Source: Maylandia zebra
Taxonomy: Eukaryota > Chordata > Actinopteri > Cichliformes > Cichlidae
Reading direction: 5' to 3'
Length of the DNA: 64,000 bases
Assembly: GCF_041146795.1 (NCBI RefSeq)
Contig: NC_135177.1
Span: forward strand, 23,658,560-23,722,559
The notes under the pieces are model-generated. The model ran no database searches. It was not told the DNA's origin and saw only the letters and a program-made list of their open reading frames with translations. The position numbers and the translations under genes are program-made. Of the stretch, positions 1-64,000 are shown one piece after another; the first letter of the stretch is position 1, and each line of letters opens with the position of its first letter.

Positions 1-2209
1 ACGATATTGTAAAGTCAGTGGGATTAATAGAAAGGAAGATAAAGAAAGAGAGAGAGCAGGGAGCACGACAAGATGCTCTGATTTTGATACACGTGGGAAA
101 GAGGGACAGAAGGAACAAAAAAATGAACAAGAGGAGATTTAGGTGGATGATTTGGGCACAGTGGGAGAGAACCGAGGGATTCCAGGATATTACTCTTTGT
201 TGCCCTGACTTCTTCAGTATGAGGAGCGATTGATTCCTGCGGGAACAGATACAGACATGCGTCCTCTGAAATCAACACTCGAAGCCCTTTTTTCCTGTAT
301 TAGATCAATTCAACTGTATCAAAAAAGCATCTACAAATACTAGAATTTATTAATAAAACTTGTATGTCTAAAGAGGACATCAAAATAGATTCCTGAACTT
401 ATTATTTTGCAAAAAAAGTTAAATGAAATTGAGAGCAAGTGAGCATAAAAAAGAAAACAGAGGGTAAAAGGAAATTGCCCATATAATGAAATCTAGCTTT
501 ACACTGTCAATCACTGCCTGAAGTCACATAAGTCCTCCAGCTGTTTAAAGGGGGGTTGTGAAAGGCTGAGTAATGTGTACTTTCCTGTGACCCCGGCTAA
601 CATCTCTGTGCTTCCTGATTAACGCACTCAAGCCCGAGCCTGCCACTCATTATAAACTGTGGGCCTTAAGTGGAAGGCACGATGCAGGGGAGCAAAACAC
701 TAGATTACTTTTTTGATGAAATTATAGATAAGCCAGAGATCTAAATGAAATTTTACACGTAATCCCTGGAAATCTGCTTTAATCTGTTTTTGTTAGGTGT
801 GTTTTAGTGTGAAGTACACTTTGACCATGTCTGCTGCCAATCTTTCTCTCATGCAATGTCCCCCTGTCAGCTCACAGCCCCTGAAACATAACACAGATTA
901 AATCAGGTGAATGTAGCACATCACTCATCCCTTAGCATGGTTTCTGTCATCTGTACTGCTGGAAATAAAACTCCATCAGTATGATAATACGCTTAATGAC
1001 CATTGGAGTGTTACTGAGGCAGTTAAAGCCAATGCTCAGCAGAGATAAGGCTTTCCTAAATACTTGCATTGCGTTTATTCTCAGATGTACATTATGTCCT
1101 TTCAGAACTGCACATCTTTTAAGCACTGTTTGTTTAGATTACCGCTCAGTGCGTCACACCATCACAGAGATGCCAGTTTAATTCATTCAGCACTGAAACA
1201 ATTACCCCACAAAGCACCTTGATAATCTGTGTGAAAGTCTACCTCTGCATATTACTGATGGTTTAACAGCAGCCAGTGACCAAGTATTGATATTTATAAG
1301 ATTATGTTTGAAATGGTTACTCTTAGCATGAACCTTACCATGTCGACTGCTGCTAAGACAATAAATATTTTCAGCCTTTACACGTCAGTAACTAGCTGAT
1401 GCATCATTTTCCAGCTTGCTCAATTTTTGCAGACGTCCATCCAAAATAGCTCGTTCAGTTTTCGTTCACAAATGACAGATTTAATTGAACACTCAGTGTA
1501 ATAACGACGTTTTTTTGCTATGTGTAAATATTAAAGAAATTATGTTTTTGCGATTGCTGATGAAGAATCCACAAATGACTTCAGAACAAATTATTTTTAA
1601 ATAAGTAAAATACCTACCAGACTTTGTTCTCGCCCTCTGTAGTCTTTCATGTCCATCATAAAACATATTTCACTGCCTTGCAGTGAACTTACATTGTGGT
1701 TTTTCTCTGCCTTCTTGATAAGCCCTTAATCAAAAAGCTCGTTCATAACTTTAGTTCAGCTGCTCCATCTTGAATACCCTCTCTGTTGCTACTCTCTTCA
1801 TCTTTTCTCTGTGCATCAGCTTTCCTTCTCCAGTGTGAGCATCAGTGGCCCTTACCTCTCCGGCTGCAAGCCCCGTGTAATCCTCCTCCGATGGAGATGC
1901 GAACCAATGGAGTGACTGCATGTCTGTCTCCAAGCCACTCTACTCCCTTTACTGTCTTTCTTGGTAATTTATGACACAAACCCACCCTGAATCATGTAAT
2001 CCCTCTAAGTCCATCTGTTACTATAGTGCCCCCTCTCTTCCCGTGTCTGTCCCTTTTCAGCGGTGGCCTTCACTAACCCTCCCTAAACTTTAAGCAGCAG
2101 TTTAAGTTCCACTGCATTACAGCTCTATTTTATTATTTTTATTAACATTATAGTACCTTATGTACATTTCCCCAGATTAGCAACAGAACAAAAAACAAGA
2201 ACAGTGTCA
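1..2209. other. intergenic, no gene recognised
   Basis: I see no exon, RNA gene or recognisable mobile element here. The longest open frames are below about 85 codons and overlap on both strands in a purine-rich patch at 18-278, which is what chance would give. The stretch lies downstream of the 3' end of atg12. Confidence 0.6.
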
Positions 2210-2233
2210 AGACTTTTATGATATACACAATAA

Positions 2234-2239
2234 TTTATT
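2234..2239 (-). terminator. atg12: polyadenylation signal of atg12
   Basis: AATAAA on the minus strand, about 125 bases past the atg12 stop codon at 2362-2364. This places the end of the 3' UTR near 2210-2225. Confidence 0.6.
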
Positions 2240-2361
2240 TACAGTGTATTTACAAAAAAACCTGTAAGACAGCAAACAGCAAAGGGGAAAGACAACACTA
2301 TGTTGTCGTGTTTAGAAGTTAAGGATGGGGATAGGAGGGAAAATGTAGTTGTAGAAAGCAG

Positions 2362-5300
2362 CTAACCCCAGGCTTGAGATTTACAATAATGTAGAATCAG
2401 CTTGCCATCACTTCCAAAACACTGAAAGACAAAAAGACGGGAATACAAACGTTGAAGTTAAACTGTCAAACACAGGAGTGAGCTGTCAACAAAGTCTAAA
2501 ATCAGTGTTAACTGCTGTTGTGACATCAGAAAGGACCTTTTAACTAGATATTGATCTAGCAGTGAGAGCAGAGAGGTGATCAGCCAACCACTGATCTAGA
2601 CTTTGACGTTTTTACTGTTACTTGTTAAGACATTTACCAGTGCTCAAGGATTTAAGATTATGTCACAGAAGGCTTGTCTCTTATTGCACCCTCTGCTGGT
2701 AGAAGCTCTGCATGACCTGTCCAGTCACACAGGCTGAACCTGCAGAAACAGTTAGGTCTAGAAGTTTCATACGTTTTTGGACATTGACCGTTTTCTCCCC
2801 TCTGTTAATTTTGCATCTATACTCCACCACAGTGGATTTTAAATCAAGAAAACAAGATGTGATTGAAGTGCAGATGTCCAGCATTAGTTTAAGGGGTTCA
2901 ACAGAAGTTTTCATTAACTGCCTAGGAACCACAATGATTTTTATACAAAGACTTCCAGAGTAATCACCAGGTGAAGCAGGTTCCCTTGTTATTTAACAAC
3001 AAATTAAGTAGATAAAAGATCTGGAGTTATTTCCAAGTGTTGAACATGCATTTGGCAGCTTTAACTGGAACTCTCGATAAGATGTCCAAACAGTAGTTTC
3101 ATGCAAGTAAAGGAACCTTCATTAGGCTGGAAAAACAAAGTAATGCCATCAGAGAGACAGCAAAAAATTTTAGGAGTGGTTAAGTTAACAATCTGGCTCA
3201 TTCTTAAAAAGGGAGGAATCTGGTCAGGCAACACCAAATGGCCTGAAAAAACACAGACAACAACTCAAGTGGATAAAGCAGTAGCATTGTTCAGGTCCAC
3301 AAGCAAGAGACCGTTTCATGAATAGAAATATAGAGGCTTTACAATAACATGTAAACCCCTCAAGAACAAGAAGGTCTGATTAGATTCATTTGTATCAGAA
3401 CAATGGGAAGAGAAAAGTATGGAGAAGGAAAGAACAGCTCACGAAGCATATGACATTATCTGGTGGAGGAAATGCCAGTGGAAGCTGGGCACTGGTGTTT
3501 ACTGATGATGTCACTGCTGGTAGAAGGAGCAGGACAAATTGTGAAGTGTGCAGGGTTACACTCTCTGCTCAGAGTCAGCTAAATGCTTCAAAACTGTGCA
3601 GACAGCACTTCACAGTCCAAATGGATAATGACCCAAAACGTACTGCAAAAGCGACTCAAGAAATTAGATATACTTCAATAGCCATGTCAGTGGCCTCATG
3701 TCAACCTGATAGAGCAGATTTTCAGTTATTGGTTGTGGAGAGAACCACAATGAAGCAGCAACTGGCTGCAGTAAAGGTCAAAACGCTTAAGAGAGGAAAC
3801 GCAGCATTTAGTGAGGTCTCTGGGTTCTAGAGCTCAGGCAGTCTCTGACTACAAAGGATTTTCTTTCAATTACTAAAAACAATACTTATATTTAAAATGA
3901 TGTTCATTTGTCCAATTAATTTTGCGCCTCTGACAATGGATTCTGTATTAAAAAAACAACAAAAACAAAAAGAAAAAAACTCTTGAGTTAAAGCTGAAAG
4001 TCTGCACTTTAGTCACATTTTGATGGTTTGAGTTAAAAATTAATTGAGCTGATGTACAGAGGCAAAAAGAAGTGTCCAAAGAAGTTTGGACCCAGTTAAA
4101 TACTTGCCTAACACTAGTGCTACTGATGTAATATTTCAGTGAAGACCAACTCGGTCTGTAACTCCAGACTGTGCGCTATTAAATTAATAAAACAACAGGG
4201 AACATAATGTTGTTGATAAACTGTATGTCTGTGTGTGCTGCCCCATTTAAAACTACACTCACATCAAAGAGGACCCCTACTTCTTGATCCGGTGAGGGGG
4301 CAAAAGACTGGTTAACATAGATGAACTGAGAAAAGAAAAAAAAGATTTAGTTTTCATAATTGGTTTTTAAATCATGTCCATTATAAGACTTCAAAAATTA
4401 ACAAGCTGGTAGAAAAAAATGTCATGCTTACTAGTTGTTCATTGGCATCAAGCTTGAGGAAGCGAGATATGAATTGTGAAAGAGACTGTACTGTTCTCCC
4501 CCTGTCCACTGCCCACTTCTTTGTTTTCATTATAGGAGTGTCTCCCACTGCCTTCAACAGCACATCGACTATAAAAATGAAGAAAACAAAACTGAAAGTT
4601 ATTCAACATTGTTGCAATGCCGACTGGCACAGGCAAATCTCAACTTGAATTTACAGTGGAATTTCTGGGAAGGTGCAGTCACTGATGCATAGACACTACA
4701 TTATACCATGGTGGAAAAACAAAAACACTGTAAAGGCAAACCCTCATCCCAAGTAAACATCTACCTATGCAACTAAGCCAGTGCTGCACAGAGTTCAAAA
4801 ATGTTACTGTAATATTTTCCCCCAATAGTGTTTTGGTGAAATATCAAACACTCCCCTGTGGAAATTTTAATTTCATATTGCTCTAGGTGTTGTTATTTTT
4901 TGTGATGTGTTTAATGTGGAATGTGCATAATAACCGCCTTTAACTTCTTGTCTTCATGTGCTTTCACATCAGCTTTTCTGAAGGGCAGAACCCCCCCCCC
5001 CCCCCCCCCCCCCAAAAAAAAACCCAAACAGTGCCTAAGCTTAAACATAACCTCTAATAGTAATATAAACAACATTCAACACCCAGATCTAATTCAATTA
5101 CTAAAATCTAGTTATAAGTTACTATGACCTCATTCATTTGTTTCATTAAATTTTAGGCAGGGTATTGCAAAATTGAAATTAGATGTCTGGCTACATACAG
5201 ACTAAGCTGTCTCTTTACCTCATTTTAATTTAAATTTCTGTTGTGGTATTTGTGCAAATTAGTCCTGCAAAACTACGCAGGTTAAGTGAGCTATTATCTT

Positions 5301-6779
5301 TACTTTTCTTATTTTCTTTACTCTTGAATGTTTCCAGTGCAGTAGGTCTCAAAAATGAAAAATATGCATATATTTAACGTTATTTCCGTAGTTATAATTG
5401 ATATAACATCTGCAAACTCCTAATTTTGTTCATTAGACTGTCTACTCATATTTCTGGTAAATCCAGCAGGAAGGTTGAAGGAAAGTAGCATTTTCTTCCC
5501 TTTTGTGACTAAGAAGTTCATGTTAAAAAGTATTATAGTCATTTTATTTTGCATTAGCTATATATCATTCAAAAATAGTTGCTGTTTGTCTCTTATTACC
5601 TATTATTATTACTTTCATTAGTATGTTCTTAGTATGGAACTTTGAACTGCTTGAATTGTTTTTTGTAGAACAAGGAAATATTCAGATCTTTTTAGATCAG
5701 TCCCAAACTACAGATATTGACTGACTTTTATGGCAAGAGAGGCCAGTGAAAACATCTGGCTTATCTTTTATAGTTTTTCGATGTTCAAACATCGCCTAAG
5801 TGAGTATCCTGGGAGTGGATTGATGGACAATTTATTAAAACAAATATATCTTTAAAAGTATTTGATTTATGAAGCTAATATTTTAACAGCAGTGGTTTGT
5901 ATATATATGAAAACTTTGGAGCTTAACATTTTTAGGCAAATGGAGACAGTTGAGCAGCAAATGTAAAAAAAAATTATGAATTGAGATGGAATGTTCTATT
6001 TTTAGTGGTATGTTCAAAGTAATCGCACATCGGGAGCCAACAGAAAAAGTTATGTTTTTAGAGGTCATATTATAAAGTGATATCAATCTTTCAAAGCCTT
6101 TTAATTTCCCCTTTGTGTAGATCAGAAGATCAGTAGTAGCTGTTGTTATTCCTTTTGCAGTCCAGGATTCGACTCTATAAACTATTTTATTAGGTTTAAA
6201 CTCACAGTCGTAGGCACACCATGCAAGTTTTATATATTCTAGTTTATGTTCTCTTCTTAACATATCCCAGATTTTCAGCTCCATGGATTTTGTGACATTT
6301 TAAGAGATTTGAGCCAAGTGTAGCTCCTTAAGATCCTTGTTGCATTTGCACGCAGAATATGTTGCTATTGAGACGACTGGTTAGTATATTTGATCAAATA
6401 TGGCAAAACAGAGACTTTCTGTGAACTATGTAACATATAAGAATACAAAATACATGTAATGTTTATTAGCATTAGCTTCAGCTGTTCCCCAAACCGGCAG
6501 TACCACTTGCTAGAAAACGACGCGCTTATTGGCTGAAGAGAGAACATGCTTCCACCCTAGTGGCCGACTTTCACTGTCAATCATATTGTACGTCACACAT
6601 CCGGATGTGTTTTCTTTAGCATTAGCAAGTCATCAGAAACACAATTGTTTTCCCGTAACTGAGAAGTTATTTTCCGCTCTCTTACTTTTCTTCTTCTCGT
6701 CATTTGTCGTCGAGTCGTCTGACGGCGGCTGTGTTTCTTCTTTCTGCGTCTCTGTTGGGGACTCTGCAGTGTCAGACAT
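2362..6779 (-). CDS. atg12: autophagy-related protein 12 (ubiquitin-like modifier)
   Basis: Four coding exons on the minus strand: 6686-6779, 4432-4568, 4263-4325 and 2362-2421. All have GT-AG borders and phases that join cleanly, giving 117 residues, close to the usual size of fish Atg12. The N-terminus ([10 protein letters not shown], then an acidic Ser/Thr/Lys-rich stretch ending DEKKK) is the variable tail. It is followed by the conserved ubiquitin-fold core: [46 protein letters not shown] and [19 protein letters not shown]. The C-terminal Gly, which Atg7 and Atg10 use to link Atg12 to Atg5, is the last residue before TAG. The Atg12-Atg5 conjugate with Atg16L is known to drive LC3 lipidation in the cytosol and on the phagophore. 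The gene starts about 500 bases from isoc2, head to head. Its last intron carries a dead Tc1-like element. A 133-codon open frame in intron 1 (5883-6284) is not part of the gene. Confidence 0.96.
2749..4097 (+). mobile_element. Tc1/mariner-like DNA transposon, degraded, in atg12 intron
   Basis: The left end reads CAGTTAGGTCTAGAAG and the right end GTGTCCAAAGAAGTTTGGAC, matching as decayed inverted repeats. A plus-strand transposase relic lies between them. The residues MQVKE...[13 protein letters not shown] (3101-3200) resemble the helix-turn-helix part. [12 protein letters not shown] (about 3393) and [18 protein letters not shown] (about 3620-3675) match the catalytic region; MDNDPK is the second-Asp block of Tc1-type DDE transposases. 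The frame is broken in several places, so the element cannot move. It lies wholly inside the last intron of atg12, in the opposite orientation to the gene. It shares terminal sequence with the 124-bp element at 33525-33648. Confidence 0.8.
4991..5022. repeat. poly-C run followed by poly-A, atg12 intron 1
   Basis: About 23 consecutive C then nine A. Such homopolymers are often mis-sized in assemblies. No function seen. Confidence 0.9.
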
Positions 6780-7277
6780 CTTTGGTTCACCACTCCGGGT
6801 TACTTTATGGTTTCCAACCACCTCAACATTTGCTCAGCACCGGCGGCTATTGGCGCAAAAGAAGCGTCAATCTCTACAGCTCGCAATACTATTGGTCAAT
6901 AATCGCTCCCAGGAAGGCAGCGCCTGTCAAAGAAAGGCTGAAGCCGAAGTTGAACTCCGTGGTCTTCTTAGCTTCGTGCTAGGTTAGTTTTTATTTTTTA
7001 CATCCGACTATAGATGCTAATATATTAACTCTTTAATAACAAATATACTTATTTATTATTAGTTAATATGATTACATATACGCAATTTTGTCTGCAATAT
7101 TAAATTCGGTCGTTCTTTTTTCTATTACAAGTAAGACATGTAAATATTTTATTTGGTTTACACAGGCGACGTCACATGGGAAATAATACTTTAACCTGAC
7201 AGTTAAAGTTTCTGCAGTCCCCTTCAGCCTGTTACCCACTACTCTCTACCTCACCTCTGGACTATTAAAGCAACAAG
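6780..7277. promoter_or_regulatory. bidirectional promoter interval between atg12 and isoc2
   Basis: The atg12 start codon (minus strand, 6779) and the end of the non-coding isoc2 first exon (plus strand, 7278) are only about 500 bases apart and face away from each other. The atg12 side (6700-6980) is locally richer in G+C and CpG than the flanks and contains an ATTGG/CCAAT-type box (6891-6897, ATTGGTC). No TATA box is obvious. A shared promoter is an inference from geometry. Confidence 0.55.
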
Positions 7278-9822
7278 AGTAAGTGACATTTCTTATGCTT
7301 TAATTCGCTAAAACGAGCCATGATCTTAGCAAATTCCTTTGAGTCTAGCTGTTTTTGAGTTGTCACTGGTGCCTTTGTTATCAAAACAGTGCAATATCAA
7401 AGAAGGAAATAATGTCCTACAAGGAAGAAAACGCACCATTTTAGACTCATGCTGACAGGTTAGCTAGAGTCTACGATTGTCCAAATAATGGTTAAAGACT
7501 GCAACAAGCAGCTGTGCTACAGTTGTAAGCTATAAAACTTATAAAGTTTCACCTTTACAAATTTTACTTCAAATCTCTCTGATGATAGTACAAGATGGTA
7601 TTAAATCTACCTGAATGCCTTCTGTGACCTTGCTCTTGTAGTGGCAAACATTGGCAGGCTCTCCACCAAGGATGCAGTGCTTTTCCTGTGCGATATGCAG
7701 GAGAAGTTCAGACCCAACATCTTCCAGTTCACCAACATTGTCAGCAATGCAGCCAGACTGCTCCAGGTTGGTTCTCCTCATCAGCACAGTTGTCGAGGAT
7801 GAATAATTTGGAGAGTCTGAATCAAATTTGCCAGGTTTCTCCTCTTCTCTGACAGGCCAGTCGTATCCTGGGCATCCCCCCCATTTTGACAGAGCAATAT
7901 CCTAAAGGTCTTGGGCCCACAGTACCAGAGCTGGGAGCTGAGGACCTAAAGGCCCATGCTAAAACTTCATTCACCATGATGATAGAGGAGGTGCAGAAGG
8001 AGCTGGAGGCCCTGGGGAACCCCAAACAAGCCATACTGTGTGGAATAGAGGCTCACGCCTGTATCGCTGTAAGACACAAATGGGATTCAGCATCTGCGCC
8101 GTTAAAACGAAACAAAATCTTTCCATTGACTTGGGTATTTTGAATAGAGTGACATTCAGTATCTGTTATTCTGAGCATACAATTATTCAATGAGGCACCA
8201 ACTCTTTCATATTTTTCAAATGTATATTTTATATGCGAAGCATAGTTGTAGTTATCAGGAGACAATTATATGGAGACGTTAGTCTTCAACTGGATTCTCT
8301 AACATGCACAAACAATGCATGTCACATCAGTATGTGTCTTATCAGTTGTTCCACAAAAGAAGCAACAAGCAGTTTATCTGTGACCTGCAGAAATGACATA
8401 AATATAATAATTTAAGGTGCACTTGGATGCATGCAAGATATTGTATCTTTATAATGTCGGCTAAGTGTTAAGTTTTAATCACAAAAACAGAGTGGTGGAG
8501 GTAATGATGTTAGGTGATTATTAATTTATTACACTGTCATTAAGTAACATAAATATGTAATTTTGTAACTGTGTTTGACTGAGTTTGCAGTTTTAGTTGA
8601 CAAATAGAAAACTTTCCTCCTTGTCTTTTGCTCAGTGCACAGCTTTTGATCTGCTCGAGAAGGGGATAGAGGTTCATATTGTAGCTGACGCCGTGTCATC
8701 CAGAAGGTATCGGTGTATTTGAACAGTATTTTTTCATTGCAGTAAGAGATGTCACACACACGGAATGAGTGTGCCTTGGGGAAGTTACATGTGCACTTTA
8801 CTATAACGTTTTCACTTCCCTCCTCAGCCAAACGGATCGTTTGTTTGCTCTGTCACGACTGAAACAGAGCGGAGCATACCTCACCACCACAGAGGCTGTT
8901 CTGCTGCAGCTGGTTCAAGATGCCAAACACCCCAACTTCAAGGAGGTACCTGCTACAGATGCTTCCTGTCGCCCTCCTGACTCAGTATTGTTTAGCTTAG
9001 TTTATTCAGTCAATACATATTAGATTCCATAAACAGTTGGTGGTCAATGTACAAAACAGACACTGAACAGGCTTAACCCCCTAAAGAAAACCAAACAAAA
9101 AAATGAGCAAAATACACATTTCTGTGTTTATATCATCATTATTAAAGTAATTACACAATAACTACAATATTAACACAAATTCCTTTAATGTTTTTTTTAA
9201 TCCTTTTCTTTGGTGAGAAAAAAGAAATACACTTCAATCTGTTGCCAGTAAACCTAATTAGTTGCAAAATGTTCCTCCAGCTGTTTTAATTCCAACCCTT
9301 TGTTTTCCCTCATCCCAGCTTTTTGGAGACAGTTTGCTATCATCAAATTCAAAATTACTTTATTCTTTTCTTGCAGTGATACAGCATGTCAGTTTAAATG
9401 TTTGATGATGTCTATGCTCAGACATGCATAAGATAATGTTTTGGCATTCAGGGGCTGAATAAAAAAAAAAAAAGGGAAAATTCAAACAGAGCTAAACATT
9501 AAAGTCACACAAAACAGACAAAAACACAAACAAAAACCAGGTGCAACAGAAATGGCCCATGCACGCTCTCCCCCACTCTCTCACACACACAAACACACAC
9601 ACAATAAGCTGTTGTGAGTGGTAATAATTTGCGACTTATCCCCACTGACCTTTTGTTGTAAAGGGTGCAGCAATCAGACACCTGTTTTTGTGCGTGTGAA
9701 CATGCCAAAATTTATACGATTACATGGCTAACCCACGTCGTAAACTGTGTTGACAGATTCAGAAGCTTCTGGCGCATCCGTCTCCTGACACCGGCCTCCT
9801 TGCTTTCTTCAGCGCTCTGTAA
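7278..9822 (+). CDS. isoc2: isochorismatase domain-containing protein 2
   Basis: Six exons carry coding sequence: 7278, 7642-7766, 7856-8068, 8636-8706, 8828-8945 and 9757-9822, joining in phase to 197 residues (human ISOC2 about 205). The start codon appears split: exon 1 ends ...CAACAAGA|gtaagt and exon 2 begins TGGCAAAC, giving A|TG and the N-terminus [20 protein letters not shown]. The cysteine-hydrolase fold is clear. The catalytic Asp is in LCDMQEKF (about residue 18), followed by [17 protein letters not shown]. The nucleophile Cys is in [10 protein letters not shown] (about residue 111), and then come [13 protein letters not shown] and [18 protein letters not shown]. The protein ends [21 protein letters not shown]. 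The substrate of animal ISOC2 is not established; the family is soluble and reported from mitochondria and nucleus. AATAAA follows at 9869. ISOC1 is less likely because the sequence around both catalytic blocks follows ISOC2. Confidence 0.93.
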
Positions 9823-9868
9823 AGAGACCCATGTCCTACCATTGTGTCCCACTGTAAAGAGCTGTACC

Positions 9869-9874
9869 AATAAA
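9869..9874 (+). terminator. isoc2: polyadenylation signal of isoc2
   Basis: AATAAA 47 bases after the isoc2 stop codon. Confidence 0.75.
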
Positions 9875-10099
9875 GTGATGCTGCTACTTTAAATCTGCTC
9901 TGTGTGTGTTTGTGTATATGAATCAGACCCTTGTACCTTGCATAACAGCTTGGACTTGTCTTAGTGGAAAATTCAGGTGCATTATCTGTAACCAGAACCT
10001 GACAGGCAGAGAAAAGGCTGGTGAAAGAGTAAAGAGGTGGAACCAGCTCCCAGAGGCGGTGCATAGAGTGATATCACGCAGGAGGAGGAGTGAGTGACG

Positions 10100-10374
10100 T
10101 AATTCTGGTAAACCAGAAAGGGAGGGGAAGCAAAGAGAGGGAGGGAGAGCGAAAAAGGAAGCTGTCGGATAAGTTTTTTGTGTGTATATTTCTCCAAAGT
10201 TACACAAACTTTCACTAGCCGAAGGTATGACTGCAGCCCTGCGGGGACCGACATGCTGAGGACAGAGACCTGAAGGAGAGGACGTACAGCAGTTTGTTAG
10301 CAGCTGTGCACAGCTGATGACAACATAAGCCATTAACACTTCTGAAGGCCTTGGGCCTCGAGTGACCATACAGA
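10100..10374 (+). promoter_or_regulatory. probable non-coding first exon and promoter of the foxj2-like gene
   Basis: A donor (CATACAGAG|gtaagtaag) ends at about 10374. An acceptor (gatccttcag) precedes the exon at 10689 that holds the start codon at 10731. The upstream border and the start site are not visible; the range given is approximate. Confidence 0.45.
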
Positions 10375-10730
10375 GGTAAGTAAGTCATTCTTCCTTCTCA
10401 GAAAACAACACAAGTAGTTGGAATTGGCAAACATATGTACCTATAGTCATGCTATGGCTTTGCTGGTGAGTGGAAAGTTTCCCGAGCAGCACAAAGTGTC
10501 TTCTGTCTGAACTTACTGGTGTGTAATAGACGCTAGTTGGGAAGTACAGGAACAGGACTGCTGACACAGTTACAGGCAGAGGGAAATCCTCTGTGGGAGT
10601 GCTCAGTGTTTTGACTGCCTACTATATTCAGAGTAAGCAAAATGTAAAAAGACTTGTTGATCCAGTACTTTCTCTTCTGATCCTTCAGAGCCTGGACTGA
10701 GAAAAAAACAAAACAAACTAAAACTGAAAA

Positions 10731-13700
10731 ATGTCCTCTGACTTGGACTCCAGTCTTACCAGTATTGACTGGTTGCCCCAGCTGGGAATCAGCAGCCTGC
10801 GCTCTGGGAAAGAGAGAGGAGGAGGAGGGGAGAAGGAGAAGAAAAAAGACAGAGGGAGGGAGAAAGGAGACTTTCTACCCTCAGTGCCGGACCCCTCCCC
10901 TTCTAACTGTAAAGGGAAACCCCCTCACAGCTATGCTACTCTAATCGCCATGGCAATAGCCGCTGCACCTGAGAGGAAACTGAGTTTAAATGACATTTAC
11001 ACCTGGATCAGTGACACTTTCCCCTACTACAGCCGGGCGGGCCGCGGATGGAAAGTAAGCTACAACATATTATCAGTGTGGGCGAGCAGTAATAATATGT
11101 CACTAAAGTGTAGTCAGTGTAACATCTGCTTTACTGGACATTCCTGACACATGTCATTCCCAACAGAATTCCATTCGACACAATCTGTCCCTTAATAAAT
11201 GCTTCAGGAAAGTTCCTCGACCGCAGAACGACCCTGGCAAGGTGAGTTACTTCTACCTACTGTTGGAGTTTTCATCATTTGAGATTGATGACTGTTTAAA
11301 AAAAAGAGCATGAGTTCACAAACCTGTGGTGTCTTTCCAGGGTTCCTATTGGACAATGGATGGACCTTCAGACGGACATCAAGTGAGGGCACCTAAACGT
11401 TCCTATCCTGAAGAGGACGAGGAGAGAGAGGATGTATGTTTTTGGTTTTCGGGGTGTTTTTTTGTGACAAACCTTTATTCTCCACCTGTCAAATACATAG
11501 AGGTTTAATGAGACCACATAAAGTGCAAACACAGATGTAAATTATAGCCCATTAACGCTTAAAACTCTTAACCAAACCTCAAGCATGTGGCAGATTATTA
11601 AAACCGCCACATTTTTCTAATTATGCCATTATTTGCAATGTGTGAGAACATTAAGATGGACTAAGATATCAGTTTTGGTATGGCTACGTCCTATGAAAAG
11701 AAGTGTACCAATGTGCTTCCCCGGGTCTTTAAAAGTTCAGCTTCCGGGCCCCTCCCCAGTGGAGCCAACTCCCAGTTTGGATTTAGGAGACAAACAGCAT
11801 CTCTAGTTTTAAGATTAGACTGAGCAAACTTTCTTTTTTGACAAAAGCTGAGAGCCAAAAGGGAGTTGGTTTCTTTTTTTGAAAGGAGGTAATTTCTGGC
11901 TGTAGTGGAGGTGCTCAGTCTTATTTAACATTTAATATATATATTAGCCTGCAGGATATTGACAACTTTTTTTTTGTTGCTGTTGAAAGTATTTATGCTG
12001 TGCTGTTACAGGTTCCTCAACTGCAGGAACTAAAAGCAGAGACGGGGCTCTCTCCTCGTCAGCCTCAATCAGCTTCACACACAGACCAACAGCTCTTTAA
12101 CTCAGAGTCACTTGGAGGCATCCAGCAGCAGTCACCACAGTCTGCCTCCCTCTCTCCTCCCCCATGCAAAGTACAGTCACTTTCTCACTCCTTTTATAAG
12201 GTTTACTTTAATTAAACAACACCTTGCTCTTCATAACACCTTATTCTTATCTTTACAGCAACCATCTCCCTACATGCCCACCTCTGTCTCCAGTCTCCCT
12301 GTCCCTCATCCATCCGTCTCGCCATCAGCGGTGCTCCCACCTGCAGCCCCTATGTCATCCATCACTTCTTTCCCACCTTCTCACCCACCTGGCCCCACTT
12401 TCTCCATCCCCCCTGCTTCTGCTACACCTCTGGCTCCTGCCAACATGTCTACAGCGTCTCCAGCTGCTCCCTCCTTCTCTGACGCTGCGCTGTCTTTTCC
12501 TGTGACTTCAGACCCTGTGTCTGTTCCCGCTTTCTCCTGCGCGCCTGATCCGACAGCTGTTCCCATTTGCATCGTCTCGGGACCCAATCACTCATCCGAA
12601 CTGACTGTCCCATCATCAGCCGTCGCCCCTCCCGTCGTTTCAGTAAACCCCCCTACTGATCCCTTGCTGCGTTTCACCTTTGACGAGCTCAACTTACCTG
12701 ATCTGTATGCGTCTTTCAAGTCTCTGTTCAGGACAGTGCGCGAGAGGGGAGGCTCGCAGTGTAAGTGGCATGTGTGTATCTGTGTTTTGACTCTGTACAG
12801 TTTAGATTCTGCATAGATGGATTGAAGGAATTGTCTCTTTTCTTTCCAGCGGATATAGTTCCCCTGGTGATCCCAAATAATGACATTACCCCACTTCACA
12901 CTCCAACTCTGCTACCCATGTCCCCCCATCCTGCAACCGCACAAATTGCACCACCTGCATTGGCTGCACCAGCTGCACATCCTGCCGACACTGAGCGCAT
13001 TTCACAATTAAGTAAGTCTCATGCGACTTTCTCAAACCAGAAATGCATAAACTGTATAAAAGTTCAATGCTTCTAAAGTTGCCTTCTTGCCTTCCACTTG
13101 TAGCGGTGCCAGCTGACTGGTTCAGTAACCCAGATTCTCTGAAGGAGAGTTTCCGCATTGCCAGCAACTTAGACTGGGCAAACATAGACCTCACTGGTCA
13201 CCCAGGTCTGTTTTGTTCTTGTTTAAATGGGCACATTAATCAATCATCAGGGTTCATAGATCTGTGGAGTTTAGAGTCGTGAGGACATGGGTAAAAATGT
13301 TCAATCAGCCAGTTAATAGAGTGATTGGAATTCAGTCATTTTGATCATTAATTCATCATTTAATTTAATCATTATTATTATTATTATTTATTTAGTCTTT
13401 TCTGGTTTCACCTTTATCTTTGTCACATGTAACACTGAAGTATTTAGTTTTGTATTTTGGAGTGATGGCTACATAAAGCGAGCAGTTAGAAGATTTCACA
13501 GCAGGCCTGTAAAAAGGAGATTAGGCAATTTTTCAGAAATGATCAGCTGATTAGTAAAAGTAATTATTGTCCTAGATTACAGTCCTCTTTCACTGCGACC
13601 ATTTACATGAAATAGTGGTTAAACACAGACATGTTTCAGTGCTACGTACATTGGCAGGAAAACAAAAGATTGCAAAGAGTCCTCTGAAAAACCATGCACA

Positions 13701-15126
13701 CATTTACAACTTCCATAGGATAAATATCATCCCTACACTTTTAATCAAATACACTTGATTAACTGATCCTAATCAAACATTCAGTCAATCTCACAAACTT
13801 CCAAGAAGTGGATGTCCCAGCAAATCCCCCCCCCCCCCAGGTGCAAGACTCAAGAACTCTGAGAACTACATCTCAGGCTCTACTGGCCTCAGGATGTTAA
13901 ATGTTAAAGTTCACGGCTGTAAAATCTGAAAAACACTGAACAAGTATGGCTTGTTTAGAAGAGCTGCCAGGAGAAAGAGTCTTCCCTCTAAAAAGAACAT
14001 GACAACTCAGCTTATGAATGAAGAACCAAGGTTCAGTCAGACTTCAACCTGACTGAAAGGCTGTTTCATGTTAAATGGCTGCTGTGAAAAATGGCTGTCT
14101 GCAGACTGTGTGCAAGTTATTATTAAGCCAAGAAACAAGAGTTGTCGTAGCTATATTCCTCCAGTGTTTTTATTGTCATTTGGGCGGCCTGACTCTTTAG
14201 AAGTTAGACAAGCACATCATGCACACTAAACAATCAATCCAATCCATTGAAAGCTTTTCTGTATTTTGTAAAGAAAGGCCTGTGATGTTTCATATTGTTC
14301 TTAAAAAGCCACAGACTGGACCTTCGTGCTCTGATCTGCTGTTTCATTTTATATTTGCAGACCTTGTTCAGAGCATGAGACAGGCAGAGCTCTGCGACTG
14401 GGCTCTGGACCCGGCGGTCTTCACTTCCCTCTGCGACTCTCTGAACCGCTTCTTCACTCAGAAAGGCATGATCACCCCTGGGAATAACTCCCCTGTAGCC
14501 CCTGGTGCCCCTCAACCCTTACCAGCCTTTAACTTCAACCCACCCCCTACCCTCTCCAGCCTCACTCAGCCCTCACCCCTTCCCTACTCTTCAATAGCTC
14601 CCCCTGCCAATGGTGCACAACCACCGCGGCGGGCTCTGCCCATGCAGGGACCAGGTCTTCAGAGACCACAGCTAACACAGCCTGCAAGCACAGCCGGTGA
14701 GACCTGGACTTAAAAACATATTTTCTTCTTTACTTTTATGAAATAAGACAGGATGGGTTCATATTTTCCCCAAGCCTGTTTTAGAATAATCTTCCAGATC
14801 AGTGACATGTTTCTGCTATGAGAGCTATTTATGGAAACACTGAATTAAAAACAGTTTTTCTCCTAAGATTGAACAGAAATTGTTATAAATCTGGACAGCA
14901 GGTTTTGTCTGTTTAAAAGAAGTTGTTTAGATAGAAAAATATGATTTGACATTCTCTCACTTCCTTCTTGTTATATACTCAGTCCATGTGTCCTCTTTTT
15001 TTTTCCTTCTCAGCTGGGATTCATCCTCAGCCGATGACGCCACGACAGCGTCCCCCACTAAAGAATCTGCACAGCAACAGTGAGGAGATCCAGGACGACT
15101 TTGACTGGGACTCTCTGATTGTTTGA
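10731..15126 (+). CDS. foxj2: forkhead transcription factor, FOXJ2/FOXJ3 group
   Basis: Nine coding exons: 10731-11054, 11167-11241, 11341-11433, 12012-12170, 12259-12760, 12850-13011, 13104-13205, 14361-14696 and 15014-15126. They join in phase to 621 residues. The N-terminal [16 protein letters not shown] is a FOXJ2/J3 signature. The forkhead domain covers about residues 62-142 ([54 protein letters not shown]). Helix 3, which contacts DNA, is intact. A long Pro/Ser-rich stretch follows, then the conserved FOXJ2/J3 block [20 protein letters not shown] and [20 protein letters not shown]. The C-terminal end is [14 protein letters not shown]. The protein is expected to be a nuclear activator binding RTAAAYA-type sites. 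The part before the forkhead is a Gly/Glu/Lys/Arg-rich spacer I do not recognise, and the first half of the forkhead has drifted (AIAAAPERK). I prefer foxj2 over foxj3 because mfap5 and necap1 lie nearby. Confidence 0.85.
13745..14010 (+). mobile_element. Tc1-like transposon remnant in foxj2-like intron
   Basis: Short blocks match a widespread fish Tc1-like element: a terminal-side ACACTTGATTAACTGATC (about 13750), GAAGTGGATGTCCCAGCAAA (about 13806-13825), GAACAAGTATGGCTTGTTT (about 13939) and CCAGGAGAAAGAGTCTTCCC (about 13967). The order is as in the transposase gene, with large internal losses. A poly-C run sits at about 13828. Recognition is from memory; borders are approximate. Confidence 0.6.
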
Positions 15127-16094
15127 CCCTCTCGCTCTGTGTGGAAACCCCAAAATGTTTTTGAGAAAATACTCTACTCTTTGCAGAAGCTGTCTCACTC
15201 TGTTGTACATGTTTAAAGCTTCTCTGACAGCAAGTATGGGATCGAGTTTGTCACATATGACTGAATGCCCCCCGAGGTTCAAATAGTTATTTTTTCAATA
15301 TTACTCAAATTCATATGCTGTAATACTGTTTGTTTAGCATATCCTATGTAGGTAGTTGGGAGGCTGGTGTCTATTGGATTGTAAAACACAGAACTGTGTA
15401 AAGGTCTTGAGCCTCACCTCATCTTTTTATGTTTTTCTTCCAAGGAGCCAGGCTTTTGTAAAAGTGCTCCTGAGCAGTAGTTCTCCAAGATTTCTGAAGG
15501 TCTTTCAGAGCTTTTCTTTGGACATTGGCTGCTTTTTTTTTGTTTTTGATAACTCGTTTTCAGCCAAGTCCTTGTACCTGACCATTTTCAGAGGAATGTT
15601 TATTTTGTTTTTGGTTTAGCTACTTAACACTGACCTTTAAATCATTAAAAAGACACCAAACTCAAGGGATGAACCAGTGTTGCCTACACATAACTTATAA
15701 AGAACTCAATTTAAGTTGCATCTTTAGGCTCTTTGTTACTTGCTGCCTGTCACAGATAGGGATGGGTATCGTTTAGGTTTTATCCGATACCAGTGCCAAA
15801 CCGGTACTTTTGAAACAGTGCCGGTGCTTAAACGGTGCTCAAACCGGTGCTTAAAGAATGGAGAACACAAAATTGGTCCGAAAACCTCTCATGTTCAGCT
15901 GTTTTTTTGTAAAAAGATATCAATGTTAGCCTTTTCTACAGCTATGGGGCCTATATGCTATCACTCTTGGTTGGAAGCAGTGCTTAAACAATGGAAAAAA
16001 CACAAACTTTGTCCAAAACCTCTCATGTTTAGCTGTTTTCCACTTTTTCTTTGGTTATTTTAGCCTTTTTGGCCAGGGTGAAGGGAGTATCTGC

Positions 16095-17742
16095 CAGAGG
16101 TGTGGACTCGAGTCACATGACTTGGACTCGAGTCAGACTCAAGTCATTAATTTTATGACTTTAGACTTGACTTGAAAAAATGTTCTAAGACTTGTGACTT
16201 GACTTGGACTTTTACACCAATGACTTGGGACTTGAATTGGACTTGAACCGGTTTACTTGAAAAGACTTGATATTTTACCCCAAATATAAAATTTAACATG
16301 CATATTATATAGAGATTGAAAATGTGACGTCATTCACGGATAGAACCGCAAAGGATTCTGGGAACTCGTGGCAAGCGGTACTAGCGCACGCAGGCTTTCA
16401 ATTAAAATCAGTTATACAGCGATAAAAAGAAACACAAAAATGTCAAGAAGCTGTTGTATTATTAACTGCAATAGCCGGTCGCATGACAGCCACGGGAAGC
16501 CGACGGGTAAAGAGATCGGTTGTTATCGGATTATGTCGTTGAAGAGAAATTGTTCGAGCCATGTTTCCGAAGTAACAAAGAGGCGACTGGATTGCAGCCA
16601 TTCAAAGACAAAATATAACGTCCCAGAACCCTCCAGCTCACATGTTAGTCTGCTCCAAGCATTTACACAAACGTCAGTCTGCTGTTGTAGTTAATACGTC
16701 ATTTTTCTTAACATAATTGGTGATATAGGTTACAAGCAAGTCTGGCGCTGAACAGAAATGGTCGCGCTATGCTCCTTTGTTTATTGTGCATAAATAGTGA
16801 ATTGTCCTGACACAATATTGCGTTTCGCTTCTGTTATTATGGTACATTGACAAAAACATATACTTTTATTCACAGGATAAAACAGTTGTTTTGTATCACT
16901 AATTGCACAGTAGGATTACAGCATACAATATTATTGTCACTGCTACATTTCTGTGATGCTACCAAAAATTATTTCCACTGCTAATTAATTACCATTGAGC
17001 TCAAAGGTCCTATTAATAAACGGTTAACGAATGTGTATTTATGACGACGATTTGTGAGACTGGTAAACTTATGATACGTACGATGGTCTTTACTTTCCCA
17101 TCCGTCGGTAAACTGTACCTGGGCTTGTTGCAGTGACCGGAAGTTGCTAAACTTCATGAGTGTATGCACTCACTCCAAGAAGCGTATGATTATAAATATG
17201 CATATAAATATGCTAAGATGAGATAGCTGACTTCATCTAACTTGCAAATGTTGTCCAGGCTACGTTGGTGATGCAGTTTTTTTTAATGTGTATGATATTT
17301 TTGTCATGTGATTTTAAAGCTGGTCCTACAAGCGCATCCAAAAATAACATGCAGCTTATCTCAGAACTGTCGGTGAAAATTATTCTTGGAGCTAGGTTTA
17401 ATTGAGCTGCATTTTAAAGAGGTGCAATTTCACAATTTGTGTATATTTTCTAAGTTCACTATTTTGTCATGTGTTGAGAAAAACACAGATTTAAAAATTA
17501 CATGGTCTAATATTTACATTTAGCATAAAACTGCAACATGCTTTTTTTCGTTTTTTTTTAAAGACTCGAAATGACTTGAAATTCAAAATTTCAGACTTGT
17601 GACTTTACTTGGACTTTTACACCAGTGACTTGAGACTCGACTCTGACTTGCCTGACATTACTTGAGACTTGACTTGAGACTTGAGGATAAAGACTTGAGA
17701 CTTACTTGAGACTTGCAAAACAATGACTTGGTCCCACCTCTG
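16095..17742 (+). mobile_element. P-like DNA transposon C with THAP-domain relic, inside B
   Basis: It starts CAGAGGTGTGGACTCGAGTC and ends GACTTGGTCCCACCTCTG, an inverted pair, with a perfect 8-bp duplication GTATCTGC at 16087-16094 and 17743-17750. Both subterminal zones are packed with GACTTG/GACTYG hexamers in varying spacing, likely old transposase-binding arrays. A THAP finger is visible on the plus strand: MSRSCCIINCNSRS from 16440, then after a change of frame DWIAAIQRQN and MLVCSKHL (16579-16690). This supplies the C-x3-C ... C-x2-H ligands and the invariant Trp. THAP plus 8-bp duplication points to the P superfamily. Kolobok also has THAP but makes TTAA duplications; hAT makes 8 bp but uses BED fingers. 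No DDE core remains, so C is non-autonomous. Confidence 0.82.
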
Positions 17743-18104
17743 GTATCTGCCATCAAAAAAGAGGACAGCCGCATGTAGCTATGATGATGTTTGCTAGTTC
17801 ACCTTACATGCATTAATGTAATAACGTGGTTAACCTACTCAGCGTAAATTACACACGAACAACATTAAGCTACTCACGCAGAGAAGAACGGCTGCTGCTG
17901 CATCATCATCCGTCATCATTTCTGCTACACTGGCAGGGCTAGGGGCCAGGACTCTCCTCTTCGGGTTTTTGGGGGATGTTGCTAACTCCGGGTCCGATAA
18001 CAGGCACCACACCCGCAGTAGATGTGCTCGGTGTGAGGTCTGGCAGCAAGCTATCAAATACGGCACATTTCTCGGCTTTTAAAAAAAACGCTATGCGTCG
18101 CCAG

Positions 18105-18240
18105 GTGTCTCATCAGATTTGAGGTGTTACCTCCTTTGACAGTATCACAGTATCAGCTTAAAGCACTTGTTGCAGGCTGCTGAGTTTGCATCTTTTGCTG
18201 TGAAGTACAGCCAGACTTTTGACCGCTTCGCCTTGGGCAT
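18105..18240 (-). pseudogene. BED zinc-finger relic of hAT transposase in element B
   Basis: The minus strand reads MPKAKRSKVWLYFTAKDANS, then CNKC, then, in another frame, KGGNTSNLMRHL. This is the Cys-Cys and His part of the BED finger found at the N-terminus of hAT transposases. Further minus-strand sequence (LLPDLTPSTSTAG, about 17980-18040) looks like the linker that follows. The RNase H-like core is absent. Confidence 0.75.
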
Positions 18241-18615
18241 TTTTAATCTGTAGCTCTGCTCTAAAATAACGTACGTACCTGGGCCCGCCTACTATCCTTG
18301 ACATCTCAGGGGGGGAAAAAGCACCGAAATGTGCGCTGCTTTTCGGTCTGGTTACTACTAGTACCGTTTATGTCAGAACTGGTGCCATCATGGCACCGAA
18401 TACCGGTACCCATCCCTAGTCACAGAGCTATTTTACTACTTGGCATGGTGTGTTCTTAAAGAAATCTGAGGAAACTGGACAAAAGAAAGAAGTAGCAAGC
18501 CTAAAAAATGGTGGATGATGGATGGTATCTGAAAAGTCATATCCTTAAAAAGCAGGCGGAAATCCAGCAAAGACCTGACACAGAGATACATGACTTCAGC
18601 TGATCCATCCAAGAA

Positions 18616-19006
18616 TAGGGATGGGTATGGTTTAGGTTTTATCCGATACCAGTACCAAACCGGTACTTTTGAAACGCCGGTGCTTAAACCAGTGCTTAAA
18701 GAATGGAGAACACACACTTTGTCCAAAAACCTCTCATGTTCAGCTGTTTTTTTGTAAAAAGATAACAATGTTAGCCTTTTCTGCAGCTATAGGGGATTTA
18801 TGGCATCACTCTTGGCTGGAAGCAGTGCTTAAACAATGGAAAAAACAAACTTTGTCCAAAAACCTCTCATGTTTAACTGTTTTCCACTTTTTCTTTGGTC
18901 ATTTTAGCCTTTTTGGCCAGGGTGAAGGGAGTATCTGCCATCAAACAAGAAGACAGCCGCATGTAACTATGACGGTGTTTGCTAGTTCACCTTACATGCA
19001 TTAATG
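18616..19006 (-). mobile_element. second, truncated copy of hAT element B, lacking element C
   Basis: Starting TAGGGATGGGTATGG, it repeats the left part of the first copy almost base for base. It runs straight through ...GGGAGTATCTGCCATCAAAC at about 18929-18948, where the first copy carries element C between two copies of GTATCTGC. It stops near 19006 (TTACATGCATTAATG); the right end is missing. It has the same orientation as the first copy and begins about 200 bases after it. Confidence 0.85.
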
Positions 19007-19097
19007 CACTCATTTCCCATCTTCCTACTCAAATAATGAAACAAGATTTTAGTCACATTGGAAGAACGAAAAAGCAAAAGACATTTCGTGTTTTTGT

Positions 19098-20650
19098 TTT
19101 ATTTCATAAATTTCTTCTGATTTTTTTCCATTTTACTTTTCAAATGTGAATGTTCACAGTCAACACCACACAAAATTCCACCTTACCCGATAAAAGAGAT
19201 ATTCTTCTTGTTGATATAAAATAACAATAAATTCATCAAACTAAATTAAAAGAACAGCATGAAAAGCATATTGTCGAGTCCCAGTTTTATCTCCTTCCAT
19301 TTGCTGAAATAATTGTCTTTTTTTGTTTATTTCTTATTTTTAAAGAAGCATCAGTTGCCGTCCCTCTCCAAAGGAAAGGGGGATGAAACACAAGGACAGT
19401 GCTGCTCTAGGACACCTGCATGCCAGGAATCCCATATGAAATGTGTGATTAAGAAAAACTGCTTTTAATTACTGAAAAGAAGAGTGTGAAATATGATTGG
19501 CAGGGAAAAAACAAAACAAAAAAACAAAGGTGACCCTTACAACACCTCATTTGAAATCCCCACATTACATCTTATTATTACAACTTCCAAAAGCAAAAAT
19601 AATCAATGTGGATTCTTCCTTTCTGAGTCACTGAAATGAGATCGGACACGGGGGGGAAAAAAAAAAAAAATGGAGACAGACACATACAAAGACATGAACA
19701 TTTGAACAATTGCGTACTTGCACACTCAAAAATGAGCATTTGTGTTCTCATTCGCACTTTGCCACACACACACACACACACACACTCTTTCAACGAACAT
19801 CACTCCCTCCCTCCCCCCATTGGATCACAGATGTCAGAGCTCTTTAGGTTTTCTACAGTAACCAGGAAGAAGCAGAATAGGGGAAAAAAGGGGGGGGGGG
19901 GGAAAGGCATTTGATCTAGATGGCATCATCACACAATCCTCCTTGTTTATTTGTTCCCAAAAAGTTGGAAAAAATAAATTACATTTACCATTAAATTAAA
20001 AGTGAAACAATTTGACCACATTGTGCCTGAAATGTTAATGCAGGTTGTTCAGCCCGTATCTCAGTCTACAGTTCATTAAAAATAGCTCTTCATGCACTCG
20101 TTTCATTTCAGTGATTCAGTGTTTGTCTTCATCCTAGAGGGAGAGAAGAGGAAGAGGCAGGTACAACAGTTTCTTTGTCCAGTTTGTTAGTGGCTGTCTC
20201 CTCATCCTCCCTCTCTCCCAGTGCAGTAATGTTAGAATAGAGACACTACTGAAAAAGCCTCGAGGTATCACAGACTTACCTTCATTTCAAGACAGGACTG
20301 AAAGGACCAAAAATGAAAAACAAAAACAAATACATGAAGTACGATACAGAACAGAATTAAAACAAAATAAATAGATCTCTATTTCCCACCCGTAAAATAA
20401 CCCGTGAAATGAAAGGACTAAATAAACGAAATAATTATTCTGAAATGAAATAATGCTTTCAAAAAAGGAAAAGATGAAACATTTTTTTGATTTCGTTTTT
20501 TTTCGTTTGTTTGTTTTCTTTAAATATAGAGATGTAGACACTTTTCTTTTTGGACACAAATTGCATTGGTGAGGGGGGGGGGGTGACTGAAGGGGGCAGC
20601 AGGTATGACAGAGGAGGCTGAAAGGTGAGCCAAGTAGTGGTGACACTTCC
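19098..20650 (-). other. epn1: probable 3' UTR of epn1
   Basis: Downstream of the epn1 stop (20651-20653), the first convincing minus-strand AATAAA is at 19098-19103. The stretch holds a (CA)n run at about 19763-19785, G runs at about 19890 and 20574, and T-rich tracts. A minus-strand donor (GAAATGAAG|gtaagtc, about 20278) and acceptor (cctctag|GATGAAG, about 20135) could define a small intron inside this UTR. The UTR extent is inferred. Confidence 0.5.
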
Positions 20651-23600
20651 TCAAAGAAGAAATGGGTTGGTGCTTGTGCCCGTCGTTCCTCCACCTCCCA
20701 CTGATCCTCCAGCACCCATCACCCCTCCTGGTCCTGTGGGCCCACCCAAAATCAGCTGAGGAGGTGGTGCGACTCCGGGTCCCATCAGACCTGAGCCTGG
20801 GGGTGCCATTGGGGAGAGCCCGCTGTACGGCATGCTCATGGGGCTGGGCTGCATCATGCCCAGGCCCATTCCCGGAGCCCCCATTCCCATACTCATTGGC
20901 ACCATGCCCATTCCTGGTTGCACCATGCCCAGCATGGGATTGGGAGGCACAGGACTGGTGCGGAGGCCGCTAAGGCCGAGTGAGGAGGGCTGAGGTGAGA
21001 TGGAGGTCATAGGAGGAGCCACCCCAAAAGGGTTGGATGATGCAGGTGTTGGAGAAACCCCCCTACTGGAAATGGTACTGCCCGGAGTCACTGCCATGCC
21101 AGTAGCAGGAGATGAACCTGGGACAGAAGAAACACGTACACGGGATAAATCAAAGTTCACTCGTCTAACACATTTTTAATTTAATGTTATTATTAACATT
21201 GGCACAGTTTAATGTGGAGCTGGAGGCTGTGGAGTTGTATTAAACATGCAGACGATCTGTTAACGTAGTCTGATATCAGAATGGTTAAATTACAAATACA
21301 GCTTTCTAAAGGCTGACGGCAGCTGTCATATTTTACATGGAAGGAACAACTTGCAGCAGACAGAGTGAGTCTAAAGGGGGGCAGGGGTGTACTAGACCAT
21401 ATTCATTACAAGGCTTTCATAACATTTTTCAGATTGAAAGTGAAATGATATAAAAAAAATATTATTTAGATTGCATTAATATTTAAAAAAAAAAAAAAAA
21501 TAAAAGTTTTTTTCATGAGCCATTAAACTGACCCGAGGGTTGTTAGGTTGGTCAGTGAATTATTGTTAATATTAATTAACGTCTATACCAGGGGTCGGCA
21601 ACCCTGGGCACGCTTGCCAGCTGGGTTAACTGATGGCATGGCCATAAGTGGACTGGCCATCGGGATACCGGACATTTGCTTGATGGGTCAATGGTGATTT
21701 TTCATTTTTATGGGCCGATTATTATTATTTTTTTGTAACAGCATAAACAATGAATGGTGGTGGATTGGCCAGATGCTGGCCGATGTGTAAAAATAACTCA
21801 GTTGTTTGGTGGTTGCTGTGGCAGAGGATCCACAGAGGCCAGCAGGTGGATGAGCGAAAGGGGGAGGAGGAGAGACCCGAGGCGGCCGCCGGTCCGAGTG
21901 TCAGGTGAACTGAACTTCCGATAAGAAGTTATGACCTGCAGTCTATCTGGGTCAGATATAAACCAAGTTTAGGTGTAGTTTATTTTCGTTGGGCTTACTT
22001 TTTACCGTCAGTTACAATAACTCATACTGCGTACTAGCTAGCATGACTGAGTTTCTATACAGCTGGGTGGGTGCTATGATGTTACTGATAGTGAACTTTA
22101 TTTTATTCATAAGGTTAGTTAGTAGAGAAAAACAGAATCGTCTCGTATTCAGAGAAAATATTACACGTTTCATATGGAGCTGAAAAGAAACAAAGTTTGT
22201 CCCGTAAAGACACAAAGCTGGAGTTATTCTGGGTCTATACGCTGCACAGCTGCCTCTTCTCTCATTCTCTCCCCCTCCCTCTCCTGTTGCTACTCCAATC
22301 ATGAAACTGATCAGTGATCAGCTTTTCTCTCGTTTGTTTTTTGTCCCAGTCCAGCCCTGGGCACGACATGCAGTGAATTAATCTGAGAAGGTGCATTCAA
22401 ATAAATGGCCGGGCCAGCGGTGCACATCGCAAATTAGCTCACATAGACACAGTAGTTGTGCCGCTTCTTATTGATGGTATCTTAGCTAACAACCCCAACT
22501 ACCAGATTCAACTTGTAATTGGCTAAAAATAACGTAGCCTACCGGTGAGAGGGACGTTGCTAGCTTTCCACATTCTGACACTTCAAAAGCTTCAGGAGCT
22601 GTCTGCTCAGCGCAGCATCAGCACCATGGAAATACATGGCTACCTCCGTAGACTTGAGACAGAATTCACAATAGGTTTTCTGGACTTTCAGGTGTATGGA
22701 CCAATGTTTTCTTTTCTGATCAAACCAGAAAGCTTTAATGAGCAGCTGGATTTGTCTCGCATTAACTGGCTGAGTTAATGCCAGTTAATGCAACATTGAA
22801 ATGCAGCTGATTGAGCTGGAAAGCTTGACTCTGTGGGGGTCAAAGTTTGCAGAACTACGAACGCAGCTGGAATCCACAGCTGTGCGTGTTCATGGAACTT
22901 GCATTTTCACCTGCTGGACATCACTACCTGACAGGTTTAACTGTCTTCAGAACATTGCAGAGGTCTTATTGACAGATTTTGGCTCTACATACTGTATCTG
23001 TGTGAGCAGATTTTCTCTCACACGAATAGTGTCCTCAGGTAGCCGTCTGAATGCTGGACACTCGGAGACCTGTGTCTCTGAGTGGGAGACCAGAAATCAC
23101 ATTAACATGTGTGTCTCTGCATTAACAAACATGCCATATTGGCCCAGTTAATTTTTCTTATCATTGTTGTGAGGAGACCATAAATAGCATTTGCATTTCT
23201 GTTGTACAGTTCATTTGCTGTTATGAAGTTCTTGTTATGGATAAAAAGTGTCTGTTTTTTGTTTCAAAATAGCTGATAACTATTCGCTGATAGCTGCCAA
23301 CATCTACAAACAAATATAATTTTACAAAGTGGTTCTATATAGTGTGAAACTGTTAATATAGAGCGTTATTAAATTTATTGCTAATGCAATCATATGGCAC
23401 ATTGACTTCTGAGGAAAGTTTAGACGGCACACATCATCAGAAAGGTTGCCTACCCCTGGTCTATATCATAACATCATCCTTATTAACATCAGAAAGCCTT
23501 TAAGACATAGTAAAGATACATTTTTACTGGCTTAGTTCACATAGCCAGATATATTAAGATATATATGCAATGATCTTTCACAGTATTTGAGATTATTATA

Positions 23601-26600
23601 TATTTTTTGCAATTAAGAAAATGTTTTCTTTAAAAAAAACCAAACAAACTAAATGTGAATATGGCACGCACATACAATTAAAAGGGTTGCGTTTTGTCTT
23701 TGCTTTGCTAACAGACGTTTTATGGAATTAATTTTTAATACATTGCACTTTCTAAAAGAGCAGTTCATTCTGAAACTTCTGTGTTTTTTGCCATTATTGT
23801 CTGTGTTTGGTCGGTAACGATGTGTGGATTGTGATTAAGAAGAAGTTTCTCGTTATCGAATCAGAAAATGCCACAAACGTTATTTGTAAACCACAATAAT
23901 GAATAAAAGAATGGAGACAGTTTGACATCTCAGAGTTAAAATCTCGCAGAGAAGATTAAATCAATTTTCGCCATGTTAACCTAGAAGTTTTAAAATTTTA
24001 GCAAACAAAAAAGCAAAACAATATTTTGGACTTCAGCCTGGTTTCTGCATGTTGATCAGATATTATGATATTGTGACATGTGCATGAAAGTGAGGCAAAT
24101 GCAAAAAAAAATAAAAAATAAAAATGAAGAGACGGCAGCTTAATTAGTAAACTGATCGACCAAATTAATCAGAAACCACTGTGATAATCATTTTACATCT
24201 TCATTTTGTTTTTATTTCCCTGACAAGCATGTTTTAAATTCATTTTTCATCTTTCAAATAAAATACTCATATTTTGTTTCAGTCCCACAAAATAAAGGTG
24301 GAAACGCAAACATTTGCTCTTACATTTTACTTTTACAGTTACTCAAATTTTTATTTTACATTTAAACAAATAAGTTATATATTTTCTACTGATTTATTAA
24401 CTCAATGATTTTCTTTCCTTTTTCAATTTCTGTAAATGCTTCCATAGGCTGATAAAAGGTACGCCCCTAAAGTTTGCAAAGCCCCATTACACAGCAGTTT
24501 CATGTTAATGTCAGTCATTTTCATATAAATGCTTACAGAAATTCATGAATATTCCAGGCTCTCCCTAAATACGAGTCACAGGAATTCAGCGAGACTGAAT
24601 TTGTCTTTCTGGACACAAAACGTCGAGCTCATGAAGTTCAGCAGTAACTAACCTGTGTTCTGAAGGAAGGGGTTGTGTGCTGATGAGGACGAGATAGAGG
24701 GAGGCGGTGGCTGTTTGGGTTTGGGTTTAGACGGCACCAGAGAATCGAGATCCACCAGTGCTGCGTTGGGGCCCAGGAAGGACTCGGGAGTCTTCCGAAC
24801 AGGAAGTGAAGAACCAAGAGAGGACAGGTCAAAGGGTACCGGTGAGCCTGTGCTGTCAGCGCCTGCTCCTGAAGATCCTAGTTGCTCTGGATCTCCTAAG
24901 CGAGGTAATGAGGAGCAGAAAGAGTAAATCAGACTCTTAAAAACGCACTCATAACAGCAAAAAACAATATCCGAGTACATACTCACACAAAGGAGGATGA
25001 AATGTTAGACAGGACAGCTGCTGAGTGCATGAATTTGGAAATTTGTGTGCAAAATATGTCAATTCTGTTTACAATTTTGCGCCAGAACCCGAGCATGTGA
25101 GAGTTCACGTAGTTTTAAGTGTCAATGTACCTGTGCCGTTAGTGTGTTTGGCGGAGCCACTCCAGATGTCAGAGGTGATGGGGTCAGAGGCAGGGACAGG
25201 CCCGTCCTTTGCCCAGGGGTCTACTGGCCCCCCGGAGGAGGAAGTGCTGGGAGGCAATGGAGGACCCCAGGGGTCAGCACTGGGGGGGGTCACAGCTACA
25301 GGGGAGGGAAGGACACGCAAGGGAGGGGAGGGTTAACACAACACCTTACAGGTACAACTCACAATAAGGCGGGGACAGGAAGCTGGGCTGGGCAACAACA
25401 GAGGTGTTTCTCTCTCCTCAACCTCTCCATTGTTAACTTTCCAGGAGGACTGATGCAACTGACAGCCACATTACTTACTCCTAAAGATAATCTGAAACTT
25501 ATCGGAGGTAAAGGAGAGATAAGAAGCAACCTTATACATTTAAAAAAAATAAATAAATAAATAAATAGATAAATAACTGAAAAAGGCATACAGAGGGCAA
25601 GAGAAGAGAAAGCTCTGGTTGAGACAGCCACAGTCAGTCCTGAGTAAAAACAAGAGGATAAAAATCCCTGGTTTAGACACAGAGGGGGAATGGCATGCTT
25701 GCTTTCATCACTACAAAGAGAAAGCATGTATAGACGGATGAAAAGATCAGCTATGACAGCATGGTGACATGTATGAGGGGAAATGCAACCGTGGAGTGAA
25801 GGGGAGAAAAAGTCTCCACATCCTCTTTCACCCACAGAGACAAGGTTCTGTTTTAATCACCAGCAACAAGTACAGTCCCACCCACCTGACTGCCGACAGA
25901 GGTCAAACATGACCACGGGTCGAAGATCCTTACCTGAGCTTCCCCAGGGGTCGACGTTGTTTACTTTGTTGGACGATTCACCCCATGGATCTGGAGGAGG
26001 AGCTATAACAGGCGGAGCTCCCCCACCCCAAGGATCAGAGCTTGTAGGGGATGTGGGTGATGCTACCCCCCATGGATCTGTGGTGGCTGTGCCCCACGGG
26101 CCCGAGGCGGCAGAGGCAGAAACTGTGGGTAGAGGTGAGGGCCCGGCGGAGCTCACGACAGGAGCAGCAGGGGTCCCCCAGGGGTCCACAGCACTCAGCT
26201 CCATCAGAGCGCTCTGTACAAGAGAACATTTAATGAATTAATGCTTGCACAGCTGATGGACATCATTACACACGGTTCACTATGCCAGCACATTTATCAT
26301 TTTCTATCAGTCTTATTAGCCTGTTCTCTCTCTCGGGCATTCATCAATAGTGCTGATGAGATGTAAAACCACAGAAGGAGAATTGTTGGCATCTCTCCTC
26401 TGTCAGCACCAACTTTTCTTTCGCTGTTTTTTGCACATTTTTAAAATTATTTATTACTTGAGTTGGGACTTAAATGAAAGTGATTTCAATCTTTGTTTCA
26501 AAAGTTTAGTTTTCCAAATAGTTTAGGGAAGTAAGCCTTAACCAAACTGCTCACTGTGTGGGCGGTTAAAGGCCTTCTTCCTCTCCATTGTTTTTGCAGA

Positions 26601-29600
26601 GGCTTCCATTTTTCTTATGTGTGTTTGGTCTTTTTAAGCAACTATTTTACATGAATAAAATTGGGATAATCTCAAATGTTGGCTTGTATGAACCAAGGAT
26701 CAGGGGAGTAGAACCTCAGGTGACATTCTGAGGTTAGATAATAGTGTTCTGATAAAGGAGAAAATTGAAAATTAGAAATATTAATTAATTTATTATTAAA
26801 AATAATAATAGCTGTTAGTTATGCTTTGAAGACCATCTGCAGTCTCAACAAAGATGCCTTTTTGGTAGAAAATTCTGGCAACGGCTGAACTGATTTTTAT
26901 TACTGTAGAGGAGAAAAAAACTGAATGAAAGCACAAAGGTATCTCACATTTCAGAGAATGATTAATGTGTCTTAAGCTCTGAAACTTGAAAGACCTGAAG
27001 GGTTGTGTAACACTGAGGAGTAGCTTTGGACCCAAAGCTTTCTTACGAACGAGCGGATTATTGCATCAGTCATGATAAAATCTACGCACTGTGCGTTTTA
27101 TGGAGCACAATGTGTCTCCCCAGTAAATGAAAACATTGTGTGTTTCCAAGCTTCATGCAAATTTGAATCCTTAGCAACACTGCTTACACATGAAGTCAAA
27201 TAAGACACCTGATAATGCTTTCACGTACCATCTGCTTTTTTCTTTTTGCTGAACAGTCCATCTGTATTTTACCAACACTTTTAGTATCTGAAAGTTTTCA
27301 CTTCAAGTCAAGTCACACTTTGTTAATCAGACACACAGCTAACAAAGCTGAATTTACTCATGGAGACACACACAGACCCAAGTAAAGCAGATGATCCAAT
27401 GCAGCTTATCTATATTCATTAAAACAAAACAAAAACACCCACCTCTTCTGGTTTTGGTTTCTCCCTCTTGCTCTCCTCAATAGCCATCTGCAGTCTCAGG
27501 TCATCACCTCTGCGCAGCCGCTCCTCCTGCCAATCACAAACACACAATTATATCCATCAGCAAACTCCAAAAACGCACCACAGGCACAGATTCATTAAAT
27601 CCACACTGAAGGTCAGTATGAGCGAAAGAGGAAACCCTAACCTTTAATCATGATTCAAAGGCAAAAGATAAGGCTGTTCACACAATGTGTGTGAAGAGCT
27701 TGTAATTTTTACACAGCTTAACACAATTTAGATTACAAGCGCTGTCACGCGGCATCCTAAAACTGAAGACGGTGGCAGGAAGATGTCTTAGACATGGGTA
27801 GGCAAAACGGCTCCTGAGAGGGAGGATACAGGTGCAAAAGCAGCTGTGGTTCGTTTGTTTGCTATCAAATGCTGCCATGGTGAATACTCCAACTGCTGTG
27901 TGGGTTTTAACTGCCTGCACCAACAATGGTATCAGTTCGGTAGCTGCGCACAGCAGAGCTTCTTTATCACCTGAAGGACAAAACTTTTATAGTAGAAATA
28001 GAAAGCCTTTTATATGAAATCAATAACAATTAATTTCAGCTCAGATGGAGATCTTGAACATCAACTTAAGATCCTGCCTATTGCCACCTTTATTCTAACA
28101 CATTTCACTGAGGACTGACAGCATAACACAGACTTATCTGCAAGACAACAGATCGTCTTTAATGCCAGTAAGCAACATTAACATTAAATCTGAAAGGCTA
28201 AACTAGTCTAGTTTTACAGTAAGTGCAGGACTGCAAACACTTGATGCAGACAAACAAGGTTAGCACTCAGTAAACACAGAAACAGGAAGTTACAACAGCA
28301 GGAGGGTGTTAGAGGTTAGGAAAGAAATGTTTCAAATCAAGACTAGGGTTAAGTGCATGCTATCAGAGACGGCAATGAGAAAGAAAGAATAATCAATACT
28401 TGCAAGCCACTCATTGTTAATAAATTATGGCAAATATTTGCAAGTGACATGCAAATTCTAGATGGCAGATGATTAATTTGTTAGGTGCACGTTTTTCTTG
28501 CAGTTTTAACACATCTTGATGAGGTTCTGAAAAGCGCCTCTTAGGATGCGACTTTTTAAACTGAATTACTGCAACAGGATTACTGCAAATACGAGCATTA
28601 ATTCATTTTTTCTTGATCGATCAATACTTGACATTTGCTTGAGAAATTCCATTTGACAGAAAGACAGATAGTTGATGACTGGCTCTCCAGCCAGCTGGAC
28701 ACACTCTCTGCCCCTGACCTGTTGGTGAATCTCTTTGCTGAGTGTGAGTGCATAGCGGAGCTCTGCATCCTCCAGAGGGTCCGTGCTATTCTGGGGGAGT
28801 TCAGGGGTTAAATGGTGAGAGCAAAGCTAGGTGTGCTGCATGTACAATATTTGTAAAGCCTTTGTGTACATAAGTGACGTGTACATTAGACTGACTGCAA
28901 ACTTATCTGAAGTAAAGGACCAGTAAGCTTAGCTCAACAGGTCTACTTGGTGTTACCTGCTCTGCCTCTTCTTTACTCATAGCCAAAGCCAGCTGGAGCT
29001 GCAGATCTTCTTCTCCAGAGCTCTGTGGCCAAGCCTGCTCACTATCAGCACCCCCAGAGTGTGAGCCCAGCGACAGGCTGCCCCCCAGGCTGGGTGCTGA
29101 GGGGGCTGAGGAGGCTAAAGTGGAGATAAATATGCACAGAAGGGACCAAACCCTCTTATAAATACTGCAACTGTGACCACTGGATCAGTCTGTTAACTAC
29201 TTAGAGTAGGTGTCTCACCACTGGAGGTCTGTGCCATCTTCTCTTTGGTTTTCAGGGCGTGGATCCTCTCCTCTCTTAGTCTCTCTTCATCTTTTAACAG
29301 CGTCACCAACTGTTTGGCTTTCTCTCGAACATTCACACCCTGGAAAAACAAAGCGAACCACTGTTAATTTAATACATAACATAAAACAGATACAAAATCA
29401 AGTATAAAAGCAGTTACTTACACAGCATACTGTATTGATTTAAAAAATGTTTTAACTCAAGCAAAGCTCATTTATCAACAACCAATAAAACTTTTATGGC
29501 TGGCTTTGTGTAGTTGCACAACAGGTCAGAGACACCTAGTCAAACATGCTGCTTGTAGTTTAGTCAAGGACGTTTTACAGAGTGCGCCTGCATTCCACAA

Positions 29601-31728
29601 ACGTGGACTTTAATCACCACTGACTTCTCCTTTCCATTCAGCTTTGAATGCATGGGTGTGTCTGTGTACCTGGTCTTTGCCATCTCGGTCTATGTACTGG
29701 AAATCCTTGAGGGTCTGGACTGCGTAAATGTTCTCTCGGCACTGCTGGGCAACACGTTCTGAACCAGTTTTGATCAGGTACTCCATAAGAGTCATAGCCT
29801 AGAGAAAATGGAGAGAACTGTAAATTTTCAAATACAAAAATTCCCAAAAAGAAAATAAACATCTTACACACAAAAATAAAAACAAATATTTGAGCTTTCG
29901 GTTTTTAAATCCCGCACATAATTACTGACCATCTCTGTACTACAGACATAACTACGCCATGGATTCCCATCCAAAGCCCCAAACCTTTTTAGGTGGCAAT
30001 TATTCCCTGCTGCAGACACTCAAACATTGCGGATAAGTAGTTATTCCTGGAAAACTTTTTTTAAAGGGCACATAGGTAGTGCACTCTTTGGTAATGTCCT
30101 GTAAACAAACCTGCGCAGTCATAAAAAAAGAAAAAAGAAAAAGAAAAGAAAACAGAACTGCACACAGCTTCAAGCAAAATGTCTGATGGGAGACTTTTTG
30201 TTGCTTGGACCCAAGCAGCGCACTTGCAGACACTGAAACTACAAAACATCTAAGGGTGATGTGTCTACCAAGCAGTTTTTTTAAAGACTATGGCTGTGCA
30301 ATTAGGTGAACCTTAATTTCGGTTTCCACGACTTATTAACACAAGCTGATTCTGATAGAAAGATTATTATGCTGCACTCTGTTTTGGACATTCCTTTCCT
30401 TTACTGTAACCTCTATATAAAAGTCCACATTTACTTCCAGCCAGGCAGCAGATTTAGTTTGGTTCACATTTATTTCTTTATTTAGTTTTTCAGTTGAATT
30501 AAAGTTAATGGAAATACACTTGTATAAAAGACATCATTCTTCTTTTACGTTTAGTCAGTCGATTTTTGCAAAACCAAAAATTAATTGTAATCTTACTATT
30601 TAATACAATAATTGTGACTATGAATTCTCCTATAATTGAGGCACTTTCCTTCCAAAGGTCTGTAAGAATTGTGCCATATTTTTACACATTTCAAAAAGGC
30701 TGCGTTCGCCACTGTCAGCTTTTACCAAGGCACCTAATGAAGGAGGGGTGGCATAAATACTATGTCAACCAATAGTCACAGTGGTGCTCTGTGTGTGTAA
30801 ATACCACGAGATTAGTATGAAAATAATACTTGCAGGAACATTTTGGGTCTCTTGGTTAAGCAAAAAGACAGAAATATGCAGAAAAAAAAAAAAAGGTTGC
30901 ACACTGCAAAGTCCCAGATTCGCCCTTTTTATTAAACCAGATATCTGATGAACTGTTCCAAACAACTTACTTTTAAATATTCACAATTTAAGTAGCATGC
31001 TTTATTTCCTTTGGATGAAATAATGAGATAATGATATGCTATATTTTGGAGTTTTCCCATTGTGTTTACGGTCTTGTGTTTAATCTGTATTGTTATTCCC
31101 CAACTTCACTTCTGGACTCACAAACCTTGTACACATGTCTCCAATTCTTGCCGTGGTCATTGAGGCGCTTCCACACCATGCTCATGATTTCCGAGAAGGC
31201 CACGACATTGTAGGTAAGATCAGCGATCTCTGACATAAGGGAGCTGCTGGGGCCCCATGGGTCATTCGACGTTGCCTCCCTAACCTGGACACAAGAACAC
31301 ACAAAAGGGATAAACCATTAATTATTCCACTCAAACCGACTGAGATGGGAATTATTTCAGACATTACTTTGTGACATGTTGGTGCACAGTGTTCTGAGTA
31401 ACAAAATAAATTCAATCAGATCACAAGCTGCAGAGAATAATGAATGGGTACGATATGATTAGATTAGCTCATTCTCTACATAACAAGGGGAAGAGTGAGG
31501 AGGTTCTCCAAAGAAATATTAGATTATCGGAATCCGCATAATCTCATCATCTGTGTGGCAGAGATGCATTTGCTACACTTAAGTCCTAGATACAAAATGG
31601 GAATGTGTGCAGAAAATGAAACAGAAGAAGAAAAGCCAGCTAAGAAGCCAAGAGACAACCTTGATTTCAGCCTCTGAATAGTTGTGGACGATGTTCTTTA
31701 CTTGTCGCCGTAGCGATGAGGTCGACAT
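20651..31728 (-). CDS. epn1: epsin-1, clathrin/AP-2 endocytic adaptor
   Basis: Eleven coding exons on the minus strand: 31660-31728, 31126-31284, 29670-29798, 29219-29339, 28957-29114, 28719-28790, 27443-27526, 25934-26213, 25131-25295, 24653-24895 and 20651-21117. They give 648 residues (human about 576 in the main form). The start MSTSSLRRQVKNIVHNYSEA opens the ENTH domain (about residues 12-144), which binds PI(4,5)P2 and bends membrane; amphipathic helix 0 is present. Three ubiquitin-interacting motifs follow: EEDLQLQLALAMSKEE, EDAELRYALTLSKE and GDDLRLQMAIEESKRE. Then come seven DPW motifs for AP-2 alpha ear binding (five in the exon at 25934, two in that at 25131). Next are the FLGPNAALVDLDSLV clathrin-box region and three NPF motifs for EH proteins (HNPFLQ, SNPFGV, TNPFLL at the very end). 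The last coding exon is unusually rich in Met, Gly and Pro (about residues 540-610). EPN2/EPN3 are less likely given the neighbours isoc2 and sbk. Confidence 0.97.
21589..23458 (+). mobile_element. hAT transposon D in the last intron of epn1
   Basis: The ends are CAGGGGTCGGCAACC and GGTTGCCTACCCCTG, inverted, flanked by GTCTATAC (21581-21588) and GTCTATAT (23459-23466), an 8-bp duplication with one change. The plus strand keeps broken hAT transposase. One piece at about 22560-22776 reads STMEIHGYLRRLETEF...DFQVYGPMFSFLIKP; another at 22801-23150 includes LPDRFNCLQNIAEVLLTDFGSTYC and SRFSLTRIVSSGSRL. The latter corresponds to the C-terminal hAT dimerisation block, usually FGSTYLCE and then SRLTDEHL. 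A smaller element (21643-22359) sits inside. Confidence 0.85.
21643..22359. mobile_element. small non-autonomous hAT-like element E inside D
   Basis: The left end CATAAGTGGACTGG and the right end CCAGTCCAGCCCTG are an imperfect inverted pair. Flanks GGCATGGC (21635-21642) and GGCACGAC (22360-22367) match at six of eight positions, as expected for an old 8-bp duplication. The content (CAGTTGTTTGGTGGTTGC, GAGGCCAGCAGGTGGATGAG) matches a repeat I know from fish genomes. No coding sequence is seen. Confidence 0.65.
25541..25575. repeat. (AAAT)n microsatellite in epn1 intron
   Basis: Tandem AAAT units, slightly imperfect. No function seen. Confidence 0.8.
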
Positions 31729-33524
31729 GGCAACGGTCTGGCCACTGAGCTCTGTTGAAATCTGAACAGCAGATGGGCAAGACGAAATGTAAAGTATAGT
31801 TAGTACAACACAAATAATACAAGTTTATTTCCAGCGCACACAAATCAACAAGACTTACAACCAATAAAACAACCAGCAAGAAAGACGATGAAGACTTGAA
31901 ATACTCGTAAGGAAGTGTGCGTATACAAGAGTCTGAAAGAAAGAGCAGCAGACTTTAAGAAGAACAATCAGTGAGTGGAAGATGGCATTGGTAACCCAAA
32001 TCAGCATCAAACGAGGAATAAAGACAATATCATGCACACCTGTTACACAAGACTGATGCAGGAAAAGGGTCTCTCCTCTTGGTATATTGCCGTTCCTCTA
32101 TCTTGGCTGCCACTCATTCATGGAGTGCTTTGTCTCGGTTTGTCTGTTTCTTCCCGTGGCAACATTGGGTCCCAAAACCACAGACTAAGGGGGATGAAAA
32201 CTAGGGAGCAGGATTGAGATTAATGTAAGTGTAAATGCATTGTGACTTGGATACTTCTGCTACAGCACAGCAAGCAGCCTTAAACTTAATCTGTCACTAA
32301 ATCTAAAGTAACCATTTATAAAAATTTTAAAAAACAAAAGGACAAAGGAGATATTCAGCAACAAATATCACATGATCTGTTGCTGATCCACACATGCTTC
32401 ACAGAGACACAACTTATCAGTTACAAGCTTTTTCTCTTATTAGAGCAAACAGCTTAAAAATAGGAATGCAGTCATTTTAAATATGACCATCTGACTGAAA
32501 GCTAATACAGGTTGTCTTTTTATTTACTTGTCAAGTGAAGAGAAACATTACAATCTAACTATAAATAATTATTCAGTGAGTTTTAAAGTCTGTTTTCTCT
32601 TCTTTACATCTTCTTTGAAGATTTACCCCAGGCCAAACTGATAAATAATGTTTACTGACAATGTTAAATTCCATCTTTAGAAGCAAAAAATAAAAGTAAT
32701 CAGTAAAAAGAGCAAGAAAGCGTGAATGAAAACAAAGTAAATTTATGACAGAAATGTAGCAGTGAATTTAACTGGATGCGATTTTACAGAAAAAGATGGC
32801 GTTCACACTTTCAGGCAAACCATTTTGGCTCCTCAACCTTGATTCCTTAACAAAGTCAATAATTTAGTTTTCACATCTAAACATCTAGGCAACTTCCAGC
32901 TTCACACCAGACTAAATTTATACAAGAGTTGCACTAAGATAAATATTTTAGAAGGGATCCATTTACTTAACTTCAGGTACTCTAATCATTACACTGCCAC
33001 AAACTTTAATCTTGAACCCATATTTGCAGGCCTCAAGAGCAGAACCACGGATTATTAAAAACAACATATCATCAACCAGTGCTGACACTAATCAGAGACA
33101 GAGTCACGTATGGATGTCAAGAAAATGACACGCATGGTTAAAACAAACTATAAACTTGAGACGGATTTTAAATGAGTATTTTAATTCGAAGAGATTGATA
33201 CCCACAAGTGTGGGAAACCTTATGGTGCAATAACGTATAGTTTCTGTTTTGCAACACCACTGACAGTTCCTGAATTTGGTCTAAGAAAAAAAAAACAAAA
33301 AACCATGGACTTATTCTGTTTGCTGATGGAGAAAGAAAAAAGGCACGCAGAATGATTTTTGTGGATCAACAGCACATCCCTCACTACCTGCTGAGCTTTT
33401 TTTAGTATCCGATTGCTCACGCATCAGGTTGAAACACTGTTGCTGACCAGATGCAAGCTCTCACTGCCACAATCTGCATTTTCCTTGCGTAACAGATGCT
33501 ACCTCAGCTTGTGCCACAAAAATA

Positions 33525-33648
33525 CAGTCAGGTCCATAAGTATTTGGACACCGACAGAAGCACTGAAGGGGCTAGCTACACTTTTCTGATGTGAACAGAG
33601 GCAAAATTACAAAAACTATCACTCTCAAAACACTTATGGATCTAACTG
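33525..33648. mobile_element. 124-bp Tc1-like miniature element in epn1 intron 1
   Basis: The left end CAGTCAGGTCCATAAGTATT and the inverted right end (CTTATGGATCTAACTG) pair over more than 20 bases. The interior is only about 75 bases. The same termini, more decayed, bound the larger element at 2749-4097, so this looks like a deletion derivative of that family. A left-hand TA precedes the element; the right TA is altered. Confidence 0.78.
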
Positions 33649-33998
33649 AATAAAGGCAATAAAACAGATCAAAATAAAGGAAGCACATTGTCTTTCCTTT
33701 ATAATATAATAAATATCAAATTTTCCCCACCCACTGTATGAGGACCTTCCCCCAGGTGGCAAACCAGCACTGGCAAGAAACATTGCCGCTCTTTCCGTTT
33801 CTCCGGATTCAAGCAGATCCTTCTTCATACTGAACCAATAAAGTAAAGAAACTGACTTCTACAAACAGCATGCTGGTTACAAACTTGAGATTAGTTAAAG
33901 AACGAAAGAAAAATAAGATTTTAGCTCTGACTGCTTGTTACTTATTAAAATAAGTTGTAACTTGCAGTAATAAATCAACCTGCTGACAATGTTTAAAC

Positions 33999-34529
33999 CA
34001 GTGGTTCCCAAATAGTGTGGCTGGATAAAAAAAATGATTACTGTAACTGCACAAGAAGTAACCAATGAAATTCAAATGTACTACATTAGTTGACATGAAA
34101 TGACCTGATTGAGAGTGAGGAGGATCAAATTTGCACAGTGGTAAAACTGATCACTTTTTTGTATAGAGAAAAACACATACAACCACTTCAAGATCAAGAA
34201 CTGTTAGGAGGAAAAAAAAAATACAAAAAAATATACTTTTTTATAGCTTCAGCTGGACTGGGATGTTAATAGGCCTTTATTTTCTGTAAGGTATTAACAA
34301 ATGTGAACGCTGTGCCACACAAGCAAGACACACCTGAAAACCAGATCTTGAGAGAAACTCCGACTACTAAGTTGCATGTTTGTGGAGCTTACTGGAGACC
34401 AAAAAAAAATTTAAAAAAAAAATTGTAGGTGTCACACTTAAAAGTGCTTTCATCTGACACAACAGCTAAAACAGTCATTCACACCATTTTAGCTGACATA
34501 AAGGCTAGTTTCTGCAGATATAAACACTG
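33999..34529. mobile_element. possible non-autonomous hAT-like element in epn1 intron 1
   Basis: CAGTGGTTCCCAAA, a typical hAT-like start, is preceded by GTTTAAAC (33991-33998). AAACACTG at the other end is followed by GTTTAAAG (34530-34537), a 7-of-8 match. The terminal inverted repeat is short (CAGTG, with partial match beyond). No coding sequence. Confidence 0.45.
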
Positions 34530-35598
34530 GTTTAAAGTTTGAAAACTGCTGGGTCATTCCATCACAAAACAAAGTGGGCCTTCTGCTCGAACATCGCAGA
34601 TATCCCTAAAAATGAGATGGTCCAAAGTTTGGATTTATATTAATATATGAAATACTTCTCTAGCTTACACTTTGAAATTTGGGACCATGTTTGAATGAGC
34701 ATACCTCAGCAAATATTAAAGATAAATACCTGAAATTTACTATATCAAATGATGAATCGGGATCTGTAATTTCAGACAAATACAGAGTATTTTCTAACTA
34801 AAATATGGAGGGGGAAAATGAAAGCCATCTTGTAAATTCCCATGTTTATTCACATACTGATAAAAAAAAAAAATTTAAAAAAAAATCACATTGCAAAAGC
34901 CAACTATTAATAATTTCTGAGTGATATATAATTTTATTTCACAATTACACAAAATGAAATGTGTAGAATATTGTTTTGACATGAAATTCTTAGTTAATTC
35001 ATAATCCAAATATAGTAAATTTATAGTTTCCAGAGTTTCAACTGAGAAAATTTTGTTAAATACATGCACGTTCTTAATTTTCAAGACCTACTGCCCTGTA
35101 TGACTCAGGTTAGGTTTAAAATATACAAAGAATATTAAAAATGCAGTGAAAATGTACAAAAAAAGACAGGCACATCGGACAAGGTTGAGCAGAAAATGTT
35201 CTTAACAATTGGATGATTTAGGATGGTTTGGCCCCAGTGTCACGTTCAAAAATGCCTTCATCTGACCACACAGCTAAAACTGTCATTCACACCATTTCAG
35301 CTGTGTGAAAACCATTCGATTACACATTTTAAATGGATTTTAAATGGCACAAACTTAAAGCCTTTAGTTTGGATACTATATGAAAAACATAACCGTTCCA
35401 AAGATCATTAAGTGTTTTACATGAGCCTGACAGCTATAAGGGGTTCAGATTTGTAGGTCAGATAAACATGAGAGCATGTTGCATAACTGAACAGAAAGCA
35501 ACCATTGCAAAAGTCAGTTCAGAGACTCCTGAAGCCCAGTGCCAAAGTTCAGACACGCCAGCTAATCCGTGATAACCATGATAAGTGACATAACATAC

Positions 35599-35644
35599 CT
35601 TTTATATAGCTCCTCTTCTCGGATATCGTCAGTCTGAAGCCACA
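35599..35644 (-). other. epn1: candidate non-coding 5' UTR exon of epn1
   Basis: On the minus strand it is bounded by a polypyrimidine tract and acceptor (tttttcccttcag|TGTGGC) and a good donor (TATAAAAG|gtatgt). It has no start codon and lies between the likely promoter and the first coding exon. Confidence 0.45.
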
Positions 35645-35801
35645 CTGAAGGGAAAAAGATCCCCCACAAAGTTTCATCAGAAGCACTACAGTACACACTT
35701 TATCAGCCTCAAGCGCCAAAAATACACAGATCTCTCACTTATATCACATACAGAACAAGCGATAAACGATCTGCTGTAGCGTTTATTTACTCATAACTCA
35801 C

Positions 35802-35851
35802 GTCACAGGAAGCTGCTCTATATGAAGGATGGATTGTATGGTTGAAGCCAA
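35802..35851 (-). other. epn1: second candidate non-coding 5' UTR exon of epn1
   Basis: Minus strand: acceptor cgccttttttag|TTGGCTTC and donor CTGTGAC|gtgagtt. With the exon at 35599-35644 it suggests a UTR built from several small exons or alternative first introns. Confidence 0.45.
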
Positions 35852-36363
35852 CTAAAAAAGGCGAAAAGCAGGCATAAGTGTTAACTGATTTATTCCTCCT
35901 ATCACTCATATCCAGCTAACACTGCACAGCCTCCCGAAGACGTGACCCCCACCCAGATAACGTTAACGACCCTGCCAGGCAGATGCTGAGCTCCCTGTCA
36001 CACCTATTAAGATAGCAGGCTAACTAAATGACATGTTAGCAACCAAACTGTCATCTAACGTTTTTCTAGCTGCAAGCAAACGATAATGCCCGCTGTAAAA
36101 TGGCACACACGGGTATTAAGCGAACATTTTTATGTCGCAGAGGCTTAATTTATCGACTAAAGCTGAGCACCAAACTCTCTTATTCCCAGCTAAGCTAATC
36201 GAAACTGTTTGCGATCACTTTGCTATCAAAAAGTCTGGGTGTAGTACTAACAGGTGCACGGAGGGGTTTAGTTAGGCACAAAAAAGCGGGGTAACTAAAC
36301 AGAACGAGTCGCTCCTGTCCCAGCGCTGAATTACCCCAAAATCGATAAAAAGGTGAAGGTTAC

Positions 36364-36660
36364 CTGCCACTTTGACTGATAAAAGAAATCACTTTGCTGC
36401 TGTTGCTGTTCGGACACATTAGCCAGCTAGCCTGGTAGCAGTTAGCTGTTGCTAGTTCGCTACATGACTGACAGACCGTATGAGCTCCAGCTTCACGTCC
36501 TGCTTTGGGACACTACTGAATACACGCATTCAAGAGTCGAAAAAGGCTGACAACCCGGCACAATAAATATCTAAAATAAATGTCTACTGACCCTGCTGTA
36601 GCTTGAATGTACGAGGAGATGGCCGAATTTCCGCTTCCGTTCTCGCCTACAGGAAAGACC
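36364..36660 (-). promoter_or_regulatory. epn1: probable first exon and promoter of epn1
   Basis: A strong minus-strand donor (GTGGCAG|gtaacc) ends a candidate first exon at 36364. Sequence up to about 36660 is relatively CpG-rich for this window. The transcription start cannot be set from sequence alone. Confidence 0.45.
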
Positions 36661-37084
36661 GCACCCCCTGTAGCTTTGTTTTCCTGTGATGGTAGTAGGA
36701 GACTCATGAATTATTAATTGAGATGAAATGAAAGTCTCAAATAAAGAGACATCGAAATGATTGTTTATTACCGTTTAATACGTAATACGGGGTACGTTTT
36801 TACATCTGAGATAAATTTCCTCTTTAATATTCATTTTGTGTCAAAGGGAAGAACTCACATCCTCTTTTTTGTCATTATTTTTGATTTGGGAGACGTTTGT
36901 TCCACGTTTTCCAGACTTCTCAGAGATTAAAAAAAAAAGATTTTGTGTGGCTAATAGAAAAGAAAACTGTTTGATACTATACAAGGTGTCTCTCTGGTTT
37001 CATTTTTAAAAATCCTAGATGAGGAACTCGTTTTACTATTGGCAAGAAAATGGAGAACTTGCCCCTGATTTTATATTTTTACAT

Positions 37085-38740
37085 TGTGATAGGAGGTTTA
37101 ATATTAGACAAAGATTACCCAAAGAAACACAAAATGCAGTTTTTAAATGATGATTTCATTCATTAGGGTAATCCAAACCTAGCTGGCCCCTCCTCAGTAA
37201 AGGAACTGTTAATTAATGTGAACAACATTTTTTTTAGAAAGCACAGTTCAGTTTCTTTAGCTGTCTCCAGGACTGATTATTGCCAGCCTGTTGATTCGAG
37301 AAATCACTTAAATCGTTCCTGTCTGACCAAGTGAAATAGGCTAAAAGATCCCAAAAAGGAAAGCTTCACACCACAACCTAAAGAAATAGCTGAGAAACAC
37401 AGTCATCAACATCAATCAGTCTGGAAAGAGTTACAAAGCCATTTCTAAGACTTTGGGACTCCAGTGAACCATGGTGAGAGCCATTATCTACAAATGGAAA
37501 AAAAAAAGTGGAATAGTGGTGAAGCTTTCCAGGAGTGGTCAGCCAACCAAAATTAGTCTAAGAGCACATTAATGACTCACTCAAGATGTCACAAAAGAAG
37601 TAAAACTAACAAAGCATTTCATAAAAGAACATCATACCATCATTCAAACATGGTCGTTTTAATGTGATGGTCTGGGGCTGCTTTTCTGGTTCAGGGCCTG
37701 GGCGACTCGCCATAATTGATGGAACCATGAATTCTGCTCTCTACCAGAAAATCCTGAAGGAGAACATCCAGCCATTAATTTATACCCTGAAACTCAAAGT
37801 GAATTTGGGTTATGCACCAGGACAAAGCTCCGAAACACACCAGCAAGCCTACCTCTGACGCAAGAAAATAAAGGTTTTAGAGTGGCCTAGACAAAGTCCA
37901 GATTTAAATCACATCGAGATGCTTTGACCTGACCATAAACAATTCATTCATGCTTGAAAACCCCTCTACTGTGGCTGACTTAAAACAATTCTGAGACGAT
38001 AAATGGTCCAAAATTCTTCTACAGTGATGTGAAAGATCATTGCCGGTTATTGAAAATGACTGATTGCAGTTCTTCCTGCCAAGGGTGGCCCAACCCTTAG
38101 CTTTAAGGGGCAATAATTTTTTTCACATAGGGGCAGATAGGTTTGGATAGCTTTTTTTGCCCTTAATAAACCAAACCATCATTTAAAAAATGCATTTTAT
38201 ATTTGCTCGGGATATTGTTATCTAATGTTAAAATTTGTTAAACAAGGACTCTGGCCAAAATAACATCTCTGATGGACAGAGTCTCCCACCCCATGCATGT
38301 AAATGTTGCTGAACTGCAGAGCTCCTTCAGTGAGAGACTGCTGCATCCTAGATGCATGAAGGAGCGTTTCCGCAGGTCCTTCCTCCCTGCAGCTGTCAGA
38401 CTGTACAATCAGAACGGCTCCCAACAAACACAGATGTTTACATCTGCGCTGTAACTGCAATAATTTAATCAACCGATTTGCACTACAACCTGGTTTGCCT
38501 CTTATCTGTAGTTATTTTTATTTAATTTAATAACTGTACAGTACTCTGTTTATAGCAACCATTGTCCATATGTTAAATTGTGTATGTTTCTGTCCTGTGT
38601 ACTGTTTGTTTGTATATGTGTCTTTCTGGCTGCTGTTACAACCAAATTTCCCCTTGTGGGACAATTAAAGGATTATTCTATTCTATTCTATTCTATTCTA
38701 TTCTTGTTTGACGATTTTGAAACATGTAAGTAAACTGTAA
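37085..38740 (+). mobile_element. Tc1-like transposon with long terminal repeats, interrupted by a LINE
   Basis: Long imperfect inverted repeats of roughly 100 bases: the left (about 37095-37185, containing AAAATGCAGTTTTTAAATGATG and TAATCCAAACCTAGCTGG) matches the complement of the right (about 38125-38232, GGGGCAGATAGGTTTGGATA and CATCATTTAAAAAATGCATT). Transposase relics between them include MVWGCFSGSGPGRLAIIDG and TMNSALYQKILKENIQPL (37661-37780), then broken sequence for the DNDPKH and WP-Q-SPDLN blocks (about 37815-37915). The right repeat is cut at about 38232 by a LINE tail and appears to resume at 38705 (TTGTTTGACGATTTTGAAAC). Confidence 0.82.
38233..38704 (+). mobile_element. 5'-truncated non-LTR retrotransposon (LINE) 3' end
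   Basis: It contains the C-terminal end of a LINE protein (ELQSSFSERLLHPRCMKERF, RRSFLPAAVRLYNQNGSQ) and a 3' UTR. It ends CCCCTTGTGGGACAATTAAAG followed by a pentamer tail (ATTCT)n at about 38673-38704. Such microsatellite-like tails mark certain fish LINEs that are not of L1 type. The clade cannot be fixed from this much; an L2/Rex-type origin is a guess. It lies inside the right inverted repeat of the Tc1-like element. Confidence 0.75.
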
Positions 38741-39429
38741 AACCTAATATTGTGCTTAATTAAAAACATTAAGTAGACTGAACTCAGTTTTTGTCAGCTT
38801 GTTAGAATTCAGTTTAAGTTACCAGCAGCTTTTGTTAAAAAAAAAAGCTGATTAATAACTCTAACTTTATTTGAATTGGCTTAATGACAATGACAATAAA
38901 TAAATAAATACTAAATAAATACTAAATGCTTAAATTAGGAAAATTTAAGCTGGAAATTTTGCTTTTCAGTGGTGCAATGTAACTAAGTTAATTTACTCTG
39001 TGCTGTACTTAAGTAGGTTACATCTCACAGGCAGCTTACTTTACTTGAGTGTCTGGCCTTTTATGCCTCTCTCTATTGCTGCCTCTCTATGGATATTTTA
39101 TATTTTACTTCATTATCTGACAGTTTATACTACTGTTGGAATTTTGTATGTAAAACATACAAATAAGTCACCCAACTAAAATCATTAATTATTAATTAGT
39201 TCATATATTTTTGATCGTTTTTTCTTGTTGACCTTTTTTTTTTTTGTAGTTTGTTATGTTTTTGTTTCTAGATAAAAAACAAAGAAGTAGATTGAGAGAG
39301 TGTATCTCAGGTCAATACAAATGCCCTCATAATTAAAAAAAAACAAACATATGAAATGGTCATTTTATTTTTGTTTTAATGGTCATTTTATTTTCCGTGA
39401 TTGGTGGTGCCTGTTTTGTGGTGGTAATC
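38741..39429. other. intergenic, A+T-rich
   Basis: Simple A+T-rich sequence with a short AAAT-type run at about 38895-38925. No gene or clear element recognised. Confidence 0.6.
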
Positions 39430-39570
39430 CCAGAAGGGAGCCATCAAGCTGAAGGAGGAGTCCTATTGGGCTTGGTCAGCCATCAAGTGGTGGTCTCCAG
39501 CTGGCAATGGAGCAGTTCACAGCTGAGTGTGAAGTGTCGGGAATGAGAAGGCCTGGACTGAGAAACAAAC
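39430..39570 (+). mobile_element. small LINE reverse-transcriptase fragments
   Basis: GAIKLKEESYWAWSAI (about 39437-39483) and EQFTAECEVSGMRRPGL (39510-39560) resemble KLKEESYRAW and FAAECEAAGMRIS, two separate blocks of RTE/Rex-type fish LINE proteins. They lie much closer together than in a full element, so an internal deletion is likely. Confidence 0.45.
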
Positions 39571-40163
39571 TATCCTTAGAACTATTACAATATACCAAGC
39601 TTCTGTGTTTAAATGCAAAACAAATATGTTGTTTGAGCTACAGACTGCACTTATGGCTGAACAATAAATACATTTTATATTTATTAATGTTACTTGCAGT
39701 ACAAAGTTATGGGAAGCCTAAGTTTAGTTTCAGAATAATTATATCTGAGACCTTGTTTTATTGTAAGGTTATTCAAGTTTAAAATTGTGTAAAAATAAAT
39801 ATAACATTTCAATTTGATAATATTTAAATAACTCAAGCTACAATGGTTGCAGTATACTTGTTTGTTGTTCAGCAGAATGGTGTCCAGCATGTTGGCTGAA
39901 ATACTGTTTTTGCATTTAAAAATAAAAGTTGGGCTGATTTTAATTGCATTACAAGAAGTGTTTTTAATTATGCTTACATACAACAACACTTAATATGAAC
40001 ACCGTATAAGAAATTTCTTAAGCTCCAGGATGATAAAACATAATTTGTTTAGTTTAGTTTAGTTACACTCAATTTTTATGAAAGCAAAATTTAAAGTTCT
40101 CACAAATTGTGATTTAATTTAGTTGATTTTTGTCAGTGGATAAATATTTAGTATTGCTCACTC

Positions 40164-40179
40164 AGAAAACTCAAGTTAT
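40164..40179. repeat. target-site duplication, left copy
   Basis: AGAAAACTCAAGTTAT, repeated exactly at 42363-42378. Confidence 0.85.
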
Positions 40180-42337
40180 ACAGGAGAGGTGGAGGAAGAT
40201 CTCAGCCTGGGTGTTTATTGTCTTATGTAGTCTGGAAGATGAGTGGATGGTGGGGTGGGTGCAGTTTTCTCTGTGGTGGGGTTGGGTGGACTGTCCACTG
40301 CCCACTGGGCCCCGGTCTGGATGGGCCTGGGCCCCCTTTCCCTGGCGGAGTATGGGGGTGCCTACTGGGGTCAGCGGGGGAGCTGGCCCCAGGGAGGGGT
40401 CACTTGCCCCTCCCTTCCTTCCCTCCCCATCTCCAGCTGCCTCCCCCTTCCCGCTCCACCACATCCACCCACACATGCAGGACCTTGGAGTAGGGGTATG
40501 TCACCAGGGTGCAGAGGAGGCTCGCCCCCCCCCCCTCTGTCCCCTTCTGGCTGCCTCTGCCTCAATTTTATCCCACAACTTAGACATTCACATTACTCAC
40601 ACTCTCATTACACATACATATAGGATCTTGGGGGTGGGCACGATGCACGGAGTCCAAAGTACCATCAGGGTGTACACCCCACCCATGGCGTCGTTGCCCA
40701 CCTCTCAAAGTTAAATACACGTAGACATTGAGGGCTAGCAGGAGGGACCATGCGCTTACCTGCTGCTCTCTGGCAGGTAGCTCCATGCCCTCCTGGGTTT
40801 TAAATGCACCTTAGAACACACATGCATCAACACTACAATGAGCGGGTGGAGGGAGGTTTGGAGTCTTCTCTCACCCCCATTCTCTGCGGCCTGCTGGAGC
40901 GGGGGGGGGGGGGGCTAGGAGGAGGAGTTGGCCGTCCGACTGCGGTCTGGAGTGTGGGGCCTCCCTGCTGCTGCGGAGTCGGGGCGGTCTGCCTCCCCCC
41001 ACCGCAGGGAAAAGGGTAACACCACCTGGGTCTGGGTGCAGTTCCCCCCTCCAGGGACAAGGGTACCTAGACCCGGTTTGTAGAGTACGCTTGGAGAGTG
41101 TGATCGTGTGTACAGCGTCTCTTTATGTCTGTCTCCACGTTGGTTGAGTGTGGAGTAAGTGCATATGAGAGCATGAGGGTGGGAATGGATGTTTGTATAT
41201 GTGTGTGCCTGTATTTCTGTGTCTATATGTCAGGTTGGGTGTCAGGCGCCACCTCTCTGGGGACATCTCAGGCCCTCCAAGGTTTGGAGGCCTATCTCCC
41301 CCTACCACCACTTCCCCTGCCAGTGGCGGACTCCCTCAGACATCGGTGCGTTGGTGGTTCTTTGTGTCCGGGGATGGGCGTCCAGGTACACACCGGCTCA
41401 CTCCTTGGCGGCCGCTTATCGGGGCCTGGAGCCTGGGGCTCGCTCGGGCCACTTCGGAGGTGGGGTGCCCCCGGCCTCTCAGCCTGGGGCTCGGTCACTC
41501 AGGCACGGCTGGCTGCCGGCGGAGCTCACGGGCGTGTCACTGCAACTCCCCCTGGCTTCTGCTCCGCGGCTGCTGAGTGAACCCTCATCTGGGACTCTCC
41601 TCAGCTCTTTTTGGGACAGTGGCGCAGCTGCCCCTCTGTTGGTCTTCCTTGGTCTCTTGTGTTCTGAGGGCCTCTGGATGTCTGGAGTTTTGATCTCCTC
41701 CATACCTACTTCATGCCCTGGAGGACGGGCTGTGGCCCCCCCACACCCTCAGGCAGATCATTACATGAAGGAACCTTTTAAAAAAAACCAAAAAAACAAG
41801 CGCGTCCATGCTCACAGGTGTACACACGGGTGATCACACCCACAAACTACACCCTTTTTGGCTCCTACCTCAAAGCACACTGTGTTCTGTTGATCTTATG
41901 AGCTGCACAATAATGTTTAATATTTAGTATTTACTGTCATATTCCCATATATCATTGTGATGCTGTTTATTCTATTACTCTTGTTCTCTTCTGCTTGTTT
42001 TCTTTTTTCTTTCTCAGCAGGTGATCCAGGTGATTGATATATGCATTTTTTTTCCCTTTTTTTTCTCTGCCCGTTCTGTTGGTTTTTGTTTTTTGCCCTT
42101 CTCCCCCGTCCCTCTTCTCAGCTGTTTCTCTTTCCCTCTTTCTTTCTCCCCTTCTTTCCCCCAGTCAAGTCTGTCCCGTATTCAGTAAGTGAAAATAAAA
42201 TAAACAATAAAAGGTGAATCAAATGGACCATTATGGCAAGGCTGGGATGGTCAGTTTGGTAAAGTAAATCCGTTGGGCATCTTCCTTTGCCTTTAGACAA
42301 CAATTCTGATGGCAAAAGAGCCAAACGGGACAGGCCA

Positions 42338-42362
<25 letters not shown>
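40180..42362 (+). mobile_element. GC-rich retroposon with A-rich tail, unclassified
   Basis: A 2.2-kb insertion bounded by an exact 16-bp direct repeat (40164-40179 and 42363-42378) and ending in an A-rich tail (A9-10 then G/A-broken runs, 42338-42362). The A-rich duplication fits target-primed insertion by an L1-type endonuclease. The first 1.55 kb is strikingly rich in G+C (long C and G runs at about 40530 and 40902) against an A+T-rich background. The last 600 bases are T- and pyrimidine-rich. Several overlapping frames of 100-210 codons exist in the GC-rich part on both strands. None resembles a protein I know, and they look like by-products of base composition. Best guess: the 3' end of an L1-like LINE or a mobilised transcript. 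Confidence 0.75.
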
Positions 42363-42368
<6 letters not shown>

Positions 42369-42378
42369 CTCAAGTTAT
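42363..42378. repeat. target-site duplication, right copy
   Basis: AGAAAACTCAAGTTAT directly after the A-rich tail of the retroposon. Confidence 0.85.
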
Positions 42379-43867
42379 TTTTAGTACTGTGTACCCACAA
42401 TGAACAAGTTGTCCTGCCTTAGTTATCTTAAGTAAGCTTTACTACTTTTTTTTTTTAAGTTCTGGAAACGAATTTGATTTTATGGTGTATTAAAAAAAAT
42501 AAGCACAAAAAAAATCAGGAAAGGAACAAATTATTTATTTATTTATTTAACAGCGCATCATTTAAGTAAAATTCCAAAGACTCTATTTTGATGTTGTGTT
42601 TAACTGAAGCTTCTTGTCAGAGTGAGAAGACCCATAAGCACACTGATGATGTGAAAAATATTGAGAAATATTTGAGCAGGAAGTATTTCACTTCTTAATG
42701 AATGAAAACATGAAAAGTGACACCATAAATTGAGTAAATCTTAAGATTTAACGTGCAGCAACAATTTCTGCCCAAAACTGCAATGACCCTCACCGTCCAC
42801 AGAGAGGCATCCTCGAACTATCTGGTGTGACACCAGACCAGCGTTGCCTTCCCTGGGACCATGAAAAATACCCCGCAAGCCTCTTGGATCAGAACAACAG
42901 CTGGCATGCATGTGTGTTACAAGTTCCCCTTTAATCCTTCATCTCTTTATCCCTTTATCTTTCCCTTCTCTCCAGGGAGGAGGAGATTGAAGAAAACATT
43001 GCAGCGTGACTCAAGCAAACTATATGACTGTAATGTAATGTTACTCTGCTTTGGAAACACTAATCTTATGAGGACAAGCAAAATGCCGGCGATTATAACA
43101 AGTATAAATTATTCTGACAGGTGTCGTTCCACTATTATGTCACACTGAAACTTTATTTAGTATTTCCTCTGTGCCCACTCCCCCAAGAGGAGAGGATTGT
43201 TACTTTGTTTTAAAAGAAAGACCTGGACTCAGCCTGAGGAGGGGCTTTTGAAGAGGAGGAATCAAACAAACTAACACCGAAGCTCTCACGAGATGCTCTT
43301 TTGAAAGTCTGTGCTGTCACTTTCTGGATGTAAATAACATTCATCACTGTGGTTTCTTGTCTGACAAATGAACTCTCAGATCTGTTTCTGTTCATTTTAT
43401 GTCTAGTTATTTATTTATTACTAAAAAAACCCGTTTTTTTTCTGAGTAGGTATTTGTTTGTAGGCTCAACCCTGCAACATTGTGTACGTATCAGGTCCTT
43501 TTGTCACAATCACTTGAATTAATAATTTATCATCATGCTAAAATTGCCTTTTGTATTAGTCTGTATAAGTTTGTTTTGTTGGCCTCTTTTGAGCTCCTGG
43601 CTATTCAGTAAATGCAGTTGCTTCCATTTATTTATTCATTCCTGTTTTGCCGATGAGTGAGGAGATGGCAAACCAGTTTCTTTGAAAACTGTACTTGTAA
43701 TACATTGCTTATCGGCTGCTCAGTACCTGACTATTACTTTGCCACAAGACAAACTGACTAAAAGATACTGCATCAACTCAAGACTAACTGAAGTGATTCA
43801 TTTTTTAGGCACTTTCATTTTATTATGAACTAGAGCGAGGTTAGAGAGAGAGAAAGAGACACAACGA
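42379..43867. other. intergenic, no gene recognised
   Basis: Contains a short TTTA-type run near 42530-42550. No exon structure or known element seen. Confidence 0.55.
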
Positions 43868-44065
43868 TTCACACTCACATTGACATCTATGGCCAATTTA
43901 GCATCATCAGTTAACTTGGCATGCTTGCTAACAGGTCTTTGGACTGTGGGAGAAACGCACAGAGGGAGAACATGCAAACAGATAAAAAAAAAACCCCATC
44001 TCTGTTAGCTGGAGTCTCAAACACAGGACCTTCTTGTCGTGAGAAGACTGTGTTACTGAGATAAA
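43868..44065. repeat. degraded common teleost interspersed repeat
   Basis: Blocks GATTCACACTCACAT, CTTTGGACTGTGGGAG, GGGAGAACATGCAAAC and GGACCTTCTTGTCGTGAG appear in the order I know from a very abundant fish repeat. The class is not certain. Confidence 0.55.
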
Positions 44066-46404
44066 CCCATCAAATATTGCTCCAGTTGTCTCAGAGGTGA
44101 GAGGTTTTTCCTCTTTGTTTAGACTGTATCAGAGTCGCTTTGCATGGTTTTGCATACTCAATCTTGGTGAAACACCTCATTTTCATCCGCTGCCTGAAAC
44201 AAGCAGCTTTAGCTTGTCGTTAAACTAACCTTATTTTGTCTGGCTGCCACAACAGTCCCGTGCCCATATTAAGACATCACTGTGACATCACAGAGATTCA
44301 GCAATAGAAAAAAATGTCATAACCCAAACCTTTAGTGCAACCTTTGGCTCATGTAGAAACATTTAGCCATGTTTAATATGAACTTTTATCAGTGAAACAG
44401 GAAATAAGGACAAAATGTCGTACCCATAGATGAAAAAATAAAATAATAAGGAAACACAAACATACCAAGTTGTAACAGGATTCTTTTATTTCAAAATGCA
44501 TATAAGAAAGTCAGGCTGTGTTGTGAGGTGACTGTGCACTATTTCTGTTTCTGAAGCCCGACATAAATGATTTGGTTAAGATGATGTGATTACCATCATT
44601 ATCATACTTATCAAACCCCAGTGGATAAGGGCAGTGACATCCTGAAAGAGACTGCTTTCATTAGCATGGAAATGTGTCATTGCAGGATGAAGGTGACGCT
44701 GGACTATTTGTACTAATTTGCACTCACCCATTCCTGTGGGAGACAAGAAGACTAACCCGTGCCAGAAAAGATCCCAACCAGAGCATAACTCCAGCACTGC
44801 AGGGGTCAAAGGTTCAGGATTTTTCTTTAATGTGCCCCCCCGTATAATAAGCACAGAACATTCCCTCAAAGAACATGGAACCTGGACAAATGGGGCCCAC
44901 TTTGTGTATATATATCTATCTACTGTATATTATGTAATGTGCCAGTAAAGCAAAGGTGAAAGTTTGTGTGAAACATCATCAGCAACAAAGTGGGCAATCT
45001 GTTTGCATTTTGTACATGCATGCCTTACACACAGTATTTGTGAATGAAACTGAATGCATCTTGGCATCAAAATGAGAGCAGTAAGAGTTTTGTTGGTGGA
45101 GTGGGCAAGTTGGTTGTCACAGCAGAGGCCAAAGAGCCTTGTGGTACATGCACAAACATGCAGCCTGTCGGTGATGACCAGCTGAACACAAGCAGTGGTG
45201 TTAGTAACCTGAGAAGGGACTGGCCCGTTGTGATAGCAGCCAGTGTTTGTGTTACATAATGCACAGCCAACAATCCAGTGGCAAGAATATGTCTGTAGTA
45301 TGTAGTACCAGGGGAAATCTATCTGAGCAGACCGAAAGAGGAGGAGGGTGTTGAAGCTATGGGAGCTGGAGGAAAGGCCTGACCTACAGCTGGTGTTAAG
45401 TAGGAAATAAAGCTGGCATTTAGATCAAGTGCAGAATTAAGTTTTATGTTTTTCTTTTAAAGCAAGGTCTCAGATCTTCTTAATATGAGTCTGATGATTA
45501 ATATGTGCTTGAAAAGAGAGTAAGTCAGATAGCATTGTGTAACAAGAAGAGGAATTATGATGACCAATGAAAACCTTCATTTATGGATGTGATGATTATA
45601 TTTTAGTCGATTTTAATTTTGATCAATTTTAAATGCCTCCATCAGAAAGTGGCAGATATCAAGGATAAGGAAGAGAGAACATCAATATTTAAAAATAAAA
45701 TGCTCTGTAACTATATGCTGTAATCCCAGTAAGATTCAGGGATCATGGATACAGCTTGTTGGCCTATTCCAATCATTCCAGCATACCTGTTGATTAAAAG
45801 AGGAATCCTATACTGTGTGTGGATTTCACTGACTCAGACAGGCTGAGAGGGTGAGAAAGAGACATGGAAGGAAAACGAGGGGGTACAAGGTGAATGACAG
45901 CTGAGGAGAGGGGAGGCAGGAGAGCGATGGGTTAATGTGGTCAGGCTGACTGACAGATTGGAAGAGGTGGGATATTAGCAGTGCTGTGCAGTAGAGAGGG
46001 GCACACGGGGAGTAGGAGGTTTGAAATGCCTTGTAGCTGGTTCGTGCGTATTTGCCAGCATAACAGGCCAGAGGCGGAGAGAGCGGGAGTCTTGGCACAA
46101 GAGTAGGAAAAGAGAGGGAGGGAGTTAAGCATGTGTCTCATGGGGAGAAACACACAGCCAATATCCTGGTCTCCAGTAAACATCTATAAGCCTCCTTTAT
46201 AAAGTCAGCTGTGCTACTGCATGGAACAAGGGAGCCAAGGCAAAAATATCCACTTTGATTATCAGTCTAGCTGCAAACATTCAGTAGATCTTCAGCCTGA
46301 ACAGCAGCTCCCTAACAGGAGCCTGTCAAGTTTTCAAAGTCTCTTTGATTAGATGCTGAAAAGAGCAGAGAAAACTGAGTAGAGATCATCCAACTGAGCA
46401 GAAA
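44066..46404. other. intergenic upstream of the SBK-family kinase
   Basis: No convincing exon. The segment before 46405 should hold the kinase promoter and 5' UTR; CTTTATAAAGTC at about 46195-46206 is a possible TATA-like or CArG-related box about 200 bases upstream of the start codon. Confidence 0.4.
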
Positions 46405-49400
46405 ATGACAGTAAGTATTGCACATTATTCCTGTCCATCCAAACCTTTACATTTAGTTTTCAGATACATATTTGTGACTTTAATCAAACTCATAATGTCA
46501 ACATGTGAGTGCAGGAAAAACTACTGTCAAGAAAACAGTAATATCGTGCACATGCAGACCGTTTGCAGGTTTTCTGTAATGCCTTAATGATTTGCCTCTA
46601 GCTGATGGGATGGCATGCAGACGTTGCATGAATACACTGATGACTTTTTACTACAGCATTTCTCTTTGGCTTCAGACTGTATCATTAAGTGGTGTTTTCA
46701 ACTCCCGATGCTTGACACTTCTAATGGACTTCAAATTAGTTAGTGATGAGCTACATTAAGACATTATAACACTTACTTCTTTGTGCCAAAGAGCTTTTAA
46801 TTAATAATCACCTTAGTGACTTAGGACATGGCAAGTATCAGCATACAACCAGTGTCTTAGATGCTTCTGTGTGATTAATGTGTAGGAGTCACTCAGCTAA
46901 ACTGTGACCTAGATAAAATAAATGATAGTCATTTTCACTTAAGCACGCGTGGAATGAGGAGCACCAAAAGAATCTGACAATGCGATAACTTCAACTCGTG
47001 TTAACAGCTCCTGGAACGAAATCCCACTGAGGCTTAAACTCGTGGAAATGTGCTTAAAAACATTTCAACATTTTGCTTTCATGCATGTGGAAGCTGTCTG
47101 AAATGTCATGTTTGATCCTCCTTGTGATATAAAATGTTTTAGTTGCTGCAGAGCAGAGTCTGTTGTTGCACCTGCAGCATTAATCTGTGCAGTATCAGTC
47201 CTCAAACGGGCCATCATTAGTCTGTTTAAAATACAGCTCATCTGCACAACGTCGTGCTCGCAGGCTGGTCAAAACCTGTTTTTTTCCGGTATTGGCTGCA
47301 CATCAAGTCTATCAGTTTCCTTAAAAATGACTCAAAGCTGAAATTAATCAATTTTCCAACCATTTGGAATGATTGTAAGTGATTGGAAATGTTTTTCTGT
47401 AACAGTAATCAGGCTTATTATATTAATTCAAACCAGAAATATTGATTGGTACCAGCACAGCAAATACTACTAGGTGTTTGCAGGGACGTCACAGTTACAC
47501 AACATGTAGAAGGTCAAGAATAAAAATATGTTATCCTTCTGGAGTCTCTTTATCTTTTGCGTTAAGCTCTTGTCTTAGTTGTTCACACCCGTCCTGGTGT
47601 TATGGGCTATGTGGTGGCGGATCTACTTCAAAGTAAATCATCATGCGTGAGACTTCATGAAGCAACGAATAACAATAGGGATGAACACTAAATCACGCTG
47701 CCAAATGTTCTGATCATCCTGATAAGACATCCTGATGTCTGGAGTGTCTATATACCCCAACATGTTCCAGTATTTTCTGCCAAATGTTTGCTGGGATGGC
47801 ACAAACATCTTAAACTTAAATAGTAAGCCAATAAACTTGCATAGAATTAAAAAAAAAAAAAAGATTTTTACTATTGCAGCTAATGTGATGTGTGAGGTTT
47901 GAAGTCCCGAGGTCTTGTCATGCCCGAGGTTCAGGTAACGCATCTGAACGTGCTCCCTCAGATTCAGACTTCATTCTCTGAAGTTATCTATCAATAACAT
48001 CAACACATGCTGCTCAAGCTGCGGCTCTTATTTCATCAATTTGGATTTATGTGTGTGTGCTTTCATATGTTCCCAGGCTGCAGCAGCTCAGGAACTCGAC
48101 GAGCTATGTTTCCTCTCGGCGCAATCCATGCCCAATCTGAAAGTTTCTGAACACTTTCGGATGGTGAAGCTCCTGGGAGAAGGATCCTATGGGAAAGTCA
48201 TGCTGGCTGTGCACAGAAAGAGAGGTTAGTGCAAGACTCAGTTCAGTGGGAGCTTCTTTAACTAAACATTTTTCCATTTTTTTTTTAAACTCGCTGCCTA
48301 TCTGAAGTATTTGCAAAAGTGTCCCTGAGCACCTCAGACTCAGTTTTCCTTCTAGTAAAGAAACCACATGTTTTTTGTGGGGTCAGCTCTGCAGTAACGT
48401 GAGAACAGATCCTTCTTTATTCTGTTGCTCTAATGAAGAGCTTTCTTACATTCTCTCGGATAAAGTTGCTGCAACTGGGGTGTAGACGTGAAATATGGTC
48501 TCCCCAAAGGGGAAGTTATATTTGTTCACAGTGTCGGTGATGGACAACACTCACATGCCACAGGTGGTGAGATTATTTATAAGGGAATTTTAAAGCTAAT
48601 TAGATCTCATCTTGGTTTACTCTCATCAGGAACTCCTATGGCTCTGAAGTTCTTCCCTCGTCAGTCTACCTCGCTCACCTCTTTCCTGCGTGAATACAAT
48701 CTGTCCCTATCTTACTGCACCCATCCGTCTCTGACACGAGCCCTGGGCATCTTCTTCTCCACGCCATCCTACTATGTGTTTGCCCAGCAAGCCGGTCTAT
48801 ACGGTGACCTCTACAGTGTTATAGTGTCCGAGGTCAGTTTGGCTGACGTGTGGCATGAAAGAAACTATATGCACGCCCTACTAATACAACAGAAAACATA
48901 TACAGCAGCAAAACTTAATACAAATGTTATACAAGCTGATATGTTTTTGCTTCATAAACCCCAGAATCCCAATATTCCAGTCATTTTATCCAAAGAACTA
49001 AAAAGCTATTACAGCTATTACAGCCTACACAGTTTATTACTTTCAATAGAATCACAGTATTGTTGTTTAAGTGTTCCTGCTGTAGTCTCCAAATATTATT
49101 GTATAATATAACTACATGTCCTCACTCACATCACCTACCCTGAATTCAGTTTCTTCTCCTTCTTAGACTATGACATATCAGCTAAAAAACACTGCAGTAT
49201 TCGATACTTTAACAAAAACCCTGAAGGTGAACAGTGACCAGGTGTGATGAATCACTGCAGGAGTCTATAGCTAAACCTTAACATTCATCTCAGCCACACA
49301 AACTGCATCACATCACAAGATGTGCAGCAGCATGCACAGTGTTTAACTGTATTCATGAAGACTGGCATATTATTCCACAAATTTTCCTTTACTCTTTTGG

Positions 49401-50536
49401 GAGTTTGTACTTGTTGAGCGCTCATTTCTAAAAGTTTAAACATAAGACATGCTTGATAACAGCTTCCAGCTCACCTACTTCCCTGTTTGTGTCTCTGCCA
49501 ATAACACAATGAAGCGCTGATAAGAATAAGAACAGCCCGCTCTCACTCAATGAAGAGAGAGTACATGAAGTTAAACAGGGATTTCCAAATGCGTCACCAA
49601 CCAGTTAAGATTTTGTTGTCTTAGTGCCAGTAACACAGTCCTCCTATCAGACTCCACTTGGCCTAATTGTCTTGTAAAATATTATATAAAAAATAATAAT
49701 AACTGTCTGATATTGGGCCACCACTCAATCATACTGTCTGTCTGTTTCAGGCAGGGGTGAATGAGGACTGCGTGCAGAGGGTGATGTCCCAGCTGAGCGG
49801 TGCAGTTACACACCTCCACTCTCTGGGCTTTGTCCACCGTGACATCAAACCTGAGAACATCTTCCTCTGTGACAGCTCCTGTCGCTGGGTCAAACTCGGG
49901 GACTTTGGCCTCGCCCGAGCCATTGGCACCACCGTTCGAGCTGTCTGGTACGAGTCGCCTTTCTGCACGCCTGAGGTGGAACCTGCCAAGGAGGCCGAGA
50001 AGGAGATGGAGAGAAGGCGGACTGAAGGAACTGAAGAAGAGGTAGAAGACATCTGGATATCAGTAGAGCCCTGCATTGACAGCTGGGCTCTTGGTGTGCT
50101 CGTCTACTGCCTGCTAACTGGCTGCTTCCCCTGGGAGGAGAGCACTCACGATGATCGTGGCTACCGAAAATATAAGGAGTGGTTTGACCGTGAGGCCAAA
50201 CGTGACGAGAAAATGCGAGATGGCGAGTGGAGGGGTGAGGAGGACGCTGATGATTACATTATTATGGAGAGAAAACAAAGAGACAATCCTCCTCCTTCAC
50301 AGTTTGAGGGCCTCAGCCCATTAGTGATGACTCTGTTGAAGGAGCTACTCCACCCTGAGCCCAAACACAGAGGGACTCCAGAGGAGATCCTGAGCTATCT
50401 GGGAGGGCCGTGGCTGATGGAGACAGAGAGAGAGGAGAAGAGGAAAGCAGAGGAGGCGGAGAAGGAAGCCAGAAAAATGAGGGAGAGAGGGGGGGTAGAA
50501 GAAGAGCTGCTCAGGGAAGGAAGGGGGGAGAGATAA
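46405..50536 (+). CDS. SBK-family (SH3-binding-domain kinase) serine/threonine kinase, SBK2/SBK3-like
   Basis: Four coding exons: 46405-46410 (only ATGACA), 48077-48224, 48630-48832 and 49751-50536. They join in phase to 380 residues. The kinase motifs are complete: glycine loop GEGSYGKV (about 36-43), the VAIK-type Lys in MALKFF (about 58), HRDIKPEN (Asp about 150), DFG (Asp about 170), TPEV for the APE end of the activation segment, and the helix-F segment DSWALGVLVYCLLTGCFPWE. The sequence VHRDIKPENIFL and ALGVLVYCLLTGCFPWE follow SBK1-3. The C-lobe is expanded by an acidic insert before helix F (KEMERRRTEGTEEEVEDI) and a charged stretch after it. The tail is a Glu/Lys/Arg-rich helix (about 345-380). 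SBK2 and SBK3 are muscle- and heart-enriched in mammals and lie near EPN1 and ISOC2 there, which supports the assignment, but I cannot choose between them. AATAAA lies at 50748. Confidence 0.9.
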
Positions 50537-50747
50537 ACTTTGTCTTTATGAAACTGTTTAAGCGTTTTCATATTTTTATAAGTACCCTTAATACTCAAAG
50601 TGCAACTTCATTGTACATATTTCTGTTTGTGAACGTTTGTAAATATGTGTGTTTGTGTGAAAATAATACAAGAAAAGTGTGATGTCTGAACAAAAAGCTG
50701 TATTATAATGCTATTAAAGACTTGTGTTGGAATGTTGGTTTATGCAA

Positions 50748-50753
50748 AATAAA
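50748..50753 (+). terminator. polyadenylation signal of the SBK-family kinase
   Basis: AATAAA about 210 bases after the stop; another AATAAA follows near 50797. Confidence 0.6.
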
Positions 50754-50819
50754 TCAGTGGTGTTGCATGTGTTATATAAGTAGCAAGTCAGGCTGACAAT
50801 AAAGAGGATTTGCAGATGA

Positions 50820-53800
50820 TGATGGTTCAGATAAAAGCTACATTTGAAGACACTACAAAGCACCCTAGACTTTATTCTGTTTAGACAGCATTGCATACAG
50901 CACGTAGACAAGCACATCTATGGAAATTATGACATCTTGGATGTGGTGTTGAAGCAACAGGTGCAGCAGAACAGCAGGAGCACATCTAAAATTGGACTAA
51001 CAATACAGTCTGACAGCGATACCAGCATGATCTTCTTTCGTGCTGGAGTGATGAAAATCACAGGCATGGCACCTATACTAGGAGAGAAAAGGATTTTAGG
51101 GCTAAAATAACCCCTTCATGCTGTTCTCAGTGATGCCCACTGTAGGTGATGTACTGACAATGAAACACACCTCATGGGAAATCTGCAAGTGGCTAGTTGG
51201 CCTCAGTATGGATTCAGGAGAGAGCTGTCCTGTATCTGTCAGAGAGAATAATTACTTGTTGAAAGATCACCTGCAAGCCTGCATACAGAACCCTCCGAAA
51301 TGGATTTCACGGAATTGCTGATGGCGCCTTTGTTCACATTTGCCGTCACTCAGTCATGCTGTGATGTTAACTGTCCAGTAGTATGTAAGAAAAAACACGA
51401 CGCAGTCCTCACCCTGCTAGATATTAAATGGTGCAAGGACTATTTAATGTGGAGCAAATGTACCATTTGGACTGGATCCCTGCTGGTAGCGAGCTGCTAA
51501 TGCGCTGTGCGTGAGTGTGTGCATGCTGGTGGGGCCTGCGCTAACCCCTGCTAAGGACCACTCCAGATGGATTTATAAATAGACTTCTGGGCCATCTATT
51601 TACAAACCATGCAAATCATCACCTCCCTCTGACTATCTGCACTTCACAGCCTTCCAAACGCAAAAGTCAGGCTGCCTTGGCGCCCACAGGCCTGTAGCAG
51701 CACAATCTGATGGAACACTTTGACCCATCTTGCCCATTTACCCTCATCTCGTTTTATCTCTGGCCCTTGTGCAGATTACTTTTCCCTTTCTTCTGCCGTG
51801 CCACTTGGACCTGGTCTTTCCCTTTCATCTTTGCAATTACAGTCAGATCTGTTTTCTTCACACTTGACGGCTGTCATTCCCTCACTCTACTTACTTCTTT
51901 TTTTAATCTCGGATCACGGCCGCGTATCAGCTGTGTCACACAATACCAAATGTTTACGTGAAAACATTTGTTATCTCCTTTAGCAATGGTGGTTTGGGAT
52001 TTACTGGTTTCTGGGAACCAAAGCTCATGTGACACTCAGATTGGGCGTTAAAGGAGGACCTCAGCCTGACAAATGGAAACACATGGTGCAGACTGCTGAG
52101 ACAATCGAGTGCCAACACAAAGATGCTGATCGAGGTGCAAATCTGTTGGAGGTTCAGAAGGACAGATAGCGGGGATGATGAAAACAGGAGAAACAAGGAC
52201 AGCTACACATGTGGACTACTGCTGAATTGCTGAACCAAGCTGGAGATGCAGCTTAGTTTATTTTAACTCACGTATGTACTTCCAAGTCACATGTCATGAC
52301 AGACCTTTGAACATTTGTCAAGTTGAAAGACACACTCCCACGTCCAGAAACCAAAGAAGCTAGTATTTAGATGTCAGCGCCATTGAGATTGCGTGTTACC
52401 AATATTGCATGAAGCACACTTTAGCTGGAAAGTTTAAACTCTGTAAAGGTCTACATCATCACATTCGCTGCCTTCAAGCTACCTGCTTATTTTTCATCCT
52501 TTACATTATACAGCGTTTGCCTTCTTTCTGACTCTGAGAGGACATGCATTAGTGTTTTTAAAAGTGCATTTTTTACAAAGGTGAGACAGAGGGCACAGAG
52601 AAAACCAGCCTGAAAACTCCACACTATGTAACAGATATTTAGACAGATATCTGATGAAGGTTTTCACCTGTCACCAGAATGAGGTCTGCAAAAATGCACA
52701 GTGATATAAGAGCCAGATTAATTGACCAAGTTAAATGTTCATATAGCCAAATGAACGAAATGTACCCCAACTTGGAAGCCAAACCCTCTGCCCATCATGG
52801 CCTAATATTTCCACTGCAACTTTTTCTCCCACCTGGCAGCATCTTACAGCTCAGCAGGTTTAATTACTTAAACAGGACTGGCAGAGGTGATTCTGGCTGA
52901 CTGGGAGAACCTGAGATTATCAGTTTTGAACAGCGAGAAGCATCAATGAGCCACACTGGATCTAGTTTAGAAAACGAAGTGCTTAAGTGTGCTGCGCTGC
53001 TGGTTTTCGTGCACAGGAAACACAGCAGTACTAGAAAAAAACAAAAATCTATCAGCTGGTTGAAATCCAGAGACTGTAAGTGAGACGAAGAGCGAAGGCG
53101 AAGCATGTTGGGGTGAAAGAGAGGAGAGAGGGTATGTATTGCATTGCCGGCATGCCTCATGCAATGCCATACAACTAATAAACAACTAGAGTTTTTATCA
53201 TGTGTTTACAGTCAGGCATGTTTTGCCTTAACCATTGCTGGTCCTTCTTGCTCAGCACCTGACCCCTTTAATCCTCTTTTTTGTCTTCATTTTAGCTTTA
53301 CTTTGTAGCTCCTGCTACAGAAGTGTAGACCGAGGGGCAGTTGGATACGTTCGCAGGACTGATCGTGCTTATTGGCTCCTCTCCTCGTCTCTTTTGCTTA
53401 CACTGCCTCTATCTGTCAAGCTGTCATCATCCTCACCCTGTCGACCTTGTTAGGGGCATCCCGCAGGCTCAACCTGGAGTCCATGTAGCCCCAATATGTC
53501 AAGGGAGATGATGAGTGTGTCCCTATTGAGCTGACTTGGCCCACCACATGGTGAGAGCCAGTAAGACTTTGTAGCTTCAAGAGTATGCGTAGCAATATTT
53601 ATATTGGTCAACTTCGTAGAAGCCAAAGAAGAGTCAAGTTTCACCAAAGCTGCTATAAAGGTCACAATGAAAGAAAGCTTTCAACACAATGAGACAAAGG
53701 GTCTGGAACAGTGGCCTTCATCTACATGGATAAGACAACTCTGAACGATAGCTTAGGTATGTAATGAACTGTAGTCCACAGATGACAAGTTTATATACAG

Positions 53801-54120
53801 TAATAAAAAATGTCCACTCCCTGTCTAACTTGTGGTCTTCCAAGCAATTGTGATGCATCTCTTTGTTTCGAAAGAGAACAAACAGCGAGCTGCGTGAGCT
53901 GATGACAGAGTGTAAGTACTTTGGGCTTATCGGGGATGAGAAACCATCTTTGGAGCTACATGTTGTTATTTTCTTGAGAGCATTCATGATTAATTCTTAC
54001 CTGTGTAATCTGTAAATACAGACAAGGTCGATCGCCTTTAACTTCAGGCAATAAATTAAATAAAGGTCATAACATGATCCATTTCTCATATAACTTTAAT
54101 TAAGTTAATTGTTTTCTACA
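50820..54120. other. intergenic, no gene recognised
   Basis: Scattered open frames of 60-100 codons without splice support or resemblance to known proteins. At 51571-51600 two A+T boxes (TTTATAAATAG and CTATTTACAAA) look like MEF2-type sites, which would suit a muscle enhancer near an SBK kinase, but this is weak. Confidence 0.45.
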
Positions 54121-54124
54121 TCTT

Positions 54125-54385
54125 GCTAGTATTGGGTTGGAACTCCTTTTGCAAGCAGAACTGCCTCAATGAAGACAGTTTGAAATGATCTGAGCTTTGT
54201 GACATTCTGTGATGTGGTCATAAAGGCATGGAGATGATCAACAACAACAACAACAACAACAACACTCAGTTAGGCTGTGCTTGCGCTTGGTACTAAGGAA
54301 CCCACAGTGTACCAAGAAAATATTTCCAACACTATTAATACCATTGATATAAGACAGGAGGGATTCATGCCTTCATGTTGTTTAT
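54125..54385 (-). mobile_element. Tc1-like transposon remnant
   Basis: TAGTATTGGGTTGGAACTCC (about 54128), GTGGTCATAAAGGCATGGAG (about 54215), TACTAAGGAACCCACAGTGT and CAAGAAAATATTTCCAACAC correspond, on the complementary strand, to the transposase gene of an abundant fish Tc1-like family, in the right order but with deletions. A (CAA)n run at 54238-54263 has expanded inside it. Recognition is from memory. Confidence 0.6.
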
Positions 54386-56222
54386 CATAATCATGATCAT
54401 TAATATGCAAATTGTCACGATGATTGATCATTCACCATTGATCAATGGCCACGAGAGCATCCTTACCTGAATGATTGAGCATGTGTCAAGACGATTGTCT
54501 GTTAATGGGAGGCACCACTTTCTTATGTGCATTGCTCCATCTGCTGGCTGTACCAAGTATTGCAAAAGTCAGATTTGGAGCTCATTCTTGACTGTTAATT
54601 TGTGAAATAACTACAAACATATGCCAGGAAATAAATGGCTCATGTTTACAGCCTTCTCATTTGTCACAGGAATACAAGAGGAAATATTAAATTAAAGCTT
54701 TTTCTATCTCTTTTATCTTTGTGTGTGCTTTTTCAAGCAAATACAAAGAAAATGAGTTGTTGAGCGTGTCTGTAACTCCTGTGCTCAATCTACCTTTATT
54801 CAGAGAAGGATAACTGCTGATGTATGCTGATGAAACAGTGAAACACGGGGAAGTAAAAATATATAAAGATGCACTACTGTGCAAAGGTTCAGGTAGCTTT
54901 AGTTCTTATCCATCACATGGAGGCCCCCTGAATTTACTCTGCATCCTAACAGTCATAAAGACCCACCTTTAGATTTGAGAATAATACAGTCCAGTAGACT
55001 GTTTACCTTTACAAAGTAAAGTGAGTATAGCGTGTTATCACAGCAATATAATTGGATACTAACCATCAGATATGACGACAAAGGCAGAAGATTTTATCAA
55101 ATCGAGACATGAAAATAGCGAAAAGCATGAAAAGTGCCAGGGGAAGGAGGACAGGGGGAAGAGGAGAGGGAGGAGGAAGCAGAGGAGGAGAAGGAGGGTG
55201 CAGGAGAGGGAAGGAGGGGAAAAGAAGAGAAGACAAAAGATTCATAAAACTAAAGCAGTTGTGGACGACAGCAAAAGTTGTGAGTACAAGTTATGTTTCT
55301 TTTTCCACCTGATTTGTACACATTCTGTAGGAATTACACAGAAGAACATCTGCAGACTCAGGATAACTCACAGCCAAAGACATTAACTGGGTGATACATC
55401 CTTCTGATTAGATGTAAACACAAGTTAGGAGGAGAATGCCTGACTAGTTAACTAACTTAGTCAAAAAGGCTTTGTAGACGAGTGAAGGGTTGATTGCATG
55501 CGAAGTTCAGCAGACATAAAGAGTGAAAAAACAAACGAGCCAACGGAGACAAACAAGCAGCTAAAGCAGAAAAATGCAGTGTTTTCAACTGAGTGATTGC
55601 AAATGTGTGACTCTGGGATGTATCGCTGCTGAAAGGACAAGATGTGGAAAAAAAAAAAACACCATCGAGTTCAGATTGGCTGGCGATGATTGTACAGTTG
55701 GAAAGCGGCGATATGTTCTCTGAAAATAAAGCTGGGAAAGAATGTGAGAGCGTAACAGAGGAGGGGTGGAGGGGTCCTCAAATAGGCCACACACAAAAAA
55801 CACATTCTTTTGCGAGAACTCACATCTTGGACTCCAAAGTTACTGTGACACATCAGGAGAGGAATGGTGCAGGGCGGGAGATGAGAGAGGGAAGGGGGGG
55901 GGGGGGGGGGGGGGGAAGGAGGAAGGAAATCAGGCATCACTTATCTGTTTACAAGGAGTCCAATAAATACTAGAATAAATAAATGTAGGAAAAATGACAT
56001 CAGAGGCTCTTGTGCGACACTGTGCTACACATCTGTGTTTTCAGCTGATGCAAAACTCTAAGGAAAACATTACCCTGAGCTGAAATGTTGTTAGCATTTA
56101 TGTAACGGGATTAAAGGAAACATAAACAGTTAAGGAATTAGAAAAAAAAATCATAGTGAGGATATTGAGCAGTTCCACTCTGTGAAATCATCCCGACTCT
56201 TTTCCTCTTCGGTTTCCTGCAG
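54386..56222. other. intergenic with purine-rich tracts
   Basis: A purine-rich block at 55130-55260 (GGAGG/AGGAG units) and a run of about 22 G at 55894-55915 stand out. Lys/Arg/Glu-rich open frames across these are compositional. The start of mfap5 transcription must lie here, because its second exon begins at an acceptor at 56221-56222. Confidence 0.5.
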
Positions 56223-56254
56223 CTCGTAAAGTTCACCCCTTACAAGCTGAAGGA

Positions 56255-58220
56255 ATGGGCAGCCTCCCAGTGGTCCTGCTCCTCTGCAGTTTCCAGGGTA
56301 ACGTTACCAAACAGGACACACAAATCAACTTGTTTAATTATGGTTGAGTCGCTGTGTGTTTGCTTTTATGCTGCAAACCTCTCCCCTCATGCGGTTTCTG
56401 TTCCACAGCACTCACGGTTATAGCCCAAACTCAGCCAACTGGTAAAGCCCTTTTACTTTTGATAATGATGACAGACGTCTGCTACTCTTTGAGTTTTTCT
56501 CATTTATTCTTTTTCTTTTCTTTCCTCACTTCTAGAAGCACCTGGGAACGCCATACCAACCGGTGAGTATCTCCACTTTTAGGACTTTTGTGATTTACAC
56601 AATATCAACATGACATGTGTCTCCGCTGTTATCACTCTGCAGAATGTAGGGAGGAGACGTATCCTTGCACCAGGATGTACTCAGTTCACAAGCCCATCAA
56701 GAGATGTATTGGTAGTCTTTGTCTCTACAGGTGATCTGCAAATCCTCTACAACACACTTTTAATTAGTCTTTTTTCCAGAAAAAGGACTTACTTATTTTT
56801 AAAAACTGAGCAGTAAAGGTCTTACTTTTTCTTCAGTGTTTTAACGACAGGTGGTGAAAGAAAACAAGGAAATGGTCTTGAGCAACAGTTCTCCAGGCTT
56901 TTCTTTGGACATTTTGGCTGTTTTTTCACACATTTTCAGTCCAGTCCTCGCACCTGATCATTTTTAGAGGACTTTTATTTTTTGGTTGTTAAGCCACTTA
57001 ACGCCGACCCATGAGTCATTCAATCATAAAAAGGCACCTGACTCAAGGGATGAACCACTATTGTGTCTAAACATAACAGACAGCTCAGCAAAGCAGCTTT
57101 AAATTGCATCTTTAGTCACTTTGTTACCAGCAGCCTGTCACGAAGACACATAATTTGTTGCCATTTCTGTAATTTAATCTATGCCAAAGATAACTTCGTT
57201 TGACGGGCATAAAATAGTATTTTTGCACCGACAGGGTGATTCCCAAAGAGGTATTCCCTGAAAATGACAGCTTCATCTTTGCATCAGTACAAGTAGTAAA
57301 GAGCTTTGAATGTCCTTCAAGAAGCCTGGAAAACTACTACTGAAGACTACTTAAATGATATGTTAACAGACACAGCTAGAAGTATAAAGTACTACAAATA
57401 GCGTCCTTAATTATTAGTACAATATTTGTGTAACAGTATTGAGCTCACAAGACTTTCATTACTGAACACAGTTACCCTGTCAGCCTGTATCAGTATATCC
57501 ATCCTCATAATGTTCATGTTTTACCCCGGTGCTCTCGCAGCCTCCCTCGTGTTTATGTGATCAACAAAGAGATCTGTGTGAGGACAGTGTGCCGTGAGGA
57601 TGAGTATCTGAAAGGTGAATTAGTCTTAATGTATACACAGGTGACAAATTAAAGGAAAAGACAACACTGGAGCAGCTTCATTGCTCCTTGGCAGTGATTC
57701 TCTAAAACAAATAACCAAAAAAATATAATTTGTTCCCTCAGTTGATGATGCCAAAGAGTGCAGTTTAACAAGTTGGTACATTCATCAGCTTGATTTTGAG
57801 GGTAAAAACCAAATAAATCGCCAATAATAATAATAATAATAATAATATATTTGCTGATGCTGTAACGCTCACTTTTATTTTATTAAAATTAAACTTGGAT
57901 CTTTTGTTTAATAGATGAAGAATGATAAAAATGACAGCAGGTATGAACCACACCACAGCAGGTCAGAGCCACAGGATCCCTCCACTGCAGGGCTCAGGTT
58001 TCGCCTTTCATTTGTCACCTGTCTGTATAAAGGAACAGTGATCTTACAGTCCATGAAAATATGCATACAAATAAATAACCCTTTTCCCCCCTTTCTTTAC
58101 ATTACAGCTGAATTATGCAGAGAGTTGTCTGGGTGGCCCAGACGTATCCAGAGGTCATCCAATAGCAAACGTTGTCGCAATCGTCGTGGCAACCCCCAAA
58201 CCTGGGCAAACAAAGCCTGA
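56255..58220 (+). CDS. mfap5: microfibril-associated glycoprotein, MFAP5/MAGP-2 type, short form
   Basis: Six coding exons: 56255-56297, 56409-56441, 56536-56562, 56643-56730, 57541-57614 and 58108-58220, joining in phase to 125 residues (human MFAP5 about 173). The start MGSLPVVLLLCSFQALTVIA is a signal peptide, so the protein should be secreted. The defining MAGP domain follows: ECREETYPCTRMYSVHKPIK, then RCIGSLCLYS, then VYVINKEICVRTVCREDEYL, then AELCREL. These match the Cys-rich matrix-binding domain shared by MFAP2 and MFAP5, which anchors the protein to fibrillin microfibrils. The C-terminus (WPRRIQRSSNSKRCRNRRGN) is very basic, like the tail of MFAP5. The segment between signal peptide and domain is only about 16 residues, and I see no RGD there, unlike mammalian MFAP5. 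MFAP2 is less likely, because it would end in a second Cys-rich block. Three mini-exons of 27-43 coding bases make automated prediction error-prone. Confidence 0.88.
56866..57350. repeat. uninterrupted copy of dispersed repeat A in mfap5 intron
   Basis: The blocks TTTTCTTTGGACATTTTGGC, ACTCAAGGGATGAACCAC, GCATCTTTAGTCACTTTGTT and CAGCAGCCTGTCAC correspond to those at 15395-15756. The copy continues past the position where the 15-kb copy is interrupted by element B. It lies in the intron between 56730 and 57541. Confidence 0.65.
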
Positions 58221-58293
58221 TCTTGCCTAGAATGGGCCCGTGACCACCGGGTGACGATGGTGCGACCCATGGGCGTCGTCATCGAAAACAGCC

Positions 58294-58299
58294 AATAAA
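58294..58299 (+). terminator. mfap5: polyadenylation signal of mfap5
   Basis: AATAAA 74 bases after the mfap5 stop codon. Confidence 0.65.
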
Positions 58300-58355
58300 A
58301 ACACCATAAATCCGCTGCGCCACACCTGAGGGTCTCTTTCCTTTTCTTTCACGCG

Positions 58356-58357
<2 letters not shown>

Positions 58358-58400
<43 letters not shown>
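58358..58400. repeat. (CA)n microsatellite
   Basis: About 21 uninterrupted CA units just after the mfap5 3' end. Confidence 0.95.
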
Positions 58401-58403
<3 letters not shown>

Positions 58404-60223
58404 TGCTGAGTCATATCTACATATGTTTATGTATTCGTCCTTTTACTGTGTGAGTATTTCATTTCGTCCGTGTGTATTGGACACAGGTCATGTCTTCCAT
58501 GGTTTACGATCCATTTGAGGTACTGCAGTAATGGGCCTATAGGAGCACTGAGTCACTTAATCGTATAAGAAACAAAGTAAAACAAAGACCCACTCTGTTG
58601 TGGATTGTAAGGTACACACTGACCGTTCAGTATTATGTGCACTATTGTAACCAATAAAATATAATGGAAGTTGTTCACGAGATTATTTATTTTTTTACTA
58701 CTCAATTTAAAGAAGAAGAAAAAAAACAACAACCACAAAAGAAAGTTATGGCCATTAAGTGTTTTCTTTATAGTTTTCTTTGCATATTCATTTGCACACA
58801 CACTTACGGTTTGAATAACAGGTAACATCTGGGAGAAATAATTTAGACAATAAACAAACACTGACAAGCATCCTTGGGGCTTTACACTCACACACACTCT
58901 GTTCTCTGATCCATTATCACACCACTTTCCACTGCACATCTGTTACAACACATGTGCGTGTGATATCATTTTTTACATAATCCATCTCTGGGTACACAAC
59001 AATATCACAACAAAACACTGCATCAAACACGGACTATCTTATTTCCACGTTGCATTTGTCTGCATCACAATACCGCTGATAGCTTAACACCTTGATATGG
59101 AACTGGAGTTCACATTTAACTCATCTGTACAGCACAACACGCTGTGCTTGAGCACGACCCGATCGCCCTTCTCATAAACACTTACGGAGACAGAAACACA
59201 GAGCGATTCACTGACGAGGAGAGAGGCCGTGACCTAAATGACTCACCAGTCACAACTTTAACAGCTGTGCTGAGTGAAGATGACATAACACGGACTAAAT
59301 CATCTCTGCTTCCCCCCTGAGGCAAAGATAAAAGCACTTGATGCCTCTCCTTCTTTTGCTTACACCCTCTCCCATCCAGCATTCCTGCTTCCAAGTGTCC
59401 TGATTTATGGTTAAAACAATGCGCGCGGCTCCCGCGGCCCGTCCCCGGTGGAATATGTGTTTGACAGCTGCAGAACCGCAAGAGCCGAGCAGAGAGTGCT
59501 AAAGAGCACGGCCGCTCTGTAAATCAGCTGCGACTTAACAGGAGTCTTTCAAGTAAAATCCTTATGCGGTAAACGTTGCAATAAACTGAAGCTAGCATGA
59601 GCCAATCATGGCGTTCACTGCGGATTTCATGAATTACTAACTACACAGACAGATGCGACCGTCAGTCAGTGCATATAATCAGTCCCGCTGCTGGAGACTT
59701 GGAGAAACAGGACGTAGACCAACAACAATAATTACAAACCACTTACAATATATGTATATACACATTTAAAATAAATATTCTCTGTACATTTAAGTCATTC
59801 ATGAACATTTCATTAGATTTCAGTAGATCATTAGATGTTGATGACAAGATTATGCCTCCCTTGATATTCCTATTGTGTATCATTAGCAAATAAAACACTG
59901 TAAGAACGGGAAAATTGGCGGAATAAACTGTTACAGGGCGAATCTAGACAAATACAGAGTCCAAGCAGATGGAGTGAATGATGGGGATGCAGAGCCTGCT
60001 GAATATGTCAAGTTGGCCCGCAGCTGTAGCTGTAAGCGTAATTAAGACGGTGCTGTGAGGTCAGAACAAAGTAGGAGGAATTCAAGAGAAATAAAACTAC
60101 GACAGGGGCTTACCCTGCTTGGCAGGGAGAGATACGGGACCCCGTAATCGGGAAAAGAAAGTTGCAAAAAGTGCTGCATAAATTTACAGAGAAAAGGGAG
60201 AAAAAAACAGGGGGACTCTCTCC
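58401..60223. other. space between mfap5 and necap1, including the necap1 3' UTR
   Basis: No exon recognised. The right part should be necap1 3' UTR, with no clear end visible. A short CpG cluster (GCGCGCGGCTCCCGCGGCCC) at about 59422 is unusual for this A+T-rich surround. Confidence 0.45.
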
Positions 60224-63200
60224 TCACTTCGGGGATGCAGAATCAAAGTCTCCCCACAGGTCAGAGCTGCCTGTCGAGGTGGGGTTGGGTGGAGCCACAG
60301 AGTTGGAGTTACTGGAGTCCAGGTCTAGCAAACACCCTGGCAGTTTGAAATCAAAGAAAAAGAGAGACGCACATCTGAAACTTTAATACACGTCATATGT
60401 TATAATCTGCAAACAAATTGTCTTTTTGAGGGATTAAAAAAGTTATCTGAATGTCAATACAAGGATTTCTCAAATAATACATCAGCTCTAAGCAATCGAT
60501 AAAAATATAATTTCACCAGATAACAAAAAAATATTGTCCTACAACTTTTACTTACAGTGGTATTCGCACTATTTTCCAGTTTACCCTGGTGGTATCAGTG
60601 ATGCACACGGTTTCAGTTTTATGCACTGAGCTTTCTAGATCTCGACCTCTGAAACTTCTGCCGCCACCCAAACACAATGGTGGTAAAGTATTGAAAATTT
60701 CCACTTGAAACTCAAAACTAGTGAGTCTTTTCCCACATTTACTCTGGACAAACCACACACACCGCGCCACTAACAGGACAATGATTTCAGATAGACAAGC
60801 TTTTGGAATGTTTTTCAGTGCTTTAAACACACATTCACCTCTGCTCTATACAGATGGCGGAGGAAATCTTACACAGGCATCTACAAATCTTAATACACGA
60901 AACCGAAACCGCGCGCATGATTAGATACCACTAGAAGAGTGTAGAAAACCATGACACAGTTTAGCTCTGTAAACATCTATGCTACAGAAGCTACAGGAAA
61001 CACTATTTTCTAAATGAAAGATATTTAAAAAAAATATGTGTCATAGTTTTGGATAATAGACCTGCGCAACACTGTACTCACTACATCAACTATGAAGACT
61101 GACTTGTGCTTCAATGGAAACAGACAAGCTCAAGGAACTAATCTTCAACACTCTGATTCATTTCTGGAAGCATTTTTTTTTCAGTTTGACTTCTGCTTTA
61201 AGCAGGTCAGATCCCCCACTGTAAATGAAAAAGCAGCGCCCAAACTCGAAGCATTAATGGAGTAATAAGGTTCACCTTCATTTGCACTATAAATCAAAAA
61301 AACTGCTTCTGACATAAATTAAAAACTGGGCTCAACCAGCAAACTGCACAGATTCACGACCTTCACATTAACCCCTGAAATACACCTGCCGCTTGTCTGT
61401 GAGACTGTGTCTCGAGTGCGGTTTTCTGTTGCCTTTAGCACGGCTTCAAATCACAACAGGAGAGTTTCAGAAAACTGTGCATGTGGTCTATTATTTTGAA
61501 AAGTGGCCAGATTTCTATACCTGACTTCCTGCCCTCCTTATTGGCTCTGTGCAGCTTGACAGTCGTTCTATAAAAAAACTGACCCGATGCTATTTTAAGT
61601 ATCGCAGACCAGAGCTGCTGCGCTGCACCTGGTGGAATTGCAAGCATCATTTTGAGCGTAGTAGTGACACAGCATTAAGTCAAATGTAAGCGATGAAGAA
61701 GCCTATGCGGTGTTTAAAAAAAATTCACAACTTGAAACTCTTTAGGACTGTGCACAGATTTGTCATGTTATAAAACTGAAAGTGAACAGCATTTCATTTC
61801 AACCGGGATGTTCTACCTTGAGTAGAACTTTTAACCAGCTCCTTAAAGCCCTACTTTTCTACAGAGTAACCGCATCAGTAATTTCCATCCACATATGCTC
61901 CTCCTGTCATATGGAGTATAGCCAGCGACTCATGTGACTCATTTGTTTTACTTTTGGGCTGCACATCACCAGCTGCTAGCATCTCCACCTTTGCAGCCTT
62001 CTTGAACTCAACGATCTGTTTTTGCCTCGAGTGGTGAAATAAGTTTGTTGCTTCCATTGTGCTGTGTTTGGAGTTCAGTGAAGTAGCTCCCTCTTTTACT
62101 AAATCATCATCGGAAGCTGACATGCGACTCTCGCAGTCAGACATGCCTGGGCTTGTTTTCTTATTGTGCATGCTAGGGAATGTAAACACATGGCGCCGCT
62201 CTGTCGCTGATATCACGATACGACGCTTTTAAATCACGTAAAAATTTATTCCGGTATCATACTGGACGATATGATATACCGCAGCCCTAGTTCTGAAACC
62301 TCCTTTATATCTTTTCTTAACCTCATAACATTGTAAATTGAGGTGAAGATTAAACATGGGGTTGTTGTTGGACTGTTACATACCAGAGTCACTTCCTCCT
62401 GCTGATGGTTGTGTGTTATGATTTGTTGATCTGGAAGAAGGGGGTGGAGCCAGTTTGCCCCCAGGGGGAGGCGGAAGGAGCCCAAAGCCGCCTGAACTCT
62501 GTGGACGAGACCTGTCCTTCTTTTTCGATTGCTAGATAAGATATAGATGGAAGGAAACAAAATCTGTGCATGAATGAGGGTATATCCAGTATGATTGATG
62601 CTTTTTTAAACCTAGCAGTAAATATATGCGATGCAATGCATTTGAGCTTGACAGAGACATATTTGTACAGCTTTGAAAAAGGCCTGAACACCACACTAGT
62701 ACTATGAAACTCTATGAAAATAAATAATACCCCAATGTTCAGAGTAATGGTCTGTCCTTCTTTGAAGCCCAGGTCCAGCTTTGGAGTGGAGTCTGGAGCC
62801 TGAGCCTGCTTGCTAAATTCAGTTTCCTGTTTCACCCACCTGAAGAAAGCAAGGGAGGAAAGCAGTGATACAAAAATGTATCTTAGGAAACACTAAAGGA
62901 AAAAATACACTGACAACTCAATTAGTCATGATTAGAGCTGCGTTCACAGAGCAGCTTCATACTTAAAGTGGTCCTGAAGTGCAACATTGAAGTCGAAGGC
63001 ATCGCTTCGGTCTCCAAACCCAATGCCTATGAATGCAGTGCGGCCTTTGATAAAAAAACACAAAGACAACAATCAAGTTACAGCAGTAATAACAAACAAA
63101 ATAAACCCACAGGTCTCTCAGAATGACCTGCACACCGTAGCACAAACTGGCTGAAAATGTGCTGTACAGAAACAGAACTTCTGTAATGAACACTGTCCCT

Positions 63201-63618
63201 GCATTACTTTAAAAATGAAGACCTTTAAAATAAAAATCAGGACTGAACGAAATTTGAATTATGTAATAAAGTTTTGTCTTTGCGAAACAAATTAAGGATA
63301 CAGCTACTCCACAGTTCAGTAATCTCTAAAACAGACAGTATGTGATTCTATAAAAAATATTTTAAAGGCTTTAAAAAAATACCCAACATTCTTTAATTTA
63401 AATTTATTAGACTTTTAAAAAAAACCCACATCAATCCGGATAATGTCCTTGTATCCTGTTCAAACACATTTTTTTTCAATATTTTATGGCTTAGCAATAA
63501 TTGTTTTACCCACCGTTGTCGTCCATGATGCGCAGCACAAAGTAACGGCTTGAGTCGCTAACTGTTTCCATTGCAACTCCAGGATACTCGTCCACTGGTG
63601 CTTGGGCAAAAAGCTCCC
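60224..63618 (-). CDS. necap1: NECAP endocytosis-associated protein 1, 3' part, continues past the right edge
   Basis: Five coding exons on the minus strand: 63514-63618, 62963-63044, 62731-62839, 62384-62531 and 60224-60324, all in phase. The earlier exons lie beyond the window. The visible protein starts in the PH-like PHear domain ([65 protein letters not shown]) and runs through [16 protein letters not shown] and [16 protein letters not shown] to [11 protein letters not shown], ending [12 protein letters not shown]. The PHear domain is known to bind FxDxF-type motifs in amphiphysin and other partners, and NECAP controls AP-2 on clathrin-coated pits. Mammalian NECAP1 and NECAP2 end in a WVQF motif that binds the AP-2 alpha ear; this reading frame stops before any such motif, so either it is lost or an unseen alternative exon carries it. 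LDLDS favours NECAP1 over NECAP2, as do foxj2 and mfap5 nearby. Confidence 0.92.
61865..62293 (-). mobile_element. hAT transposon remnant in necap1 intron
   Basis: On the minus strand it begins CTAGGGCTGCGGTATATCAT, a common hAT-type end. It then encodes [20 protein letters not shown] followed by [12 protein letters not shown]. These resemble the start and the histidine side of a BED finger (usually GGNTTNLFHHLRQ), with the Cys half deleted. The other terminus is not identified. Confidence 0.55.
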
Positions 63619-64000
63619 CTGAAAAGATATGTGTTCGTTATCAGCTTGGCAAAACAGTCTGAAGGTTTGATGGAAAATGCCACGAGGTAAAGGACAGATG
63701 TGAAGGAGAATAATTAAATAAGTGTGGAGCTGGTGAGAATCTGACTGCACTCACAAAAGTCTCTTAAACAATGTGACGATGACATCATTGATGTCGACTG
63801 TGTTGAAACTACAGGGCCCTGAAGATGGACTACAAAAAGCTTATTTTAGATACTCACCTATAGCTTTGTATGTTGCAATATGTTTCAGGTGGTTTTAAAT
63901 AAACAGGAATATATAGCCTATAAAGTCAGTAAAAATCCCGGTCATACTCAGATTAGTTGGTCATCATGTCCTCACTTACTTTAATAAAGGTTTATGTGAT
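63619..64000 (-). other. necap1: necap1 intron running off the window
   Basis: No exon of the N-terminal part of NECAP (the DWKLDQPDW and KGKVAFIKLED-type blocks) is found here. Confidence 0.6.

Follow-up and report, generated by a model that had tools for sequence, protein, structure and literature searches.

Architecture of the locus

The window (the whole stretch of 64,000 nt that was analysed) contains a nest of transposable elements in which one repeat copy, A1, is split by an element B1 that is itself split by an element C. The features are listed in Table 1. A second B copy (B2) lies directly against the A1 right part, which brings the number of pieces in the nest to at least four; a second A copy (A2) is present further along the window. 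B1 starts at 15757 with the terminal inverted repeat (TIR) TAGGGATGGGTA and carries its reverse complement at 18407-18418, with GTCACAGA on both sides. C reads CAGAGGTG from 16095 and CACCTCTG up to 17742, with GTATCTGC on both sides, and after in silico excision of C together with one GTATCTGC the length of B1 is 1006 bp. Just upstream of A1 the last exon of a gene appears by eye to end (window 15010-15126; a frame end of 10 residues followed by a stop), and the nest may be situated in or near a 3' untranslated region.

Table 1. Features of the nest and of the second A copy (positions in the 64,000-nt window)
Feature	Positions	Strand	Remarks
A1 left part	15395..15756	+	5' portion of an old element, probably Tc1-like; the final 8 bases are the left B1 target duplication
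Left B1 target duplication GTCACAGA	15749..15756	+	
B1, non-autonomous hAT-like element	15757..18418	+	TIRs and duplication
Left C target duplication GTATCTGC	16087..16094	+	
C, non-autonomous P-like element, 1648 bp	16095..17742	+	Family ends and duplications
THAP-domain exon, broken remnant within C	16440..16716	+	
Right C target duplication GTATCTGC	17743..17750	+	
BED zinc-finger exon remnant within B1	18145..18288	-	
Right B1 target duplication GTCACAGA	18419..18426	+	
A1 right part	18427..18615	+	A-family stretch; in relatives further downstream, past the piece missing from A1
B2, another B copy of which the 5' part remains, 3' end broken	18616..19006	+	No interruption of the C target (18931-18938)
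A2, second A copy in the window	56897..57264	+	Uninterrupted left of the B1 target; has the piece missing from A1

The B family

With the 5'-most 340 bases of B as query, 1968 first-look candidates were obtained, 40 of which were scored (39 besides the window's own copy). The best-scoring 20 of the 39 listed besides the window were retrieved, and these are thus not a random sample. At 15 of the 20 places the copy is at least 700 bp long and exact at both ends, with lengths of 798-1047 bp; its 8-bp target duplication is identical in 10 cases and has 1 or 2 mismatches in the remaining 5. The TIRs of B1 are TAGGGATGGGTA / TACCCATCCCTA, and for hAT elements the available text of PMC3517528 gives a TIR length of 5-27 bp.

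On the minus strand near its 3' end, the window's B1 matches the BED zinc finger PF02892 at 0.0056, which is below the cut-off, and two other copies (L018 and L009) match it above the cut-off, at 4.4e-6 and 1e-5 respectively. BED zinc fingers are associated with hAT-type transposases. Given the 8-bp duplications (exact in the window), the short TIRs and the zinc finger detected in two members, B fits a non-autonomous hAT-like element as judged from its sequence, in agreement with the assignment made in the earlier note.

Three B copies (L026, L027 and L028) lie within about 1 Mb on one contig and have the 8-bp duplication ATTACTAA in common; they differ in length, as after segmental duplication, and their duplications may represent one event.

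The C family

For C, 40 of 1706 first-look candidates were scored, of which 36 (window included) cover C 1-1648 and 4 are partial. The other 35 full-cover candidates have an identity of 92-96%. In the 10 best copies besides the window, which were checked individually, a perfect 8-bp duplication was found in all 10; CAGAG stands at both ends of the window copy and of all 10 checked copies. An accessible portion of PMC2820524 gives the terminus of the P superfamily as 5'-YARNG.

The THAP remnant in the window is weak: the piece 16576-16716 matches PF05485 at 6.3e-4 (below the cut-off) and the piece 16440-16575 has no Pfam match. The equivalent stretch of another copy, L054, matches PF05485 above the cut-off at 2.3e-8, and a comparison with the PDB gives human THAP2 at 0.0062. 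With the THAP domain above the cut-off in one family member, the CAGAG end and the 8-bp duplications, C fits a non-autonomous P-like element.

Insertion of C into B1

The exact ends of C and the presence of GTATCTGC on both sides bear out the claim that B is split by a P-like element with an 8-bp duplication. B2 had been put forward as the uninterrupted control for this event, and it is a sound one: B1 without C aligns to B2 (18616-19006) with 90% identity (E 1e-156 and 4e-158 in two alignments), the joined halves match continuously across the site, and B2 has a single GTATCTGC, at 18931, at the C target site.

The same state is observed elsewhere in the genome. Within three edits, the C target is uninterrupted in 20 of the 20 retrieved B copies (the best 20 of 39), two of which read GCATCTGC in place of GTATCTGC, and no exact match of 18 bases to the beginning of C is present in any of them. 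A genome pattern search for the B-C 5' junction, the only junction queried, gave 6 matches at up to 2 mismatches. B followed by C occurs solely in the window copy; among the other matches, L054 is a C copy located elsewhere, and no further B-C composites were found with this 5' junction pattern. As the 5' junction was found in the window alone, a single insertion of C into this B copy is probable, with no sign that the composite has spread.

The repeat flanking B1

The left part of A1 gave 2923 first-look candidates, of which 40 were scored (39 besides the window). These 39 copies show 69-76% identity to A1, and 27 of them start at window 15384-15411, so the left end of A1 is approximate. At the other side, the final few bases of the A1 right part before B2 are not clearly A.

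According to the earlier note, A2 runs through the B target and both insertions thus have a control in the window. This holds for C (through B2) but only one-sidedly for B. The left side of A2 is uninterrupted (72% identity to A1, E 3e-32) and A-family sequence continues past the site to about 57264, but a counterpart of the A1 right flank (18427-18615) is not detectable there: the score against the right side of A2 is reached by 181 of 200 shuffles, and by 426 of 500 when the test was repeated. With its right side unlike the A1 right flank, A2 (56866-57350 in the earlier note) was rejected as a full empty-site witness, and by itself it is no proof that both flanks of B1 come from one repeat.

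The proposal that the flanking halves match one continuous repeat is nevertheless substantiated by genomic copies besides A2. We compared the right part of A1 with 12 copies, namely 9 retrieved copies, L029 and L034 (from the 200 kb around the window) and A2. In six of these (L056, L057, L059, L060, L061 and L029) it beats all 300 shuffles; in the others the number of shuffles out of 300 that reach the score is 10 (L034), 12 (L063), 20 (L055), 66 (L058), 223 (L062) and 260 (A2). With the joined A1 flanks as query, 757 first-look candidates were obtained, 40 of which were scored, resulting in 42 rows (40 outside the window). Fourteen of these 40 rows end exactly at the final base of GTCACA, three are purely right-half, one (L084) runs well across the site (query 4-320 of 326) and another crosses it by nine bases.

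BLAST matches to both parts of A1 were obtained for L060, L084, L085, L086 and L087. From these two-sided copies it follows that, at the level of sequence similarity, both B1 flanks belong to one repeat family. When 15 retrieved A copies were compared to the window by BLAST, 14 showed a left-part match, ending exactly at 15754 in eight, at 15756 in L063, at 15757 in L034 and earlier in four. Right-part matches start at 18438-18449 in L060, L061 and L084-L087; that of L057 is short and lies further in. No more of A was found past the broken end of B2 (window 19007-55893, E 1e-3, same 15 copies); these copies mostly end 400-500 bases past the site, so that the far end of A falls outside this comparison. 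Two more short A matches (L041 and L047) lie near the window and were left out of the comparisons.

As to its nature, A is probably a decayed old Tc1-like transposon rather than an anonymous repeat, as indicated by weak domain matches: a piece of L063 matches DDE_3 at 3.4e-4 and a piece of L062 matches HTH_SB (Sleeping Beauty HTH) at 0.025, both below the cut-off. Pfam returned nothing in four of the six A pieces searched, including both A1 peptide pieces. By eye the right part of A1 resembles the N-terminal region of a Tc1-type transposase.

A probable deletion in A1 before B1

Alignment with its relatives indicates that A1 is without a piece that many of them, A2 included, carry. L060 has 112 extra bases at the site compared to A1, and the halves of L085 and L086 are separated by about 126 and 136 bases more than those of A1, so that about 110-135 bases are extra in three of the five two-sided witnesses, against 63 in L087 and 19 in L084. 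Past the missing piece the right part reads AAAGAGCTATT in L060 and similarly in other copies. The duplication GTCACAGA consists of GTCACA, the end of the A1 left part, followed by GA, with which the right part begins past the missing piece. Given that GTCACAGA, present on both sides of B1, spans the deletion junction, A1 probably lost about 110-135 bp at the later insertion site of B1 before B1 arrived. The order proposed in the earlier note stands, but it misses this step, a deletion at the very place where B was inserted. The left edge of the deletion varies between family copies, as L063 and L034 still match A1 through GA.

Alternatively, the deletion could be later than B1 and the match of GA on both sides a coincidence, which we regard as unlikely. 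The left GTCACAGA would then have arisen from the usual GTCACAAA by one substitution, after which a later deletion beside the right end of B1 happened to leave a second GTCACAGA. Several family copies indeed read GTCACAAA, one base off GTCACAGA, and L034 reads GTCACTGA. Such a scenario nonetheless needs a substitution as well as a deletion that stops at exactly the right base, whereas the eight bases are identical in both flanks and 8 of the 14 left-part matches stop before GA. A deletion preceding B1 is therefore preferred. It might also be argued that the loss in A1 and the insertion of B1 were one linked event, for instance insertion into a break under repair; this would replace two independent accidents at the same base by a single one, and we give it little credence.

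L084 is likewise without most of the piece missing from A1 (19 bases are left), which reflects either an independent loss or a shorter subfamily. In L057, the last bases of the A1 right part show a short match to a later A-family stretch; this hints at a second deletion in A1, the match being too short to use.

The second B copy

B2 starts directly past the right part of A1, and hence sits either within this A copy or where that copy is broken off; the 3' end of B2 is lost at 19006. B1 and B2 have 26 differences over 390 aligned positions. Measured over this span against the majority sequence of 14 copies, B1 has 12 differences in 406 positions and B2 has 16 in 391.

These counts also bear on the idea that B1 and B2 result from local duplication of one B, or that B2 is a by-product of rearrangement near B1. 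The two copies have the same orientation and are 197 bp apart, and as B2 is without its 3' end its target duplication is not checkable. The divergence between B1 and B2 nonetheless exceeds that of either copy from the 14-copy majority, which fits two separate copies and leaves duplication or rearrangement a very improbable origin. B2 would accordingly be an insertion separate from B1.

Order of the insertions

The resulting order is A, the probable deletion, B1 and then C, with B2 undated relative to B1. The empty C sites, the two-sided A copies and the divergences are in agreement with the previously suggested succession of A, B and C. The Kimura two-parameter (K2P) distance to the 14-copy majority is 0.033 for B1 and 0.042 for B2, both of which are lower bounds, as the copies were chosen for closeness to B1 and the divergences are consequently biased low. 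C differs from its copy L054 by a K2P distance of 0.031 over 1473 bases, or about half of this per lineage if shared equally. Together with the 69-76% identity of the A copies, these distances give an order of divergence that agrees with the order of nesting.

We consider it highly probable that the whole locus results from the chance accumulation of three unrelated DNA transposons of the cut-and-paste type. The old Tc1-like A would have been the first to land and then decayed, after which A1 would have lost a segment of about 110-135 bp that by eye lies close to the beginning of the transposase region. A hAT transposase acting in trans would then have inserted B1 across the deletion junction, copying the 8 bp GTCACAGA. 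A second B copy (B2) would have inserted into this A or where it was broken off, the 3' part of B2 being lost later. In the last step a P/THAP9-like transposase, again in trans, would have inserted C into B1 and copied the 8 bp GTATCTGC. That the nest is an assembly artefact is scarcely conceivable: all three layers are dispersed repeats, but the exact 8-bp duplications at both levels, the exact ends, the lack of any N in the window and the ordinary family divergence all speak against it.

At this locus three DNA transposon families of one fish genome can thus be placed cleanly in relative order, with A as the oldest, followed by the hAT-like B and the P-like C. Having several nested states, it is also a ready presence/absence marker for related species. 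It is a clear yet ordinary transposon pile-up, and leaves the view of transposon function unchanged.

Relation to known elements and methods

Insertion of one repeat into another has been used to study or order the activity of repeats in TinT (PMC3014933), interruption analysis (PMC2517846) and REANNOTATE (PMC2672092). As far as the accessible descriptions go, these are genome-wide methods, whereas the nest in the window is one locus to which the same logic applies.

In the text available for Izanagi, found in the medaka dmrt1bY promoter (PMC2820524), this fish P element is described as non-autonomous; its THAP domain is degenerate and its duplications are 8 bp long, and C is alike in these respects. 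It is also part of a nested insertion of which the parts were dated by divergence, similar to the nest in the window; there, however, it is a Rex1 LINE that lies within Izanagi, whereas here the P-like C is the guest. The 27-bp TIR given for Izanagi in this text is unlike the CAGAGGTG end of C, and for C no effect on a gene is claimed. Pdre2 of zebrafish, according to an excerpt of PMC10983969, is a P-like fish element with 8-bp target duplications, as is C; its TIR is CATACCTGTCAAC (against CAGAGGTG in C), and C is without a transposase body. Among the papers listed in literature searches on the families, four contain the string CAGAGGTG and none of those listed for CAGAGGTGGG contains that string, which by itself is no proof that the families are unpublished.

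Mar, a hAT MITE, is according to PMC3517528 a short non-autonomous element with 8-bp duplications that is thought to be derived by internal deletion, and B is alike. Mar fits the Buster target pattern nnnTAnnn according to the same paper, whereas the duplications of B do not uniformly do so.

Two minor observations concern the structure and distribution of the elements. The right end of C contains (window 17594-17730) a degenerate, GACTTG-rich tandem array with a unit of 33 bases, and the left end contains units related to this array. At L004 1501-3341 (equal to the L011 place, and one of the 20 retrieved B places) two B copies of like orientation are separated by 188 bp, compared to 197 bp for the pair in the window, with a spacer unrelated to the window spacer (score 22); such close B pairs may reflect local hopping.
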